Source: Brenneria sp. hezel4-2-4 (GTDB taxonomy: Bacteria > Pseudomonadota > Gammaproteobacteria > Enterobacterales > Enterobacteriaceae). Taken from it: a stretch of DNA of 64,000 nt. The stretch is taken from assembly GCF_013155275.1 (NCBI RefSeq), contig NZ_JABJXS010000001.1:186001-250000 (forward strand), given 5' to 3'. Below, in pieces: positions 1 to 64,000 of this stretch. The notes beneath the pieces are model-generated. The model did no database searches and was not told where the DNA came from. It was given only the letters and a program-made list of their open reading frames with translations. The position numbers and the translations under genes were made by a program. The stretch's first letter is position 1. Each line of letters begins with the position of its first letter.

Positions 1-732
1 GGCGGCAGCGTAACGGCCTCTGAAATGATCCGTTCGGAGCTGATGGCGGTACGTCTTGCCGGCAAGCCGGTGGTGGTGTCAATGGGCGGTATGGCGGCAT
101 CGGGCGGCTATTGGATTTCAACGCCGGCCAACGCCATTATCTCCAGCCCGAGCACCCTAACCGGTTCTATCGGCATTTTCGGCGTGATCACCACATTTGA
201 AAACTCACTGGAAAGCATCGGCGTCCACACCGACGGCGTGGCGACCTCTCCACTGGCCGATCTGTCGATTACCAAATCGTTACCCCCGGAATTCAGCCAG
301 ATGGTTCAGTTGAGCATCGATCGCGGGTATAAGAATTTTATCGACATCGTCGCTCAGGCGCGTAAGAAAACGCCGGAACAAATCGATCAGATCGCACAGG
401 GACATGTCTGGACCGGCAGCGATGCCAAAGAGAATGGACTGGTCGATCAATTAGGCGATTTTGACGATGCCGTGAAAAAAGCCGCCGAACTGGCCAAACT
501 GGGCCAGTATCAGCTTAGCTGGTTTGCCGAACAGCCAAGCCTGTTTGACGCCATGCTGAACCAGATTAACGCTTCGGTTTACGCCTGGTTGCCCACCGCC
601 GTTCAGTCGCTGCTGCCCACCCCGATGGCGCAGTTGGTCCAGGCGGTGCAATCACAGCCGTCCATCATGAATAACCTCAACGACCCGCAGCACCGCTACG
701 CACTCTGCCTCACCTGCGGTGAAATCCGCTAA
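1..732 (+). CDS. sppA: Signal peptide peptidase SppA (protease IV), 3' part
   Basis: Only the C-terminal 243 residues are in the window; the reading frame is open from base 1, so the gene starts upstream (the family is about 615 residues). SppA is an inner-membrane serine protease that degrades signal peptides after their release from secreted proteins. The segment SMGGMAASGGYW near residues 27-38 of the fragment holds the nucleophilic serine region of the C-terminal half; the partner lysine lies in the N-terminal half, outside the window. The protein ends in LCLTCGEIR. In E. coli ansA follows sppA; here pncA follows directly. Confidence 0.95.
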   Translation, partial: GGSVTASEMIRSELMAVRLAGKPVVVSMGGMAASGGYWISTPANAIISSPSTLTGSIGIFGVITTFENSLESIGVHTDGVATSPLADLSITKSLPPEFSQMVQLSIDRGYKNFIDIVAQARKKTPEQIDQIAQGHVWTGSDAKENGLVDQLGDFDDAVKKAAELAKLGQYQLSWFAEQPSLFDAMLNQINASVYAWLPTAVQSLLPTPMAQLVQAVQSQPSIMNNLNDPQHRYALCLTCGEIR

Positions 733-742
733 AGGCGGCTTA

Positions 743-779
743 AGTCCGGCGTTGCCATTTTATGCGGCGACGCCGGACT
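743..779 (+). terminator. Stem-loop after sppA
   Basis: AGTCCGGCG (743-751) pairs perfectly with CGCCGGACT (771-779). It lies 11 bases after the sppA stop codon. No T run follows, so it may be a weak terminator or an mRNA-stabilising hairpin. Confidence 0.5.
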
Positions 780-828
780 GTTATGATCGCCGGCGGCGGG
801 GAAAACGACATTAATCACGGAGTCAGCG

Positions 829-1476
829 ATGAACAGAGCGCTATTACTGATCGATTTGCAGAATGATTTTTGTCCCGGCGGCGCGTTAGCCGTCAACGAA
901 GGGGATCGGGTAATCGACGTCGCCAATCGCGCCATCGCCGCCTGCGTCACCGCGAACATCCCGGTTATTGCCAGCCAGGACTGGCATCCGGCCGATCATG
1001 GCAGCTTTGCCGTCAACGCCAACGCGCCGCTGGGCGAAACCGGCGAGCTGGACGGACTCCCGCAGGTCTGGTGGCCGGTGCACTGCGTTCAGGATCGGCC
1101 TGGCGCGCAGTTTCATCCGGCATTACATCGGCAGGCGATAGAATGGGTGGTGCGTAAAGGCACTCAGGCCGACATTGATAGTTACAGCGCGTTCTTTGAC
1201 AACGGCCACCGCGCTAAAACCGAACTGGACGACTGGCTGCGCTCCCGCCAAATCACGCATTTAACCGTAATGGGCCTCGCCACGGATTATTGCGTCAAGT
1301 TCAGCGTGCTGGATGCGTTGGCGTTGGGCTACAAAACGGATGTGCTGACGGAAGGGTGCCGCGGCGTCAACCTTCGCCCGGAAGATAGCCAGACCGCCCT
1401 TCAGGAAATGCAACGGCATGGGGCGAACCCGATCTCGCTGAAAAACTTTATCGCCAGTCTGCCGCGCCGCGCATAG
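829..1476 (+). CDS. pncA: Nicotinamidase
   Basis: A 215-residue isochorismatase-fold hydrolase that deamidates nicotinamide to nicotinate in the NAD salvage pathway. The catalytic triad is visible: Asp in LLIDLQNDFC (about residue 9), Lys in VVRKGT (about 107) and Cys in GLATDYCVKF (about 152). The metal site Asp/His set is in SQDWHPADHGSF (about 48-59). An ATG with GGAG about 8 bases upstream fits as start, and the length matches the family. The de novo/salvage gene nadE lies far away at 59.5 kb. Certain by similarity to E. coli PncA. Confidence 0.96.
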   Translation: MNRALLLIDLQNDFCPGGALAVNEGDRVIDVANRAIAACVTANIPVIASQDWHPADHGSFAVNANAPLGETGELDGLPQVWWPVHCVQDRPGAQFHPALHRQAIEWVVRKGTQADIDSYSAFFDNGHRAKTELDDWLRSRQITHLTVMGLATDYCVKFSVLDALALGYKTDVLTEGCRGVNLRPEDSQTALQEMQRHGANPISLKNFIASLPRRA

Positions 1477-1534
1477 CGTATGAAGTCGGAGTGGATCAGT
1501 CCCGCCCGCTGGGGCAGCCTGCCCCGCGCCGTGT

Positions 1535-1813
1535 TTATTTCTGTGGTTTGATCCTGACGATGGCCGCGGCGTCACTGAACTGTTGCTTAAGCTCCTGTTT
1601 GCTTTTCATGACGATTTCACCATCGGTGCCAATGGTCATGTGCTCTGGCTGTTGGTTATGACGCGCTTGCCATAACATCACCATTTGCAGACAGTTCTCT
1701 TTTTGCTCCGCGGATAAAGCGACGCCATCCGGCCACTTCCCTAATTCAACCGCCGTTGCCAGCCGCTGATAAATCTCCGGCGTCATCGCATCAATCAGGC
1801 TATTGAGTTGCAT
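1535..1813 (-). CDS. yeaC: DUF1315 family protein YeaC
   Basis: A 92-residue cytoplasmic protein of unknown function, very similar to E. coli YeaC; the core includes VELGKWPDGVAL and QMVMLWQARHN. No membrane segment or known catalytic motif is seen. It lies downstream of msrB on the same strand, 62 bases after it, as in E. coli, so the two are probably co-transcribed. The function is not known. Confidence 0.9.
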   Translation of the reverse strand: MQLNSLIDAMTPEIYQRLATAVELGKWPDGVALSAEQKENCLQMVMLWQARHNQQPEHMTIGTDGEIVMKSKQELKQQFSDAAAIVRIKPQK

Positions 1814-1875
1814 ATCCTTATCCCTGCATGTATTTAGCTGAAACGTTTAAAGCTATACGACTGCACCGACGCCGA

Positions 1876-2295
1876 TTAGCCGTGGACGCGCTCGCCATCC
1901 ACGTCATCAATAAAACTTAGCGACGCGGAATTGACACAATAACGCTCCCCCGTCGTCGGCGGGCCGTCAGGAAAGACATGCCCTAAATGCGCGTCGCAGT
2001 TTCCGCAGCGGATCTCGATACGACGCATATTATGGGAGTGATCGTCAATATAGCGAATGGCGTCCGCCGACACCGGCCGGTCAAAGCTCGGCCAGCCGCA
2101 TCCTGAATCATACTTATTATCTGAATAGAACAATGGTTTCCGACAGCACAGGCAATGATAAACACCCGTACGCTTGTTGTGCAGCAACTTACCGGAATAA
2201 GCGGGTTCAGTGCCCCGTTGCTGGGTCACGTAGCGTTGCATTTCTGTCAGATCTGTTGCCTCTGAGGCTGTTTGCTGAGAGGGATGGTTACTCAT
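1876..2295 (-). CDS. msrB: Peptide-methionine (R)-S-oxide reductase MsrB
   Basis: A 139-residue enzyme that reduces methionine-R-sulfoxide in oxidised proteins. Two CxxC pairs (CLCC near residue 48 and CGNC near 97) bind structural zinc, and the catalytic Cys is in [13 protein letters not shown] near the C-terminus. The GCGWPSF motif is typical of MsrB. I chose the ATG at 2295 (MSNHPSQQ) because homologues start here; an in-frame ATG 14 codons upstream exists. The gene is divergent from gapA, as in E. coli. Confidence 0.95.
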
Positions 2296-2408
2296 AGGGA
2301 TCTCGCAAAGTCTGGTATCTATAAAATTCATCATCAATTATAACAAAAAATTAACAACCTTGCAGGCCATTTTGGCTTAATATAATAGCGGCTATCAGGG
2401 GAATATTT

Positions 2409-2430
2409 AATTGTGATGCTTGTCACAATT
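2409..2430. promoter_or_regulatory. CRP binding site in the msrB-gapA spacer
   Basis: TGTGA (2412-2416), a six-base spacer TGCTTG and TCACA (2423-2427), extended by AAT/ATT on both sides, give an almost perfect match to the CRP consensus. It lies in the 343-bp divergent region between msrB and gapA, about 210 bases before the gapA start. E. coli gapA has several promoters, one of them CRP-dependent, so control of gapA is the likely role. The rest of this spacer is AT-rich promoter sequence. Confidence 0.8.
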
Positions 2431-2539
2431 TTGCCTGATACAGGCTTTACTATAGAAGCAAAATGCCCGTTATCAGGCTGAGATGTTCTTAATTTACAGC
2501 ACTGGCGGATTTTCGTTCAAAGATTGGTCATAGGTTTGA

Positions 2540-3634
<1,095 letters not shown>

Positions 3635-3659
3635 GTTCGTGTGATGATTCAATGATGAA

Positions 3660-3684
3660 GGGCGACCGGTTGGTCGCCCTTTTT
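3660..3684 (+). terminator. gapA intrinsic terminator
   Basis: GGGCGACC (3660-3667), loop GGTT, GGTCGCCC (3672-3679), then five Ts. A textbook rho-independent terminator 25 bases after the gapA stop. Confidence 0.92.
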
Positions 3685-3721
3685 ATTTGCTGATTAACAA
3701 CAACCAAAAATAGGCAACATC

Positions 3722-4597
3722 ATGAATGATAAGATTTTCGAGCTTCCCGTCACCCAAAAGATTACCCCGGCCATAAGCCGGCGACAGGTAGAGCAACTGC
3801 CGGTGGTTGTCGTGGATCATCCTCAGGTTCGCGCGGCCGTAGCGCTACAGGGCGCGCATCTATTGAGCTGGCAGCCAACGGGTCAGGCGCCCGTTCTTTG
3901 GCTGAGCGGCAATACGACGTTCGTCGAGCATGTGGCAATCCGCGGCGGCATTCCGATCTGTTTCCCGTGGTTTGGCCCCTTTGCCGAACCTAATCACGGT
4001 TTTGCCCGTTTGCTGCCGTGGGAATTAACCTCCCACAGCGAAGATGAACATGGCGTACAGCTGGCTTTTACCCTGCGGGACACCGCAGAAACGCGTAAAA
4101 TCTGGCCGCATGAGTTTACCCTGATCGCCCGTTTCAAGCTGGGTAAAACCTGTCATATCGAACTGGAAGCGCATGGCGATTACTCCATCACCAGCGCCTT
4201 GCATACCTATTTCCAGATCGGCGATATCAGTAAGGTCGCCATCCGCGGCCTGGGCGATCGGTTTATTGATAAAGTGAATCAGGGCAAGGTAACGACGCAG
4301 CCAGGCGATCTGGTCTTTAGCGATCGTACCGACCGCATCTATACGCATCCGCAGGATATTAGCGTTATTAATGACCCGGCATTACAACGCACGATTGAAG
4401 TGCATCACGCCCACCATAGCGATGTTGTATCGTGGAACCCCGGCGCGGAATTATCGCACACCATCGGCGATATGACCGACGACGGTTATAAAACCTTTGT
4501 GTGCGTGGAAACGGCGCGAATTCATCAGCCTTTCGTCGCAACCGTGCAGTCTCCTGCCCGTCTGTCCGCGACTATTTACATCAAGCCGGCCGCGTAA
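3722..4597 (+). CDS. yeaD: D-hexose-6-phosphate mutarotase YeaD
   Basis: A 291-residue aldose-1-epimerase-like enzyme that interconverts the alpha and beta anomers of glucose-6-phosphate and related hexose phosphates. Motifs typical of the family are visible: VAIRGGIPICFPWFGP (about residues 71-86), the catalytic His in SALHTYFQIGD (about 163) and the DGYKTFVCVETA segment near the C-terminus. It follows gapA, separated by that gene's terminator, as in E. coli. Confidence 0.94.
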   Translation: MNDKIFELPVTQKITPAISRRQVEQLPVVVVDHPQVRAAVALQGAHLLSWQPTGQAPVLWLSGNTTFVEHVAIRGGIPICFPWFGPFAEPNHGFARLLPWELTSHSEDEHGVQLAFTLRDTAETRKIWPHEFTLIARFKLGKTCHIELEAHGDYSITSALHTYFQIGDISKVAIRGLGDRFIDKVNQGKVTTQPGDLVFSDRTDRIYTHPQDISVINDPALQRTIEVHHAHHSDVVSWNPGAELSHTIGDMTDDGYKTFVCVETARIHQPFVATVQSPARLSATIYIKPAA

Positions 4598-4603
4598 CGG
4601 CAA

Positions 4604-4635
4604 GATGGCCTATGATCTCCCGATCATAGGCCATC
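4604..4635. terminator. Bidirectional hairpin between yeaD and yeaE
   Basis: A perfect 14-bp stem: GATGGCCTATGATC (4604-4617), loop TCCC, and its complement (4622-4635). It sits between the convergent genes yeaD and yeaE and could stop transcription from both sides, although there is no long T run. Confidence 0.7.
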
Positions 4636-4647
4636 AACACCGCTGGC

Positions 4648-5502
4648 TCACACCACATCCAGATGCTGTTTACGCTGAGGCGGCGGAAATGCCCGATCCA
4701 GCAAGGCGAGTTCATCAGGTTGCAGCACAATATCCATCACCTGTGCATTTTCTTTAACATGCTGTTCGGAACTGGCTTTAGGAATGGCTATCACGCCGGG
4801 TTGGCGAATAACCCAGGCCAGCAAGACCTGAGCCGGCGTGATGGCGTGCTGCCTGGCGATAGCATTGACCACCGGATCGGCGAATAATCCATCGCGCAAC
4901 CGCCCCGCCTGTGCAATCGGACAGTAGGCCATCACCGGCACATGTCGTTGCCGGCACCATGGCAGCAAATCGAACTCAATGCCGCGTGACGCCAGATGAT
5001 ATAGCACCTGATCGGTCATGCATGCATTGCCGCCATCCAGCGACCAGAGTTCCTGCATATCATCGGTATCAAGGTTGGACACACCCCAACGACCGATTTT
5101 GCCTGACTGCTGTAGTTGCTGCATGGCCGTTATCGTATCGATTAGCGGAATGCCGCCGCGCCAGTGCAGCAGATACAGATCGATATGGTCGGTTTGCAGA
5201 CGTTTCAAACTCTGTTCACAGGCTTTAATCGCTTTTCCGCCGCCGGCGTTGTGCGGATAAACTTTAGAAACCAGGTAGACCTTGTCGCGCCGCCCGCGGA
5301 TCGCTTCGCCGACGACGATCTCCGCCCCGCCCTCCGCATACATTTCCGCCGTATCGATCAGCGTCATTCCTTGATCAATGCCGGCCTGAAGCGCTTTGAC
5401 CTCCTGGTCTTTTGTCCGGGAATTTTCGCCCATATACCATGTGCCCTGCCCGACAGCAGGCACTTTCGTTCCGTCTGGAAAACTAACGTCTCTCATCGCC
5501 AT
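4648..5502 (-). CDS. yeaE: Aldo/keto reductase YeaE (methylglyoxal reductase)
   Basis: A 284-residue NADPH-dependent aldo/keto reductase, the same length as E. coli YeaE, which reduces methylglyoxal to acetol. The catalytic tetrad can be followed: Asp in LIDTAEMYAEGG, Tyr four residues on, Lys in YLVSKVYPHN and His in LYLLHWRGG. I chose the ATG at 5502 (MAMRDVSF) because AGGGGG lies seven bases upstream; an upstream in-frame ATG lacks such a site. It is downstream of mipA on the same strand. Confidence 0.93.
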   Translation of the reverse strand: MAMRDVSFPDGTKVPAVGQGTWYMGENSRTKDQEVKALQAGIDQGMTLIDTAEMYAEGGAEIVVGEAIRGRRDKVYLVSKVYPHNAGGGKAIKACEQSLKRLQTDHIDLYLLHWRGGIPLIDTITAMQQLQQSGKIGRWGVSNLDTDDMQELWSLDGGNACMTDQVLYHLASRGIEFDLLPWCRQRHVPVMAYCPIAQAGRLRDGLFADPVVNAIARQHAITPAQVLLAWVIRQPGVIAIPKASSEQHVKENAQVMDIVLQPDELALLDRAFPPPQRKQHLDVV

Positions 5503-5556
5503 GATTGATCCCCCTGAGATAAAAATAGCACAACGCCGAGTGCACAATTAATGTGC

Positions 5557-5582
5557 AAATGGGGTGATTTCACCCCATTTTT
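5557..5582. terminator. Terminator between mipA and yeaE
   Basis: AAATGGGGTGA (5557-5567) pairs with TCACCCCATTT (5570-5580), with T-rich sequence on both strands. It would end the mipA transcript on the minus strand. A smaller GCACAATTAATGTGC-type hairpin lies beside it. Confidence 0.75.
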
Positions 5583-5615
5583 GTGCAGCGAATGCACCAT
5601 GATATCGAAGGCGCG

Positions 5616-6365
5616 TTAAAACCGATAACTGACACCCACGCTCATTAACGCGCTATAGCTGCTATCGACTATCGGGCTATCCTTCGTTTCGTCGGACAAG
5701 CGGGTATAACGGCCCACGGCCCAGGCGCTCCAGCTTGGGTTTATCTGGTAGTTGGCGCTAAGCTCGACAAACGGCGCCCATCCATCGCCGGGACGATAAC
5801 GGCTAAACCCTGAACGCGCCGATTCCTGACTGCTGACGCCATAGTAATAGCGGTTCATATGCTCGCTGAACCAGGTCGCGCCGATGCCCGGCGTAATGCT
5901 CAGGTCGCCCAGCATGAAGCGATAAAGATAGGCGGTATCCCAGATGAACCCGTTGCTGTAATCCAGCGTGTCGCCGGCCAGTACGGTACGAATCTGCCCC
6001 CAGTCGGCGATATGGCTATAGGCCGCCCCGGCCATCAGCGTGCCGCGCCGCTTATCCAACTGCCTCATCCGCGGGTCATCGTTATCGCCGGGCTTAAACC
6101 CCAACGGCAGGTAATAGGCCGTCAGCGATAGCTTGTTGGCGCCGTCATTCCACAAATAGTACCCACCACCCAAACCACGAAAATAAAAATTTTCGCTTTC
6201 GTAATTCAGCACGGGAAAAGGGAAAACATGATTGTCATCACCGCGATACACCGACGTTGAACCGTACGCTCCCGCGCCTAATGACACCTCAGCCGCATGG
6301 GCCGCGGGCAACGCGACGGCAACCGACACCAGCGCGGCTGACAGACATAATTGAGGCCTATTCAC
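5616..6365 (-). CDS. mipA: MltA-interacting protein MipA (OmpV family)
   Basis: An outer-membrane beta-barrel protein of the MipA/OmpV family, in E. coli a scaffold for the murein hydrolase MltA and PBP1B. The family signature RGLGGGYYLWN and the terminal GVSYRF (a C-terminal aromatic, typical of barrels) are present. I propose the GTG at 6365: it has AGGAAAC about nine bases upstream, gives a normal signal peptide ending in AHA, and gives 249 residues, close to E. coli MipA. In-frame ATGs at 6395 and 6419 would give an unusually long N-terminus. Confidence 0.88.
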   Translation of the reverse strand: MNRPQLCLSAALVSVAVALPAAHAAEVSLGAGAYGSTSVYRGDDNHVFPFPVLNYESENFYFRGLGGGYYLWNDGANKLSLTAYYLPLGFKPGDNDDPRMRQLDKRRGTLMAGAAYSHIADWGQIRTVLAGDTLDYSNGFIWDTAYLYRFMLGDLSITPGIGATWFSEHMNRYYYGVSSQESARSGFSRYRPGDGWAPFVELSANYQINPSWSAWAVGRYTRLSDETKDSPIVDSSYSALMSVGVSYRF

Positions 6366-6681
6366 AATTTTTTGTTTCCTATTCCAGATAAACATCGTTA
6401 AAAATGATGACTCAAGCATTCATACTCTCGCCTGGTTTACATAAAAATAAGGCGGCGAGTTACTTATATCAATATTGCCGCAGTCTCACAAACACGGCGT
6501 CAACACCCACCAGACGGGATGTTACACGCTATGCTCAGGAAGTGAGTCATTGAAATATCTTAAAAATATGTCTTCCGGGTAGAGAAATTTTTGCGGATGC
6601 AAACTACGCTTTAATAGAGAAGGTGAAGTTTTCCGAGTCTACGAGCCGGCATAAATGCACGATCTCGCTTTGCACCACAAG

Positions 6682-6698
6682 TTGGCATAAGGGTTGCT
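6682..6698 (+). promoter_or_regulatory. Candidate sigma-54 promoter of yeaGH
   Basis: TTGGCATAAGGGTTGCT fits the sigma-54 -24/-12 pattern: GG and GC dinucleotides separated by exactly ten bases. It is about 105 bases before the yeaG start. E. coli yeaGH is induced by nitrogen starvation through NtrC, so this agrees with known biology. The 437-bp mipA-yeaG spacer otherwise shows TGCAC half-sites at about 6656 and 6671 that could contribute to NtrC binding, but no complete site that I can defend. Confidence 0.65.
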
Positions 6699-6802
6699 GT
6701 ACTCAGGGGGATTTCTTCTTTCGGAGAGCTAATACATTATAGGTTGTGCAAATTCCACACGCTCTCTTAATCTGTGCTAATCGACGAAGGACGGGCATCG
6801 CT

Positions 6803-8737
6803 ATGAACATATTTGATCATTACCGTCAGCGCTACGACGCTGCCAAGGATGAAGAGTTCACATTGCAGGAATTCCTTACCATCTGTCAGCAAGATCGTAG
6901 TGCGTATGCGAATGCGGCTGAGCGATTATTAATGGCCATCGGTGAACCCATGATGGTGGATACCGCTCATGAATCGCGCTTATCCCGTTTATTTTCGAAT
7001 CGGGTCATTGCCCGCTATCCTGCTTTTGAAGAGTTTTATGGTATGGAAGACGCCATAGAACAAATCGTGGCTTACCTGAAACACGCCGCGCAAGGATTGG
7101 AAGAGAAGAAACAGATTCTGTATCTGCTGGGGCCGGTGGGCGGGGGTAAATCCTCCCTGGCTGAACGCCTGAAAGTGCTGATGCAGCATGTTCCCATTTA
7201 TATTCTCAGTGCCAACGGCGAACGCAGCCCGGTCAACGATCATCCGCTGTGCCTGTTCAACCCGCAGGAAGACGCCGCCATTCTGGAGAAAGAGTACGCC
7301 ATTCCGCGGCGTTATCTGGGCACCATCATGTCACCCTGGGCGGCTAAGCGTTTGCAGGAATTTGGCGGCGACATCACTAAATTCAAAGTGATTAAAGTCT
7401 GGCCGTCCATTCTGGCGCAGGTGGCTATCGCCAAGACGGAGCCGGGGGATGAAAACAATCAGGATATTTCGGCGCTGGTCGGGAAAGTCGATATCCGCAA
7501 ACTGGAACATTACGCCCAGAACGATCCCGATGCTTACGGATACTCCGGCGCACTCTGCCGTGCCAACCAGGGCATCATGGAATTCGTCGAAATGTTCAAA
7601 GCGCCGATTAAAGTGCTGCATCCGCTGCTGACGGCAACGCAGGAAGGCAACTACAACGGTACGGAAGGCATCGCCGCCCTGCCGTTTAACGGCATCATCC
7701 TGGCGCACTCCAATGAATCTGAATGGGTGCAGTTCCGTAACAACAAAAACAATGAGGCCTTCCTTGACCGCGTCTACATCGTGAAAGTGCCCTATTGCCT
7801 GCGCGTCTCTGAAGAGGTCAAGATTTATGACAAACTGCTTAACCACAGCGAACTCACGCATGCCCCTTGCGCGCCGGGTACGCTGGAAACGCTGGCCCGT
7901 TTCTCGATCTTGTCGCGCCTGAAAGAACCTGAAAACTCCAGCCTCTATTCGAAGATGCGGGTTTATGACGGCGAAAGCCTGAAAGATACCGATCCGAAAG
8001 CGAAATCCTATCAGGAATACCGTGATTATGCCGGCGTGGACGAAGGCATGAACGGTCTTTCAACCCGTTTCGCCTTTAAGATCCTTTCCCGGGTATTTAA
8101 TTTCGATCACAGCGAAGTGGCGGCTAACCCGGTACACCTGTTCTATGTGCTGGAGCAACAGATTGAACGCGAGCAATTCCCGCAGGAGCTGGCGGAAAAA
8201 TACCTGGAACACCTGAAAGGTTACCTGATCCCCAAATATGCGGAATTTATCGGCAAAGAAATTCAGACAGCCTATCTGGAGTCCTACTCCGAATACGGGC
8301 AGAACATCTTTGATCGTTATGTCACCTATGCTGATTTCTGGATCCAGGATCAGGAATACCGCGACCCGGATACCGGTCAACTGTTTGACCGCGAGTCGCT
8401 GAACGCCGAGCTGGAGAAAATTGAGAAACCTGCGGGGATCAGCAATCCCAAAGATTTTCGTAACGAAATCGTCAACTTTGTGCTGCGCGCCCGCGCCAAC
8501 AACAGCGGACGGAATCCGAACTGGACCAGTTATGAGAAACTGCGGACGGTGATTGAGAAGAAAATGTTCTCCAACACCGAAGAGCTGTTGCCGGTGATTT
8601 CGTTTAATACCAAAACCTCAACGGATGAACAGAAGAAGCATGATGATTTCGTCGATCGCATGATGGAGAAAGGCTACACCCGCAAGCAGGTTCGTTTGCT
8701 GTGCGAATGGTATCTGCGCGTGAGGAAGTCATCATAA
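6803..8737 (+). CDS. yeaG: PrkA-family serine protein kinase YeaG
   Basis: A 644-residue protein, the same length as E. coli YeaG, with an AAA-type ATPase core followed by a kinase-like C-terminal domain. The Walker A motif GPVGGGKSS is near residues 110-118. In E. coli it supports survival of sustained nitrogen starvation and stationary phase. The ATG at 6803 (MNIFDHYRQ) matches homologues and has AAGGACGG upstream; an in-frame ATG 19 codons earlier is unlikely. It forms an operon with yeaH, 36 bases downstream. Confidence 0.96.
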   Translation: MNIFDHYRQRYDAAKDEEFTLQEFLTICQQDRSAYANAAERLLMAIGEPMMVDTAHESRLSRLFSNRVIARYPAFEEFYGMEDAIEQIVAYLKHAAQGLEEKKQILYLLGPVGGGKSSLAERLKVLMQHVPIYILSANGERSPVNDHPLCLFNPQEDAAILEKEYAIPRRYLGTIMSPWAAKRLQEFGGDITKFKVIKVWPSILAQVAIAKTEPGDENNQDISALVGKVDIRKLEHYAQNDPDAYGYSGALCRANQGIMEFVEMFKAPIKVLHPLLTATQEGNYNGTEGIAALPFNGIILAHSNESEWVQFRNNKNNEAFLDRVYIVKVPYCLRVSEEVKIYDKLLNHSELTHAPCAPGTLETLARFSILSRLKEPENSSLYSKMRVYDGESLKDTDPKAKSYQEYRDYAGVDEGMNGLSTRFAFKILSRVFNFDHSEVAANPVHLFYVLEQQIEREQFPQELAEKYLEHLKGYLIPKYAEFIGKEIQTAYLESYSEYGQNIFDRYVTYADFWIQDQEYRDPDTGQLFDRESLNAELEKIEKPAGISNPKDFRNEIVNFVLRARANNSGRNPNWTSYEKLRTVIEKKMFSNTEELLPVISFNTKTSTDEQKKHDDFVDRMMEKGYTRKQVRLLCEWYLRVRKSS

Positions 8738-8773
8738 TGCGGCACGATGCTGGCAATGTCGTTTGGGGGAAAT

Positions 8774-10045
8774 ATGGCCTATTTCATTGATCGACGGCTT
8801 AATGGCAAAAACAAAAGCATGGTTAACCGCCAGCGCTTTCTACGCCGCTATAAGTCGCAAATAAAACAGTCGATTTCCGAGGCCATCAATAAGCGTTCGG
8901 TGACGGATATCGAAAGCGGGGAGTCGGTGTCGATCCCCAATGGGGACATCAGCGAACCCATGTTTCATCAGGGCCGCGGAGGACGGCGTCATCGCGTCCA
9001 TCCCGGGAACGATCACTTTGTACAGAATGACCGAATCGAGCGGCCGCAGGGAGGCGGCGGCGGCTCCGGTCAGGGCGATGCCAGTAAAGACGGCGAAGGC
9101 CAGGATGAGTTTGTGTTTCAGATCTCCAAGGATGAATATCTGGATCTGCTGTTTGAGGATTTGGCGCTGCCGAATCTGAAAAAAACCCAGCACCGGCAGC
9201 TTAATGAGTACAAAACCCATCGGGCGGGTTACACCGCCAATGGCGTTCCCGCGAATATCAGCGTGGTGCGCTCGTTGCAAAACTCGCTGGCTCGACGCAT
9301 GGCAATGACCGCGGGCAAACGCCGGGAGTTGCATGTCCTGGAGGAAACGCTGGAGCAACTGGCGAACACCGAGCCGGCGCAGCTGCTGGAAGAAGAGCGT
9401 CTGCGCCAGGAGATTGCCGAGCTGCGCCAAAAGATTGCCCGCGTGCCGTTTATCGATACGTTTGACCTGCGTTACAAAAACTATGAACGCCGGGCCGAGC
9501 CATCCAGTCAGGCGGTGATGTTTTGTCTGATGGATGTTTCCGGCTCCATGGATCAGGCGACAAAAGATATGGCCAAGCGCTTTTATATTCTGCTCTACCT
9601 GTTTCTCAGCAGAAACTATAAAAACGTCGATGTCGTTTATATTCGCCACCACACGCAGGCCAAAGAGGTGGATGAGCAAGAGTTCTTCTATTCACAGGAA
9701 ACGGGCGGGACCATCGTTTCCAGCGCCTTAAAGCTTATGGAAGAAGTCGTCAAGGAACGTTATGACCCGTCGCAATGGAATATTTATGCCGCCCAGGCAT
9801 CCGACGGCGATAACTGGGCCGACGACTCACCGCTGTGCCACCAGATCCTGGCCAAACAACTGCTGCCGATGGTGCGCTATTACAGCTACATTGAAATCAC
9901 CCGGCGTTCACATCAAACGCTGTGGCGTGAATATGAAATGTTGCGCGATGAGTTCGACAATTTTGCTATGCAGCATATTCGCGATCCGGATGATATCTAT
10001 CCGGTTTTCCGCGAACTTTTCCGTAAACAGACCGTCGGTAATTAG
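8774..10045 (+). CDS. yeaH: DUF444 family protein YeaH
   Basis: A 423-residue protein of the YeaH/YhbH family, always found with PrkA kinases. A glycine-rich basic region (about residues 65-100) is followed by a von Willebrand A-like domain with a metal-site motif [10 protein letters not shown] near residue 252. The molecular function is not established; the context suggests a partner or target of YeaG in the starvation response. Start chosen at 8774 ([11 protein letters not shown]), with GGGGGA just upstream, matching homologues. Confidence 0.94.
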
Positions 10046-10270
10046 CATAAATAAACCAGCCAGTTACTCTTTTCTGGCTGATTTTATGCTCCCCATCCCC
10101 TGCCGGTTCGCTACGTTCGAGCGCGATTTTTGTGGTCAACGCGCGATAGTTCGGCCTGCACGAATTAGCGCAACGGCATCTTTTGTTACAACGTCACCAA
10201 TATAACGCTTTCATTCATGAACCGCGGGCATTACCCTATCGGTAAATAAAATTTAGGTTTCTGTCTGGTG

Positions 10271-11470
10271 ATGCAAAAATTTGTTCTGCTCTTGCTGGCT
10301 CTGGTATTACTGGGGCCGCTGGGCATCGATATTTATTTACCCCTGATCCCCGCCATTGCTCAAGGATTGAATAGCTCGGAACCTCTGATTCAATCAACTA
10401 TCGCACTGTTTATTCTGGTGATGGGTTTGGGCCAACTGGTCGCCGGCCCGCTGGTAGACATGTACGGTCGCCGACCGATGGCGCTTGCCGGCGTGATTCT
10501 CTACATCATCGGGGCGGCGATGGCGGCGTTGGCAAATGATGCCGTCGTTTTTATTGTTTCACGCCTTTTTCAAGGTATCGCCGTCTGCTGCACCGCCGTG
10601 GCGATTTTCAGTTGCGTACGCGACAGACTGAATGGCAATGATGCCGCCCGAACATACGGTTTTCTTAACGGCACGCTCAACATCGTGCCGGCATTGGCGC
10701 CGTTGCTCGGCGGACTGCTGGCCGAAGCCTTTGGCTGGCGCGCGCCGTTCTGGTTTCTGACCGGCTACAGCGCGGTGATCCTGGTGTTGATCGGCTTTTT
10801 TCTGCCCGAAACCAGGCCGGACACAACCCTACCTATTCGTGAGTTGCCCCTGCGGCAATATGCCCGCATTTTATCCAATCCGCGCTTTTTAGTCTTTGCG
10901 TTAGTCAATGCGGGAGCAATGGGAATGGCGCTGACCTATGTCACCTTTTCATCAGTGGTATTGATGAATCAGGCGCAGTTGACGCCGTTGCAGTTTTCAT
11001 TCGCTTTCGGCGGAAATGGCTTTTGGATTATGCTGGTCAGCTTTTTTGCCAACCGGATTATTCGCAAAGCCGGCCGGCCGGTTTGTCTGACGATGGGCAG
11101 CATACTGATGGGGGCCGGATTCCTCAGCCTGCTTCTAAGCGTTGCCCTGCTGCCGCCGCATTTGCAGAATAGCTGGCCAAGCTACATGCTGCCCGTCGGA
11201 CTGGCCTGCGCCGGGCTGGCATTTTTAATCGGCCCGGCCACCAGCTACGCGCTGGAACCGTACTCCAATGAAGCCGGGATTGCCTCGGCGATGGTCGGCT
11301 TTATTCAGATGGCCGGCGGCGCGGTATTAGGGCTGGCGGCGATGGCATTGCCGCTGCCCGCTAAAGTGTCACTGGCGATGGTCATGCTGTGCGCGGCGTT
11401 GCTGGCCGTCCGGGCCAGGCTGTTAACCCGCACGTTGAAAGGCCGCATTACACCGCTGCCTCAGCGTTAG
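10271..11470 (+). CDS. Bcr/CflA-family multidrug efflux MFS transporter
   Basis: A 399-residue major facilitator with about twelve hydrophobic segments. The N-terminal [13 protein letters not shown] and the loop 2-3 motif [12 protein letters not shown] are typical of the Bcr/CflA drug:proton antiporters (bicyclomycin, chloramphenicol and related compounds). The substrate cannot be told from sequence. A GTG directly before the ATG is an alternative start. Its stop codon overlaps the dadA stop codon on the other strand, so the two genes converge with no terminator between them. Confidence 0.85.
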
Positions 11471-12723
11471 ACGTTGGCGTAGCGGAATACCGATAAATCG
11501 TCGGATTGAATATCCGGCGTTTTACCCGAAATAATATCGGCCAGCAGTTGGCCTGAGCCACAGGCCATCGTCCAGCCTAAGGTGCCATGCCCGGTATTCA
11601 GGTACAGGTTTTTCAGCGGCGAACGTCCGACCAACGGCGTGCCGTCCGGCGTCATAGGACGTAACCCGGTCCAGAACGTCGCCTGCTCAATCGGCCCGCA
11701 ATGCGGGTAAAGATCGCGTACCACCCTCTCCAACGTTTCACGCCGTCTCCCATTCAGCGAGGTATTGAAACCGACGATTTCCGCCATGCCTCCTACGCGG
11801 ATACGCCGATCAAAGCGCGTGATGGCGACCTTATAGGTTTCGTCCAGCACCGTGGAAACCGGCGCGGCGCTGGCATCCGCCAGCGGAATGGTCAGGGAGT
11901 AGCCTTTAAGCGGATAAACCGGAATAGCGAACCAATCGCGCAACAACCCGGTAGAATATGAACCGCAGGCCATGACATAAGCATCCGCGGTTAACACTTC
12001 ATCATCACATTGCACGCCAACGATCTGTTGCCCTTCCACCTGTAGATGGCGAACGGCCATACCGAACTTAAATACCACGCCGGCGTCCGCGGCCATTTTC
12101 GCCAGCTGGCGGGTGAATAACTGACAATCCCCCGTTTCATCATGCGGCAGACGCAAGCCGCCGGTGAGTTTATCCGTCACATTCGCCAGCGCAGGTTCGA
12201 CGGTGGACAATTGCAGCTTATCCAGCAGTTGATAAGGTACGCCCGCCTCTTTCAATACCGTGATATCGCGGGCCGCGTTTTCGTATTGCTGCGCCGTGCG
12301 GAACAATTGCAGCGTACCGCCCTGCCGGCCTTCATATTGGATATCGGTTTTCTGACGCAGCGTCTGCAAACAATCCCGGCTGTATTCCGCCAACCGAACC
12401 ATACGGGCTTTATTGATTTTGTAATGGCTGCTGTCGCAATTCAGCAGCATCTGCCACATCCAACGCAACTGTTCAGTCGAAAAATCCGGCCGGATCGCCA
12501 GCGGAGCATGCCGCTGAAACAACCATTTGACGGCTTTCAACGGGATACCCGGCGCGGCCCAGGGAGCGGAATAACCCGGGGAGATCTGTCCGGCATTGCC
12601 GGCGCTGGTTTCAAGCGCCGGCTCCGGCTGCCGGTCGATGATCGTCACCTCATGCCCGGCCTGCGCCAGATACCAGGCACTGCTTACCCCAATAACGCCG
12701 CTCCCTAGAATTGCAACCCGCAT
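11467..12723 (-). CDS. dadA: D-amino acid dehydrogenase small subunit
   Basis: A 418-residue FAD enzyme that oxidises D-amino acids (chiefly D-alanine) to 2-oxo acids and feeds electrons to the respiratory chain. The dinucleotide fold [16 protein letters not shown] is at residues 4-19, and the C-terminal [13 protein letters not shown] segment is typical of DadA. In E. coli the alanine racemase gene dadX follows in the operon; here an exporter gene converges on dadA instead, so dadX is absent at this place. Confidence 0.95.
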
Positions 12724-13014
12724 CTTTACTTCTCTCCCTCAATGATTCCGATTTACCGTAACCCTGTAATATGCTGGATAATCGATTGTCTATTAGAATA
12801 AAAGACTACTCTAGCATTTAGGTAAAAATTGTCATCAGGTGTAGATATAGCATTTATCTATTGTTCGTTAGCGGTGCGAACAGCCTAATATACGAACCTA
12901 TGCCATGAATATTTTCTGCCAACCTACCGTTTTTACGTCACTTTTATCAGATTGAGCTACGATTAATAATGTCTGTACGATATGGTGCAGACGAATCACG
13001 TAAGGGGCGCGCTG

Positions 13015-14553
13015 ATGGCTATATCGACTGATAACCCGGTAAAAAAAACGCATCGCCTGGACGATGGGCCAGACTGGTCGTTTGAGTTATTGCAGGTCTA
13101 TCTGGATGAGATAGATCGGGTAGCGAAACTTTATCGTCTGGACACCTATCCTCATCAAATTGAAGTGATTACGTCCGAACAAATGATGGATGCCTATTCC
13201 AGCATCGGTATGCCGATCAACTATTCTCACTGGTCATTCGGGAAAAAATTTATCGAAACCGAGCAGCGTTACAAGCACGGTCAACAAGGTCTGGCTTACG
13301 AAATCGTTATCAACTCAGACCCTTGTATCGCTTATCTGATGGAAGAAAATACGCTGCCCATGCAGGCGTTGGTCATGGCTCACGCCTGCTACGGACATAA
13401 CTCCTTCTTCAAAGGCAATTATCTGTTCCGCAGTTGGACTGACGCCGGCTCGATTGTCGATTATTTGATTTTCGCCCGGCAGTATATTGCGCAATGCGAA
13501 GAGCGCTACGGCGTGGAAGAGGTGGAACAACTGCTGGATTCCTGTCACGCACTGATGAACTATGGTGTCGATCGCTACAAACGTCCGCAGAAAATATCGT
13601 TGGAAGAGGAAAAATCCCGGCAGAAGAGCCGTGAAGCCTATTTGCAAAGTCAGGTCAACGATTTGTGGAAAACGCTTCCCCGCCGCGAACAGGGCGTTTC
13701 TCAGGAACAAGCGCGGCGTTTCCCGCAAGAGCCGCAGGAAAACCTGCTCTATTTTATGGAAAAAAACGCGCCGCTGCTGGAACCCTGGCAGCGAGAAATT
13801 TTACGGATTGTCCGTAAGGTCAGCCAGTATTTCTACCCGCAGAAACAGACTCAGGTGATGAATGAAGGATGGGCCACGTTCTGGCACTACACCATTCTTA
13901 ACCACCTATATGATGAAGGCCGGGTTTCCGAACGTTTTATGCTGGAATTCCTGCATAGCCATACCAACGTCATATACCAGCCGCCGTATAACAGCCCGTA
14001 CTACAGCGGGATCAATCCCTACGCACTGGGCTTTGCGATGTTTCAGGACATTAAGCGCATCTGTCAGGAACCTACGGAGGAAGATCGTTACTGGTTCCCG
14101 GATATCGCCGGTAAAGACTGGCTCGACACGCTTCATTTCGCCATGCAGAACTTTAAAGATGAAAGTTTTATCAGCCAGTTCCTGTCGCCGAAGCTGATGC
14201 GCGATTTCCGCCTGTTTACCGTTCTTGACGACGATCAGAATAATTATCTGGAAATCGCCGCGATTCATGATGAAGAAGGCTATCGATTAATCCGGCAGGA
14301 GTTGTCCGCGCAATATAACCTCAGCCATCTTGAACCGAATATTCAGGTCTGGAATGTGGATTTGCGCGGTAATCGTTCCATGACTTTACGCTATATCCCG
14401 CATAACCGTGCGCCGCTGGATAAAAGCAGGAATGAAGTGATGAAGCATGTTCATCGTTTGTGGGGATTTGAGGTATTTATGGAACAGGCGAATGACGATG
14501 GCAGCATCGAGTTGCTGGAGCGGTGTCCGCCACGCAGTGTATCGTCCTCATAG
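13015..14553 (+). CDS. ycgB: SpoVR family protein YcgB
   Basis: A 512-residue protein of the SpoVR family, nearly colinear with E. coli YcgB. The family is linked to spore cortex formation in Bacillus and to stationary phase in enterics, where the molecular role is unknown; it often accompanies YeaG and YeaH in genomes, and these are nearby here. A conserved metal-like motif, ALVMAHACYGHNSF, is near residue 125 and NEGWATFWHYTILNH near 282. The ATG at 13015 follows AAGGGG; an in-frame ATG 11 codons upstream is less likely. Confidence 0.93.
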   Translation: MAISTDNPVKKTHRLDDGPDWSFELLQVYLDEIDRVAKLYRLDTYPHQIEVITSEQMMDAYSSIGMPINYSHWSFGKKFIETEQRYKHGQQGLAYEIVINSDPCIAYLMEENTLPMQALVMAHACYGHNSFFKGNYLFRSWTDAGSIVDYLIFARQYIAQCEERYGVEEVEQLLDSCHALMNYGVDRYKRPQKISLEEEKSRQKSREAYLQSQVNDLWKTLPRREQGVSQEQARRFPQEPQENLLYFMEKNAPLLEPWQREILRIVRKVSQYFYPQKQTQVMNEGWATFWHYTILNHLYDEGRVSERFMLEFLHSHTNVIYQPPYNSPYYSGINPYALGFAMFQDIKRICQEPTEEDRYWFPDIAGKDWLDTLHFAMQNFKDESFISQFLSPKLMRDFRLFTVLDDDQNNYLEIAAIHDEEGYRLIRQELSAQYNLSHLEPNIQVWNVDLRGNRSMTLRYIPHNRAPLDKSRNEVMKHVHRLWGFEVFMEQANDDGSIELLERCPPRSVSSS

Positions 14554-14586
14554 CGCTCGAACATTGATAGCAAAACGCCCGTTGAT

Positions 14587-14621
14587 AAAGGGTATTCAGA
14601 TAACAGCCTGAATACCCTTTT
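14587..14621. terminator. Bidirectional terminator between ycgB and fadR
   Basis: AAAGGGTATTCAG (14587-14599) pairs with CTGAATACCCTTT, with T and A runs on the two sides. It serves the convergent genes ycgB and fadR. Confidence 0.88.
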
Positions 14622-14626
14622 CGTCA

Positions 14627-15346
14627 TCAGCGACGGATTTCAGCGATATCGCGTGGAATGGCGCTCTGCATGCTATGCCAGATCGCACCGCTTTCCTTAC
14701 CATAATGACGCACCACATCCATCACCTGCTCATATAATCCGTCATGACACAGCGTTTCCAGCCGGCTATAGAAATCCAAAGCCAGTTTTCGCGCGTCAGG
14801 ATTAGAAAAATAGTAACGGCCCACGCGAATATACAGCCCTTTCAAGCCGTTCAGGATCAGGCCGTAAATCGGATTACCGGACGCAAACGCCAGGCCGCGG
14901 AATACGTTGTAATCAAGCTGGGCGAAAGAATCCGCATTATCATCCACCGATGCGGTTTGCTGTAAGACTTCGCGGGTCTTTTCCGGGTGTTGCCGTAACG
15001 CCGTACGGATAAAAATAGCCGCGATATTGGTACGAACCGCCAGAAGATTATCAATGAGTTGCGGGACGCTATCGTGATCGAGCCGGGCCAGCGTTTCCAG
15101 AATATTCAGCCCCGATGTTTCCCAGAAGTTGTTGATTCTCGTTGGTTTACCATGCTGAATGGTCAACCAGCCGTCACGGGCCAATCGCTGAAGCACTTCT
15201 CGCAATGTGGTGCGCGTCACCCCTATCAGCTCGGAAAGCTCTCTTTCTGCCGGCAGAATCGACCCCGGAGGAAAGCGGTTATTCCATATACTTTCAATGA
15301 TATATTCTTCCGCGAATCCGGCCGGACTTTGCGCCTTTATTACCAT
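14627..15346 (-). CDS. fadR: Fatty acid metabolism regulator FadR
   Basis: A 239-residue GntR-family regulator. The N-terminal winged helix (about residues 10-75, with [22 protein letters not shown]) binds DNA, and the all-helical C-terminal domain binds long-chain acyl-CoA. It represses fatty acid degradation genes and activates fabA/fabB. Length and sequence match E. coli FadR throughout. fadD, a likely target, is 8 kb away in this window with a candidate operator. Confidence 0.97.
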
Positions 15347-15792
15347 GAGTTTGATATTCCGTAGCGATATTTACTGATGAAAGCTTAGCTCATCATACCA
15401 GACGAACTAAACATGACATAGTATGGCGGCGATACGCCCGACAAATTCAACCTAAAACTGTGACCACCGGCAAAACCACCCAAAGCGTCCACACTATATA
15501 ACCGGCCGGCTATTGAATTTTTCCTCTGGCCCCGAGTCCAATACGTTTAGCGATGAAAAAGCGCCTCTGCGTCGATCAGGCGTGGTTATGGCCGTCATTA
15601 ACGGCCGCGATCGTGTATAGTGGTCAGGCGATAGTAAGTACCGTCAGCGGCTTTCAGTGGTGTTGAACTATCGCTGAATAAAGAAGAGAATCAAATAAAT
15701 ACCTTTGTTACAGTTTGCACAGTGAAATGATGGTAGTGAAACCGGCCAGGTTTACGCTGCTGATTCGATCATTTTTAGCATGGAATACTCGT
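15347..15792. other. 446-bp spacer between fadR and dsbB, without nhaB
   Basis: This divergent region holds no convincing gene. In E. coli the Na+/H+ antiporter gene nhaB lies between fadR and dsbB; no trace of its coding sequence could be recognised here. A TATAGT hexamer near 15616 may be part of a dsbB promoter. The in-frame ORF extends upstream of dsbB to 15715 but without homologous sequence. Confidence 0.55.
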
Positions 15793-16323
15793 ATGTTGCG
15801 ATTTCTCAACCGTTGCTCGCGCGGGCGCGGAGCCTGGTTGCTATTAGCATTCACGGCCTTAATCCTGGAATTGGTCGCGCTTTATTTCCAGCATGTCATG
15901 CTATTGAAGCCCTGCGTGCTTTGCATTTATCAGCGTAATGCGCTGTTCGGCATCATGGGCGCCGGTTTGTTAGGCGCGATAGCGCCAGCCAGCCTGTTAC
16001 GTTATCCCGCTATTGCGCTATGGATATACAGCGCATATGAAGGGCTGCGTCTGGCCTGGAAGCATACGGATATCCTGCTGCACCCATCGCCTTTTAATAC
16101 CTGCGACTTTTTCGTCAGTTTTCCGTCATGGTTGCCGCTGGATAAATGGCTTCCCGCCGTCTTCAACGCAACGGGGGATTGCGCGGAACGTCAATGGCAA
16201 TTTCTTTCGCTGGAAATGCCGCAGTGGCTGGTGGGGATATTTGCCGTCTATTTGCTGATTGCGGTGCTGGTGTTAATTGCTCAGCCTTTCCGCCCTAAGC
16301 GTCGCGATCTTTTCAGCCGCTGA
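15793..16323 (+). CDS. dsbB: Disulfide bond formation protein DsbB
   Basis: A 176-residue inner-membrane protein with four membrane segments that reoxidises periplasmic DsbA and passes electrons to quinones. All four catalytic cysteines are present: CVLC at residues 41 and 44, Cys in NTCDFF (about 104) and Cys in GDCAERQ (about 130). The length equals that of E. coli DsbB when translation starts at 15793 (MLRFLNRC). An in-frame ATG at 15715 would add 26 residues that homologues lack. Confidence 0.94.
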
Positions 16324-16343
16324 AAAATCAGCGTGCGGCCAGA

Positions 16344-16376
16344 AAGAAAGCCCGGATGAAAAAACCGGGCTTTCTT
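16344..16376. terminator. Bidirectional terminator after dsbB
   Basis: AAGAAAGCCCGG (16344-16355) pairs perfectly with CCGGGCTTTCTT (16365-16376) around a nine-base loop. It separates dsbB from the convergent small gene at 16379-16582. Confidence 0.9.
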
Positions 16377-16378
16377 AG

Positions 16379-16582
16379 CTATCGTTGCTGCTGTGCTCCA
16401 TAAATATCCCTGTAATGGTCTAATCTTTCTATGAAATACTGCCTTTTCTCTTGTGGGATTTTTTCCGCTATTTCATCAGCATTAATCTTTTTTTTCTGAC
16501 TCTCCATGAAAGCAATCGTTGAAGCAGCAAAGTCAGCGTACTGATCGCTGTACCCAAGAATCATCTTTTCAAAGTTAATCAT
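16379..16582 (-). CDS. Small hypothetical protein, 67 residues
   Basis: I do not recognise this gene. Translation from the ATG at 16582 gives a 67-residue hydrophilic, probably helical protein rich in Lys, Glu and Ile, with no membrane segment. The start is supported by a very strong ribosome binding site, AAAGGGGGGAG, four bases before it, and the gene ends directly at the shared terminator. It lies 89 bases downstream of ycgN on the same strand and could be co-transcribed. An upstream extension to 16714 overlaps ycgN and is unlikely. Confidence 0.6.
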   Translation of the reverse strand: MINFEKMILGYSDQYADFAASTIAFMESQKKKINADEIAEKIPQEKRQYFIERLDHYRDIYGAQQQR

Positions 16583-16671
16583 CTGCTCCCCCCTTTGTTT
16601 CGCCGTTGTTGTATTAAAATTATACAACACATTTGGATTTTCACCTGGGAGAGGCGCAGCAAAATATGACG

Positions 16672-17118
16672 TTATCTGGCCCACGCCGGCTTGTTCAGGA
16701 TATGGTCTTGCCAATCCACAACCTCATTTTCCCGCACGGCAATGTGCCGGACAGAAATGCGCTCGCCGTGCATCGCTGCTTTAGAGCCGGTAATCAACGG
16801 ATGCCATTGCGGCAACCCTTTTTTTTCATGGATGAGCCGATAGGCGCAGGTGGCCGGCAACCAGTTAAAGGTCAGCAAATTTTCGCGGGTAAGTTTGATG
16901 CAGTCAGGTTCATACTCAAAGCGCCGGCTGTAATTACGACATTGGCAGCTTTTTATATTCAGTTGATTACAGGCGACGTTGGTAAAGTAAATCTCCTCCG
17001 TATCCTCATCAATGAGTTTATTCAAACAGCACTGCCCGCAGCCATCGCACAGCGACTCCCATTCGTCGTCGGTCATGTCGGATAAGGTCTTTTGCTGCCA
17101 AAAAGGGCGTTCAGTCAT
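16672..17118 (-). CDS. ycgN: UPF0260 family cysteine-cluster protein YcgN
   Basis: A 148-residue protein of the YkgJ/YcgN cysteine-cluster family. Eight or more cysteines occur in a regular pattern: CDGCGQCC near residue 24, [11 protein letters not shown] near 50, EPDC and TCAYRL, suggesting a metal or iron-sulfur site. The function is unknown. The ATG at 17118 ([10 protein letters not shown]) fits homologues and follows GGAAAG. It lies downstream of ycgM in the same direction, as in E. coli. Confidence 0.9.
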
Positions 17119-17219
17119 TTTTCTTTCCGGGTTAATCTGTTGGGGCGCTCTGTATAACGGGTTTAACACGCCGAGGCAAGTTTTGCTACCCGTCCGCACC
17201 GACGCGGGTAGCACGGCAT

Positions 17220-17876
17220 TTAGATAATACGGGTGTTGAGGGTACGGTCATTGACGGTGATTTTCAGCATATCGCCAGACTGAATCGGCCCAACCCCTTG
17301 AGGCGTTCCGGTCAGAATGATATCGCCGGCCCGTAACGTAAAGAAGCGGCTCATATAGGCAATCAACGGCAGGATCGGTGTAATCATATCGCGGGTGTTC
17401 CCCTGCTGGCGAACGTCGTCATTCACTTTCACCCCCAGTTCGGTCTGCTGCGGATCGCCGAATTCGGCCACCGGAATAAAGCCGGAGATCGGGCAGGAGC
17501 CATCAAATGCCTTCGCTTTTTCCCACGGTTGCCCCGCTTTTTTGCATGCGGACTGTACGTCGCGCAGCGTCAAATCCAGCGCCACGCCGTAACCGGCGAT
17601 CGCCCGCGCGACCCGTTCTTCATTCGCCTGCTTAAGCGGCGTGCCAATCAGCACCGCCAGTTCGACCTCATGATGTACCGAGCCGAGATTTTTGGGAATA
17701 GCGACTGGCTGACGTAAATCGCACAGCGCGGTTTCCGGCTTGATGAATAAAACGGGTTCAGTCGGCGTCGCGCTTCCCATTTCTTTAATGTGCGCGGAAT
17801 AGTTGCTGCCAACGCACACCACTTTGTTTACCGGGAAATCAAGCAGCGCCCCCTGCCAGTCTCTGTGTTGATACAT
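17220..17876 (-). CDS. ycgM: Fumarylacetoacetate hydrolase family protein YcgM
   Basis: A 218-residue enzyme of the FAH superfamily, related to oxaloacetate decarboxylases/tautomerases and acylpyruvases. The metal-binding Glu residues are visible in [13 protein letters not shown] (about residues 66-78) and an Asp in [10 protein letters not shown]. The [13 protein letters not shown] motif near the C-terminus is typical. The exact substrate is uncertain. A hairpin (GCTACCCG paired with CGGGTAGC, 17186-17213) lies between it and ycgN. Confidence 0.88.
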
Positions 17877-18172
17877 GAATCGTCTCCTGCCCTGTCAGTT
17901 GGGTAAATATTACACTTATCACAATAAGAGCGTATAAAAATGCAATCTTGCAGAAATACGCGCTATCACGTCAAAACTCAGCCTTTGGAGAAAGGAGGGC
18001 TTGCCTTGAAGCAACCCCACCTTTTACCCTATTCCACCGTTCAATTCTGCCATCATCATCACTCTCTGCGCCATCGCGCCGCAGGGAAGCGCATTTCTTT
18101 TTGAAAAATAAACCGGACGTTATTATGACTAAGGCATTATCCGAAAATAACGGTGGTATTATTTTTTTACAT

Positions 18173-18430
18173 TTACCAAAGCGTTTTTAATAAATTTTCC
18201 GGCGGCGGCGGAACCTGTAGATAAAAACCCTGATCTTCAAGCGCGCGTTTAACTTTTTCAATATCGGCGCTGGCCAATTTCTTACTGCCGTCCAGCGGTA
18301 ATAACATGGCTAAATGCGGCGTGCCGAAACTTTTCATCAATTCTTCCGGCACCCGGGAAAAATCGTCTTTTTTTTCGACATACAGATAGGTTTGTTCGCG
18401 TTTGGCGCTTCGGTAGATCACACAAAACAT
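18173..18430 (-). CDS. ycgL: YcgL domain protein
   Basis: An 85-residue cytoplasmic protein that matches E. coli YcgL over its core ([20 protein letters not shown], then PEELMKSFG and [13 protein letters not shown]). It is shorter than the E. coli protein at both ends. The function is unknown. It is divergent from minC, as in E. coli. The 296-bp spacer down to ycgM (17877-18172) shows no gene that I can support. Confidence 0.87.
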
Positions 18431-18566
18431 TTTTTTTACTCTATTTAATGAGAATGGCGTCTTGCCTGTATATAATTGTGACTATAACATGCTTACAGCG
18501 CTCTGGAATATCATGCCTTAGATGTTACTCTGAGGATTAAAAGATGCTGAAACTGAGTCAGGATAG

Positions 18567-19253
18567 ATGTCACAAACGCCAATTGAACTAAAAGGCAGCA
18601 GCTTTACCTTATCGGTTGTTCATTTGCATGATCCCCAACCCGAGGTAATTTATCAGGCATTACAGGAAAAGATCGAGCAAGCGCCGGCTTTTCTGAAAAA
18701 TGCCCCCGTTGTCATTAATGTCGCCGCATTAACCGCGGATATCGACTGGATAAAATTACAGCAGGCCATTTCTTCCACCGGGCTGCACGTCGTGGGCATC
18801 AGTGGATGCAAAGACGAGCAGTTGAAACAGGTTATCACGCAAGCGGGGTTGCCCCTGCTGAGCGAAGGAAAAGAGCAGCGGCGGGCGACGCCTCCCGTCA
18901 TGGCGGTGCCTGCCGTCGTGAAGACCCAAGTCATCAGCACTCCCGTTCGTTCCGGCCAGCAAATCTATGCGCGGAACTGCGATCTGATTGTGACCAGCAG
19001 CGTCAGCGCGGGCGCGGAAGTGATCGCCGACGGCAACATTCATATTTACGGCATGATGCGCGGCCGCGCCCTGGCCGGCGTATCCGGCGATGTGCAGAGC
19101 CAGATATTTTGTACGCATCTGGCCGCAGAGCTGGTGTCGATCGCCGGCCGCTACTGGCTTAGCGATCAGATACCGTCTTCATTTTCCGGGCAGGCGGCAA
19201 GGGTTAACCTGAACCTGCTGGATAACGTTTTAAACATACAACCTCTAGACTAA
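18567..19253 (+). CDS. minC: Septum site-determining protein MinC
   Basis: A 228-residue inhibitor of FtsZ polymerisation that blocks division at the cell poles. The N-terminal domain (about residues 1-105) acts on FtsZ; the C-terminal beta-helix (about 120-228, with [18 protein letters not shown]) dimerises and binds MinD. A low-complexity linker between the domains (about residues 100-120) is visible. First gene of minCDE, divergent from ycgL. It ends 20 bases before minD. Confidence 0.96.
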
Positions 19254-19273
19254 GCCCTTTCAAGGAAACATTT

Positions 19274-20086
19274 ATGGCACGCATCATTGTTGTTACATCG
19301 GGTAAAGGGGGCGTTGGCAAGACCACTTCAAGCGCGGCCATTGCTACCGGTTTAGCCCAAAAAGGAAAAAAGACGGTTGTCATCGACTTTGACATCGGTC
19401 TGCGCAACCTCGACCTGATCATGGGGTGCGAGCGTCGTGTGGTTTATGATTTTGTTAATGTTATTCAAGGCGATGCCACATTAAATCAGGCGCTGATTAA
19501 AGATAAGCGGACGGAGAATCTTTATATTCTGCCGGCGTCGCAAACCCGCGACAAAGATGCGCTTACCCGTGAAGGCGTGGAAAAAGTGCTTGATGACCTG
19601 AGCGAAATGGCTTTTGACTTCATCGTCTGCGACTCTCCGGCCGGCATCGAAACCGGCGCGCTGATGGCGCTCTATTTCGCCGACGAAGCCGTTATCACCA
19701 CCAACCCGGAAGTCTCTTCAGTACGCGACTCCGACCGTATTCTGGGTATTCTGTCCTCCAAATCGCGCCGTGCCGAACGTTCGGAGGAGCCGATTAAAGA
19801 ACACCTGCTGTTGACCCGCTATAACCCCGGCCGGGTCAATCGCGGCGACATGCTGAGCATGGAGGACGTACTTGAGATTCTCCGCATTCCGCTGGTTGGG
19901 GTGATCCCGGAAGATCAATCCGTTCTGCGCGCGTCCAACCAGGGCGAACCGGTGATCCTGGACCCGGAAGCCGATGCGGGTAAAGCCTATTCAGACACCG
20001 TTGATCGTCTGTTAGGCGAAGAGCGGCCTTTCCGCTTCGTTGAAGAAGAGAAGAAAAGTTTCCTTAAACGACTTTTTGGGGGATAA
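19274..20086 (+). CDS. minD: Septum site-determining ATPase MinD
   Basis: A 270-residue membrane-associated ATPase that recruits MinC to the membrane and oscillates with MinE. The deviant Walker A motif SGKGGVGKTTSSA is at residues 9-21, and the C-terminal amphipathic membrane-targeting helix (KKSFLKRLFGG) is intact. Middle gene of the operon; minE starts four bases after its stop. Confidence 0.98.
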   Translation: MARIIVVTSGKGGVGKTTSSAAIATGLAQKGKKTVVIDFDIGLRNLDLIMGCERRVVYDFVNVIQGDATLNQALIKDKRTENLYILPASQTRDKDALTREGVEKVLDDLSEMAFDFIVCDSPAGIETGALMALYFADEAVITTNPEVSSVRDSDRILGILSSKSRRAERSEEPIKEHLLLTRYNPGRVNRGDMLSMEDVLEILRIPLVGVIPEDQSVLRASNQGEPVILDPEADAGKAYSDTVDRLLGEERPFRFVEEEKKSFLKRLFGG

Positions 20087-20089
20087 ATT

Positions 20090-20359
20090 ATGGCATTACT
20101 CGACTTCTTTCTGTCCCGCAAAAAAACGACGGCCAATATTGCCAAGGAACGGCTGCAAATTATTGTCGCGGAGCGACGTCGGGGAGATAGCGAACCCCAT
20201 TATCTGCCGCAATTAAAACGGGATATTCTGGAGGTCATCTGTAGATATGTACAGATCGACCCGGAAATGGTCACCGTTCAGTTAGAGCAAAAAGGCGATG
20301 ATATTTCCGTGCTTGAACTGAACGTCACATTACCGGAAGCGGAAGAAACACCGAAATGA
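20090..20359 (+). CDS. minE: Cell division topological specificity factor MinE
   Basis: An 89-residue protein that stimulates MinD ATPase and confines division inhibition to the poles. The N-terminal membrane-binding part ([12 protein letters not shown]), the MinD-contact helix ([17 protein letters not shown]) and the C-terminal dimerisation domain are all present. Last gene of minCDE. Confidence 0.97.
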
Positions 20360-20371
20360 TTTTTCCGCCAT

Positions 20372-20401
20372 AACACTCTCTGCTTATTTGCAGAGAGTGT
20401 T
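20372..20401 (+). terminator. Hairpin directly after minE
   Basis: AACACTCTCTGC (20372-20383) pairs perfectly with GCAGAGAGTGTT (20390-20401). No long T run follows, so read-through to the next hairpin is possible. Confidence 0.7.
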
Positions 20402-20458
20402 ATATAACCGAAAAATACGCGCGTTGAATAAAAGACATTGCTGCTGAAAGGGTTCTCT

Positions 20459-20493
20459 GTTTATTTCGGATATCTCCGAAATAAACGTTTTTT
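20459..20493 (+). terminator. Second min operon terminator
   Basis: GTTTATTTCGGA (20459-20470) pairs perfectly with TCCGAAATAAAC (20475-20486) and is followed by G and six Ts. It is the stronger terminator before the convergent rnd gene. Confidence 0.88.
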
Positions 20494-20503
20494 ACGCCCG
20501 CCG

Positions 20504-21628
20504 TTAATACGCCTGTAAAATTTCCCGTAGCTCATCGCCATATAAACGATTACGCCAGCCAGACAACATTTCCGGCGCCGGCTCCTTCCCGCCACTTAAT
20601 TTCCAGTGCCAGTTAAGCAGCCGATTAATCTGACGCCGTGACGCCAGTAGTTCGGCGGATAATCCGCTACGTTCGTTTACGCGTTGTACCAGCGCCTTAA
20701 TATCTTTAAATGCCTTTTTATAGCCGGGATAGTCGATAAGATTGATCACCGGAGCCGGGCAGTCTGCGTCGGTCATGCCGTTAGTCTGATCGACCAACGC
20801 CAGCAGCGTTTTGCCGTGATAGCGGATCTCCGGGCCGCTCAGCCCTAACGAATCCAGCTCGCCCAGCGACGCGGGTAAAAAACGCGCCACCTGCCACAGA
20901 TTCTCTTCACGTACCACGAAATTCACCGCGCTGTCGCGTTCACGCGCTTTGCGCAGACGCCACTCGGCAAGCTTCTGAAGACAGGCCAGATTACGGCCGC
21001 GCAACTGCCAGGCATTGCCTATTTCACGATAGGCCAACTCGGGAGCCAATATTTCCTGCTTGCGCTGACACAGTAAACGGCACTCATCCAGCGCAGCCGC
21101 CATCCATCCGGCGGCCTCCGTTTCCTCGACCAGTTTTATTGCCATCGGCAACAGATAGAACACATCGGCGGCGGCATAGTCGCACTGTCTGGCGCTTAAT
21201 GGACGTGCCATCCAGTCAGTTCGCGACTCGCTTTTATCCAGCGCGACATCCTGATATTCGGCCACTAACGCCGCAAAGCCATAAGAGAGCGGCTTGCCTA
21301 AAAAAGCGGCCAAAATCTGGGTATCGATAAACGGCTCGGGAGACAGGCCAAACGCATTGAGGAAAACTTCCAGATCCTCGCTGCCGGCATGCAAAAACTT
21401 GATGACCTGCTCGTCGCGCAGCAGTTGCTGAAAAGGCGTCCAGTCGGCGATCGTCAAGGGATCGATAAGCGAAAGCCGTTCACCATCGAACAACTGAATC
21501 AGCCCTAATTGCGGATAGTAGGTACGGGTTCTGACGAACTCGGTATCCAGCGCAACCTGTTTATATTGGCGCGCATGCGTGCAAACCTGTTTTAACCCGG
21601 CGTCGGTGGTGATCAACTGATAATTCAA
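20504..21628 (-). CDS. rnd: Ribonuclease D
   Basis: A 374-residue 3'-5' exoribonuclease of the DEDD family that trims tRNA 3' ends and other stable RNAs. Exonuclease motif I is VALDTEFVRTRTYYP (about residues 25-39), the FLHAGSEDLE and DYAAADV motifs follow, and an HRDC domain occupies the C-terminal half. The start is a TTG at 21628 (LNYQLI...); no in-frame ATG lies nearby. The E. coli gene also uses a rare UUG start, which supports this choice. Confidence 0.95.
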   Translation of the reverse strand: MNYQLITTDAGLKQVCTHARQYKQVALDTEFVRTRTYYPQLGLIQLFDGERLSLIDPLTIADWTPFQQLLRDEQVIKFLHAGSEDLEVFLNAFGLSPEPFIDTQILAAFLGKPLSYGFAALVAEYQDVALDKSESRTDWMARPLSARQCDYAAADVFYLLPMAIKLVEETEAAGWMAAALDECRLLCQRKQEILAPELAYREIGNAWQLRGRNLACLQKLAEWRLRKARERDSAVNFVVREENLWQVARFLPASLGELDSLGLSGPEIRYHGKTLLALVDQTNGMTDADCPAPVINLIDYPGYKKAFKDIKALVQRVNERSGLSAELLASRRQINRLLNWHWKLSGGKEPAPEMLSGWRNRLYGDELREILQAY

Positions 21629-21666
21629 AACATCATTCTCTTGGTTGTTTCAATATAAAACATTGA

Positions 21667-21694
21667 TAAAAAGTAACGCCGGTTATACCGGCGT
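21667..21694 (-). terminator. Terminator after fadD
   Basis: On the minus strand ACGCCGGT, loop ATA and ACCGGCGT form an 8-bp stem (21676-21694), followed by TACTTTTT. It lies in the fadD-rnd spacer. Confidence 0.65.
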
Positions 21695-21825
21695 GAGATT
21701 GGCCGCGGCGCGTAATCCGCCGCCTATCGGCAGGGTCAACGATAATGCCTGAAACCTATGATATCCTGTCCTGCCCGCATCTGGCAGACGTTTTACTGAT
21801 AAATCACCCGCGGCTATCCATTCTG

Positions 21826-23547
21826 CTACGGCGTTGCGGTTTCCCTGGTTTTATCGGGGTCGTCGCGCAACTCCCGCCGCAAAATCTTTCCTACATTCGA
21901 TTTAGGTAAATCCTCGCAAAACTCAATTTCTTTCGGCACTTTATACCCGGTAAGATTGCGGCGACAGTGAGTGATCAGTTCGTCTTTGGTCAGCGAACCG
22001 TCACGACGCACCACAAAGGCTTTTACCGCCTCGCCGGAAACGTCATTGGCGACGCCGATAACCGCAGATTCCGAAACTTTAGGATGGCGGGTAATCACAT
22101 CTTCAATTTCAGTCGGATAAACGTTAAACCCCGACACCAAGATCATATCTTTTTTGCGATCGATAACCCGCAGGAAGCCTTGATCATCCGCGGTGACAAT
22201 GTCACCGGTGGCCAGCCAGCCGTCTTTCAATACCTCGTCGGTCGCCGCGGGCTGCTGCCAATAGCCCAGCATCACCTGCGGGCCACGGATCCACAGCTCC
22301 CCTGATTCGCCGGGCGCGACATCATTGCCTTCGCCATCAATGATGCGCACATCCGTCGACGGCACCGGCAGACCGATGCTTCCGCTGTAATATTTCAAAT
22401 CGTAGGGATTGCCGGAAACCAGCGGCGAGCTTTCCGTCAGCCCATAGCCTTCCAGCAGATGTTTGCCGGTCAGCTTTTCCCAGCGTTCGGCCACCGCCTG
22501 CTGTACCGAGGCCCCGCCGCCGACCGACAATCGCAGCGTCGAGAAATCCAGCTCATGAAATTCTTTATTATTCAACAGCGCATTAAATAACGTATTGACC
22601 CCGACCACGACGGTAAACGGATGCTGCGATAACTCCTTCACCAGCGCGGGGATATCACGGGGATTGGTTATCAACAGATTGGTTCCGCCAAATTCGATAA
22701 ACAACAGGCAATTCACCGTCAGGGCGAAAATATGATACAGCGGCAGTGCGGTGACCACCACCTCATGCCCTTCCTGCAATACCGGGCCATAGGCCGCTTT
22801 ACACTGCGCCAGATTCGCCTGCAAGTTACGGTGAGTCAGCATCGCGCCTTTGGCGACGCCGGTGGTGCCGCCGGTATATTGCAGGAAAGCCAGGTCGGCA
22901 TTGATGATATCCGGCTTCACATATTGCAAGCGCCGCCCCTCTTGCAACACCCGCCGGAATGAAATGGCGTCCGGCAGATGATATTTAGGCACCAGCCGCT
23001 TAATGTACTTAACCACAAAATTGACCAGCGTCCCTTTCGCCGTCGATAGCTGATCGCCCATGCGCGTTAGGATAACGTGCCGCACCTGAGTGTTATGCAC
23101 CACCTTTTCCAGCGTGTGCGCGAAATTGGATACAATCACAATGGCGCTGGCGCCGCTGTCTTTCAACTGATATTCCAGTTCACGCGGGGTGTACAGCGGA
23201 TTGACGTTGACCACCACCATACCGGCCCGTAGCACGCCAAACAACGCCACCGGGTATTGCAACAGATTTGGCATCATCAATGCCACACGGTCGCCTTTCT
23301 TCAGTTTAAGCTGATTTTGCAGATAGGCGGCAAACGCCCGGCTGCGCTCTTCCAGCTTACGGAAAGTCATCACTTCGCCCATATTGCTGAATGCAGGCCG
23401 ATCGGCGTAACGCGCCACCGCATTCTCAAACATTTCAACCAGTGAGGAATAGCAATCCGGATCGATGTCGGCGGGTACACCTGCCGGATAGCGCGATAGC
23501 CAAATTTTGTCCAAGACATCACTCCCGAGATATTTTTTTAGCGGCAT
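21826..23547 (-). CDS. fadD: Long-chain fatty acid CoA ligase FadD
   Basis: A 573-residue inner-membrane-associated acyl-CoA synthetase that activates long-chain fatty acids for beta-oxidation and degrades the signal state sensed by FadR. The AMP-binding signature [14 protein letters not shown] (about residues 220-233) and the FACS motif with GWLATGDI and [16 protein letters not shown] are present. The ATG at 23547 has GTGAGG six bases upstream; a GTG at 23559 is an alternative. It is about 12 residues longer at the N-terminus than E. coli FadD. Confidence 0.95.
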
Positions 23548-23585
23548 CGTCAGCCTCACTACCAGATGATTGTTAACATTATTTT

Positions 23586-23602
23586 AACTCAGCTTACCAG
23601 TT
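23586..23602 (-). promoter_or_regulatory. Candidate FadR operator before fadD
   Basis: On the minus strand AACTGGTAAGCTGAGTT matches the left half of the FadR consensus (AACTGGTCNGACCAGTT) fully and the right half partly. It lies 39 bases before the fadD start. fadD is a known FadR target and fadR is present in this window. Confidence 0.5.
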
Positions 23603-23663
23603 GAAAAGCAAACAATGTCAAGGTTGCGAGGCCGATCACTTATTTTATGTTAATAACTTGTTC

Positions 23664-23695
23664 AAAAAAAATCAGGCAACCGAGTCGCCTGATTT
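23664..23695 (-). terminator. yeaY terminator
   Basis: On the minus strand AAATCAGGC and GCCTGATTT form a stem around GACTCGGTT, followed by a run of Ts. It ends the yeaY transcript before fadD. Confidence 0.88.
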
Positions 23696-23715
23696 CTATC
23701 GTGCCCAACGGTGGT

Positions 23716-24339
23716 TTATTCCGTCACTACCGTCTCAATCTGAGCCGGGCCGTACCATCCACCGCCGAATCCCCAACCGGGGCCCCAGCCATAGCCGTAG
23801 CGGGCATGCCAGCCCCACGGGCCGTAAGCCCCCGGCGGCATCACCACACGCTGCGCCACATTCCAGCGTTTATATCCCTGAGCGTCAACCACCACATAGC
23901 GGTATGGCTTGTCGCCGATGGCCCCCTGCTCCGTTCCCGTGATGGGGCCGACAACGGTAACTAATTTGTCTTTAAAATCCACCGGCTCCAGAAAGCGGTT
24001 TACATAAGCAATAAAGCGTCCTTCGGAAGGCAGATTCAGACGGGGTTTAGCGCCGCTGTCCAGCGGCATGGCGGCAATTTCCAATCGGGTTTTGTCGGCT
24101 TCATTCCGAATGCCGACCACCCGGCCGCCAAAGCGGGACTCTTGCCCCACATACAGCTGCGGCGCATTCATGACCCGCACAAGATCGTCCTGAGGCGTTG
24201 GAGAAGTTCCCTTGATGGCATCAGGCACCGTGACGCATCCGGAAAGCAGCCATGCTGCGGCGATAAGGATACCGACCCAGACAGCGCGTTGCCGCCGGGC
24301 ATGCCGCATTTTATCATTCATATACCGTGCAATAATCAT
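23716..24339 (-). CDS. yeaY: Slp-family outer membrane lipoprotein YeaY
   Basis: A 207-residue lipoprotein of the Slp family. A basic N-terminus and hydrophobic segment lead to the lipobox LLSGC near residue 35; the mature protein starts [10 protein letters not shown], as in E. coli YeaY. The C-terminus is rich in Trp, Gly and Tyr. The role is unknown; Slp relatives are induced in stationary phase. The ATG at 24339 has AAGGAG seven bases upstream. Downstream of tsaB in the same direction. Confidence 0.9.
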
Positions 24340-24397
24340 GACATCTCCTTTTCCAGGGCCTGATAATTAGACTATATCGCACAGAATAAGTTGCTGT

Positions 24398-25099
24398 TCA
24401 TTCACGACCGGGCAGTTTTTTCCAGGCGACTTCATTGCGCAGATAACGGGGTTGAACCCGTTCCACGCTTACCGCCCGACCGTCCAGCCATTGCGTCAAT
24501 GCCAGCGGCAGCATATCTTCCGCTTGGGGTAACAGCGTGTCGCCATCCAGCAATGCTATTGCCGGGTGATTCACCAGATCGGCGTAGGTTTTCCATCCCG
24601 TGCCGGCGGTTGCCCACCGGCCACTCAATTCAGCGCTCAGATCCCGCGCCTGCTGCGGCGTCAACACGGCTTCAGACGCGTCGCCTTGCCAGCGCCCATC
24701 GGCCTCTTGCTGGTATTTGGCCCAGTAAACCTCACCCATGCGGGCATCAATGGCAGCCAATACCCGCGTGGCGCCGGTACGGCGAAATGCGCCCTGCGCC
24801 AGAGTCGCCAGCGTGGAAACGCCGATCATCGGCAGCTCGGCGCCCAGAGCAAGTCCCTGAGCAATACCAATACCGATACGCACGCCGGTAAAACTCCCCG
24901 GCCCCTGACCAAATGCCAGCGCATCCAGCGCATTGAGCGTCAGGCCGCTTTCCGCCAGCACTTGCTGAACCATCGGCAACACACGCTGCGTATGTTCCCG
25001 GGGACAAATTTCAAATAAAGAATGAATTTCACCATCATTCCAGAGTGCGACGGAACAGGCTTCCGTCGCGGTATCAAGCGCTAGAATTCGCGTAGACAT
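24398..25099 (-). CDS. tsaB: tRNA threonylcarbamoyladenosine biosynthesis protein TsaB
   Basis: A 233-residue ASKHA-fold protein that forms the TsaB-TsaD-TsaE complex, which makes the t6A modification at position 37 of tRNAs reading ANN codons. It starts [16 protein letters not shown] and contains [16 protein letters not shown] (about residues 63-78). TsaB lacks its own catalytic metal site and acts as a partner of TsaD. Start supported by GAGG five bases upstream. Flanked by yoaA and yeaY, as in E. coli. Confidence 0.95.
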
Positions 25100-25170
25100 G
25101 CCAACCTCAGGCGGGATAAAAAATAAGTCTTAACGGCGCGCATCATAACATAGCCCCCGGCACATTTCCG

Positions 25171-27096
25171 TTATGCTTTCCGGGTAAGAAATTCGATGGC
25201 CTGGCCGAGATCGCGGGTGCGGGGAGCCGGCGGCAGGCTATTGAGAAACACGGCGCCATACGGGCGCATAACCAGACGGTTATCACAAATAACCAGCACG
25301 CCGCGATCGTCAATATCCCGAATCAAACGCCCCACGCCCTGTTTCAGCGTGATCACCGCATCCGGCAATTGCACGTCATCGAAGGGTTCGCCGCCCCGCA
25401 AACGGCAATCTTCAATGCGCGCCTTCAATAGCGGATCGTCCGGCGAAGTGAACGGAAGTTTGTCGATAATCACGCAAGACAGCGTATCGCCGCGCACGTC
25501 AACCCCTTCCCAAAAGCTGCTGGTCGCCACCAGCAGCGCGTTACCCGCCGAGACAAACTGCGAGAGGAGTTGCGCTTTACCGGTTTCCCCCTGCAATAAA
25601 ACCGGCAACGTCAGCGTTGCCCGGAATTCGGCGGCCAGCTCGCGCATCATCTGATGCGAGGTGCACAACATAAAACAGCGCCCCTGATTCGCCTCAATCA
25701 GCGGACGCAGCATGGCGGCCAGTTGCCGGGCGGCGCCGGGTCGATGGGTTTCCGGCAGATAGCGCGGCACACAGAGCAATGCCTGACGGGCATAATCAAA
25801 CGGACTGGGCAGCAGCAAGGTATGGGTATCGGCGTCATCCAGCCCCAGCCGCCGGGTAAAATGCGTGAGCTGCTCATTAACTGACAGCGTGGCGGAGGTA
25901 AATACCCAGGCCGACGGTTTTTCTTTCATCAGTTCGCGAAAGCGATCGGCAACGGAAAGCGGCGTCAGCGCCAGAACGAAGTGACGGGAACTGCATTCAT
26001 ACCAGTAGCTGTAACCGGGTTGCTGCACATCCAGCAATCGTTTTAAACGCCCGCGGTATAGCGTCGCCCGTTCAAAGGCGGCGTCCAGCAAGGCTGAGCG
26101 CCCCAGCGAGAGTTTAGCCACGTCATAACACAGCTCCAGCGCATCATCCAACAGCACCAGCGCGCGCTGAAGCGACGGCTGATTGAGGATTTCGCGCAGA
26201 TTGCCGCGGAACCCGGGGTCGCCCAGCGCCAGGCGGAAATCCTGGGTGCTTTGCGTCAGGCGATCCGCGCTCTTTTGCAATTGCGCCGCGTCACGCACCT
26301 CGGTGCGGTAGGCGATGCTCATATCTTTCGCCAAATCCATCAGTTGCCGGCTGGAAAGCTGCTGACCGAAATACTGGCTGGCGATATCCGGGATCTGATG
26401 GGCCTCGTCAAAAATCACTACCTCGCTGTCGGGGATCAGTTCGGCAAAACCACTCTCTTTAACCACCATATCCGCCAGATAGAGATGGTGATTGACCACC
26501 ACGACATCCGCATCCATGGCTTTGCGGCGCGCCTTAACGACAAAACATTCTTTATATCGCGGGCAATCACTGCCCAGGCAATTATCATTGGTGCTAGTCA
26601 CCAGCGGCCAGACCGGGCTATCTTCCGCCACCCCGGCACAGGTCGTCACGTCGCCCTCCGCCGTTTCAGAAGACCATCCCCGCAGCCGAACCAGTTCGCT
26701 TAGCGTTTCCGCGGAAAGATCGCCGCCCGCCAGCGACTGTTGGTCAAGGCGCTCCAGACACAGATAGTTGGATCGTCCCTTCAACAGCGCCAATTTACCT
26801 TTGTATTTCAGCGCCTGCGCCACCGTCGGCAAGTCTCGGCTATAGAGCTGATCCTGTAATGCTTTCGACCCCGTCGAAATAATGACTTTTTTATCCGATC
26901 GCAGCGCCGGCGCCAGATACGCATAGGTTTTGCCGGTTCCGGTTCCGGCTTCCACCACCAGCGCCTGCCGCTTATCAATCGCCTGAGCGACAGCCTGTGC
27001 CATTTGCCGCTGGGGTTCACGCGGTTTAAATCCGCGGATGGCTTTCGCCAGCGCCCCGTCGGTTGCAAAATCATCTATTACACGATCGTTTGTCAC
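25171..27096 (-). CDS. yoaA: DinG/XPD-like ATP-dependent DNA helicase YoaA
   Basis: A 641-residue superfamily 2 helicase. Walker A VEAGTGTGKTYAYL is near residue 50, the DEAH box is in VVIFDEAHQIPD (about 228), and GVGRLIRD is near the C-terminus. Four cysteines between residues about 150 and 185 (CAGVAE, CLGSDC, CFVV) would hold an iron-sulfur cluster. In E. coli it acts with the HolC subunit in replication fork repair. The start is GTG at 27096, preceded by AAAGAGAG. Divergent from yoaB. Confidence 0.94.
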   Translation of the reverse strand: MTNDRVIDDFATDGALAKAIRGFKPREPQRQMAQAVAQAIDKRQALVVEAGTGTGKTYAYLAPALRSDKKVIISTGSKALQDQLYSRDLPTVAQALKYKGKLALLKGRSNYLCLERLDQQSLAGGDLSAETLSELVRLRGWSSETAEGDVTTCAGVAEDSPVWPLVTSTNDNCLGSDCPRYKECFVVKARRKAMDADVVVVNHHLYLADMVVKESGFAELIPDSEVVIFDEAHQIPDIASQYFGQQLSSRQLMDLAKDMSIAYRTEVRDAAQLQKSADRLTQSTQDFRLALGDPGFRGNLREILNQPSLQRALVLLDDALELCYDVAKLSLGRSALLDAAFERATLYRGRLKRLLDVQQPGYSYWYECSSRHFVLALTPLSVADRFRELMKEKPSAWVFTSATLSVNEQLTHFTRRLGLDDADTHTLLLPSPFDYARQALLCVPRYLPETHRPGAARQLAAMLRPLIEANQGRCFMLCTSHQMMRELAAEFRATLTLPVLLQGETGKAQLLSQFVSAGNALLVATSSFWEGVDVRGDTLSCVIIDKLPFTSPDDPLLKARIEDCRLRGGEPFDDVQLPDAVITLKQGVGRLIRDIDDRGVLVICDNRLVMRPYGAVFLNSLPPAPRTRDLGQAIEFLTRKA

Positions 27097-27288
27097 ACTG
27101 TCTCTCTTTATCGGATATGCAGACGGCCGACGTTACCTGATGATAGCGCCGCGCCGATTATGCCAAGACTCAACTACGGCTACCACCCTAAATCAGACGG
27201 ACTTTTTATCCGCGCAAATGAAAGCGGCGTAAAAGATTATGTTAGGCTTGACGCCGTTATTCACCAACGATGAAGAGACAACACGCTT

Positions 27289-27633
27289 ATGCCAATTACC
27301 AGAATCGATGCTGAAGCCCGCTGGTCCGATGCTGTTATTCACAACAACACGCTGTATCACACCAGCGTGCCGGATAATCTGGATGACGACGCCCGCGCCC
27401 AGACGGAAAATGCCCTGGCGGCGTTGGATGCCGTGCTGCAACGGGCGGGAACGGATAAAAGCCGTCTGTTGGACGTCACCATTTTTCTGGCCGACGCCGA
27501 AGATTTTGCGGCGATGAATGCCGTCTGGGATAGCTGGGTCGTGTCAGGCAGCGCGCCGGTGCGTTGCACCGTACAGGCCAAGCTGATGAATCCGAAATAT
27601 AAAATTGAAATAAAAGCGATTGCCGCCGTGTAA
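27289..27633 (+). CDS. yoaB: RidA/YjgF family protein YoaB
   Basis: A 114-residue member of the RidA family, which hydrolyses reactive enamine/imine intermediates such as 2-aminoacrylate. The sequence follows E. coli YoaB, including VTIFLADAEDFAAMNAVWDSW and the conserved Arg in APVRCTVQAKL (about residue 95). The physiological substrate of this subgroup is not known. The serine deaminase gene sdaA lies nearby, which also works with 2-aminoacrylate intermediates, but this is only suggestive. Confidence 0.9.
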   Translation: MPITRIDAEARWSDAVIHNNTLYHTSVPDNLDDDARAQTENALAALDAVLQRAGTDKSRLLDVTIFLADAEDFAAMNAVWDSWVVSGSAPVRCTVQAKLMNPKYKIEIKAIAAV

Positions 27634-27655
27634 AGCGATAGCGGAGGAATAGCCG

Positions 27656-27895
27656 TCAGTGCTCTTCCTCTTCTTCGCCGTCGTCAAAAGAGCGCGTCTC
27701 ATCCTCATCGTTTTCATTGGTTTCTTCGTCATCAAACATAGCAGTGACCCTGTCACCTTTATGCGTTTCACGAATCTCGGCCGCCACCGTCGCGATAGCC
27801 TGACCGCTGCTCATTCCCTGCGACATCAGCGCCTGAATACGCTCTACGGCTTCCTGCTGCTGCTCATGCGTCAATGCCGGCATACCTGCAATCAT
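27656..27895 (-). CDS. yoaH: UPF0181 family small protein YoaH
   Basis: A 79-residue protein similar to E. coli YoaH (59 residues) over residues 1-50, with [20 protein letters not shown]. The C-terminal 30 residues are an acidic tail rich in Glu and Asp that makes it longer than the E. coli protein. The function is unknown. The ATG at 27895 follows GGAG; an in-frame ATG 18 codons upstream is less likely. It converges on yoaB and is divergent from pabB. Confidence 0.85.
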
Positions 27896-28055
27896 GATAA
27901 ACTCCTGGTGGTTGAATCGGGGCGTATCATCGCACGCTATCTCAGCCATACACCAGAACTTCCGGTTTGTGGTACGCTAGCCCACCGGGAAAATCCCCGG
28001 GCTCACCACAGAAACCGACGTCCACCTGCAAAGCATGAGATTATACGAAAATACC

Positions 28056-29486
28056 ATGTCCTCATCCCCTGTCTATCACGCGCTGCCCTATCAGCCGGAT
28101 GCATTGCTGACGCTTTTCGCGCCGTTTTCGCAACAACCGTGGGCCATGTTGCTGCATTCCGGTTTTGCCGAACATTCCCATAATCGTTTTGATATTATGG
28201 TGGCCGACCCCAGAGTGACGCTCTGCACGCGCGGCGGGCAAACGGACATTATTCGTGACGATGGCAGGCAGGTCTCCGCCGACGATCCCTTTTCACTGTT
28301 ACAGCAGCAAATTGAAAGTCTGGGGATCGCCGCCGACCCGCACCCTGATTTCCCCTTTCAGGGCGGCGCGCTCGGTCTGTTCGGTTACGATCTCGGCCGC
28401 CGCATTGAAACGCTGCCGACACAGGCCGCGCAGGACATCGACCTGCCGGATATGGCCATCGGTCTTTATGACTGGGCGTTAATTGCCGATCATCAGCGCC
28501 AGACATTAACGCTGATCGTACATCGCCACCTTCAGCACCGGCTCGACTGGTTAGCGAACCCGCCGGTCTATGATCGTCAGGCGGATTTTCAGCTCACCGG
28601 GCCGTGGCGCGCCAATCTGTCACGCGAAGCGTACGGCGAAAAATTTCGCCGAATACAGGATTATCTGCTGTCGGGAGATTGTTATCAGGTCAATCTGGCG
28701 CAACGCTTTGTCGCCGAGTATCAGGGCGATGAGTGGCAGGCTTTTTTACGCCTGTCATCCGACAACAAAGCGCCGTTCTCCGCTTTTCTGCGTCTGCCCG
28801 AAAATACGGTGATCAGTCTGTCTCCGGAACGTTTTCTGTGGCTGGAGAATCAACGTATTCAGACGCGGCCGATTAAAGGCACGCTGCCGCGGCTGGCGGA
28901 CCCGGCGGCGGATGCCAGACAGGCCGAGCGGCTGGCCCGGTCGGAAAAAGATCGGGCGGAAAACCTGATGATTGTCGATTTACTGCGTAATGATATTGGC
29001 CGGGTCGCGGCGCCCGGCAGCGTCAGCGTACCGCAACTGTTTGCCGTTGAGCCTTTTCCGGCGGTGCACCATCTGGTCAGCACCATCGTGGCGCGGCTTC
29101 CCGAGACCTGCCGCGCGACGACGCTGCTGCGGGCCTGCTTCCCCGGCGGTTCCATTACCGGCGCGCCCAAAATCCGGGCGATGCAGATTATTGAAGAGCT
29201 GGAGCCGCACCGGCGTAATGCCTATTGCGGCAGTATCGGCTACCTTAGCGTTTGCGGCACCATGGACACCAGCATCACCATTCGTACCTTATTAACCGAA
29301 CAGGGGAAAATATACTGCTGGGCCGGCGGCGGAATTGTTGCCGACAGTCAGGAACAGGCGGAATATCAGGAAACATTTGATAAAGTAGGCCGTATCTTGC
29401 CGTTGCTGAATGCATCGAATCAGCAGGATGAATTGGATCGTCAACCAGATGCTCAGGTTAATACCCGTGACACATTCCGTGATTGA
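28056..29486 (+). CDS. pabB: Aminodeoxychorismate synthase component I
   Basis: A 476-residue enzyme that, with PabA, converts chorismate and glutamine to 4-amino-4-deoxychorismate for folate synthesis. The C-terminal chorismate-binding domain carries the PIKGTLPR motif (catalytic Lys, about residue 275), EKDRAENLMIVDLLRND and GSITGAPK. The start at 28056 matches homologues; an ATG seven codons upstream is also in frame. The 3' end overlaps the start of nudL, suggesting translational coupling. Confidence 0.95.
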   Translation: MSSSPVYHALPYQPDALLTLFAPFSQQPWAMLLHSGFAEHSHNRFDIMVADPRVTLCTRGGQTDIIRDDGRQVSADDPFSLLQQQIESLGIAADPHPDFPFQGGALGLFGYDLGRRIETLPTQAAQDIDLPDMAIGLYDWALIADHQRQTLTLIVHRHLQHRLDWLANPPVYDRQADFQLTGPWRANLSREAYGEKFRRIQDYLLSGDCYQVNLAQRFVAEYQGDEWQAFLRLSSDNKAPFSAFLRLPENTVISLSPERFLWLENQRIQTRPIKGTLPRLADPAADARQAERLARSEKDRAENLMIVDLLRNDIGRVAAPGSVSVPQLFAVEPFPAVHHLVSTIVARLPETCRATTLLRACFPGGSITGAPKIRAMQIIEELEPHRRNAYCGSIGYLSVCGTMDTSITIRTLLTEQGKIYCWAGGGIVADSQEQAEYQETFDKVGRILPLLNASNQQDELDRQPDAQVNTRDTFRD

Positions 29487-30084
29487 GACCAGCGCGCCGG
29501 CGCTACGCTCGGCTGCGCCTTTTAGTTTGGCCGAGTTTATTACCCGCTTTCAACTGCAAACGCCGCCGCCCGCGTCTGTCGCCCGCCAGCCGCGGCATGC
29601 CGCGGTGTTGGTGCCGATTGTCTGCCGCCCTACGCCGACCCTGCTGCTCACCCGACGGGCCTCCAACCTCAGAAAACACGCCGGACAAGTCGCTTTCCCC
29701 GGCGGCGCGGCCGATAGTGATGACCGCTCATTGATCGCGACGGCTTTGCGCGAAGCGCAGGAAGAAGTCGCCATCCCGCCGCAGAATGTGCGGGTGCTGG
29801 GCGTGTTGCCGCCGGTAGACAGCATCAGCGGGTTTCAGGTCACGCCCGTTATTGGTCTTATTGCCGCCCGGACGCATTTTTATCCTAATGAACACGAAGT
29901 GGCCGAGCTGTTTGAAATGCCGCTTGAAGAGGCATTGGCGCTGACGCGCTATTACCCCGTTGATATCGAGCGACGGCAGCGGCCCCATCGGGTTTACCTT
30001 TCCTGGTATCGGCAGCAATTTGTCTGGGGATTGACGGCATCGATCATTCGCCAGCTTGCGCTGCATGTTTCCAGCGCGCCCTGA
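29449..30084 (+). CDS. nudL: CoA pyrophosphatase (Nudix) NudL
   Basis: A Nudix hydrolase of about 211 residues related to CoA diphosphatases. The family-specific NuCoA motif LLTRRASNLRKHAGQVAFPGG directly precedes the Nudix box, whose core is ALREAQEEVAI with the metal-binding Glu residues. It overlaps the end of pabB, as in E. coli. The start is uncertain: ATG at 29449 or GTG at 29467 (with CAGG upstream) are both plausible; an ATG at 29410 is less so. Confidence 0.88.
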   Translation: MLRLIPVTHSVIETSAPALRSAAPFSLAEFITRFQLQTPPPASVARQPRHAAVLVPIVCRPTPTLLLTRRASNLRKHAGQVAFPGGAADSDDRSLIATALREAQEEVAIPPQNVRVLGVLPPVDSISGFQVTPVIGLIAARTHFYPNEHEVAELFEMPLEEALALTRYYPVDIERRQRPHRVYLSWYRQQFVWGLTASIIRQLALHVSSAP

Positions 30085-30312
30085 TATTGCCCCCACTTCT
30101 TTTCCATCGCCAATTATCCCTGCCATTTACAAGGTTATAATGGTGATTAATTACCCCACCCAGCCTTTCTGGAATAAGTTCTGTTGTGAACTGGCATAAG
30201 TTTATTTCATGCGAAAAAGAAAGCCACACAACATATTCCACACTACAATAGCGCAATTTTGAGAATTTTATTCTAACCAGCGGATTAACGTGCGCTTTTT
30301 AAGGGGTTTTGT

Positions 30313-31677
30313 GTGATAAGCGTTTTCGACATGTTTAAAATCGGTATTGGCCCCTCTAGCTCTCATACGGTAGGACCGATGAAAGCCGGTAAGCAATTTG
30401 TCGATGAGCTAATAAGCCGGCATTTACTGGACGCCACCACGCGGATCGCGGTTGATGTTTACGGTTCGCTGTCGCTGACCGGAAAAGGACATCACACCGA
30501 TATCGCCATCATCATGGGGCTGGCAGGCAACATGCCGGACACCGTCGACATTGATGCCATTCCGAGTTTTATCCGCGACGTTGAGCAGCGCGAACGCCTG
30601 TTACTGGCGGATGGGCAGCATGAAGTCGATTTCCCGCGTGAAGGCGGTATGGTGTTCCGCAGCGAAAACCTGCCGTTGCACGAAAATGGTATGACCATCA
30701 CCGCGTTTGCCGGCAGCAAAGAGCGTTACCGCAAGACCTACTATTCCATCGGCGGCGGGTTTATCGTCGATGAGGAAAACTTCGGCAACAGCGTGTTAAA
30801 TGAAGTCTCAGTGCCCTATAACTTTCATTCAGCGAAAGAAATACTGGCGCACTGCAAACAAAGCGGCCTATCACTCTCCGGCATGGTAATGCGCAACGAA
30901 CTGGCTTTGCATAGCCGTCAGGATATCGAAGATTATTTCGCCGCCGTCTGGCAAACCATGCGCGCCTGTATCGATCGCGGCGTCAATACCGAAGGCGTTT
31001 TACCCGGCCCTCTGCGGGTTCCCCGCCGTGCTTCAGCCTTGCGCCGCATGCTGGTCGCCTCCGACAAACTGTCAAACGATCCGATGAATGTCGTCGACTG
31101 GGTCAATATGTTTGCCCTGGCGGTAAATGAAGAGAATGCCGCCGGCGGACGCGTCGTTACCGCGCCGACCAACGGCGCCTGCGGCATCGTGCCGGCCGTC
31201 CTCGCTTATTACGACCATTTCATCGAACCGGTGGGGCCGGGCATCTATATCCGCTATTTTCTCGCCGCCGGCGCGGTGGGGATTCTGTACAAAATGAATG
31301 CCTCCATTTCCGGCGCGGAAGTGGGTTGTCAGGGAGAAGTGGGCGTCGCCTGCTCAATGGCGGCCGCCGGGCTGGCGGAATTAATGGGCGCCAGTCCGGA
31401 GCAGGTCTGCGTCGCCGCGGAAATTGGCATGGAGCACAATCTGGGCTTAACCTGCGATCCGGTTGCCGGTCAGGTGCAGGTTCCGTGCATTGAACGCAAC
31501 GCCATCGCCTCGGTAAAGGCGATCAACGCCGCACGAATGGCGATGCGCCGCACCAGCGAACCGCGGGTATCGTTGGATAAGGTGATCGAAACCATGTACG
31601 AAACCGGTAAGGATATGAACGCCAAATATCGCGAAACGTCGCGCGGCGGGCTGGCGATTAAGGTTCAGTGCGACTGA
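30313..31677 (+). CDS. sdaA: L-serine dehydratase 1
   Basis: A 454-residue iron-sulfur enzyme that deaminates L-serine to pyruvate and ammonia. The N-terminal part holds [11 protein letters not shown] (about residues 14-24). The C-terminal catalytic part holds [23 protein letters not shown] and [15 protein letters not shown], with the cysteines that bind the cluster. The start is GTG at 30313 with AAGGGG upstream. The 228-bp spacer before it is AT-rich and probably carries an Lrp-responsive promoter, but I cannot define sites. Confidence 0.96.
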
Positions 31678-31710
31678 TTTACGCTATGTGATAAACATCG
31701 CGGCGGAAAC

Positions 31711-31737
31711 CAGCCCCGTAGAGTTCGGGGCTGTTTT
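31711..31737 (+). terminator. sdaA terminator
   Basis: CAGCCCCG (31711-31718), loop TAGAGTT, CGGGGCTG (31726-31733), then four Ts. It lies between convergent sdaA and yoaE. Confidence 0.9.
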
Positions 31738-31744
31738 ATGACGC

Positions 31745-33295
31745 TTACTCTTCTTCCTCATCAACCGGCTCGGTGATTTTTTCCACCCTGACCAGCTCAA
31801 TGCGGTACTCCGACACCTCCATGATTTGGAAGCGCAACCGGTGGATTTCAATCACATCGCCCACCTGCGGAAACTCATCGCTGTGTGCCAGCAGCATTCC
31901 CGCCAGAGAGGCATAATCCTCTTTCGGGCTGACCAGATCGCTGCTGTCGACGACCTGCTGCAATGAGTGCAAATCCGTGCCGCCTTTAACCAGCCAACCG
32001 TCGCCGTCCGCCACAATCTCCAGCGTTTCATCCTCATCCGGGAATTCACCGGCAATGGCTTCCAGTACGTCAAGCGGCGTCACCAGCCCCTGCACGACAC
32101 CGAACTCGTTGCTTACCATAACCAGGCTCCCTTTGGCCCGACGCAGCACCGGCAGTAAATTGATCACATCCAGCGTTTCCGGCACCACGATGGGCGGGTT
32201 CGCGGCGGCAAAGCTCTCTACATCGGTGTGATCTTCCAGCGCGACCAGCAAATCCTTGGCGCGGACGACGCCAATGAGTTCATCCAGCGAACCCCGGCAG
32301 ACAGGAAATAGACTGTGGGGGGTATCCAGCAGTTGCAAGCGAATTTCGTCAATGGAACGCTCACTGTCCACCCAGGAAATTTCCGTTCTCGGCGTCATGA
32401 CACTGCGTAAAGAACGCGACGCCAATGTCAGAACCCCGCTGATCATATAGCGTTCCTCTTCAGCAAAGGTTTCGGTCATGACTTTCTTCGGTTCATCGTC
32501 CACATCGTCGGTGGTTTTTCTGGTGCCCATCAAACGCAAAATCGCCTCCGCGGTTCGCTCGCGCAGAGGGCGTCGCGACTGATGTTTCATAAAGTTATGC
32601 CGGGCAATCTGGTTAAACATTTCGATCAGGATCGAGAAACCAATCGCCGCATACAGATAACCTTTGGGAATATGGAAGCCGAAACCTTCCGCCACCAGAC
32701 TTAAACCAATCATCAGCAGGAAGCTGAGGCACAGCACCACCACCGTCGGATGAGCGTTGACGAAATTGGTCAGCGGTTTAGACGCCAACAGCATTACACC
32801 CATGGCGATAATGACCGCGGTCATCATCACGCCAAGATGGTTAACCATTCCCACCGCCGTAATAACGGCATCCAGCGAGAAGACCGCATCCAGCACCACA
32901 ATCTGCGCCACTACCGCCCAAAAGCTGGCATGCGCGCGATTGCCATGCTCATCATGCGATTTATTCTCCAGCCGTTCGTGGAGTTCCATCGTGGCTTTGA
33001 ACAGCAAAAACAGCCCCCCGAACAGCAGAATAAGATCGCGTCCTGAGAAGCTAAAATCAGCAATGTGAAACAGCGGACGGGTCAGCGTGACCATCCAGGA
33101 AATCAGAGACAACAGCCCCAAACGCATTAACAGAGCCAGCGATAAACCGATAATACGGGCTTTATCGCGCTGTTTGGGCGGCAGCTTATCCGCCAAAATG
33201 GCAATAAAGACCAAATTGTCGATGCCCAGAACAATTTCAAGTACCACCAGCGTCAATAGGCCTGCCCAGATTGAAGGATCCAGCAAAAATTCCAT
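31745..33295 (-). CDS. yoaE: TerC-family membrane protein YoaE with CBS domains
   Basis: A 516-residue inner-membrane protein. The N-terminal TerC domain (about residues 1-230) has about seven membrane segments with the conserved acidic motifs [11 protein letters not shown] and [20 protein letters not shown] pair (about 295-420) and a CorC/HlyC-type C-terminal domain follow. The family includes proteins that move Mn2+ or other divalent cations; the ion for YoaE is unproven. The ATG at 33295 follows GGAG. Acidic tail PVDEEEE. Confidence 0.92.
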
Positions 33296-33662
33296 GTCAG
33301 ACTCCGAAAAATGAACGAGCAAATGACATCAATGCGTTAATTGCATTGAAGGGTAATAAAAAGAGTGGGTTTGAATCAGGGTGCCTCAGATGAAGATGGG
33401 AACGACCAACTGAGTACAGAAAACCACCAGCGTTAGCGGGTAAACAGAGAACGTTTTGTCGGTGACAGTCCATGGGAAGGGCGGATGCCCGGTGCTCCTA
33501 AGCAATTTAAGGGAAGATTACTCTAACAGGTTGCCCCCATTTTTCACAAAGATTTTCTTACGCTCAGCATCAACTAACCGTATGCAACATTTCTATTGTT
33601 TACTCCACATTTGAGTAACAGATCAAACTTTTTACCGATCAAAGGTGGAGCCGCATCACACT
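33296..33662. other. Leader and promoter region before yoaE
   Basis: The yoaE-manX divergent spacer is 603 bp. The 5' leader side of yoaE (about 33296-33520) is GC-richer than the rest and contains short self-complementary segments such as GGGCGGATGCCC (33480-33491), but it does not match the Mn riboswitch seen before mntP. No gene is supported. The manX side is AT-rich promoter sequence. Confidence 0.4.
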
Positions 33663-33690
33663 ATTTATTTTTTCGATGAGTAAAATAAAT
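33663..33690 (+). promoter_or_regulatory. Palindromic operator before manX (Mlc/NagC-like)
   Basis: ATTTATTTT (33663-33671) and AAAATAAAT (33682-33690) form a perfect 9-bp inverted repeat around a ten-base spacer, TTCGATGAGT. The form resembles operators of the Mlc/NagC repressors, which control manXYZ in E. coli. It lies about 210 bases before the manX start, so the promoter must be far upstream if this is the operator. Confidence 0.5.
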
Positions 33691-33898
33691 CCGTCAAATC
33701 GTCGTTTCACGTTTGATTGCCTGACCCGATTCATTGAATGTCGAATGAATTTTAACGTTTTTTACCTATTGGATAACCAAGTTAGATTCTTACGACCATA
33801 CTGATAACACTGCGGTTAACTTTCAGTATCTGAACGTTAATCCTGTTTCCTGACGTATTACACATGCAATTTGATGGTGAATAATGAGGAGGTAGCAA

Positions 33899-34867
33899 GT
33901 GAGTATTGCGATAATGTTATGCACTCACGGAGCCACTGCGGGGCCGCTGCTAAAAACGGCTGAAATGATCCTTGGCGAACAAAGCAACGTCGCCTGGGTT
34001 GATTTTGTCCCCGGTGAGAACGCTGAAACATTAATGGAAAAATATCAGGAGAAGCTGTCCCGGTTAGATACGTCGCTTGGCGTATTGTTTTTAGTCGATA
34101 CCTGGGGAGGAAGCCCGTTTAACGCGGCCAGCCGCATGGTAACGGATAAAGAAAACCATGAAGTTATCGCCGGGGTAAATATCCCCATGCTGGCGGAAAC
34201 GTTTATGGCGCGAGACGACAATCCGGCATTCGCCGATTTGGTGGCGATCGCCCTTGAAGCCGGCCGGGACGGCGTAAAGGCGCTGAAAACGCAGGAGAAA
34301 CCGAAAGCGGCCGTCTCCCCTGCTCCGGCATCCCCCAAGGCGCCCGCCGCCGCTCCGGCTTCCGGAACCGGCGAACATATGAAAATAGGTCTGGCGCGTA
34401 TCGATGATCGCTTAATTCACGGTCAGGTCGCCACCCGTTGGACAAAGGAAACCAATGTCACGCGCATTATCGTCATCAGCGATGACGTCGCGGCCGATCA
34501 TGTCCGCAAAACCCTTCTGACCCAGGTCGCCCCTCCCGGGGTTACGGCGCATGTAGTCGATGTCGAGAAAGCCATTCGGGTTTATAACAACCCGAAATAT
34601 GCATCCGATCGCGTTATGTTGTTATTTACCAACCCGACCGATGTATTACATCTGGTTGAAAATGGCGTAAAAATAACCTCCGTTAATATTGGGGGCATGG
34701 CATTCCGTCAAGGAAAGACGCAGGTCAATAATGCGGTCTCTATTGATGAAAAAGATATTGCCGCGTTCAAAGAGTTGGATAAACGCGGAATTGAATTGGA
34801 GGTCAGAAAAGTTTCCAGCGATACCAAACTCAAAATGATGGACTTAATTAATAAGATGGCTCGTTAA
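33899..34867 (+). CDS. manX: PTS mannose-specific EIIAB component
   Basis: A 322-residue cytoplasmic phosphotransferase component. The IIA domain (about residues 1-130) has the phosphorylated His in LCTHGATAG (residue 10). An Ala/Pro-rich linker (about 136-158) joins it to the IIB domain with the second phospho-His in ARIDDRLIHGQVATRW (about 175). It passes phosphate from HPr to mannose, glucose and related sugars imported by ManYZ. The start is GTG at 33899 with GAGGAGG upstream. First gene of manXYZ. Confidence 0.96.
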   Translation: MSIAIMLCTHGATAGPLLKTAEMILGEQSNVAWVDFVPGENAETLMEKYQEKLSRLDTSLGVLFLVDTWGGSPFNAASRMVTDKENHEVIAGVNIPMLAETFMARDDNPAFADLVAIALEAGRDGVKALKTQEKPKAAVSPAPASPKAPAAAPASGTGEHMKIGLARIDDRLIHGQVATRWTKETNVTRIIVISDDVAADHVRKTLLTQVAPPGVTAHVVDVEKAIRVYNNPKYASDRVMLLFTNPTDVLHLVENGVKITSVNIGGMAFRQGKTQVNNAVSIDEKDIAAFKELDKRGIELEVRKVSSDTKLKMMDLINKMAR

Positions 34868-35054
34868 CACCCAATAAATAACGCGGCGTAACGATTTATT
34901 TTATACCCTTAAAATTTCAAATTGCCGCCTGGCGGTAATCGGGCGAATCCCTGAAGCTTGCGCAAAATAAGCGAACGGGACGAACGAAAGCAGCCGACGC
35001 CGCAACGTGAAAAATGACGGGGATACTCAGAAACGCTTTCATAGGAGAAGTACA

Positions 35055-35852
35055 ATGGAAATCACCACACTTCAAATTGTGCTGATATTTCTTGTCGCTT
35101 GTGTCTCGGGGATGGGATCGATTCTTGATGAATTTCAATTCCACCGCCCACTCGTCGCCTGTACGCTCATCGGGGCGGTATTAGGCGATTTGCAAACCGG
35201 GATCATTATCGGCGGTACGCTGGAGATGATCGCACTCGGCTGGATGAACATTGGTGCGGCGGTCGCCCCCGATGCGGCGCTGGCTTCCATTATCTCAACC
35301 ATCCTGGTTATTGCCGGCGGACAAAGCGTCGGCGCCGGGATTGCCCTGGCGATCCCGCTGGCCGCCGCCGGGCAGGTACTGACGATTATTGTCCGAACCA
35401 TTACCGTTGCCTTCCAGCATGCCGCCGACAGCGCGGCGGAACGCGGTAATTTAAGCGCCATCAGTTGGCTGCATGTCTCAGCCCTGCTGCTTCAGGCGAT
35501 GCGTATTGCCATTCCTGCCGTTATCGTTGCGATTTCCGTCGGTACTGATGCCGTTCATGCCATGCTGAATTCAATCCCGGACGTCGTCACCAACGGCCTG
35601 AATATCGCCGGGGGCATGATTGTGGTGGTCGGTTATGCGATGGTCATCAACATGATGCGCGCGGGCTACCTGATGCCTTTCTTCTATCTCGGTTTCGTTA
35701 CTGCCGCATTCACCGATTTCAACCTGGTGGCGCTGGGTGTGATTGGCGTTGTCATGGCCGTGCTGTATATCCAGCTCAGCCCGAAATACAACAAGACGCA
35801 GGGTCAGCCTGTAGCGGCGGGTAGCAACGATCTTGATAATGAACTGGACTAA
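35055..35852 (+). CDS. manY: PTS mannose-specific EIIC component
   Basis: A 265-residue inner-membrane protein with several hydrophobic segments that forms the sugar channel with ManZ. It starts MEITTLQIVLIFLVACVSG and contains the family signature GGTLEMIALGWMNIGAA (about residues 56-72). The ATG at 35055 follows AGGAGA. The 187-bp gap after manX holds no gene. Confidence 0.96.
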   Translation: MEITTLQIVLIFLVACVSGMGSILDEFQFHRPLVACTLIGAVLGDLQTGIIIGGTLEMIALGWMNIGAAVAPDAALASIISTILVIAGGQSVGAGIALAIPLAAAGQVLTIIVRTITVAFQHAADSAAERGNLSAISWLHVSALLLQAMRIAIPAVIVAISVGTDAVHAMLNSIPDVVTNGLNIAGGMIVVVGYAMVINMMRAGYLMPFFYLGFVTAAFTDFNLVALGVIGVVMAVLYIQLSPKYNKTQGQPVAAGSNDLDNELD

Positions 35853-35866
35853 TAGGGGTGAGAGAA

Positions 35867-36715
35867 ATGGTTGACACAACTACAACTGATGTAAAGAAAC
35901 TCACGGCCGGTGATATTCGCGGGGTGTTTATTCGCTCCAACCTGTTCCAGGGGTCATGGAACTTCGAACGTATGCAGGCGCTCGGTTTCTGTTTTTCCAT
36001 GGTGCCGGTGATCCGCCGTCTTTACCCCGAAAATTCGGAAGAACGCAAACAGGCGATTAAGCGCCATCTGGAGTTTTTCAACACCCAACCGTTTGTCGCG
36101 GCCCCGATTCTGGGCGTGACGATGGCCATGGAGGAGCAACGCGCCAATGGCGCGCCGATTGACGACGGTGCGATCAACGGCCTGAAAGTGGGCCTGATGG
36201 GGCCGCTGGCCGGCGTAGGCGACCCGATATTCTGGGGCACCGCGCGCCCGGTTTTTGCCGCGCTCGGCGCGGGGATTGCGATGAGCGGCAGCCTGCTGGG
36301 GCCGATACTCTTTTTCGTGCTGTTCAACCTGGTGCGTCTGTTGGTTCGCTACTATGGCGTGGCTTACGGCTACCGTAAAGGGGTTGATATTGTTAATGAT
36401 ATGGGTGGCGGCTTCCTGCAAAAGATGACCGAGGGGGCATCGATTCTCGGCCTATTTGTCATGGGGGCGCTGGTCAATAAGTGGACGCACGTTAATGTGC
36501 CTTTGGTGGTATCGAGGATCACCAATCAAAACGGTGAAACCACGGTGACTACCGTCCAGTCGATTCTCGACCAGTTGATGCCGGGGTTGATCCCGCTGTT
36601 GCTGACTTTCGGCTGCATGTGGCTGCTGAGGCGTAAAGTCAACGCCTTGTGGCTCATCATGGGATTCTTTGCCATCGGGATCTTCGGTTATTGGATCGGC
36701 CTGCTTGGTTTATAA
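35867..36715 (+). CDS. manZ: PTS mannose-specific EIID component
   Basis: A 282-residue membrane protein that completes the mannose permease. It shows the conserved EIID segments RSNLFQGSWNFERMQALGF, GVTMAMEEQRANG and GLMGPLAGVGDPIFWGT, with hydrophobic segments in the C-terminal half. The ATG at 35867 (MVDTTTTD) is chosen over a GTG three codons upstream by similarity. It starts 14 bases after manY ends. Confidence 0.96.
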   Translation: MVDTTTTDVKKLTAGDIRGVFIRSNLFQGSWNFERMQALGFCFSMVPVIRRLYPENSEERKQAIKRHLEFFNTQPFVAAPILGVTMAMEEQRANGAPIDDGAINGLKVGLMGPLAGVGDPIFWGTARPVFAALGAGIAMSGSLLGPILFFVLFNLVRLLVRYYGVAYGYRKGVDIVNDMGGGFLQKMTEGASILGLFVMGALVNKWTHVNVPLVVSRITNQNGETTVTTVQSILDQLMPGLIPLLLTFGCMWLLRRKVNALWLIMGFFAIGIFGYWIGLLGL

Positions 36716-36725
36716 TGCGTACCTT

Positions 36726-36747
36726 GCCGGAGGTTTTCACCTCCGGC
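36726..36747 (+). terminator. Hairpin after manZ
   Basis: GCCGGAGGT (36726-36734) pairs perfectly with ACCTCCGGC (36739-36747) around TTTC. It lies ten bases after the manZ stop; no T run follows. Confidence 0.65.
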
Positions 36748-36867
36748 CTTACGCGGCCGAAACACGACTCAAGTCTGGAATACCCTCTTACCCGGCGCGA
36801 TATTCCGGCTTAAAACGCCATTCAGGTTATCACTCGCTGTTCCTCATACTTACAAATGGAGTTACCC

Positions 36868-37326
36868 ATGACGGTTACGGATATCGCCCTGGCTGTGTCG
36901 ATTGCACTGGCGCTGATTTATGCCATCTATGACGAATTCATCATGGATAGGCTGAAGGGAAAGACGCGGCTCCGCGTCTTGTTAAGGCGTGCAAACCGAC
37001 TGGACGCGCTCATTTTTATTGGTTTAGTCGCCATTCTTATTTATCAAAATATCATGAATAATGGCGCGATAATGACGACCTGGCTTTTGCTTTCCCTGGC
37101 ATTAATGGCGATCTATCTTGCCTATATTCGCCGCCCCAAGTTGCTGTTTAAATCAGCAGGGTTCTTTTATGCCAATATATTTATTCCTTATAACTGTATT
37201 AAAAATATGAATTTATCTGAGGATGGGGTTTTGGTCATCGATCTGGAGCGGCGGCGATTATTAATTCATGTCGCGCAACTTGATGATTTGGAAAGAATAT
37301 ATAATTTTATGATTGAAAATCAATAG
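36868..37326 (+). CDS. yobD: DUF986 inner membrane protein YobD
   Basis: A 152-residue membrane protein, the same length as E. coli YobD, with hydrophobic segments near residues 5-22, 45-63 and 72-90 and a soluble C-terminal part containing [22 protein letters not shown]. The function is unknown. The ATG at 36868 follows GGAG; an in-frame ATG four codons upstream overlaps that site. Its place between manZ and mntP matches E. coli. Confidence 0.9.
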
Positions 37327-37447
37327 GATATAGTAAAATTATCGTAAATTTTTAATATTATTAAACATACCATTAACTTATTTGTGGTATTTAATCCTTA
37401 TTCTATCTGACGTTATTTTATGCATTTATCCCTATCTTTATTTAAAT

Positions 37448-37466
37448 GAAAATAATTATCAATTGC
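37448..37466 (+). promoter_or_regulatory. Candidate Fur box before mntP
   Basis: GAAAATAATTATCAATTGC matches the 19-bp Fur consensus (GATAATGATAATCATTATC) at most positions. A possible -10 element TATGCT lies about 45 bases downstream, just before the riboswitch. E. coli mntP is reported to respond to both manganese and iron regulators. The surrounding 37327-37527 stretch is strongly AT-rich and shows no gene. Confidence 0.5.
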
Positions 37467-37529
37467 ATTATTAACACTTAGATTTTTTATTGTTGTTTCA
37501 CCCCTAAATAATATGCTAAGGTTGCGCCG

Positions 37530-37727
37530 TCATTGGGGAGTAGCCGGTTTCTGATATTTAATATTAGAAATGCTCGTATCAACATACTCGTTTTATATCC
37601 GTATTAAGGATATTTAAAACGTGGTGCGGGCGGCCGATTGGCAGGCGAGACCATAGACACGGCGATCATCATCTGGTTGGGGATGATCTACGTGGATATG
37701 GAGAACCACCCAGCCGAGGCTATTACA
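37530..37727 (+). ncRNA. Mn2+-sensing yybP-ykoY riboswitch of mntP
   Basis: The mntP leader retains the conserved blocks of the E. coli element: GTCATTGGGGAGTAGCCG near the 5' end (about 37530-37549), AATGCTCGTATCAACATACT (37570-37589), GGCGAGACCATAGACACGG, TGGGGATGATCTACGTGGAT and finally AGCCGAGGCTATTACA directly before the ATG. Manganese binding refolds the leader and frees the mntP ribosome binding site. The position, order and sequence of the blocks make this call firm, although exact ends are estimates. Confidence 0.93.
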
Positions 37728-38300
37728 ATGAACCTATCAGCAACACTTATCCTGGCTTTTGGCATGTCGATGGATGCATTCGCCGCATCAATTGGTAAAG
37801 GCGCCGTACTGCACAAACCCCGATTCCGGGATGCCATTCGTACCGGTCTGATTTTTGGTATCGTTGAAGCCATCACACCGTTAATTGGCTGGTCGCTCGG
37901 TTTTTTTGCCAGTCAGTTCATTATTGAATGGGATCACTGGGTTGCCTTCATGCTGTTGGTGATTCTCGGCGGGCGCATGATCATCGGAGGCTGTAAAACG
38001 GCCAAGACCTGTCACTGCGAAAAAATCAAGAAACACAGTCTGGCTCTGTTGGTCTGCACCGCAGTGGCAACCAGCCTTGATGCCATGACCCTTGGCGTGG
38101 GACTGGCATTTTTACAAGTTAATATTTTCCACACGGCGATGGTTATTGGCTGCGCCACCATGATTATGGTGACGTTAGGCATGATGATTGGCCGCTATAT
38201 TGGCCCGATCCTCGGCAAAAAAGCGGAGATAGCGGGTGGCATCGTGCTGATTGCCATCGGCTGCAATATTCTTTACGAACATCTTGGCTATTTAGCCTGA
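37728..38300 (+). CDS. mntP: Manganese efflux pump MntP
   Basis: A 190-residue inner-membrane protein with about six hydrophobic segments that exports Mn2+. The conserved acidic residues lie in [15 protein letters not shown] (about residues 12-26) and in [15 protein letters not shown] (about 115-129). The start at 37728 follows the riboswitch; an upstream in-frame extension to 37638 is riboswitch sequence, not protein. The importer operon sitABCD lies about 2.5 kb downstream. Confidence 0.96.
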
Positions 38301-38308
38301 CGCCCGCG

Positions 38309-38335
38309 CCTGCACTGAGGTCTCATCAGTGCAGG
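38309..38335 (+). terminator. Hairpin after mntP
   Basis: CCTGCACTGA (38309-38318) pairs perfectly with TCAGTGCAGG (38326-38335). It lies eight bases after the mntP stop, between convergent mntP and rlmA. Confidence 0.7.
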
Positions 38336-38369
38336 GCTTCCCGCCCCGCACGTTTTACGCTATCGCAGT

Positions 38370-39212
38370 TTATGCCGGCTCCCCGGCGGGGCCGGCATCG
38401 TCAATACGCTGATGCAGTCGGATAATAAAATCCGTCTCGCAGCTAAATTGCCTCATTGCCAACAGCTTTTGGCTGACCTCCGGCGTGGCGCGCCAGGCGA
38501 ACGGCGTCATCTGCAACAAGGCGGCGCTCTCCTGCCCCGATAATTGCATCGGATAGGCCAGGGGTTGCTGTTCGATCAACTGAAACCCCGCAAGCGTTTC
38601 GTCTCTGGTGGGATGCAACCGTACCTGGTCATAGACTTCGGCTTTTAGCTGGTAAAGATGCCGCGGCCCCGGCGATACGGTAATAACCCAGCCGCCGCCT
38701 TTGACCGTGCGCTGTAGTTCAGCCTCATTGCAGGGCGCATAAATCTTCAATATGGCATCCAGCGAGCCGTCGTTGAACGGCAGTCGTTGGCTTGATGCGA
38801 CACAGTAGTCGACCTGCGGATAACGTTTTGCCGCACGTTGGATAGCGGCTTTTGACACATCCAGTCCATAGACGGTTATTGCCCGGCTTGATTTAAGCGC
38901 GTCAGCCAGCGCCGCCGTGTAATACCCTTCCCCGCAGCCGATATCCAGCAGCGCGGCCGCATCATGCGGCAATGCCTCATTAATGCGCTGCGTAACATAT
39001 TCACGCAATGGCTGATAATGTCCCGCCTCCAGAAAACGTCGGCGCGCCTGCATCATCTCGGCGCTGTCGCCCGGCTGTTTTGAACGTTTAAATTGCACCG
39101 GCAACAAGTTCACATAACCTTCTTTCGCACAATCGAAACTGTGACGACCGCACGACCACTGCTGCGCTATCCGGCGTAAGGGTTGCCGGCATAGCGGGCA
39201 TTGATAAAACAT
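38370..39212 (-). CDS. rlmA: 23S rRNA (guanine-745-N1)-methyltransferase RlmA
   Basis: A 280-residue SAM-dependent methyltransferase that modifies G745 of 23S rRNA. An N-terminal zinc finger is formed by Cys5, Cys8, Cys21 and His24 (CPLC ... CGRH). The SAM motif [12 protein letters not shown] is near residue 90. The [14 protein letters not shown] and [12 protein letters not shown] segments are diagnostic. The ATG at 39212 is chosen; a GTG two codons upstream is possible. Confidence 0.94.
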
Positions 39213-39244
39213 CAGCACGTATTCCCTGCTAAAAAATATTCTTT

Positions 39245-39668
39245 AATACCCGTCATACTTCAAGTTGCAGGCGCGTTGGCTTTATCACTCGGCCCCTCTA
39301 TGGGCCTCGCCCCGTTGGGGCCGCTGCAAGCAGCGTTCAAATCTACCTCAGGCAGATTTGAGATTGCTAACAAAATCGTCTGTAAGCCCGAGATACCCGG
39401 GCCTACCGTACCGAGGGGCGCTCCGGCGGCTTACGCCGCTACGGCCCCTCGCCACACTCTCCCTAATAACGGGCTTTGTCAATGGACTGAAATCAGCCCC
39501 AGGCAGATTTGTCGCTCACCCCGATCGCTCACGGGCGTAAGCTCCCGGGGATGAATGAGAGACATCCGGTCTCTCACCGCAGGCCAGCCGTTGGCTGGTC
39601 AAATTCGTTCCCGACGAATTTGTCGCGGTGTCGCCGCCTTGCTGCAACTCGAATTATTTAGTGTATAT
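39245..39668. repeat. Intergenic repeat element rich in hairpins (copy 1)
   Basis: The rlmA-cspC spacer (538 bp) is mostly filled by a GC-rich element of about 420 bp. Its ends form an imperfect inverted repeat: ATACTTCAAGTTGCAG at the left and the complement of ATAATTCGAGTTGCAG at the right. Inside are a series of short hairpins and two blocks (39392-39418 and 39424-39484) nearly identical to blocks at 57946-57972 and 58051-58111. No protein is encoded. It looks like a dispersed chromosomal repeat of this genome. Confidence 0.8.
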
Positions 39669-39708
39669 ATTTGCGTCATAAGTGTTGCGTCGATAAAAAT
39701 CAGGCAAC

Positions 39709-39734
39709 AAAAAACCCGCACCATGGCGGGTTTT
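39709..39734 (-). terminator. cspC terminator
   Basis: On the minus strand AAAACCCGC pairs with GCGGGTTTTTT around a short loop, and T-rich sequence follows. It lies 17 bases after the cspC stop. Confidence 0.9.
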
Positions 39735-39750
39735 GCAACGTGTGCGGTAA

Positions 39751-39960
39751 TTACAGCGCAGTAACGTTGACGGCAGACGGACCTTTCTGACCGTCTTGAA
39801 TTTCGAACTCTACGTTCTGGCCTTCAGCCAGAGTTTTAAAGCCGTTGCCTTGAATTGCAGAGAAATGTACGAATACATCTTTGCTTCCGTCAGCCGGAGT
39901 GATGAAACCAAAGCCTTTAGACTCATTGAACCACTTAACCTGACCTTTAATCTTTGCCAT
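39751..39960 (-). CDS. cspC: Cold shock-like protein CspC
   Basis: A 69-residue single cold-shock domain, nearly identical to E. coli CspC. The RNA-binding motifs KGFGFITP (RNP1-like, residues 15-22) and VFVHFSAI (RNP2-like, 29-36) are present. It binds single-stranded RNA and stabilises stress mRNAs; CspC is produced at normal temperature rather than being cold-induced. It follows the small gene yobF in one transcript. Confidence 0.96.
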
Positions 39961-39999
39961 TTCAGATATTTCCTTTAATTGTTTAAACCGCCAGAGGCG

Positions 40000-40116
40000 T
40001 TATACAGACAAACCAAAGTCGTTACTGCTTGAGGCACTAAGATAAGGATCGGCAGAGAAGCGGTATTCAACGCTAACGTTTGTACTCATATCTTCTTTAC
40101 TGAAAATGCCATTCAT
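40000..40116 (-). CDS. yobF: Small protein YobF
   Basis: A 38-residue ORF directly upstream of cspC, not found by length-based gene calling. It begins MNGIFSKED and contains [17 protein letters not shown], which aligns with E. coli YobF (MCGIFSKEV and VEYRFSAEPYIGASCSN). The E. coli protein is a heat-induced small protein made from the yobF-cspC mRNA; its function is unknown. The version here ends about nine residues earlier. Gap to cspC is 39 bases. Confidence 0.85.
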
Positions 40117-40310
40117 ATACAGAACTGTACCTCGTTTTACCCAAGTGCGTTATTACACACTCTTTAATCAATGGCAAGCCATTTTTTTTCAGTCGTGGAC
40201 GAGCTGCACAGATTAGGCGTATTGATGACTTATAAATACGCAATGACGCGCTAAATCACTGTCCCGGATAAGGAACATGTCGCCCTGAAATGAGGACAAT
40301 GTGGAAATGA

Positions 40311-40379
40311 AAAAGGCAAAAGTGGTAAATCGCCGAGGCTTAGATAAAAAATAACTATCAAATACCATTTTTGCCTTTT
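40311..40379. repeat. 17-bp inverted repeat in the yobF upstream spacer
   Basis: AAAAGGCAAAAGTGGTA (40311-40327) and TACCATTTTTGCCTTTT (40363-40379) are complementary with one mismatch around a 35-base loop. On the minus strand the stem ends in a T run, so it may be the terminator of the small ORF at 40448-40561; on the plus strand it also ends in Ts. The rest of the 331-bp yobF upstream region (40117-40447) holds the yobF-cspC promoter and no other gene. Confidence 0.65.
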
Positions 40380-40447
40380 ATAGACGGCGCTTTAAATCAA
40401 CAAGTAAGAAATGTCACTTTTTCTATAACTTTTCTTACTTTTTTTGA

Positions 40448-40561
40448 TTAGTCCAGCGATAACATAACAATAAACAATGGAACTAATAAAATAAGTAAAA
40501 TACAACTTATCCGCTTCCAACGTCTTTCTGATTTCCAACGTCTCTCTGATTTTGAACTCAT
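40448..40561 (-). CDS. Predicted small membrane protein, 37 residues
   Basis: A previously uncalled ORF of 37 residues: a basic N-terminal half with a tandem repeat (SERRWK occurs twice) and one hydrophobic segment from residue 18 to 35 (ISCILLILLVPLFIVMLS). GGGAGGA lies about ten bases before the ATG. The place corresponds to that of mgrB/yebO in E. coli (next to yobF-cspC), and the design (basic N-terminus, one membrane segment) recalls MgrB, but the C-terminal cysteine-containing part of MgrB is missing. Function not known; expression unproven. Confidence 0.5.
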   Translation of the reverse strand: MSSKSERRWKSERRWKRISCILLILLVPLFIVMLSLD

Positions 40562-40721
40562 ATTCCCGTACGTCCTCCCGACACAAAATTTAGGCATAAA
40601 ACCCTACTTTTTGTGTTTATCGGCAGACTCTGTGATTTTATTAGCTCAATTGTTCAGCGTATCGGGTAATCTGGGCTTATTGCGCATAAACAGTGCGGAT
40701 ATGCGCGTTAGGGTTAGACTT

Positions 40722-40733
40722 ACGTTGCAACGT
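40722..40733 (+). promoter_or_regulatory. Perfect 12-bp palindrome before the sit operon
   Basis: ACGTTGCAACGT is a perfect palindrome 52 bases before the leader ORF start, in the divergent 40562-40784 region. It could be an operator for the sit promoter. It does not match the MntR or Fur consensus that I know, so the regulator is not identified. Confidence 0.35.
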
Positions 40734-40784
40734 TACGTACGATTTATTAAATTATATCAATATTTTTGTTATCGAAGGAGCATT

Positions 40785-40928
40785 ATGAGTTTCATGCTCA
40801 TGTGCACACAGTTCATCACCCGCAGAGTCGTTCAACGCGCCATCAATATCCATCGCTCTCTTGACTTAAATGATATTGATAATTATTCTCAAAAACTATT
40901 TCCCGACTTGTTAAGGATGTTCGTATGA
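40785..40928 (+). CDS. Leader ORF chained to sitA, 47 residues
   Basis: The ATG at 40785 has GAAGGAG five bases upstream, a better ribosome binding site than that of sitA. The ORF encodes 47 residues (MSFMLMCTQFITRR ... LLRMFV), hydrophilic after a short apolar start, and its stop overlaps the sitA start as ATGA. All following sit genes are joined by the same ATGA overlap. I do not recognise the protein. It could be a real small protein or a leader for translational coupling. An ORF extension to 40611 lacks a good start. Confidence 0.6.
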   Translation: MSFMLMCTQFITRRVVQRAINIHRSLDLNDIDNYSQKLFPDLLRMFV

Positions 40929-41836
40929 ATGTTGTTCTGGCCCAGTTACCTCCTCTTTTGCGACGTATTGCGCTGTCGAGCGTCCTGATTATGTCTGTTT
41001 GCAGCGTCCAGGCGGCGGAAAAGCTTAAAGTCGTCACGACGTTCACCATCATTCAAGACATGGCGCAAAACATTGCGGGAGACGCCGCCATTGTCGAATC
41101 CATTACCAAGCCGGGGGCCGAAATTCATGACTACCAACCGACGCCGCGCGACATTGTTAAAGCGCAATCGGCCCAGTTGATATTATGGAACGGCATGAAT
41201 CTGGAACGCTGGTTTGAGCGTTTTTTTGAGAATGTCAAAGATGTTCCCGCCGTGGTGGTGACCGAAGGCATTACGCCGCTTCCCATCCGTGAAGGCGCCT
41301 ATAACGGCAACCCGAATCCGCACGCCTGGATGTCGCCTTCCAATGCGCTGGTCTATATTGAAAATATCCGGGCCGGACTGGTGAAGTATGACCCGGCGAA
41401 CGCGGAAACCTATAACCGCAACGCCAAAGCCTATGCGGAAAAAATCCAATCCATTGACTCGCCGTTGCGTGAGCGGTTGTCCCGTATTCCTGAACAGCAG
41501 CGCTGGCTGGTTACCAGCGAAGGCGCATTCAGCTATCTGGCAAAGGACTACCAGTTCAAGGAAGTCTATTTGTGGCCGATCAACGCCGATGAACAGGGAT
41601 CGCCTCAGCAGGTGCGTCGCGTGATTGATGTCGTCCGGCAGCAAAAAATCCCGGTGGTGTTCAGTGAAAGCACCATTTCAGACAAGCCGGCAAAGCAGGT
41701 CAGTAAAGAGACTGGCGCCAACTATGGCGGCGTACTCTATGTCGATTCTCTGTCAAACGAAAAAGGCCCGGTTCCGACCTACATTGACCTTTTACAAGTC
41801 ACCGTAGAAACCATCGCCAAAGGATTTGATCAATGA
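40925..41836 (+). CDS. sitA: Mn/Fe ABC transporter substrate-binding protein SitA
   Basis: A 303-residue periplasmic protein of the ZnuA/SitA/YfeA cluster 9 family. A signal peptide (about residues 1-30, ending VQA) precedes [14 protein letters not shown]. The metal ligands can be located: His in EIHDYQPTP (about 67), His in PHAWMSP (about 138), Glu in FSEST and Asp in YVDSLS. The family binds Mn2+ and Fe2+. RBS AAGGA eight bases upstream; start overlaps the leader ORF stop. Confidence 0.95.
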
Positions 41837-42735
41837 GCAGTGAGAGTGCTACAGCTACGCAATCATTAGAAGTCAACGATGTCTCCGTAACCTACGGCAA
41901 CGGACATCAGGCGATTCGTCATGCCTCTTTCGCATTGAACGGCGGCACGATTTGCGCGCTGGTCGGAGTCAACGGCAGCGGGAAATCCACCCTATTCAAA
42001 AGCATTATGGGTCTGGTGAAACCCACCGCCGGGCAAGTTCTGTTGAACAAAAAACCCATTGTTCAGGCTTTGAAACAGAATCTGGTCGCTTATGTTCCAC
42101 AAACCGAGGATGTGGACTGGAACTTTCCGGTGCTGGTCTCCGATGTGGTGATGATGGGACGATACGGGAAAATGAATTTTCTGCGTATTCCCAGTCAGCA
42201 GGATCGCGCCATCGTTGCCGAATCACTGGAACGCGTCGGTCTTTCGGCGCTACATCAACGGCAGATAGGCGAATTATCCGGCGGCCAGAAAAAACGGGTT
42301 TTTCTGGCGCGCGCGCTGGCGCAACAGGGCAGCGTGCTGCTACTGGACGAACCCTTTACCGGCGTGGATGTAAAAACAGAAAACGCGATTATCGACCTGC
42401 TGCGCACATTACGTAACGAGGGACATCTGATTCTGGTTGCGACGCATAATCTCGGCAGCGTCCCCGAGTTCTGCGATAACGTTATTTTGGTGAATCGTAC
42501 CGTGTTGGCCTCAGGGCCGACGCACAGTACGTTTACCCAGAGCAATCTGGAAAAGACCTTTGGCGGCGTTCTGCGTCACATTAACCTTGGCGGCCCGCAC
42601 CTTCACGATGATGATGATGCCCGAACGGTAACGGTGCTGACCGATGATGAGCGCCCCGCCGTTTTTTACGGCTCAACCAAAAGCGATCCTCCCGCTTCAC
42701 GCGCCATCGCTCCGGAGGAGAAAGAACACCAATGA
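41833..42735 (+). CDS. sitB: Mn/Fe ABC transporter ATP-binding protein SitB
   Basis: A 300-residue ABC ATPase. Walker [10 protein letters not shown] is near residue 44, the signature [16 protein letters not shown] near 148, and Walker [13 protein letters not shown] near 167. The C-terminal extension ([11 protein letters not shown]) is rich in His and Asp. It powers uptake of Mn2+/Fe2+ by SitABCD. Overlaps sitA and sitC by ATGA. Confidence 0.95.
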
Positions 42736-43595
42736 TCGAACTGTTGCTACAGCCCTTTAGCTATAACTATATGGTGAAAGCTATCTGGGTCAGCGCCATA
42801 GTAGGCGGCGTTTGCGCCTTTCTCTCCGCCTATCTGATGCTTAAAGGCTGGTCATTGATGGGCGATGCGTTATCGCATTCCGTCGTTCCCGGTGTCGCCG
42901 GCGCCTATGCATTAGGTCTGCCGTATGCCGCCGGCGCTTTTTTTACCGGGATGCTGGCCGCGCTGGCCATGACCCTGATCCGGCACATCACCCGATTGCG
43001 CGAAGATGCGATTATCGGGTTTATTTTTTCAACCTTTTTCGCCGTCGGGCTGCTGATTATTTCACTTAATCCCACGTCGGTTAACGTTCAGTCCATTATC
43101 TTCGGCAATATCCTGGGTATCGCCGATGAAGACGTGCTTCAGGTTGAGATCATTATCGGTATTACCTTTATTATTCTGTGCCTGATATGGAAAGACCTGC
43201 TTGCGGTGTTCTTTGATGAAAACCATGCCCGGTCTATCGGCCTGTCGCCGCTGAAGCTGAAAATTCTGTTTTTTACCCTGCTTAGCGCCTGTACCGTCGC
43301 GGCGTTGCAAACCGTCGGGGCGATCCTGGTCATTGCGATGGTGATTACTCCCGGCGCGACGGCCTATCTGCTCACCGATCGATTCGGCCGTTTGGTGCTG
43401 ATCGCTATCGCGCTTGGCGCAATCACCAGCGCGGTCGGCGCCTACCTGAGCTTTTTCCTGGATGGCGCCACCGGAGGCGTCATCGTCACGTTGCAGACGG
43501 TGGTGTTCCTGCTGGCGTTTCTGTTTGCGCCCAAACACGGATTGCTCGCCTCGCGTCGCTTAAGCCGGCGCGAGCAAACGGGAGATGCGCTATGA
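42732..43595 (+). CDS. sitC: Mn/Fe ABC transporter permease SitC
   Basis: A 287-residue ABC-3 family permease with about eight hydrophobic segments. The segment [23 protein letters not shown] (seen from about residue 36) is typical of metal permeases of this family. It pairs with SitD to form the membrane channel. Overlaps both neighbours by ATGA. Confidence 0.94.
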
Positions 43596-44458
43596 GCCTG
43601 ATACTGAGTTGGATAGCAGAGCCGTTATCCTACCCGTTTATGCAGCGGGCGCTTATCGCCGCGGTGGTGACCGGGACGGTGTGCGCGGTATTGTCGTGCT
43701 ATCTGGTGCTGAAAGGCTGGTCATTGATGGGAGACGCGATTTCACACGCCGTTTTACCCGGTATCGTGGTTGCCTTTCTGCTGGGGATCCCGCTAGTGAT
43801 TGGTGCGTTTATTTCCGGCGTTTTCTGTGCGGTCGCCACCGGTTATGTCAAAGAGCATAGTCGGGTTAAAGAAGACACCGTGATGGGGATCATCTTTTCA
43901 GGCATGTTCGCGCTGGGGCTGGTGCTGTTTGCCCGTATCGATACCGACCAACACCTTAATCATATTCTGTTCGGTAATGTACTGGGGATCACCTCGCAGG
44001 AACTGACGCAGATACTGATTATCGCGGGAATTACGCTGGCGGTGATCCTGCTCAAGCGCCGGGATTTCATGCTCTACTGCTTCGATCCCAATCACGCGCG
44101 CGTTATCGGGTTGCCCGTCAAGCTGCTGCATTACGGCTTGCTCTGCCTGCTGGCGTTAACCATCGTCGCGTCATTGCAGGCCGTCGGCGTCATTCTGGTC
44201 ATCGCCATGCTTATCGCCCCGGGTATCATTGCGTTTATGCTCTGCAAGCGTTTCGACCTTATGCTGCTCGTGGCGACGCTGGTTTCCATCCTATCCTGTG
44301 TCGCCGGCACGATGATCAGTTTCTACATCGATGGCGCGACCGGCCCCTGTATCGTTATCGTCCAGGCGTTGTTCTTCGCCGTGGCGCTGAGTTATCACCA
44401 GTTGAAGCTTCATCGCCAGCCGGCCAATCAGGCCGCGGTAAACACCGTACCGCGCTGA
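43592..44458 (+). CDS. sitD: Mn/Fe ABC transporter permease SitD
   Basis: A 288-residue ABC-3 family permease, related to SitC across its length, with [19 protein letters not shown] near residue 40. Last gene of the chained sit operon. A short hairpin (CCGGCGGTTCTCTGCCGGT) lies 12 bases after its stop codon. Confidence 0.94.
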   Translation: MSLILSWIAEPLSYPFMQRALIAAVVTGTVCAVLSCYLVLKGWSLMGDAISHAVLPGIVVAFLLGIPLVIGAFISGVFCAVATGYVKEHSRVKEDTVMGIIFSGMFALGLVLFARIDTDQHLNHILFGNVLGITSQELTQILIIAGITLAVILLKRRDFMLYCFDPNHARVIGLPVKLLHYGLLCLLALTIVASLQAVGVILVIAMLIAPGIIAFMLCKRFDLMLLVATLVSILSCVAGTMISFYIDGATGPCIVIVQALFFAVALSYHQLKLHRQPANQAAVNTVPR

Positions 44459-44470
44459 TCCTCTCTGAAA

Positions 44471-44489
44471 CCGGCGGTTCTCTGCCGGT
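44471..44489 (+). terminator. Hairpin after sitD, first copy
   Basis: CCGGCGGTTCTCTGCCGGT folds into a short GC stem. A nearly identical sequence with one change lies at 44655-44673. Without a T run it is probably a partial terminator. Confidence 0.55.
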
Positions 44490-44523
44490 CAGACCGTTGA
44501 CTAACCTATTACCCTTTATTGAA

Positions 44524-44628
44524 CGGTAATAATGGAATGGAAGAGTAAAGCGTCCGCGCCAGGGATGGCGCGGTTCGAGCTTACAAGGATGTACTTGCAG
44601 CGTCTTTACGATCCATCCATCATTACCG
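44524..44628. repeat. Cloverleaf-like inverted repeat downstream of sitD
   Basis: The ends CGGTAATAATGGAATGGA and TCCATCCATCATTACCG form a long imperfect stem of about 28 bp continued by GTAAAGCG/CGTCTTTAC. Within it, CGCGCCAGGGATGGCGCG and TACAAGGATGTA make two further hairpins, giving a three-arm structure of 105 bp. No protein is encoded. The form suggests a small dispersed repeat. The rest of the 402-bp sitD-yniA spacer holds the two hairpins described and a yniA promoter region. Confidence 0.75.
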
Positions 44629-44654
44629 CTCACCGGACTTTGTCAGCAAACTCA

Positions 44655-44673
44655 CCGGCGGTTCTCCGCCGGT
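44655..44673 (+). terminator. Hairpin downstream of sitD, second copy
   Basis: CCGGCGGTTCTCCGCCGGT, a perfect version of the hairpin at 44471-44489, followed by TTCGCTTTT. It is the better terminator candidate of the two. Confidence 0.65.
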
Positions 44674-44860
44674 TTCGCTTTTCGTCCGCCGTGTTATTTT
44701 CAACAGCGTCTATACTTTTCTGCGGACATCCTTTCACCATTGCATCAATCGTCATCACTGTGCTGTAGATTCAGTTTTTATAAAGTTCAATAGATTACCG
44801 TAACGGCATGACCCAATCGCATAATCGGGTATCGGGCAACATCAACGGGAGAATGATCTT

Positions 44861-45721
44861 ATGTGGCAAGCTATCAGCCGGCTTTTGGAAGAACATCTCG
44901 GTGCTGCTGAAATTCAGGAACGCCGGGAACTGTCAGGCGGAGAGATGCACCCAGCCTGGTATATTCGTTATGGCGAGCATGAGGTTTTCGTCAAATGCGA
45001 CCTGCGCGAAATGCTGCCGAAGTTCACCGCGGAAGCCGATCAACTCGCCCTGCTGGCGCGTAGCGCTACCGTCAACGTGCCCGAGGTATACGGCGTCGGC
45101 AGCTCCCGTGATAACAGCTTTCTGCTGTTGCAGTTCCTGCCGGTAAAACCGCTGGATGCCCACAGCGCCTGGTGTCTTGGCGAGCAATTAGCGCGCTTGC
45201 ATCAATGGAGCGATCAGCCGCAGTTCGGCCTGGATTTTGATAACGATCTGTCGACCACGGTTCAGCCCAACTGTTGGCAGCGGCGTTGGTCGTCTTTTTT
45301 TGCCGAACAGCGTATTGGCTGGCAATTACAACTGGCTGCGGAAAAAGGCATGCATTTCGGTGAGGTTGATAGCCTGATTGCGCGCGTGGAACAACGGTTA
45401 GCCGGCCATCAGCCGCAGCCGTCGTTACTGCATGGCGACCTGTGGCCGGATAATTGCGCCAACAGCGATAATGGCTGTTATCTGTTCGATCCGGCATGTT
45501 ATTGGGGAGACAGAGAGTGCGATTTGGCGATGCTGCCCCTCTACCCGGCGTTGCCGCCGCAAATTTACGACGGCTACCAAAACATCTGGCCGCTGGATAA
45601 AAGCTTTATCGAACGGCAACCGGTCTATCAGATTTACTACCTGCTCAACCGCGCCAACCTGTTCGGCGGCAAGCACATTGTCGAAGCTCAGCAAGCGATA
45701 GAGCAACAGCTCTATTCCTGA
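44861..45721 (+). CDS. yniA: Fructosamine kinase family protein YniA
   Basis: A 286-residue kinase-fold protein related to fructosamine-3-kinases and aminoglycoside phosphotransferases. The catalytic loop LLHGDLWPDNC (about residues 189-199) and the metal-binding Asp in FDPACYWGDRECDLAM (about 208-223) are present. Fructosamine kinases repair glycated amines; the substrate of the bacterial proteins is less sure. Start with GGGAG upstream, matching homologues (MWQAISRLL). Confidence 0.92.
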   Translation: MWQAISRLLEEHLGAAEIQERRELSGGEMHPAWYIRYGEHEVFVKCDLREMLPKFTAEADQLALLARSATVNVPEVYGVGSSRDNSFLLLQFLPVKPLDAHSAWCLGEQLARLHQWSDQPQFGLDFDNDLSTTVQPNCWQRRWSSFFAEQRIGWQLQLAAEKGMHFGEVDSLIARVEQRLAGHQPQPSLLHGDLWPDNCANSDNGCYLFDPACYWGDRECDLAMLPLYPALPPQIYDGYQNIWPLDKSFIERQPVYQIYYLLNRANLFGGKHIVEAQQAIEQQLYS

Positions 45722-45784
45722 CCCCTCGCAGCGGTTGTACGGCAATCATGCGATTCCGGCGCCTACCGGCGCCGGAACGTCGAA

Positions 45785-46333
45785 CTAGGCCAGCAAGCCT
45801 AATAACCGCAGCGCCATATACCCCACTCCGGCAATCATCACCGGCAAAATATAGAGCGGGAAGAATTGCAGAAAAATGGTGTGACGCGGCACCACGACGC
45901 GCCCTTCCAGCTTCTCGCGGGTGCTGCTTTCGTTGCCTTTCGCTTTTTCCAGGATCAGTTGATCCTCAATGCCTTCTCGAATCGCCTTTACCTGCCGGGA
46001 CATGCGGGCGCCGGAAACCTGTAGCGCCAGGCCGACAAAAATCAGAATGTATATCAGCCAGAACATCAGGCTGGCGGCGATAAAAAAACGCGAGAAATCA
46101 GGAACCGGCGAGTTGTACCAGAAAATATTCAGGAACGGCGTATTAAACCGCACCATATCGATCATCAGATGCAGGAAATCCAGCAGCACCGCATCAATTC
46201 CCTGCTTTTTCTGCGTATAGGCATAAAGATAATTTGCCAGCGAAATAATCGTGGACAGCAAAGCCGGAATAAAAATGATCCATCCCGCGATACGTTTAAC
46301 CACCGCTAAGCGACCGGCCTGTTGATACGTCAT
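45785..46333 (-). CDS. yniB: YniB family membrane protein
   Basis: A 182-residue inner-membrane protein with hydrophobic segments near residues 15-37, 85-107 and 155-178 and a charged central loop (about 110-145). It is similar to E. coli YniB along its length. The function is unknown. The place between yniA and hxpB (yniC) is the same as in E. coli. Start ATG at 46333. Confidence 0.88.
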   Translation of the reverse strand: MTYQQAGRLAVVKRIAGWIIFIPALLSTIISLANYLYAYTQKKQGIDAVLLDFLHLMIDMVRFNTPFLNIFWYNSPVPDFSRFFIAASLMFWLIYILIFVGLALQVSGARMSRQVKAIREGIEDQLILEKAKGNESSTREKLEGRVVVPRHTIFLQFFPLYILPVMIAGVGYMALRLLGLLA

Positions 46334-46367
46334 GAGTTCCCCTTTGAGTGACGCACTGTTGTTATAC

Positions 46368-46400
46368 GCAACACGATGTTGCGTATAACAAGTGTATACC
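46368..46400. repeat. Perfect 14-bp inverted repeat between yniB and hxpB
   Basis: TTGTTATACGCAAC (46368-46381), spacer ACGAT, and its exact complement (46387-46400). It lies in the divergent 180-bp promoter region, 35 bases before the yniB start, so it may be an operator or a hairpin in the yniB leader. Confidence 0.7.
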
Positions 46401-46513
46401 TAAAACTTTAAGTTTATCATCAGTCAACGCATCAGCGCTCGACGGGCTTTATAAGCAACCGTTTAGCTTATAATAAGCCGTTACAATAACCTATGTATTA
46501 CGGAGCCACTCGC

Positions 46514-47179
46514 ATGACCTCTGCCCCCTCAATTCGCGCGGTAATTTTTGATATGGACGGCCTGCTGATCGATTCTGAACCCTTATGGGATATGGCCGAA
46601 CTTGAGGTCATCGCCTCACTGGGGATCGATACTTCGCTGCGGCAATCCATGCAGGATACGCTGGGATTACGCATTGATATGGTGGTTGATCTCTGGTATC
46701 AGCTTGCGCCCTGGAAGACCCCCAGCCGGGAAGTGGTTGTCGGCCGTATTATTGAACGGGCGATCGCCCTGGTCGCCGAGCGCCGCCCTTTACTGCCTGG
46801 TGTCGAACATGCTTTGCAACTCAGTCGCGAGCAAAATCGCAAAATCGGCCTGGCCTCGGCGTCGCCGCTGATGATGCAGCAACAGGTGTTGCGTATGTTC
46901 AATCTGGAACACTATTTTGACGCGCTGGCTTCGGCCGAAAATCTGCCCTATAGCAAGCCGCATCCGCAAGTCTATTTGAATGCGGCCGAACAGTTGGGCG
47001 TCTCGCCTTTACGGTGCGTCACGCTGGAAGATTCGGTGAACGGCATGATTGCGACCAAAGCGGCCCGAATGCGTTCCATTGTCGTACCCCAGGCGGAATT
47101 CAGCCAGGATCCGCGCTGGGCTTTGGCCGATCGCAAGCTTAGCTCGTTGCAACAGCTTGAGGCGGCGCATATTTCGTAA
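46514..47179 (+). CDS. hxpB: Hexitol/2-deoxyglucose-6-phosphate phosphatase HxpB
   Basis: A 221-residue HAD-family phosphatase (E. coli YniC). Motif I is FDMDGLLIDSEPLWD (about residues 11-25), motif II is LASASPL (about 115), and motif III/IV is KPHPQVYL and LEDSVNG. It dephosphorylates 2-deoxyglucose-6-phosphate and several hexitol phosphates. The ATG at 46514 follows CGGAG; an ATG seven codons upstream is too close to that site. Confidence 0.94.
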   Translation: MTSAPSIRAVIFDMDGLLIDSEPLWDMAELEVIASLGIDTSLRQSMQDTLGLRIDMVVDLWYQLAPWKTPSREVVVGRIIERAIALVAERRPLLPGVEHALQLSREQNRKIGLASASPLMMQQQVLRMFNLEHYFDALASAENLPYSKPHPQVYLNAAEQLGVSPLRCVTLEDSVNGMIATKAARMRSIVVPQAEFSQDPRWALADRKLSSLQQLEAAHIS

Positions 47180-47226
47180 ATAAAACCGAGGAAAGCCTGA
47201 AACGCTGCTGGAAAAACGCGGTAGCA

Positions 47227-47249
47227 TTGGCCGGAAAAAAACCGGCCAA
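47227..47249. terminator. Hairpin between hxpB and kdgF
   Basis: TTGGCCGG (47227-47234), seven As as loop, CCGGCCAA (47242-47249). It separates two convergent genes. Confidence 0.65.
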
Positions 47250-47261
47250 CCGCCAGGCGAT

Positions 47262-47594
47262 TTAAAGGAAATCGTCGCGTTTCGGTGAAAACGTGTCAAT
47301 CAATATACTGCCGTCTTCCAGCGCAACCACGCCGTGCATTTCGTCCTTTACCGCCATATAGGCATCACCGGTTTTCAGGACGCGTTTTTCACCTTCAATC
47401 ACCACTTCAAAACTGCCGGCGGCGACATAGGCAATCTGATCGTGAATATCATGCTTGTGAGGCGTCCCGATGGCGCCTTTGTCAAAATGCACGCAGACCA
47501 TCATCAGCTCATCACTCCAGGTCATGATCTTACGCTTGATCCCGCCGCCGAGCGCTTCCCACGGCGTTTCGTCGTCAATAAAATACCTTCTCAT
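47262..47594 (-). CDS. kdgF: Pectin degradation protein KdgF (uronate linearase)
   Basis: A 110-residue cupin that converts the cyclic unsaturated uronate released by lyases into the linear 5-keto-4-deoxyuronate. The metal ligands are visible: His46, His48 and Gln53 in PHKHDIHDQIAYV and His87 in KDEMHGVV; Asp and Phe of IDTFSP near the end line the active site. Start at 47594 by homology; an ATG one codon upstream is possible. In Dickeya kdgF sits next to kduI; here the neighbour is hxpB and kduI is not seen. Confidence 0.92.
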   Translation of the reverse strand: MRRYFIDDETPWEALGGGIKRKIMTWSDELMMVCVHFDKGAIGTPHKHDIHDQIAYVAAGSFEVVIEGEKRVLKTGDAYMAVKDEMHGVVALEDGSILIDTFSPKRDDFL

Positions 47595-47728
47595 CATTTC
47601 CCCTTATATTTCTATTACTCATCGGTATCGAACAAAGATGAGCGTGTCACGGTGACTACCGCCATCTTAGTGACATCAGCGCCAGATGAAACCTAAAATA
47701 AGCAAAATCATGACGCCCCTCAAGAAAT

Positions 47729-47749
47729 AAATAAAACATAATTTCATTT
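47729..47749. promoter_or_regulatory. KdgR box between kdgF and kduD
   Basis: AAATAAAACA, T, AATTTCATTT matches the KdgR consensus (AATRAAAYNNYRTTTYATT) at nearly all positions. It is 135 bases before kdgF and about 390 before kduD, so kdgF is the more likely target. KdgR represses pectin catabolism genes until 2-keto-3-deoxygluconate appears. Confidence 0.78.
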
Positions 47750-48021
47750 TTATTGAATTCACATCCCAATCAAACTATTATCCTGCTTAACAAGAAAGAG
47801 CCGGGCAATTGACGTTGTCACTGCCACGCAGCCTCATTTGTTCCGCCCGGTACTTTCTCCAAAGCGCTAAAGCGTCATTGTTGTTTTGTTGATGTCTGAA
47901 AGAGAGGCGAAAAGTTAAAAACGAGCAGGCGGTGTTGTTACCGATCTGCTCGATCCATTCCGGTGTGGGCACCAGACGCTGCACCTTTATCTGGGGCATG
48001 GTTGGCGAGGGTCCGGTTTTC
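47750..48021. other. Unexplained 270-bp part of the kdgF-kduD spacer
   Basis: No recognisable gene. A 70-codon minus-strand ORF (47787-47999) lacks a ribosome binding site and resembles nothing I know. GAGCAG and CTGCTC (about 47925-47953) can pair. Its length is more than two divergent promoters need. Confidence 0.4.
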
Positions 48022-48037
48022 GGTGACAGGGATCACG
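48022..48037 (+). promoter_or_regulatory. Candidate CRP site before kduD
   Basis: GGTGA, six-base spacer CAGGGA, TCACG: eight of ten core bases match the CRP consensus. It is 105 bases before the kduD start. Pectin catabolism genes are known to be CRP-activated. Confidence 0.55.
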
Positions 48038-48141
48038 TCAAGGTTAGCGAGTTACGTTAATCGCTTTCAGCCGGAATAACCGGTGTTCCCTACAGTAACA
48101 GCTAACGACGAATTATTGTCGCTTATAGAGAGATTAACGCT

Positions 48142-48903
48142 ATGATTTTAAATTCTTTTGATTTACAGGGTAAAATTGCTCTTATCACAGGCTGTGATAC
48201 AGGGTTAGGACAGGGTATGGCTATCGGCCTGGCGCAAGCCGGCTGTGATATTGTCGGCGTCAACATTGTCGAACCGAAAGACACTATCGAGAAAGTCACC
48301 GCGCTGGGCCGCCGTTTCCTAAGCCTGACCGCGGATATGAGCAACATCAACAGCCACGCGGAACTGGTGGAAAAAGCCGTTGCCGAATTCGGCAAAGTTG
48401 ACATTCTGGTCAACAACGCCGGCATCATTCGCCGTGAAGACGCCATCGAGTTCAGTGAAAAGAACTGGGACGATGTGATGAACCTGAATATTAAGAGCGT
48501 GTTCTTTATGTCTCAGGCGGTCGCCCGTCAGTTCATCAAGCAAGGCGGTGGCGGTAAAATTATCAATATCGCATCGATGCTGTCTTTCCAGGGGGGGATC
48601 CGCGTTCCTTCTTACACCGCCTCAAAAAGCGCAGTGATGGGCGTTACCCGTTTGCTGGCGAACGAGTGGGCCAAGCACCGCATCAATGTCAATGCGCTGG
48701 CCCCGGGATATATGGCAACCAACAATACCCAGCAGCTACGCGCTGATGAAGAGCGCAGCAAAGAAATTCTGGATCGCATCCCGGCAGGCCGTTGGGGATT
48801 ACCGCAGGATTTGATGGGCCCCGCCGTATTCCTGGCTTCCGGCGCGTCTGATTATATCAATGGCTATACTATCGCCGTTGACGGCGGGTGGCTGGCTCGC
48901 TAG
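48142..48903 (+). CDS. kduD: 2-dehydro-3-deoxy-D-gluconate 5-dehydrogenase KduD
   Basis: A 253-residue short-chain dehydrogenase that reduces 2,5-diketo-3-deoxygluconate to 2-keto-3-deoxygluconate (KDG), the inducer of the KdgR regulon. The cofactor motif TGCDTGLGQG is near residue 16, NNAGI near 93, and the catalytic Ser, Tyr and Lys in SMLSFQGG and PSYTASKSA (about residues 145-165). First gene of the plus-strand pectin cluster. Confidence 0.96.
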   Translation: MILNSFDLQGKIALITGCDTGLGQGMAIGLAQAGCDIVGVNIVEPKDTIEKVTALGRRFLSLTADMSNINSHAELVEKAVAEFGKVDILVNNAGIIRREDAIEFSEKNWDDVMNLNIKSVFFMSQAVARQFIKQGGGGKIINIASMLSFQGGIRVPSYTASKSAVMGVTRLLANEWAKHRINVNALAPGYMATNNTQQLRADEERSKEILDRIPAGRWGLPQDLMGPAVFLASGASDYINGYTIAVDGGWLAR

Positions 48904-48944
48904 TACAGGCTTTCGCAGTAACCATTACGCTATAACCCCCTGTT

Positions 48945-48973
48945 AAAAGGCACAATATTGATTGTGCTTTTTT
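48945..48973 (+). terminator. kduD terminator
   Basis: GCACAAT, loop ATTG, ATTGTGC, then seven Ts, 42 bases after kduD. pelW therefore probably also has its own promoter. Confidence 0.85.
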
Positions 48974-49055
48974 ATTTATTTTTCAAAAAGTTATTTTTAC
49001 TTCTATTTTATCCCTCTTCTCTAAAATGCGTTTTTAAAAAATTTAAAAACAACGT

Positions 49056-49071
49056 TCCGACTTTGATCACA
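49056..49071 (+). promoter_or_regulatory. Candidate CRP site before pelW
   Basis: TCCGA, spacer CTTTGA, TCACA: a full right half and a partial left half of the CRP consensus, about 50 bases before the KdgR box of pelW. Confidence 0.45.
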
Positions 49072-49119
49072 CTTTCGCGATTGCGTGAATGACGGCAAGG
49101 CGACTCGCGCAATATAATC

Positions 49120-49140
49120 AATCAAAACAGTGTTTCTATT
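49120..49140 (+). promoter_or_regulatory. KdgR box before pelW
   Basis: AATCAAAACA, G, TGTTTCTATT: a good palindromic match to the KdgR consensus, 40 bases before the pelW start, placed to block the pelW-togMNAB promoter. Confidence 0.75.
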
Positions 49141-49179
49141 TATAAGGAACTGTTGCGCAGTTCCATAAGCAGGTACTCC

Positions 49180-50811
49180 ATGAGTATTTTTGAAAATTTT
49201 TCCACCAGCAAAAAAGCCAGACTTGATGAATGGGTTGATGCCGTAAGCCGCCATATCGACACGGTTCAGAATGTGGCTCACAGCCGCACAAACCCTACGC
49301 CGTTGTTGGCTGATGGATTTGATGTACGCAGCATGGAACCGGTCGTGTGGCGGTTTCCTGATGGTCGCAACGCGCCAATTTCAAACTTTGCCAGTCAGCA
49401 AAACTGGCTGAGGACACTGTGCGCGATGAGCATCATTAGCGGGGAATCCCGTTATCAGCAGCAGGCCGAGGCGCTTAGCCGCTATTTCCTCAACCATTTT
49501 GTCGATGAGAACAGCGGATTATTTTATTGGGGCGGCCATCGTTTTATCAATCTGGATACCCTGCAAAGCGAAGGCCCGGAATCGAAAGCCCAGGTACATG
49601 AGCTCAAGCATCATCTGCCCTACTACGCGCTGCTGCATCGCGTCAACGCGGAAAAGACGCTGAACTTTTTTCAGGGTTTCTGGAACGCCCATGTCGAAGA
49701 CTGGGATTCGCTGGATCTCGGCCGGCATGGCGATTACGCCAAACCCCGCGATGCAGACGTTTTTCTTCATCCCCGTCGTGATGTGGTCGACCCTGCGCAA
49801 TGGCCGACGCTGCCGCTGACTAAAGGATTGACCTTTGTTAACGCCGGCACCGACCTTATTTACGCCGCCTTTCACTATGCGGAATATACCGGCGATCGGC
49901 AAGCGGCCGCATGGGGCAAACATCTATACCGGCAATACGTGCTGGCGCGCAATCCGGAAACCGGCATGCCGGTTTATCAGTTCAGCTCGCCGCTGCAACG
50001 TCAACCGGCGCCGCAAGATGACAACCAAACCCAATCGTGGTTCGGCGATCGCGCACAGCGGCAGTTCGGCCCGGAATTCGGCGACATTGCCCTAGAGGCC
50101 AACGTCCTGTTCCGTGACATGCGTCCGTTGCTGATCGACAACCCGTTAGCGATGCTGGACATTCTGCGTACCCGGCCAGACGACGAAATCCTTGGCTGGG
50201 TTATTTCCGGGCTAAAAAACTATTATCAATATGCCTATGATGTAACCAGTAACTCGCTGCGTCCGATGTGGAACAACGGTCAGGATATGACCGGTTATCA
50301 ATTCAAACGTGACGGCTATTACGGAAAAGCGGGCACGGAATTGAAGCCCTTTGTTCTGGAAGGCGATTATTTATTGCCTCTGGTGCGGGCTTACCGCCTT
50401 AGCGGCGACGAGGATCTGTACGCATTGATTAATACCCTGCTGACTCGTCTGAAGCATGAAGATATTCATCACATCGCCAGTCCGGTTTTTTTATTCGCCA
50501 TGATTGAACTGGCCGAGCACACACAGTCGGAACAATGGGCGCAATACGCCTGGCGGTTAGCTGACGTTTTATTTGAAAAACATTTCCATCGAGGTTTATT
50601 TATTCGTTCAGCGCGACATCGCTATGTTCGTCTGGATGATCCCTTTCCATTGGCTTTATTGACTTTCGTGGCCGCCTGTCGCAACCAATTAAGCGATATT
50701 CCGCCGTTTTTAACCCAGGGTGGGTATGTTCACGGTGATTTTCGCGTTAACGGGGAAAATAGAATTATCTATGACGTGGAGTTTATTTATCCAGCGTTAT
50801 TAACGTCTTAA
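49180..50811 (+). CDS. pelW: Cytoplasmic pectate disaccharide-lyase PelW (PL2)
   Basis: A 543-residue polysaccharide lyase family 2 enzyme that cleaves imported oligogalacturonides in the cytoplasm, releasing unsaturated digalacturonate. It has no signal peptide (start MSIFENFSTSKK), which fits an intracellular lyase. The neighbours (kduD before, togMNAB after) are the same as for PelW in Dickeya. The ATG at 49180 follows CAGGTA; an ATG nine codons upstream is less likely. Confidence 0.92.
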   Translation: MSIFENFSTSKKARLDEWVDAVSRHIDTVQNVAHSRTNPTPLLADGFDVRSMEPVVWRFPDGRNAPISNFASQQNWLRTLCAMSIISGESRYQQQAEALSRYFLNHFVDENSGLFYWGGHRFINLDTLQSEGPESKAQVHELKHHLPYYALLHRVNAEKTLNFFQGFWNAHVEDWDSLDLGRHGDYAKPRDADVFLHPRRDVVDPAQWPTLPLTKGLTFVNAGTDLIYAAFHYAEYTGDRQAAAWGKHLYRQYVLARNPETGMPVYQFSSPLQRQPAPQDDNQTQSWFGDRAQRQFGPEFGDIALEANVLFRDMRPLLIDNPLAMLDILRTRPDDEILGWVISGLKNYYQYAYDVTSNSLRPMWNNGQDMTGYQFKRDGYYGKAGTELKPFVLEGDYLLPLVRAYRLSGDEDLYALINTLLTRLKHEDIHHIASPVFLFAMIELAEHTQSEQWAQYAWRLADVLFEKHFHRGLFIRSARHRYVRLDDPFPLALLTFVAACRNQLSDIPPFLTQGGYVHGDFRVNGENRIIYDVEFIYPALLTS

Positions 50812-50856
50812 TTTTTTGTTTTTTAATGATTCACAATTACTAAATAGGTAAGCATT

Positions 50857-51747
50857 ATGAATGAAAACAGAATGCTGGGGTTAGCCTATATCTCTCCCTA
50901 TATTATAGGATTGATAGTCTTTACCGCTTTCCCCTTTATTTCATCTTTTATACTCAGCTTTACCGAGTATGACTTGATGAGTCCTCCTGAATTCACTGGT
51001 ATTGAAAATTACCATCGGATGCTGCTTGAGGATGATCTTTTCTGGAAATCAATGGGCGTAACCTTTGCCTATGTATTTCTGACCATTCCGCTGAAATTAA
51101 TATTCGCTCTATTAATTGCGTTTGTGCTTAATTTCAAATTGCGCGGCATCGGCTTCTTCCGTACTGCTTATTACGTTCCGTCCATTTTGGGCAGCAGCGT
51201 GGCGATTGCCGTGTTATGGCGTGCGCTTTTCGCCATCGACGGCCTGTTAAACAGCTTTCTGGCCGTGTTCGGCTTTGATGCCGTCAACTGGCTCGGCGAA
51301 CCGTCGCTGGCATTAATGTCCGTTACCCTGCTGCGCGTGTGGCAGTTCGGTTCGGCGATGGTTATCTTCCTGGCCGCGTTGCAGAACGTACCGCAGTCGC
51401 AATATGAAGCCGCCATGATCGACGGCGCCTCCAAATGGCAAATGTTCCTGAAAGTCACGGTGCCGTTAATTACGCCGGTTATTTTCTTCAACTTTATTAT
51501 GCAGACCACCCAGGCATTCCAGGAATTCACCGCGCCTTACGTCATTACCGGCGGTGGTCCAACTCACTACACCTACCTGTTCTCGCTCTATATCTACGAT
51601 ACGGCATTTAAGTATTTCGATATGGGCTACGGCGCCGCGCTGGCATGGGTTCTGTTCCTGGTCGTTGCCGTCTTCGCTTCGATTGCCTTTAAGTCGTCCA
51701 AGTACTGGGTGTTCTACTCCGCGGATAAAGGAGGAAAAAATGGCTGA
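50857..51747 (+). CDS. togM: Oligogalacturonide ABC transporter permease TogM
   Basis: A 296-residue sugar-type ABC permease with six hydrophobic segments. The EAA motif, contact point for the ATPase, is EAAMIDGASKWQMFLKVTVP (from about residue 185). With TogN it forms the channel for oligogalacturonides. The 3' end overlaps togN by eight bases. Confidence 0.94.
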   Translation: MNENRMLGLAYISPYIIGLIVFTAFPFISSFILSFTEYDLMSPPEFTGIENYHRMLLEDDLFWKSMGVTFAYVFLTIPLKLIFALLIAFVLNFKLRGIGFFRTAYYVPSILGSSVAIAVLWRALFAIDGLLNSFLAVFGFDAVNWLGEPSLALMSVTLLRVWQFGSAMVIFLAALQNVPQSQYEAAMIDGASKWQMFLKVTVPLITPVIFFNFIMQTTQAFQEFTAPYVITGGGPTHYTYLFSLYIYDTAFKYFDMGYGAALAWVLFLVVAVFASIAFKSSKYWVFYSADKGGKNG

Positions 51748-52645
51748 CATGCATTCAAATATGAGCTCCGCGCAAGAGATTGCGGCGTTGGAAATTCGCC
51801 GTACGCTGCGTAAAGAAAAAATCAGCGCCGCCATTCGTTACGTGATTCTGTTGTTTGTCGGTCTGCTGATGCTCTACCCGCTGGCCTGGATGTTCTCGGC
51901 ATCGTTCAAGCCGAATCATGAAATCTTTACCACGCTCGGTCTGTGGCCGGAACACGCCACCTGGGACGGCTTCCTTAACGGCTGGAAAACCGGTACGGAA
52001 TATAATTTCGGTCATTACATGATCAACACCTTCAAGTATGTGATCCCGAAAGTGCTGCTGACCATTATCTCTTCCACCATCGTCGCTTACGGCTTCGCCC
52101 GTTTCGAGATCCCGTGGAAGAATTTCTGGTTCGCCACGCTTATCGCCACCATGCTGCTGCCTAGCACCGTGCTGTTGATCCCCCAGTACATCATGTTCCG
52201 TGAAATGGGCATGTTGAACAGCTACCTGCCGCTGTATCTGCCGCTGGCGTTCGCCACCCAGGGTTTCTTTGTGTTCATGCTGATCCAGTTCCTGCGCGGC
52301 GTGCCGCGTGATATGGAAGAAGCGGCCCAGATTGACGGCTGCAACTCCTTTCAGGTGCTGTGGTATGTGGTGGTGCCGATTCTGAAACCGGCCATTATCT
52401 CCGTCGCGCTGTTCCAGTTCATGTGGTCGATGAACGATTTTATCGGTCCGCTGATCTATGTCTACAGCGTGGATAAATATCCGATTGCGCTGGCGTTGAA
52501 AATGTCCATCGACGTAACAGAAGGCGCTCCGTGGAACGAAATCCTGGCGATGTCCAGCATTTCGATTCTGCCCTCCATCATTGTTTTCTTCCTGGCGCAG
52601 CGTTACTTCGTACAAGGCGTGACCAGCAGCGGCATTAAAGGTTAA
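51740..52645 (+). CDS. togN: Oligogalacturonide ABC transporter permease TogN
   Basis: A 301-residue permease, partner of TogM. The EAA motif EEAAQIDGCNSFQVLWYVVVP is present from about residue 193 and six hydrophobic segments can be placed. The ATG at 51740 (MADMHSNMSS) follows GGAGG; the open frame continues upstream inside togM, but this is not expected to be translated. Confidence 0.94.
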   Translation: MADMHSNMSSAQEIAALEIRRTLRKEKISAAIRYVILLFVGLLMLYPLAWMFSASFKPNHEIFTTLGLWPEHATWDGFLNGWKTGTEYNFGHYMINTFKYVIPKVLLTIISSTIVAYGFARFEIPWKNFWFATLIATMLLPSTVLLIPQYIMFREMGMLNSYLPLYLPLAFATQGFFVFMLIQFLRGVPRDMEEAAQIDGCNSFQVLWYVVVPILKPAIISVALFQFMWSMNDFIGPLIYVYSVDKYPIALALKMSIDVTEGAPWNEILAMSSISILPSIIVFFLAQRYFVQGVTSSGIKG

Positions 52646-52658
52646 TAGAGGATCTATC

Positions 52659-53786
52659 ATGGCTGAAGTCATTTTCAATAAGCTGGAAAAAGTTTACTCC
52701 AACGGTTTCAAAGCGGTACACGGCATCGATCTGACCATTAAAGACGGCGAATTCATGGTTATCGTCGGCCCTTCAGGCTGCGCGAAATCCACTACGCTGC
52801 GGATGCTGGCCGGTCTGGAAACCATCAGCGGCGGCGAAGTGCGTATCGGCGAACGCGTGGTAAACAACCTGGCCCCCAAAGAGCGCGGGATTGCGATGGT
52901 GTTCCAGAACTATGCGCTCTACCCGCATATGACGGTAAAAGAGAATCTGGCGTTCGGCCTGAAGCTTAGCAAAATGCCGAAAGCGCAGATTGAAGAGCAA
53001 GTTACCGAAGCGTCCAAAATTCTGGAATTGGAAGATCTGATGGATCGTCTGCCGCGCCAGCTTTCCGGCGGCCAGGCGCAGCGCGTCGCGGTGGGCCGCG
53101 CCATCGTGAAAAAACCGGATGTTTTCCTGTTTGACGAACCCTTGTCAAACCTGGATGCCAAACTGCGCGCGTCCATGCGTATCCGTATTTCCGACCTGCA
53201 CAAGCAGTTGAAGAAAAGCGGTAAAGCGGCAACCACCGTGTATGTCACCCACGACCAGACCGAAGCCATGACCATGGGCGATCGTATTTGCGTGATGAAA
53301 CTGGGTCATATCATGCAGGTGGATACCCCGGATAACCTGTATCACTTCCCGGTAAACATGTTTGTCGCCGGCTTCATCGGCTCTCCGGAAATGAACATCA
53401 AACCAAGCAAACTGGTGGAAAATGACGGTCAGATTGGCCTGACCGTCGGGCACTACACGCTGGTATTGAATCAGTCCCAGCAGGATAAGGTTCGCCCTCA
53501 CGCCGGTCAGGATGTGTTCTTCGGTATCCGTCCGGAATACGTGACCGTTTCCGAAACACCGTTTGAGGCCAACCATTCTCAGGGTGAACTGGTTCGCGTA
53601 GAGAACATGGGCCATGAATTCTTTATGTACATAAAAGTTGATGGCTTTGAATTAACCACCCGCGTCCCGTCCGACGAAGCGCGGGTGATTATCAAGAATG
53701 GCCTGCACCGTCAGGTGTTCTTCCAATTTGATATGGATAAATGCCATATCTTTGATGCAAAAACAGAAAAAAACATCTCTCTCTAA
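52659..53786 (+). CDS. togA: Oligogalacturonide ABC transporter ATPase TogA
   Basis: A 375-residue MalK-like ATPase. Walker A is GPSGCAKST (about residues 37-45, with Ala where most relatives have Gly), the signature QLSGGQAQRVAVGRA is near 134, and Walker B VFLFDEPLSNLDAKLR near 155. A C-terminal OB-type regulatory domain follows from about 240. It energises TogMN. Confidence 0.95.
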   Translation: MAEVIFNKLEKVYSNGFKAVHGIDLTIKDGEFMVIVGPSGCAKSTTLRMLAGLETISGGEVRIGERVVNNLAPKERGIAMVFQNYALYPHMTVKENLAFGLKLSKMPKAQIEEQVTEASKILELEDLMDRLPRQLSGGQAQRVAVGRAIVKKPDVFLFDEPLSNLDAKLRASMRIRISDLHKQLKKSGKAATTVYVTHDQTEAMTMGDRICVMKLGHIMQVDTPDNLYHFPVNMFVAGFIGSPEMNIKPSKLVENDGQIGLTVGHYTLVLNQSQQDKVRPHAGQDVFFGIRPEYVTVSETPFEANHSQGELVRVENMGHEFFMYIKVDGFELTTRVPSDEARVIIKNGLHRQVFFQFDMDKCHIFDAKTEKNISL

Positions 53787-53801
53787 CAGGAGTAGTAACC
53801 G

Positions 53802-55091
53802 ATGAAAAAAGCGATCCTACACACGTTGATAGCCTCATCTCTGGCATTATTGGCGGCTCCGTCTTTTGCCGCCGATCAGGTTGAATTAAGAATGTCCTGG
53901 TGGGGCGGCAATACCCGCCACCAACAAACGCTCAAAGCCATTGAAGAGTTCCATAAGCAGAACCCGAATATCACGGTTAAAGCAGAGTACACCGGTTGGG
54001 ACGGACACTTGTCCCGTCTGACTACGCAAATTGCCGGTAATACCGAACCTGACGTTATGCAGACCAACTGGAACTGGCTGCCGATTTTCTCTAAAAACGG
54101 CGAGGGTTTCTACGATCTGAACAAAGTCAACGATACGCTGGATCTGACGCAATTCGATCCCAAAGAGCTCAGCAGTACCACCGTCAACGGCAAGTTGAAC
54201 GGCATTCCTATTTCCGTCACCGCCCGGGTGTTCTATTTCAATACTGAAAGCTGGAAAAAAGCCGGTCTGGAATATCCGAAAACCTGGGATGAATTGCTGA
54301 ATGCCGGCAAGGTGTTTAAAGAAAAACTGGGCGATCAATACTACCCGGTGGTGCTGGAACATCAGGATTCACTGGCGCTGTTAAACTCCTATATGGTTCA
54401 GAAATACAACCTCCCCGCCATTGATGTGAACGCGCAGAAGTTTGCGTATACCGATGCGCAGTGGGTTGAATTCTTCGGCATGTATAAAAAGTTGGTTGAT
54501 AGCCACGTAATGCCTTCAGCGAAATACTATGCTTCTTTCGGTAAGAGCAACATGTATGAGATGAAGCCGTGGATCAATGGCGAGTGGAGCGGCACCTATA
54601 TGTGGAACTCGACGATCACCAAATATTCCGACAACCTGCAACCGCCCGCCAAGCTGGAGTTAGGTCACTATCCCATGCTGCCGGAGGCCAAAGACGCCGG
54701 CCTGTTCTTTAAACCCGCGCAAATGTTGTCAATCGGCAAATCAAGCAAACATCCTAAAGAAGCGTCTCTGCTGATTAACTTCCTGTTGAACAGCAAAGAA
54801 GGCGTTCAGGCGCTGGGACTGGAACGCGGCGTTCCGTTAAGTAAGGCCGCCGTAGCCCAACTGACGGCTGACGGCGTAATTAAAGATGATTCTCCGGCGG
54901 TTGCCGGTCTGGCTCAGGCGCTGTCACTGCCGCATAACGTGAGCGTTTCGCCTTACTTTGACGACCCGCAAATCGTTTCTCTGTTTGGCGATGCTATTCA
55001 GTCCATCGATTACGGTCAGAAATCCGTTGAAGAAACCGCGAAATACTTCCAGCGTCAATCTGAACGTATTCTAAAACGTGCGATGAAATAA
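53802..55091 (+). CDS. togB: Oligogalacturonide-binding protein TogB
   Basis: A 429-residue periplasmic substrate-binding protein of the family 1 sugar-binding type. A signal peptide of 23 residues ends in SFAA; the mature protein begins around DQVELRMSWWGG. It delivers oligogalacturonides to TogMNA. It starts 16 bases after togA, with GGAG upstream. Confidence 0.95.
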   Translation: MKKAILHTLIASSLALLAAPSFAADQVELRMSWWGGNTRHQQTLKAIEEFHKQNPNITVKAEYTGWDGHLSRLTTQIAGNTEPDVMQTNWNWLPIFSKNGEGFYDLNKVNDTLDLTQFDPKELSSTTVNGKLNGIPISVTARVFYFNTESWKKAGLEYPKTWDELLNAGKVFKEKLGDQYYPVVLEHQDSLALLNSYMVQKYNLPAIDVNAQKFAYTDAQWVEFFGMYKKLVDSHVMPSAKYYASFGKSNMYEMKPWINGEWSGTYMWNSTITKYSDNLQPPAKLELGHYPMLPEAKDAGLFFKPAQMLSIGKSSKHPKEASLLINFLLNSKEGVQALGLERGVPLSKAAVAQLTADGVIKDDSPAVAGLAQALSLPHNVSVSPYFDDPQIVSLFGDAIQSIDYGQKSVEETAKYFQRQSERILKRAMK

Positions 55092-55117
55092 AATACGCTG
55101 CAATTTATCAATTAACC

Positions 55118-55145
55118 AACCTGCCATTAACACGGCAGGTTTTTT
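55118..55145 (+). terminator. togB terminator
   Basis: AACCTGCC (55118-55125) pairs with GGCAGGTT (55134-55141), followed by four more Ts. It ends the pelW-togMNAB transcript. Confidence 0.9.
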
Positions 55146-55237
55146 ATTGTTTTTAGTTTTATTTATCTTAAAACAATGAGTTTATTGTATTTCATTTAAA
55201 TTGAAACAACCCCACTATCCAACCCGATCGCAATCAC

Positions 55238-55259
55238 AATTTAAAACATCATTTCAATT
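55238..55259 (+). promoter_or_regulatory. KdgR box before kdgM
   Basis: AATTTAAAACA and TCATTTCAATT form a palindromic match to the KdgR consensus, about 125 bases before kdgM. The kdgM upstream region (55146-55384) is AT-rich and carries no gene. Confidence 0.7.
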
Positions 55260-55384
55260 CTAATTTATCAAGCAGACCTGGATCACAAAATACATTTTAA
55301 TAATAAATACAATAGAACTTGCTCCAAAAAAGAAAAACGCGTCTTTGTATTAAACATCATCCTAACTATATAGGAACTATAACA

Positions 55385-56095
55385 ATGAAATTAAAATTAC
55401 TCGCTCTGGCTGTCACTTCATTAGTCAGTATTAACGCGATGGCCGTCAATATCGATTATCGCCATGAAATGAAAGATACGCCCAAGAATGATCACCGCGA
55501 TCGTCTGTTGATGTCTCACCGTTTTGCTAATGGTTTTGGCCTGTCGGTTGAAGCTAAATGGCGCCAATCTTCTGCTGACACCACGCCGAACAAACCTTAT
55601 AATGAAACCGTAAGCAACGGTACTGAAGTGGTGGCCAGCTACGTTTACAATTTTGATAAAACTTTTTCTCTTGAACCAGGATTCTCTTTAGATTCAAGTT
55701 CTTCAACCAACAACTACCGCCCTTATCTGCGCGGTAAAATCAACATCACCGACGATCTGTCCACCTCGCTGCGCTATCGCCCTTATTACTTGCGTAAGAG
55801 CGGGAATATCGGTAAAACCGATACGCAGGAAAATGGTTATAACCTGACCGGCGTTATCAGTTATAAATTCCTGCAAGACTACCAGATTGATTACGAACTG
55901 GATTATAAGAAAGCCAATAAAGCCGGCGCATACCAATATGACAACGAAACTTATAAATTCGAGCATGACGTAAAACTCTCTTATAAACTGGATAAAAACT
56001 GGAAGCCCTATATGGCGGTGGGTAATGTCGCTCAGGACGGCACCAGCGATCATCGTCAAACGCGCTACCGCGTCGGCGTAACTTATAGCTTCTAA
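55385..56095 (+). CDS. kdgM: Oligogalacturonate-specific porin KdgM
   Basis: A 236-residue outer-membrane porin (KdgM/NanC family) that admits oligogalacturonates. A 20-residue signal peptide ends in NAMA; the mature protein starts VNIDYRHEMKD, and the chain ends in VGVTYSF with a terminal Phe, typical for barrel assembly. Alternating polar/apolar strands with many Tyr and Arg/Lys fit a narrow, basic pore. The ATG at 55385 follows AGGAAC. The position after togB is that of Dickeya. Confidence 0.95.
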   Translation: MKLKLLALAVTSLVSINAMAVNIDYRHEMKDTPKNDHRDRLLMSHRFANGFGLSVEAKWRQSSADTTPNKPYNETVSNGTEVVASYVYNFDKTFSLEPGFSLDSSSSTNNYRPYLRGKINITDDLSTSLRYRPYYLRKSGNIGKTDTQENGYNLTGVISYKFLQDYQIDYELDYKKANKAGAYQYDNETYKFEHDVKLSYKLDKNWKPYMAVGNVAQDGTSDHRQTRYRVGVTYSF

Positions 56096-56128
56096 TCCGC
56101 CAACGGTTGTTTTAATGTTTAGACCTTA

Positions 56129-56191
56129 TTAATAACCAGGGATGTTGGAATTAATGAATCAGTCCAGTTAATTTTAACATCCCGTTATTAA
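56129..56191 (+). repeat. Long inverted repeat after kdgM
   Basis: TTAATAACCAGGGATGTT with GGAATTAA (56129-56154) pairs with TTAATTTTAACATCCC and GTTATTAA (56168-56191), with a two-base bulge and two mismatches; loop of 13 bases. It begins 34 bases after kdgM and has no T run, so it may stabilise the kdgM mRNA 3' end or terminate weakly. The rest of the 424-bp spacer to tcyP holds no gene. Confidence 0.7.
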
Positions 56192-56519
56192 GGTAGTCTG
56201 TGGTTAGTGAAACAAGTAAGTGAGTATTGTTTTGTGTTAGGTAAATGGCTGTGTCTGAATTACCCTCATCGTATATTAACGTAATTTATTGATTTATTTT
56301 TGCGGTTCAGGGTGGTCATTCTCTCTCCGATTCAATGACCGCCCTATTTTTTGTCGCCGCCCCATTCGCCGTAAAAACCCTGGTTGCCGCGTCGGCGCCG
56401 GGCGCATCCCCGACTGTCGCCTACCGCCATATAACAAACTTATAAAAGAACTGATATCCTGTCGGTGTTTGTCATCATTTTTGAAAAATTGCTCATCTAA
56501 CTGATAGGGAGAAGTGGAG

Positions 56520-57914
56520 ATGAATTTTCCGCTGCTGTTAAATATTTTGGCGTTTGCCGCACTGCTGCTTTTAGTGGGATACGCCAGCAAAGGCAAGTCA
56601 TGGAGCCTGGCAAAAAAAGTTTTGCTGGGTCTGGTTATCGGGGTTCTGTTTGGTCTGGCCCTACACCTGATCTACGGCGGCGATAACCCGGTTATCAGCC
56701 AATCGGTCGCCTGGTTTAATATCGTCGGCAACGGCTACGTGCAACTGTTGCAGATGATTGTTATGCCGCTGGTATTTGTTTCCATCCTGAACTCGGTCGC
56801 CAAGCTGCATAATGCCTCGTCGTTGGGGAAAATCAGCGTATTAACGCTGGCTACCCTGTTATTTACCACGCTGATTGCCGCGCTGGTCGGGGTTTTCGTG
56901 ACCAATCTGTTCGGGTTGACGGCAACTGGACTGGTGCAGGGCGCGCAGGAAACCGCCCGCTTGTCGGCCATCGAAAATAACTACGCGGGCAAGGTTGCCG
57001 ATCTGAGCATCCCGCAGATCATTCTTTCCTTTATTCCTAAAAACCCGTTTGCCGAACTGACCGGCGCCAATCCCACGTCGATTATCAGCGTCGTTGTTTT
57101 TGCCGTCTTCCTCGGCGTTGCCGCGCTGCAACTGATGAAAGACGACGCCGCCAAAGGCGAGCGGATCCTGGTTGCCATTGATACCTTGCAATCCTGGGTG
57201 ATGAAACTGGTTCGTCTGGTGATGAAACTGACCCCGTACGGGGTATTGGCGTTAATGACCAAGATGGTGGCCAGCTCCAACCTGCAAGATATCCTCAAGC
57301 TAGGGAGCTTTGTGGTGGCGTCTTATTTGGGTCTGGCTATCATGTTCGGCGTTCATGCGCTGATTCTGTCGCTGACCGGCATTAATCCTGCCCGGTTTTT
57401 CCGTAAGGTATGGCCGGTGCTGACATTTGCCTTTACCAGCCGTTCCAGCGCCGCCACCATCCCACTGAGCATCGAAGCGCAAACCCGCCGTATCGGCGTA
57501 CCGGAATCCATCGCCAGCTTTGCCGCCTCATTTGGCACCACTATCGGCCAGAATGGCTGCGCCGGACTTTATCCCGCCATGCTGGCGGTGATGGTCGCTC
57601 CGACGGTGGGGATTAATCCGCTCGATCCGGTATGGATTGCCACGCTGGTCGGGATTGTCACCATCAGTTCGGCAGGGGTGGCCGGCGTCGGCGGCGGCGC
57701 AACCTTTGCCGCGCTGATCGTTCTGCCGGCAATGGGGCTGCCGGTTACCCTGGTTGCTTTGCTGATTTCTATTGAGCCATTGATTGATATGGGACGTACG
57801 GCGTTGAATGTAAGCGGTTCAATGACCGCGGGCACGGTCACCAGTCAGTTATTGAAGCAAACGGATAAAACCGTGTTTGATGCGCAGGAAGAAGCCGAGT
57901 TGGCGCATCGATAA
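56520..57914 (+). CDS. tcyP: L-cystine transporter TcyP
   Basis: A 464-residue sodium:dicarboxylate-symporter-fold protein, closely similar to E. coli TcyP (YdjN), which imports L-cystine. About eight hydrophobic segments plus re-entrant loops; the serine-rich loop [13 protein letters not shown] (about residues 303-315) and [14 protein letters not shown] are typical. The ATG at 56520 follows GGGAG; a GTG two codons upstream is possible. Confidence 0.94.
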
Positions 57915-57935
57915 CATTAAATAAAACGATAAGGC

Positions 57936-58118
57936 GTCGGTAAGCGATACCCGGGCCTAGCGTACCGAGGGGCCATTATGGGACACATCCTTGTGCCCCA
58001 CCCTGCGGGCCAGCATAAATGCTGTTTAAATTTGCTCCTGGCAAATTTGTCGGCGGCTTACGCCGCTACGGCCCCTCGCCACGCTCTCCCTAATAACAGG
58101 CGTTGTCAATGTCGGTAA
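57936..58118. repeat. Small inserted repeat with 8-bp direct repeats (copy 2)
   Basis: A 167-bp segment (57944-58110) lies between two copies of GTCGGTAA (57936-57943 and 58111-58118). Removing it and one copy restores a perfect hairpin, GGCGTCGGTAA-TGAT-TTACCGACGCC, apparently the tcyP terminator. The segment shares two blocks (27 and 61 bp) with the element at 39245-39668. This looks like an insertion with target duplication, although no terminal inverted repeats or transposase are seen. Confidence 0.75.
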
Positions 58119-58141
58119 TGATTTACCGACGCCTCTTACGA

Positions 58142-58609
58142 CTAATTCAATGCGCTATTCAGAAGAATGGCCGTGATTATCCCGGTGGCAGCGGCAATCA
58201 ACACGTAGTTGCCGTTAATATAAGCCCAGTGCTGCCCGGCAGGCGGTTCACGTAAGCCGCGGACGCGCCAGTCATTCACCCGATAATTATCGCCACGAAA
58301 ATGCTTGGGCGCCGCCTGGCCTTTTCTGAAATCATTGCCGTTCCACGCAAAGTGGTCCCGTTCGCGGAATTTGGCCGTATTACGCTGTTCACGTGAAGCG
58401 GACTTTACGCCATTTTTCCCTTTGTCGCTGTTGTGATGATCGTTGGAGACATTTCTTTGTTTACCGGTACGCTCACCGCCCTTTTGGTTGTCACCTTGTT
58501 GCCATTTCTGGTCTTGCGATCTATTTGGCCCTTCAGCAAAAGTGAGGGGTGAAAAAGAGCTGGTGATCAGAAATAACGACATCGCCAGTGCCAGTGTTTT
58601 TTTCGTCAT
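58142..58609 (-). CDS. RcnB-family periplasmic protein
   Basis: A 155-residue protein with a signal peptide (residues 1-25, ending TFA), a long hydrophilic middle part rich in Lys, Arg, Asn, Gln and Asp (about 28-95), and a conserved RcnB-type end: NDWRVRGLREPPAGQHWAYI followed by a hydrophobic C-terminus (ILIAAATGIITAILL-like). E. coli RcnB tunes nickel and cobalt levels; for this relative the role is not known. The ATG at 58609 follows GAGGAAA. Confidence 0.82.
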   Translation of the reverse strand: MTKKTLALAMSLFLITSSFSPLTFAEGPNRSQDQKWQQGDNQKGGERTGKQRNVSNDHHNSDKGKNGVKSASREQRNTAKFRERDHFAWNGNDFRKGQAAPKHFRGDNYRVNDWRVRGLREPPAGQHWAYINGNYVLIAAATGIITAILLNSALN

Positions 58610-58970
58610 TGCATTTTCCTCGACGCATGTACAGTCTTGTAAACCGGTTAGCAGCAATATCGGTTACAATCTCACGCGGGTGAAGATGGAATAATCTTAA
58701 TCCCCTGTCATCTGACAATGTTTTACCTAATCCAGGCAAATTCTTAACACTATCCATTAACACTATGCGCGCGTGCTTTTCTCCCCCGCTCATTCAGGGT
58801 GAGGCGCTTTGGGGACGCAAGGTCTACAACGATGTTTACAGATCATGCTGAAAGCCGCTGTTCTCTGATGAGAAAGCGTCTTCCAGCATGTTTTCAGATA
58901 TGAGAATGTAGATATAGCAGAAAGTCAGATAAGCCCATGCGCTACGTTATGATGTAGCTATTAATTTCAA
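58610..58970. other. 361-bp spacer between osmE and the RcnB-like gene
   Basis: No gene is supported. The main structure is an imperfect stem-loop at 58844-58890, with CATGCTG and CAGCATG as outer arms and further pairing of AAAGCCGCTGTTCTC with GAGAAAGCGTCTT. On the plus strand TTTT follows. It may end osmE transcription or be a small structured RNA; nothing else is clear. Confidence 0.45.
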
Positions 58971-59303
58971 TTACCGCTGCGGATTAGTGTCATAAGCCTG
59001 ACAGCTTTGGAAACCTTTGTTACGGACATGGCCGGTGTCGTCATAGCTGACAAAGTAATTCTGCGCCGTGCCGTCACGATTTTTCAGCAGATAATCGCTA
59101 CAGGTGCCTGTCGCGTTCACCAGACGTCTTTCCATGCCTCCCGAACCAGCAATCTGAAGAACCTGCTGCTTCGTCATCCCGACCTTAACGTCTTTCACCA
59201 CCGGTTCATTGACATAACTCTCAGCTTTGTTATAAGTCGAACACCCAGAAAGAAAGACTGCTCCTGCCGCCGCAATACACAACATTAGTCGATTATTTTT
59301 CAT
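58971..59303 (-). CDS. osmE: Osmotically inducible lipoprotein OsmE
   Basis: A 110-residue lipoprotein with signal peptide and lipobox FLSGC (Cys at residue 21), then STYNKAESYV and a BamE/SmpA-like fold with VGMTKQQVLQIAG (about residues 42-54). In E. coli it is induced by high osmolarity and in stationary phase through sigma S; the function is unknown. It is divergent from nadE, as in E. coli. Confidence 0.93.
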   Translation of the reverse strand: MKNNRLMLCIAAAGAVFLSGCSTYNKAESYVNEPVVKDVKVGMTKQQVLQIAGSGGMERRLVNATGTCSDYLLKNRDGTAQNYFVSYDDTGHVRNKGFQSCQAYDTNPQR

Positions 59304-59532
59304 TGCATTACCTCATGTGAATGGGTCATAGATAAGGCTAGATGGCAAACGGCGTTTTTTCAAATTATAACCCTACCTATAACAAAATTAGATAAGCGCC
59401 CGGAACGGCTTCATCCATAGGTAAAACAACTGACTGCGTGCTTGTTCTTTTTCTTCATGCCAATTAGCTTTACACTCTGGTAATTGGGATAATTATTTCG
59501 CAGGATCAATAAGTTCAGAAGGGGGGGAGATT

Positions 59533-60357
59533 ATGTCATTACAGCAGGAGATTATCACTGCGCTGGGGGTGAAAAGCGCCATCGACCCGGTGAAAGAAAT
59601 CCGCGTTAGCGTTGATTTTTTAAAGAATTATCTGAATGCTCACCCGTTTGTGAAATCTCTGGTACTGGGGATCAGCGGTGGTCAGGATTCGACGCTGACC
59701 GGCAAACTCTGCCAAACGGCAATTACCGAGATGCGTAATGAAACCAGCGATGACAGCTACCAATTTATCGCCGTCCGTCTGCCTTATGGCGTTCAGGCCG
59801 ATGAAGCCGACTGCCAGGACGCCATCGCTTTTATTCAACCAGACAGAGTGCTGACGGTTAATATCAAACCGGCGGTGGAAGCCAGCGAAGCCACGCTGAA
59901 AGCGATTGGCATCGAGCTTTCCGACTTTGTTAAAGGTAACGAAAAAGCCCGCGAGCGGATGAAAGCCCAGTACAGCATCGCCGGCATGAATGCCGGACTG
60001 GTGGTAGGAACCGATCATGCGGCTGAAGCCGTGACCGGCTTTTTCACCAAATACGGCGACGGCGGAACAGATATCAACCCGATATTCCGTCTGAATAAAC
60101 GTCAGGGGAAAGCGCTGCTGCGGGAACTGGGCTGCCCTGCTCATCTTTATACCAAGGCGCCGACGGCCGATTTGGAAGAAGACCGCCCGTCGCTGCCCGA
60201 TGAAGTCGCGCTGGGCGTGACTTATGAAAAGATTGATGATTATCTCGAAGGGAAGCAAATTGGTGCGCAAGACGCCGCCATCATTGAAAACTGGTATCGT
60301 AAAACCGAGCATAAACGTCGGCCGCCGGTTACCGTTTTCGACGATTTCTGGCGTTAA
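59533..60357 (+). CDS. nadE: NH3-dependent NAD+ synthetase
   Basis: A 274-residue enzyme that amidates deamido-NAD to NAD with ammonia and ATP. The PP-loop motif [15 protein letters not shown] is at residues 46-60, and [20 protein letters not shown] near 157. No glutaminase domain is present, as expected for the ammonia-dependent type. A strong ribosome binding site, AAGGGGGGGAG, lies six bases before the ATG. Confidence 0.97.
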
Positions 60358-60375
60358 TCCTTCAGTTTTGCGTAG

Positions 60376-60405
60376 AACGGATGCAGGCAACGGCATCCGT
60401 TTTTA
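60376..60405 (+). terminator. nadE terminator
   Basis: AACGGATGC (60376-60384) pairs with GCATCCGTT (60393-60401), followed by four more Ts. Confidence 0.9.
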
Positions 60406-60443
60406 TTATTTCCGCTTCCTATACCTAAGTCAGATACAACATC

Positions 60444-61337
60444 ATGATCTTGACGCCGCAACGCGCCACACTCGCTGGTTTGCTGGCTATTGTTCTGTGG
60501 AGCACCTCCGTCGGGCTGATCCGCAGCCTGACCGAATCACTCGGCACCTTTGGCGGGGCCGCGATGATTTACAGCACCAGCACGCTCTGTCTGTTGCTGT
60601 TTTATGGTGTTCCCAAAATAACAACGCTGCCCAAAGTCTATCTTCTGGCCGGGGGAACGCTCTTTATCTGCTATGAAATTTTTCTGTCCGTCTCTATCGG
60701 ACTTGCCAATACCCGTTTACAGGCCATGGAACTCGGCATGATTAACTATTTGTGGCCCAGCCTGACCATCCTGTTCTCCATCTTTATCAACCAGCAAAAA
60801 AGCCGCGTCCTGCTTTGGGCGGGGCTGGCTCTTTCACTATCCGGTATCGTCTGGATTATGCAGGGGGAAGGCGAATGGTCTCCGCGCATGCTGTGGCAAA
60901 ACATCCTCACCAATCCGCTGGCTTACGGGCTGGCCTTCTCGGCGGCCATCGCCTGGGCGCTGTATTGCAATATCGCCAAACGTTTCGGCCGCGGGGAAAG
61001 CGGCGTGTTATTCTTTTTCCTCATCACCGCCGTCGTACTATGGCTGCAATATGCGTTCAGCGCGGAGAACGCCCTGAGCTTCACCATCACCAACGCCATT
61101 GAACTGATCTTCATGGGCGTCTCCACCGCCGTCGCCTACTCCGCGTGGGACACCGGCATTCAGCACGGTAATCTGACGTTGCTGGCTACCGCCTCTTATT
61201 TTACCCCGGTGATTTCAACGCTGCTGGCCGCACTGTGGCTGAGCATCACCCCTTCGTTCTCTTTCTGGCAGGGCGTCATCATGGTGACGCTGGGATCATT
61301 GCTGTGCTGGTTTACTACCCGTCAGAATCGCAGATAA
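60444..61337 (+). CDS. yddG: Aromatic amino acid exporter YddG (DMT family)
   Basis: A 297-residue drug/metabolite transporter with ten hydrophobic segments in two EamA repeats. It follows E. coli YddG (LAIVLWSTSVGLIR, AMELGMINYLWPSLTILFS, SFSFWQGVIMVTLGSLLCW). E. coli YddG exports aromatic amino acids and also moves some drugs. Start ATG at 60444. Here it is beside nadE rather than at its E. coli place. Confidence 0.88.
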   Translation: MILTPQRATLAGLLAIVLWSTSVGLIRSLTESLGTFGGAAMIYSTSTLCLLLFYGVPKITTLPKVYLLAGGTLFICYEIFLSVSIGLANTRLQAMELGMINYLWPSLTILFSIFINQQKSRVLLWAGLALSLSGIVWIMQGEGEWSPRMLWQNILTNPLAYGLAFSAAIAWALYCNIAKRFGRGESGVLFFFLITAVVLWLQYAFSAENALSFTITNAIELIFMGVSTAVAYSAWDTGIQHGNLTLLATASYFTPVISTLLAALWLSITPSFSFWQGVIMVTLGSLLCWFTTRQNRR

Positions 61338-61399
61338 GCTGTTAAATCGATTTCACCGCCCTTGGATCACCTCATCCACGCTGCAATCCCCATAAAGGA

Positions 61400-61423
61400 A
61401 AAAGGCCGCTTGCGCGGCCTTTT
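61400..61423. terminator. Bidirectional terminator between yddG and ihfA
   Basis: AAAAGGCCGC (61400-61409), loop TTGC, GCGGCCTTTT (61414-61423): a perfect 10-bp stem with A and T tails that works in both directions. Confidence 0.92.
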
Positions 61424-61435
61424 GAGTTATCACTT

Positions 61436-61732
61436 TTACTCTTTGGGAGAGGCGTTCTCTACCCTGCTTTTTAACTTTTGCCCCGGACGGAACGTGACCA
61501 CACGGCGCGCCGTAATCGGAATATCTTCGCCAGTTTTTGGGTTACGTCCCGGACGTTGGTTCTTGTCTCGCAAATCAAAATTGCCAAAACCCGACAGTTT
61601 GACCTGCTCGCCATTTTCCAAAGCGCGACGAACTTCTTCAAAAAACAGCTCGACTAGCTCTTTGGCATCCCGTTTGCTCAGCCCGAGCTTCTCAAACAGG
61701 TATTCTGACATTTCAGCTTTAGTAAGCGCCAT
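61436..61732 (-). CDS. ihfA: Integration host factor subunit alpha
   Basis: A 98-residue DNA-bending protein that pairs with IhfB and shapes promoters, replication and recombination sites. The HU/IHF signature [21 protein letters not shown] (in two parts: [10 protein letters not shown] and [10 protein letters not shown], about residues 48-68) includes the Pro that intercalates DNA. It begins four bases after the pheT stop, as in E. coli, and is co-transcribed with it. Confidence 0.97.
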
Positions 61733-61736
61733 AGGT

Positions 61737-64000
61737 TCAATCCCTCAAGGATGCTTGGAATCGCTGTTTTAATGCTGCTACACATTGCGCAACGGTAGCG
61801 GCAATTTCCTCTTCTGCCAGTGTACGAGAGGTATCTTGCAAGATCAGGCTGATAGCCAGGCTCTTATACCCTTCCGCTACGCCCTTACCTCGGTACACGT
61901 CGAATAAGTTTACGCCAACTAACTGATTTGCGCCAACTTTCTTACACTCGGCTATAATATCACCAGCGGGAACGTTTTCAGCCACTACCACAGCGATATC
62001 ACGGCGGTTCGCGGGGAAGCGAGAAATGTTGCTCGCATCAGGCAGCACGCGGTCTGCGACCTTATTCCACAGCAGTTCAAATACCACGGTGCGGCCATTC
62101 AAATCCAGCTTACGTTCCAGTTCCGGGTGGATAACCCCAATAAATCCAATGCGTTCCCCGCACAGATAAATAGCAGCACTTTGCCCCGGATGCAATGCCG
62201 GATTACCTTCCGCTCTGAACTCAACGGCGGATAATTTACCCGTCAATGCCAGTATCGCTTCCAAATCGCCTTTTAAATCATAGAAGTCAACCGCCTGACG
62301 CGCCAGATCCCAATGCTCTTCATAACGACTGCCGGTAATAACCCCCGCCAGCATCACATCCTGACGAATGCCCAGATCGGCGCCGCTATCCGGTACAAAG
62401 CGCAATCCGCTTTCAAACAGGCGCAGGCGGCTTTGCTGGCGGTTCTGGTTATAGACCACCGCGCTCAGCAGGCCGCTCCACAGCGACAGACGCATCGCCG
62501 ACATCTCCGCGGAGATCGGGCTGGGCAGCATTAATGCCTCTTCACCGGGATGGACAAGCGCCTGAATTTTAGGATCGACAAAACTGTAAGTAATTGCTTC
62601 CTGATAGCCGCGATCGACCAATAGCGTCTTCACGCGCTTCAGCGGAAGAGAAGCCTCGCGATGAGACGTCATCGTCAACGGCGCCTGAGTGGCGATATTG
62701 GGGATATTGTTATAGCCATACAGACGGGCAACTTCTTCCACCAGATCTTCTTCGATTTCCATATCGAAACGCCAACTTGGCGCGGTGGCCTGCCATCCAG
62801 CATCGGTCTTTGTTACCTTGCAGCCGAGGCGGCGTAAAATATCATCGACCTGATCGTCGGCAATATGATGACCGAGTAAACGATCGAGTTTTTCACGGCG
62901 CAGCGTAATGGTCGCCCGCGCCGGTAAATCCGCCTCGCTGGTTACATTCACCACCGGGCCGGCGCTGCCGCCGCAAATATCGATCAACAGAGCGGTCGCC
63001 CGCTCCATCGCCTTAAACTGCAAAGCCGGATCGACGCCGCGCTCATAGCGATGAGAAGCATCGGTATGCAAACCGTAGCGACGCGCACGTCCGGTAATCG
63101 ACAGCGGATTAAAGTAAGCACACTCCAGCAAAACATTCCGCGTCTCTTCATTAACGCCTGAATGCTCGCCGCCAAAAATCCCGCCCAACGCCAGCGCTTT
63201 TTGTTTATCCGCGATCACCAGCGTATCGGTGTTCAGCGTCACTTCATTGCCGTCCAGCAGCGTCAACGTTTCGTTATCCTGCGCCATGCGGACCACAATC
63301 CCGCCTTCCAGACGGTCGAGATCAAACGCATGCATCGGCTGACCGAGTTCCAGCAACACATAGTTGGTGACATCCACAACCGGATCGATAGCGCGAATGC
63401 CGCAGCGGCGCAGTTTTTCACGCATCCACAGCGGCGTAGCGGCTTTGACATTGATGTCTTTGACCACCCGCCCCAGATAACGCGGGCAAGCCTGCGAGGC
63501 TTCAACCTGAATCGGGAACCTATCCTCAATGGTGGCCGCGACGGGCTGAATATCAGGCTCTGTCAGCGGTAATTGGTTCAGCACGGCCACATCGCGGGCA
63601 ACGCCGATGATGCCCAGACAATCGGCGCGGTTCGGCGTGACGCTGATATCAATGGCGTTGTCGTCCAGTTGCAGGTACTGACGAATATCCGTCCCGATCG
63701 GCGCATCCAGCGGCAGTTCGATGATGCCGTTATGATCGTCGGAAATACCCAGTTCAGAGAATGAACACAGCATCCCTTCGGACGGCTCGCCACGCAGTTT
63801 GGCGGCTTTGATTTTGAAATCGCCAGGCAATACCGCGCCGATGGTCGCCACCGCCACTTTTAGCCCCTGCCGACAGTTCGGCGCGCCGCACACGATGTCC
63901 AGCAGGCGCTCGCCGCCCACGTTGACTTTCGTTACGCGCAATTTATCGGCGTTCGGGTGTTGTCCGCACTCGACCACTTCGCCGACCACCACGCCGTGGA
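61737..64000 (-). CDS. pheT: Phenylalanyl-tRNA synthetase beta subunit, 5' end outside window
   Basis: The C-terminal 754 residues or so of PheT, cut by the right edge; about 40 N-terminal residues are missing (the E. coli protein has 795). It charges tRNA-Phe together with PheS. The EMAP-like tRNA-binding domain starts at the edge ([20 protein letters not shown]), followed by the B3/B4 editing domain, B5 domain, core and the C-terminal anticodon-binding domain ([13 protein letters not shown]). A GTG near 63992 is an internal codon, not the start. Confidence 0.97.

Follow-up and report, generated by a model that had tools for sequence, protein, structure and literature searches.

A decayed miniature element in the terminator of a Brenneria symporter gene and its probable relation to YPAL repeats and IS1182 transposases

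The interrupted terminator behind the symporter gene

Within the window, by which we mean the whole 64,000-nucleotide stretch of Brenneria sp. hezel4-2-4 DNA that was analysed, a gene of the sodium:dicarboxylate symporter family (labelled tcyP in the initial annotation) is followed by a terminator hairpin that is interrupted by a segment of 167 bp (Table 1). Direct reading confirmed the earlier claim that this segment is framed by 8-bp repeats lying in the hairpin, as GTCGGTAA stands at 57936-57943 and again at 58111-58118. The outer arms, AGGCGTCGGTAA and TTACCGACGCCT, form a perfect 12-bp inverted repeat, so that excising the segment together with one 8-mer yields a single hairpin, just as the initial annotation had proposed. 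Its caveat also holds: the 8 bp is at the same time one half of a natural hairpin.

Table 1. Features in the window (coordinates in the window; L numbers denote loci)
Feature	Position	Strand	Basis or remark
Symporter gene upstream of the insertion (sodium:dicarboxylate symporter family)	56520..57914	+	Pfam SDF, 5.7e-107
5′ arm of the original terminator hairpin, AGGCGTCGGTAA; putative remnant of the left hairpin copy	57932..57943		perfect complement of 58123-58134; single hairpin in relatives
Truncated copy of the 205-bp element, without positions 1-27, 30-33 and the last 7 (199-205)	57944..58110	+	aligned to six 205/206-bp copies
Right hairpin copy, complete but for the expected initial AGGC (4 bases)	58111..58134		arm reading; relatives compared
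Second copy of the family, 132-bp short form with both ends (L024)	39359..39490	+	alignment of copies
Left target duplication of the 132-bp copy, AATCTACCTCAGGCAGATT; right copy at 39491-39509	39340..39358		19 bp, 3 mismatches
YPAL-type element, 166 bp	44489..44654	-	Rfam Ysr224, 82.2 bits at 44547-44653
Hairpin duplication beside the YPAL-type copy (L058), CCGGCGGAGAACCGCCGG; other copy at 44471-44488	44655..44672		18 bp, 1 mismatch

In a genus set of nine genomes, the own one counted, the same gene was found in seven relatives and could be read past its end in six (G001-G006), leaving out one relative in which the match stopped at residue 348 (G008) and one in which the gene gave no match (G007). 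All six readable relatives carried, by eye, a single hairpin without the element at the end of the gene, and in G006 nearly the same surroundings (AAAACGATAAGG...ACCGGCACCTTAC) enclosed an uninterrupted hairpin. A motif check of these empty sites returned one match to the 12-base end motif with two mismatches allowed (L139), which is not an element because the same stretch (CATAGCTGACAAA) stands ~900 bp away in the window's own flank. The comparison that the initial annotation had advised thus found the segment absent from 6/6 relatives, and these empty sites identify the 167-bp segment as an insertion. Judged by alignment to the further copies described below, it derives by decay from a miniature inverted-repeat element whose full form is 205 bp and whose short form is 132 bp.

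A family of miniature elements at duplicated hairpins

The segment matched 44 pieces in its own genome, which is beyond chance, seven of them near full length when the window copy is counted, and it encodes no transposase; these data support the earlier view of a multicopy, non-autonomous mobile element seated in a terminator. From the same genome we fetched 26 loci of the family, counting the window copy. Of these, six measured 205-206 bp (L009-L014) and fifteen 131-132 bp (L015-L029), the latter being the same element minus a 73-bp inner part. A further copy (L032) was 96 bp long, and in three (L030, L031 and L033) the second end was not recognisable. Alignment of the copies revealed terminal inverted repeats in those with two ends. 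Compared with the long form, the window copy misses 38 bp, both ends included (205 - 38 = 167), and it lacks terminal inverted repeats because both ends are missing; the initial description of an element without such repeats therefore holds for this copy only and fails for the two-ended ones. The sequence blocks that the segment had been noted to share with 39392-39484 are real, and belong to the short form listed in Table 1. As an observation on the long form, L009 (G000:C7) and L010 (G000:C6) proved identical in element and flanks on two contigs, an effect of either duplication or misassembly.

When the 205-bp form was the query, matches at 1e-10 or better were obtained in 16/295 genomes sampled in the bacterial family (10/154 genera, the own genus included), and the related genomes G001 and G005 contained 54 and 51 matching pieces, respectively. 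The plasmid collection yielded two relatives of the element only. Folded as RNA, the 205-nt element gave a strong structure (-83.8 kcal/mol, z -4.5), as did the window copy with its flanks (z -6.9); two shorter pieces folded unremarkably (z -1.5 and -1.4). At gathering scores, the Rfam matches within the window were cspA, Ysr224 and a manganese riboswitch. Assignment of the element to a known RNA family was rejected, as its loose-threshold matches to rsmX and sR035 scored far below the gathering scores. In the literature searched, outside which the main YPAL paper lies, no earlier description of the 205-bp family fitted by title or abstract. 'Kristensenii39' (142 bp), listed in a PMC2847712 table, may correspond to the short form.

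Like ERIC (RU-1), the element is a short palindromic repeat of enterobacterial intergenic regions, but its ends, compared by eye with the published RU-1 text, are unlike those of RU-1. ERIC elements target TA. Rfam scans of the window and of 11 family loci gave no ERIC-type match. An ERIC-like (RU-1) stretch was judged to span ~39247-39665 from two end motifs (at 39258 and 39642), and the 132-bp copy of the window lies inside it, flanked by its imperfect 19-bp duplication. Within this ERIC-like element, 39555-39624 is moreover 70% identical to the long form's inner 78-bp module (57974-58051), with a local score of 64 where the highest among 300 shuffles was 40, suggesting that the two repeat families have a module in common.

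Target duplication was analysed by searching the flanks of 31 two-ended elements of the own genome for the best ungapped repeat. This set comprised 21 members of the 205/132-bp family and 10 YPAL-type elements located by their right-end motif; it left out L009 (identical to L010) and the four copies without both ends (L030, L031, L033 and the window copy). Among the other loci retrieved, L052 and L061 duplicate L032 and L023, and at L060, L062 and L063 the end motif matched but no element was present. Duplications of 15-22 bp (median 18) with a score of 10 or more flanked 23/31 elements (13/21 for the 205/132-bp family and 10/10 for the YPAL type), compared with 5/930 pairings of flanks from different copies. 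In each of the 23, the centre of the best stem (4-9 pairs) lay no more than 1 nt from the midpoint of the duplication. A T-rich stretch stood to the right of the right hairpin in 22/31 elements, versus 5/31 further out, and an A-rich stretch preceded on the left in 15/31, versus 8 further out; by their sequence, many of the target hairpins look like terminators.

The 8-bp target duplication of the initial annotation did not survive this analysis, since clean duplications measured 15-22 bp and covered the whole hairpin. Copies without a flanking duplication had been named beforehand as an argument against mobility with target duplication; a clean duplication was missing from only 8/31. By eye, these comprised three loci where the hairpin stands on either side in altered form (L019, L021 and L022), three with half a hairpin on the left (L020, L028 and L032), and two in which the duplication was absent (L011 and L023), L023 adjoining the end of another element. 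Clean duplications were fewer among 11 copies of G001 and G005 that were inspected by eye, and were present at L143 and L145, which come from two other genera.

Relation to YPAL and probable link to IS1182

The window also contains a YPAL-type element (Table 1), whose place was free of the element, by eye, in 8/8 relatives. A loose motif check of these empty sites gave two short matches (L154 and L158), which were taken for chance since no element was visible in their sequence. The Rfam family 'Yersinia sRNA 224' is part of the YPAL element: the Ysr224 consensus starts with the YPAL end, so that its matches mark a mobile repeat. A YPAL copy of the own genome and Y. pestis RU-2 (sequence from PMC2759123) had 129 of 163 aligned bases in common.

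The two ends of YPAL/RU-2 (~167-168 bp) are nearly identical to those of the 205/132-bp element. The YPAL terminal sequences TGAGGTT..TGACAAAG and TTTGTCA..GTCTGA were present in intact copies of the family, and the window copy has lost both. The hairpin habit is likewise the same in the YPAL copies of this genome (10/10). Insertion of YPAL at or next to dyad symmetries, with variable duplications of 3-26 bp, is described in the available part of PMC2229807, and 13/21 two-ended copies of the 205/132-bp family displayed this kind of insertion and duplication.

The interior of YPAL, however, differs from that of the 205/132-bp family. When a YPAL copy of the own genome was aligned with the 205-bp and 132-bp forms, interior shuffles reached the alignment score in 86/200 and 69/200 cases, respectively; for Y. 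pestis RU-2 against the 205-bp form they did so in 1/200, which is marginal. The Ysr224 core found no match at E up to 0.1 in 11 family loci (L009-L018 and L034), bar a separate YPAL neighbouring the L012 copy. From these alignments, the two families appear to have ends and target in common and interiors not. Identification of the 167-bp segment as YPAL by its length was rejected: its length arose by chance through truncation, and its interior is not that of YPAL.

As a potential partner we considered IS1182, the sole IS family compared. A search for IS1182-family transposases in 59 relatives gave matches in 23, of which three scored above the curated cut-off (NF033551). In Brenneria, one full IS1182 copy with one stop codon was found (L065 in G002), the rest being fragments or weak matches; this copy starts with TCAGACTGATGACAAAGTC, ends with GGGTTCGTCAGCAATCTGA and is flanked by two different hairpins. 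Similar ends were present in most IS1182 relatives fetched from plasmids and genomes. An IS1182 relative was recorded for 1242 plasmids, seven of which were fetched; copies at contig ends (L130-L132) and a fragment (L072) fell outside the measurement, in which 36 loci were given, 4 were dropped for a missing end and 32 were measured. A duplicated hairpin of 14-26 bp, scoring 12 or more, flanked 17/32 of these copies, the other 15/32 having none at the set score, and mismatched flanks reached that score in 7/992 pairs. The best mismatched pair scored as high as 28 because near-identical sites were present, and three of the 17 (L117, L119 and L122) resemble repeats of a single site. Two copies of Photorhabdus thracensis (L123 and L125) each carried the other's flanking hairpins and had no duplication, which points to recombination between copies. 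On a Salmonella plasmid (L098, CP053580.1), the hairpin copies beside the IS had reverse-complement loops (TCT and AGA), as if one had been flipped.

Seven element ends, taken from 205-bp, 132-bp, Brenneria YPAL and Y. pestis YPAL elements, were compared in register with both ends of ten IS1182 copies that we picked from the 32 measured. The best match was 15-18 of 19 (worst 10-13), with the same side matching in 7/7 and with 18 of 19 for the right end of Y. pestis YPAL, and it was not attained by any of 5000 shuffles per end. This shuffle control flatters the match, because the IS1182 ends were located by patterns resembling the element ends; the stronger and independent support is that IS1182 ends abut duplicated hairpins. 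Of the traits of a MITE, the element thus has inverted repeats that match an autonomous IS1182-family IS at 15-18 of 19, though not identically, and a target duplication of the same kind. The Enterobacterales IS1182-family IS (~1.6 kb) resembles the element in its terminal sequences and in the duplication of the whole terminator hairpin, but differs in encoding a transposase (NF033551; Pfam DUF772 and DDE_Tnp_1_6) where the element encodes none.

Twelve element-carrying genomes were searched for an IS1182 relative at E 1e-10. None was found in 11 of them, the own genome, G001 and G005 included, and the remaining one, Serratia sp. Ag1 (G303), had two copies of an IS1182 transposase, both uninterrupted. 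The missing partner may have been lost, or may sit in a gap of the draft assemblies. The sequence similarities suggest that the element was probably transposed by an IS1182 transposase. In the literature searched, no paper named 'YPAL' and 'IS1182' together; De Gregorio 2006, outside that search, may hold a prior statement.

Proposed history of the window copy

We consider it quite probable that the segment is a YPAL-like miniature element that was moved in trans by an IS1182 transposase to the feet of the terminator hairpin and was later trimmed at this site. An IS1182-type transposase supplied in trans would connect the element, by its two ends, to both feet of the hairpin of an intrinsic terminator, in that a DDE transposase would link the 3′ ends of the element at the 5′ feet of the hairpin, which is assumed to be extruded. 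Gap repair would then leave one complete hairpin on each side of the element, so that joining at the feet followed by repair would produce a target duplication as long as the hairpin. Gene ends would be spared, and the element would come to lie in the 3′ untranslated RNA with a hairpin on either side. Since the T-run stays on the far side, the sequence predicts that RNA from the upstream gene should pass the first hairpin and the element until it meets the second hairpin.

At the window copy, the 9-bp word CGTCGGTAA of the left hairpin arm and its counterpart in the element may subsequently have served as the endpoints of a deletion, which together with a 4-bp deletion would have taken the left end of the element and half of the left hairpin. 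A deletion of ~11 bp would have taken the right end. The GTCGGTAA pair would then represent the overlap of two trimmed hairpin copies and, given the hairpin-length duplication at intact copies, the 8 bp is best read as the remnant of a longer duplication. The word CGTCGGTAA occurs both in the hairpin arm and in the intact copies L013, L022 and L027, which carry CGTCGGTAAGC near their left end, and shuffled arms had a 9-mer in common with the first 45 bp of the L013 element in 33 of 20000 trials.

Truncation might instead have accompanied insertion, through a defective element or through IS1272-like joining with partial loss of the hairpin, so that the 8 bp never belonged to a longer duplication. 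The half hairpins left of L020, L028 and L032 fit such an event, as do the target hairpins that IS1272 and TnSha1 remove or cut according to the available parts of PMC4923244 and PMC5678879. We nonetheless regard it as unlikely, given that both element ends are absent from the window copy and that the left joint falls on the 9-bp word common to the arm and the interior of intact copies, as later deletion predicts. Still less credit is due to the initial reading, in which an element of 167 bp lacking inverted repeats generates an 8-bp duplication when it inserts; we judge it highly improbable. The 8-bp direct repeat, the restored hairpin and the empty site of the relatives agree with it, but none of the other 25 loci starts or stops, by eye, at the boundaries of the window copy, intact copies reach beyond these boundaries by 27 bp on the left and 7 bp on the right and bear inverted repeats, and clean duplications elsewhere are of 15-22 bp.

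The mover might also have come from a different family of hairpin-duplicating transposases, for example of the IS30 type. IS1630 of Mycoplasma fermentans, whose IS30-type transposase belongs to another family than that of IS1182, is said by the title of its study to target and duplicate inverted repeats, and duplications of 16-26 bp are given for four of its seven complete copies in the available part of PMC3317919. The chance of such a mover appears slight, however, as the element ends agree in register with enterobacterial IS1182 ends over 15-18 of 19 positions, IS1182 being the only family compared, and the enterobacterial IS1182 sequences show the same duplication.

Hairpin targeting as such is already known, as are YPAL itself (described in 2006) and, from the accessible portion of PMC2229807, its variable duplications at dyad symmetries; the 205-bp family and the link between IS1182 and YPAL were not found in the literature searched, to which the main YPAL paper did not belong. 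The staphylococcal IS1182-family elements IS1272 and TnSha1 resemble the present system in targeting hairpins, several of them terminators, chosen by shape and not by sequence, but differ in that the hairpin is removed or cut and no duplication arises, and partial deletion of the hairpin is described for TnSha1 (available text of PMC4923244 and PMC5678879 for both elements, PMC4923244 for the partial deletion). For IS1272, hairpin replacement was proposed in 2017, and duplication of the whole stem-loop was drawn as a hypothetical pathway b (PMC5678879, as far as its available text goes), which fits the duplication pattern seen here.

Trans mobilisation by IS1182 may be an instance of a broader behaviour, for which we see about even chances: enterobacterial IS1182 transposases would use the extruded terminator hairpin as a ruler, joining at its two feet so that the duplication would match any hairpin irrespective of length or sequence, their duplicating mode would be the counterpart within one family of the replacing mode of IS1272, and they would have given rise to YPAL and to the 205/132-bp family as miniature elements living at gene ends with the terminator left intact. 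The matching ends and the matching hairpin duplication offer a concrete and testable mover for YPAL-like elements, and add sequence evidence for the stem-loop duplication that the available part of the 2017 IS1272 paper only sketches as a possible pathway. A question that follows is how replacement and duplication of the target can both occur within a single transposase family. For annotation, two like terminator hairpins 130-205 bp apart are a sign of such elements, and Rfam Ysr224 marks YPAL.

Finally, G000:C12:4593-4978 (L012/L050) contains a tandem of one 206-bp copy and one YPAL copy, and the hairpin GGCCGCGTAAGCGGCC occurs between the two as well as beside them, suggesting that one terminator was probably hit twice.
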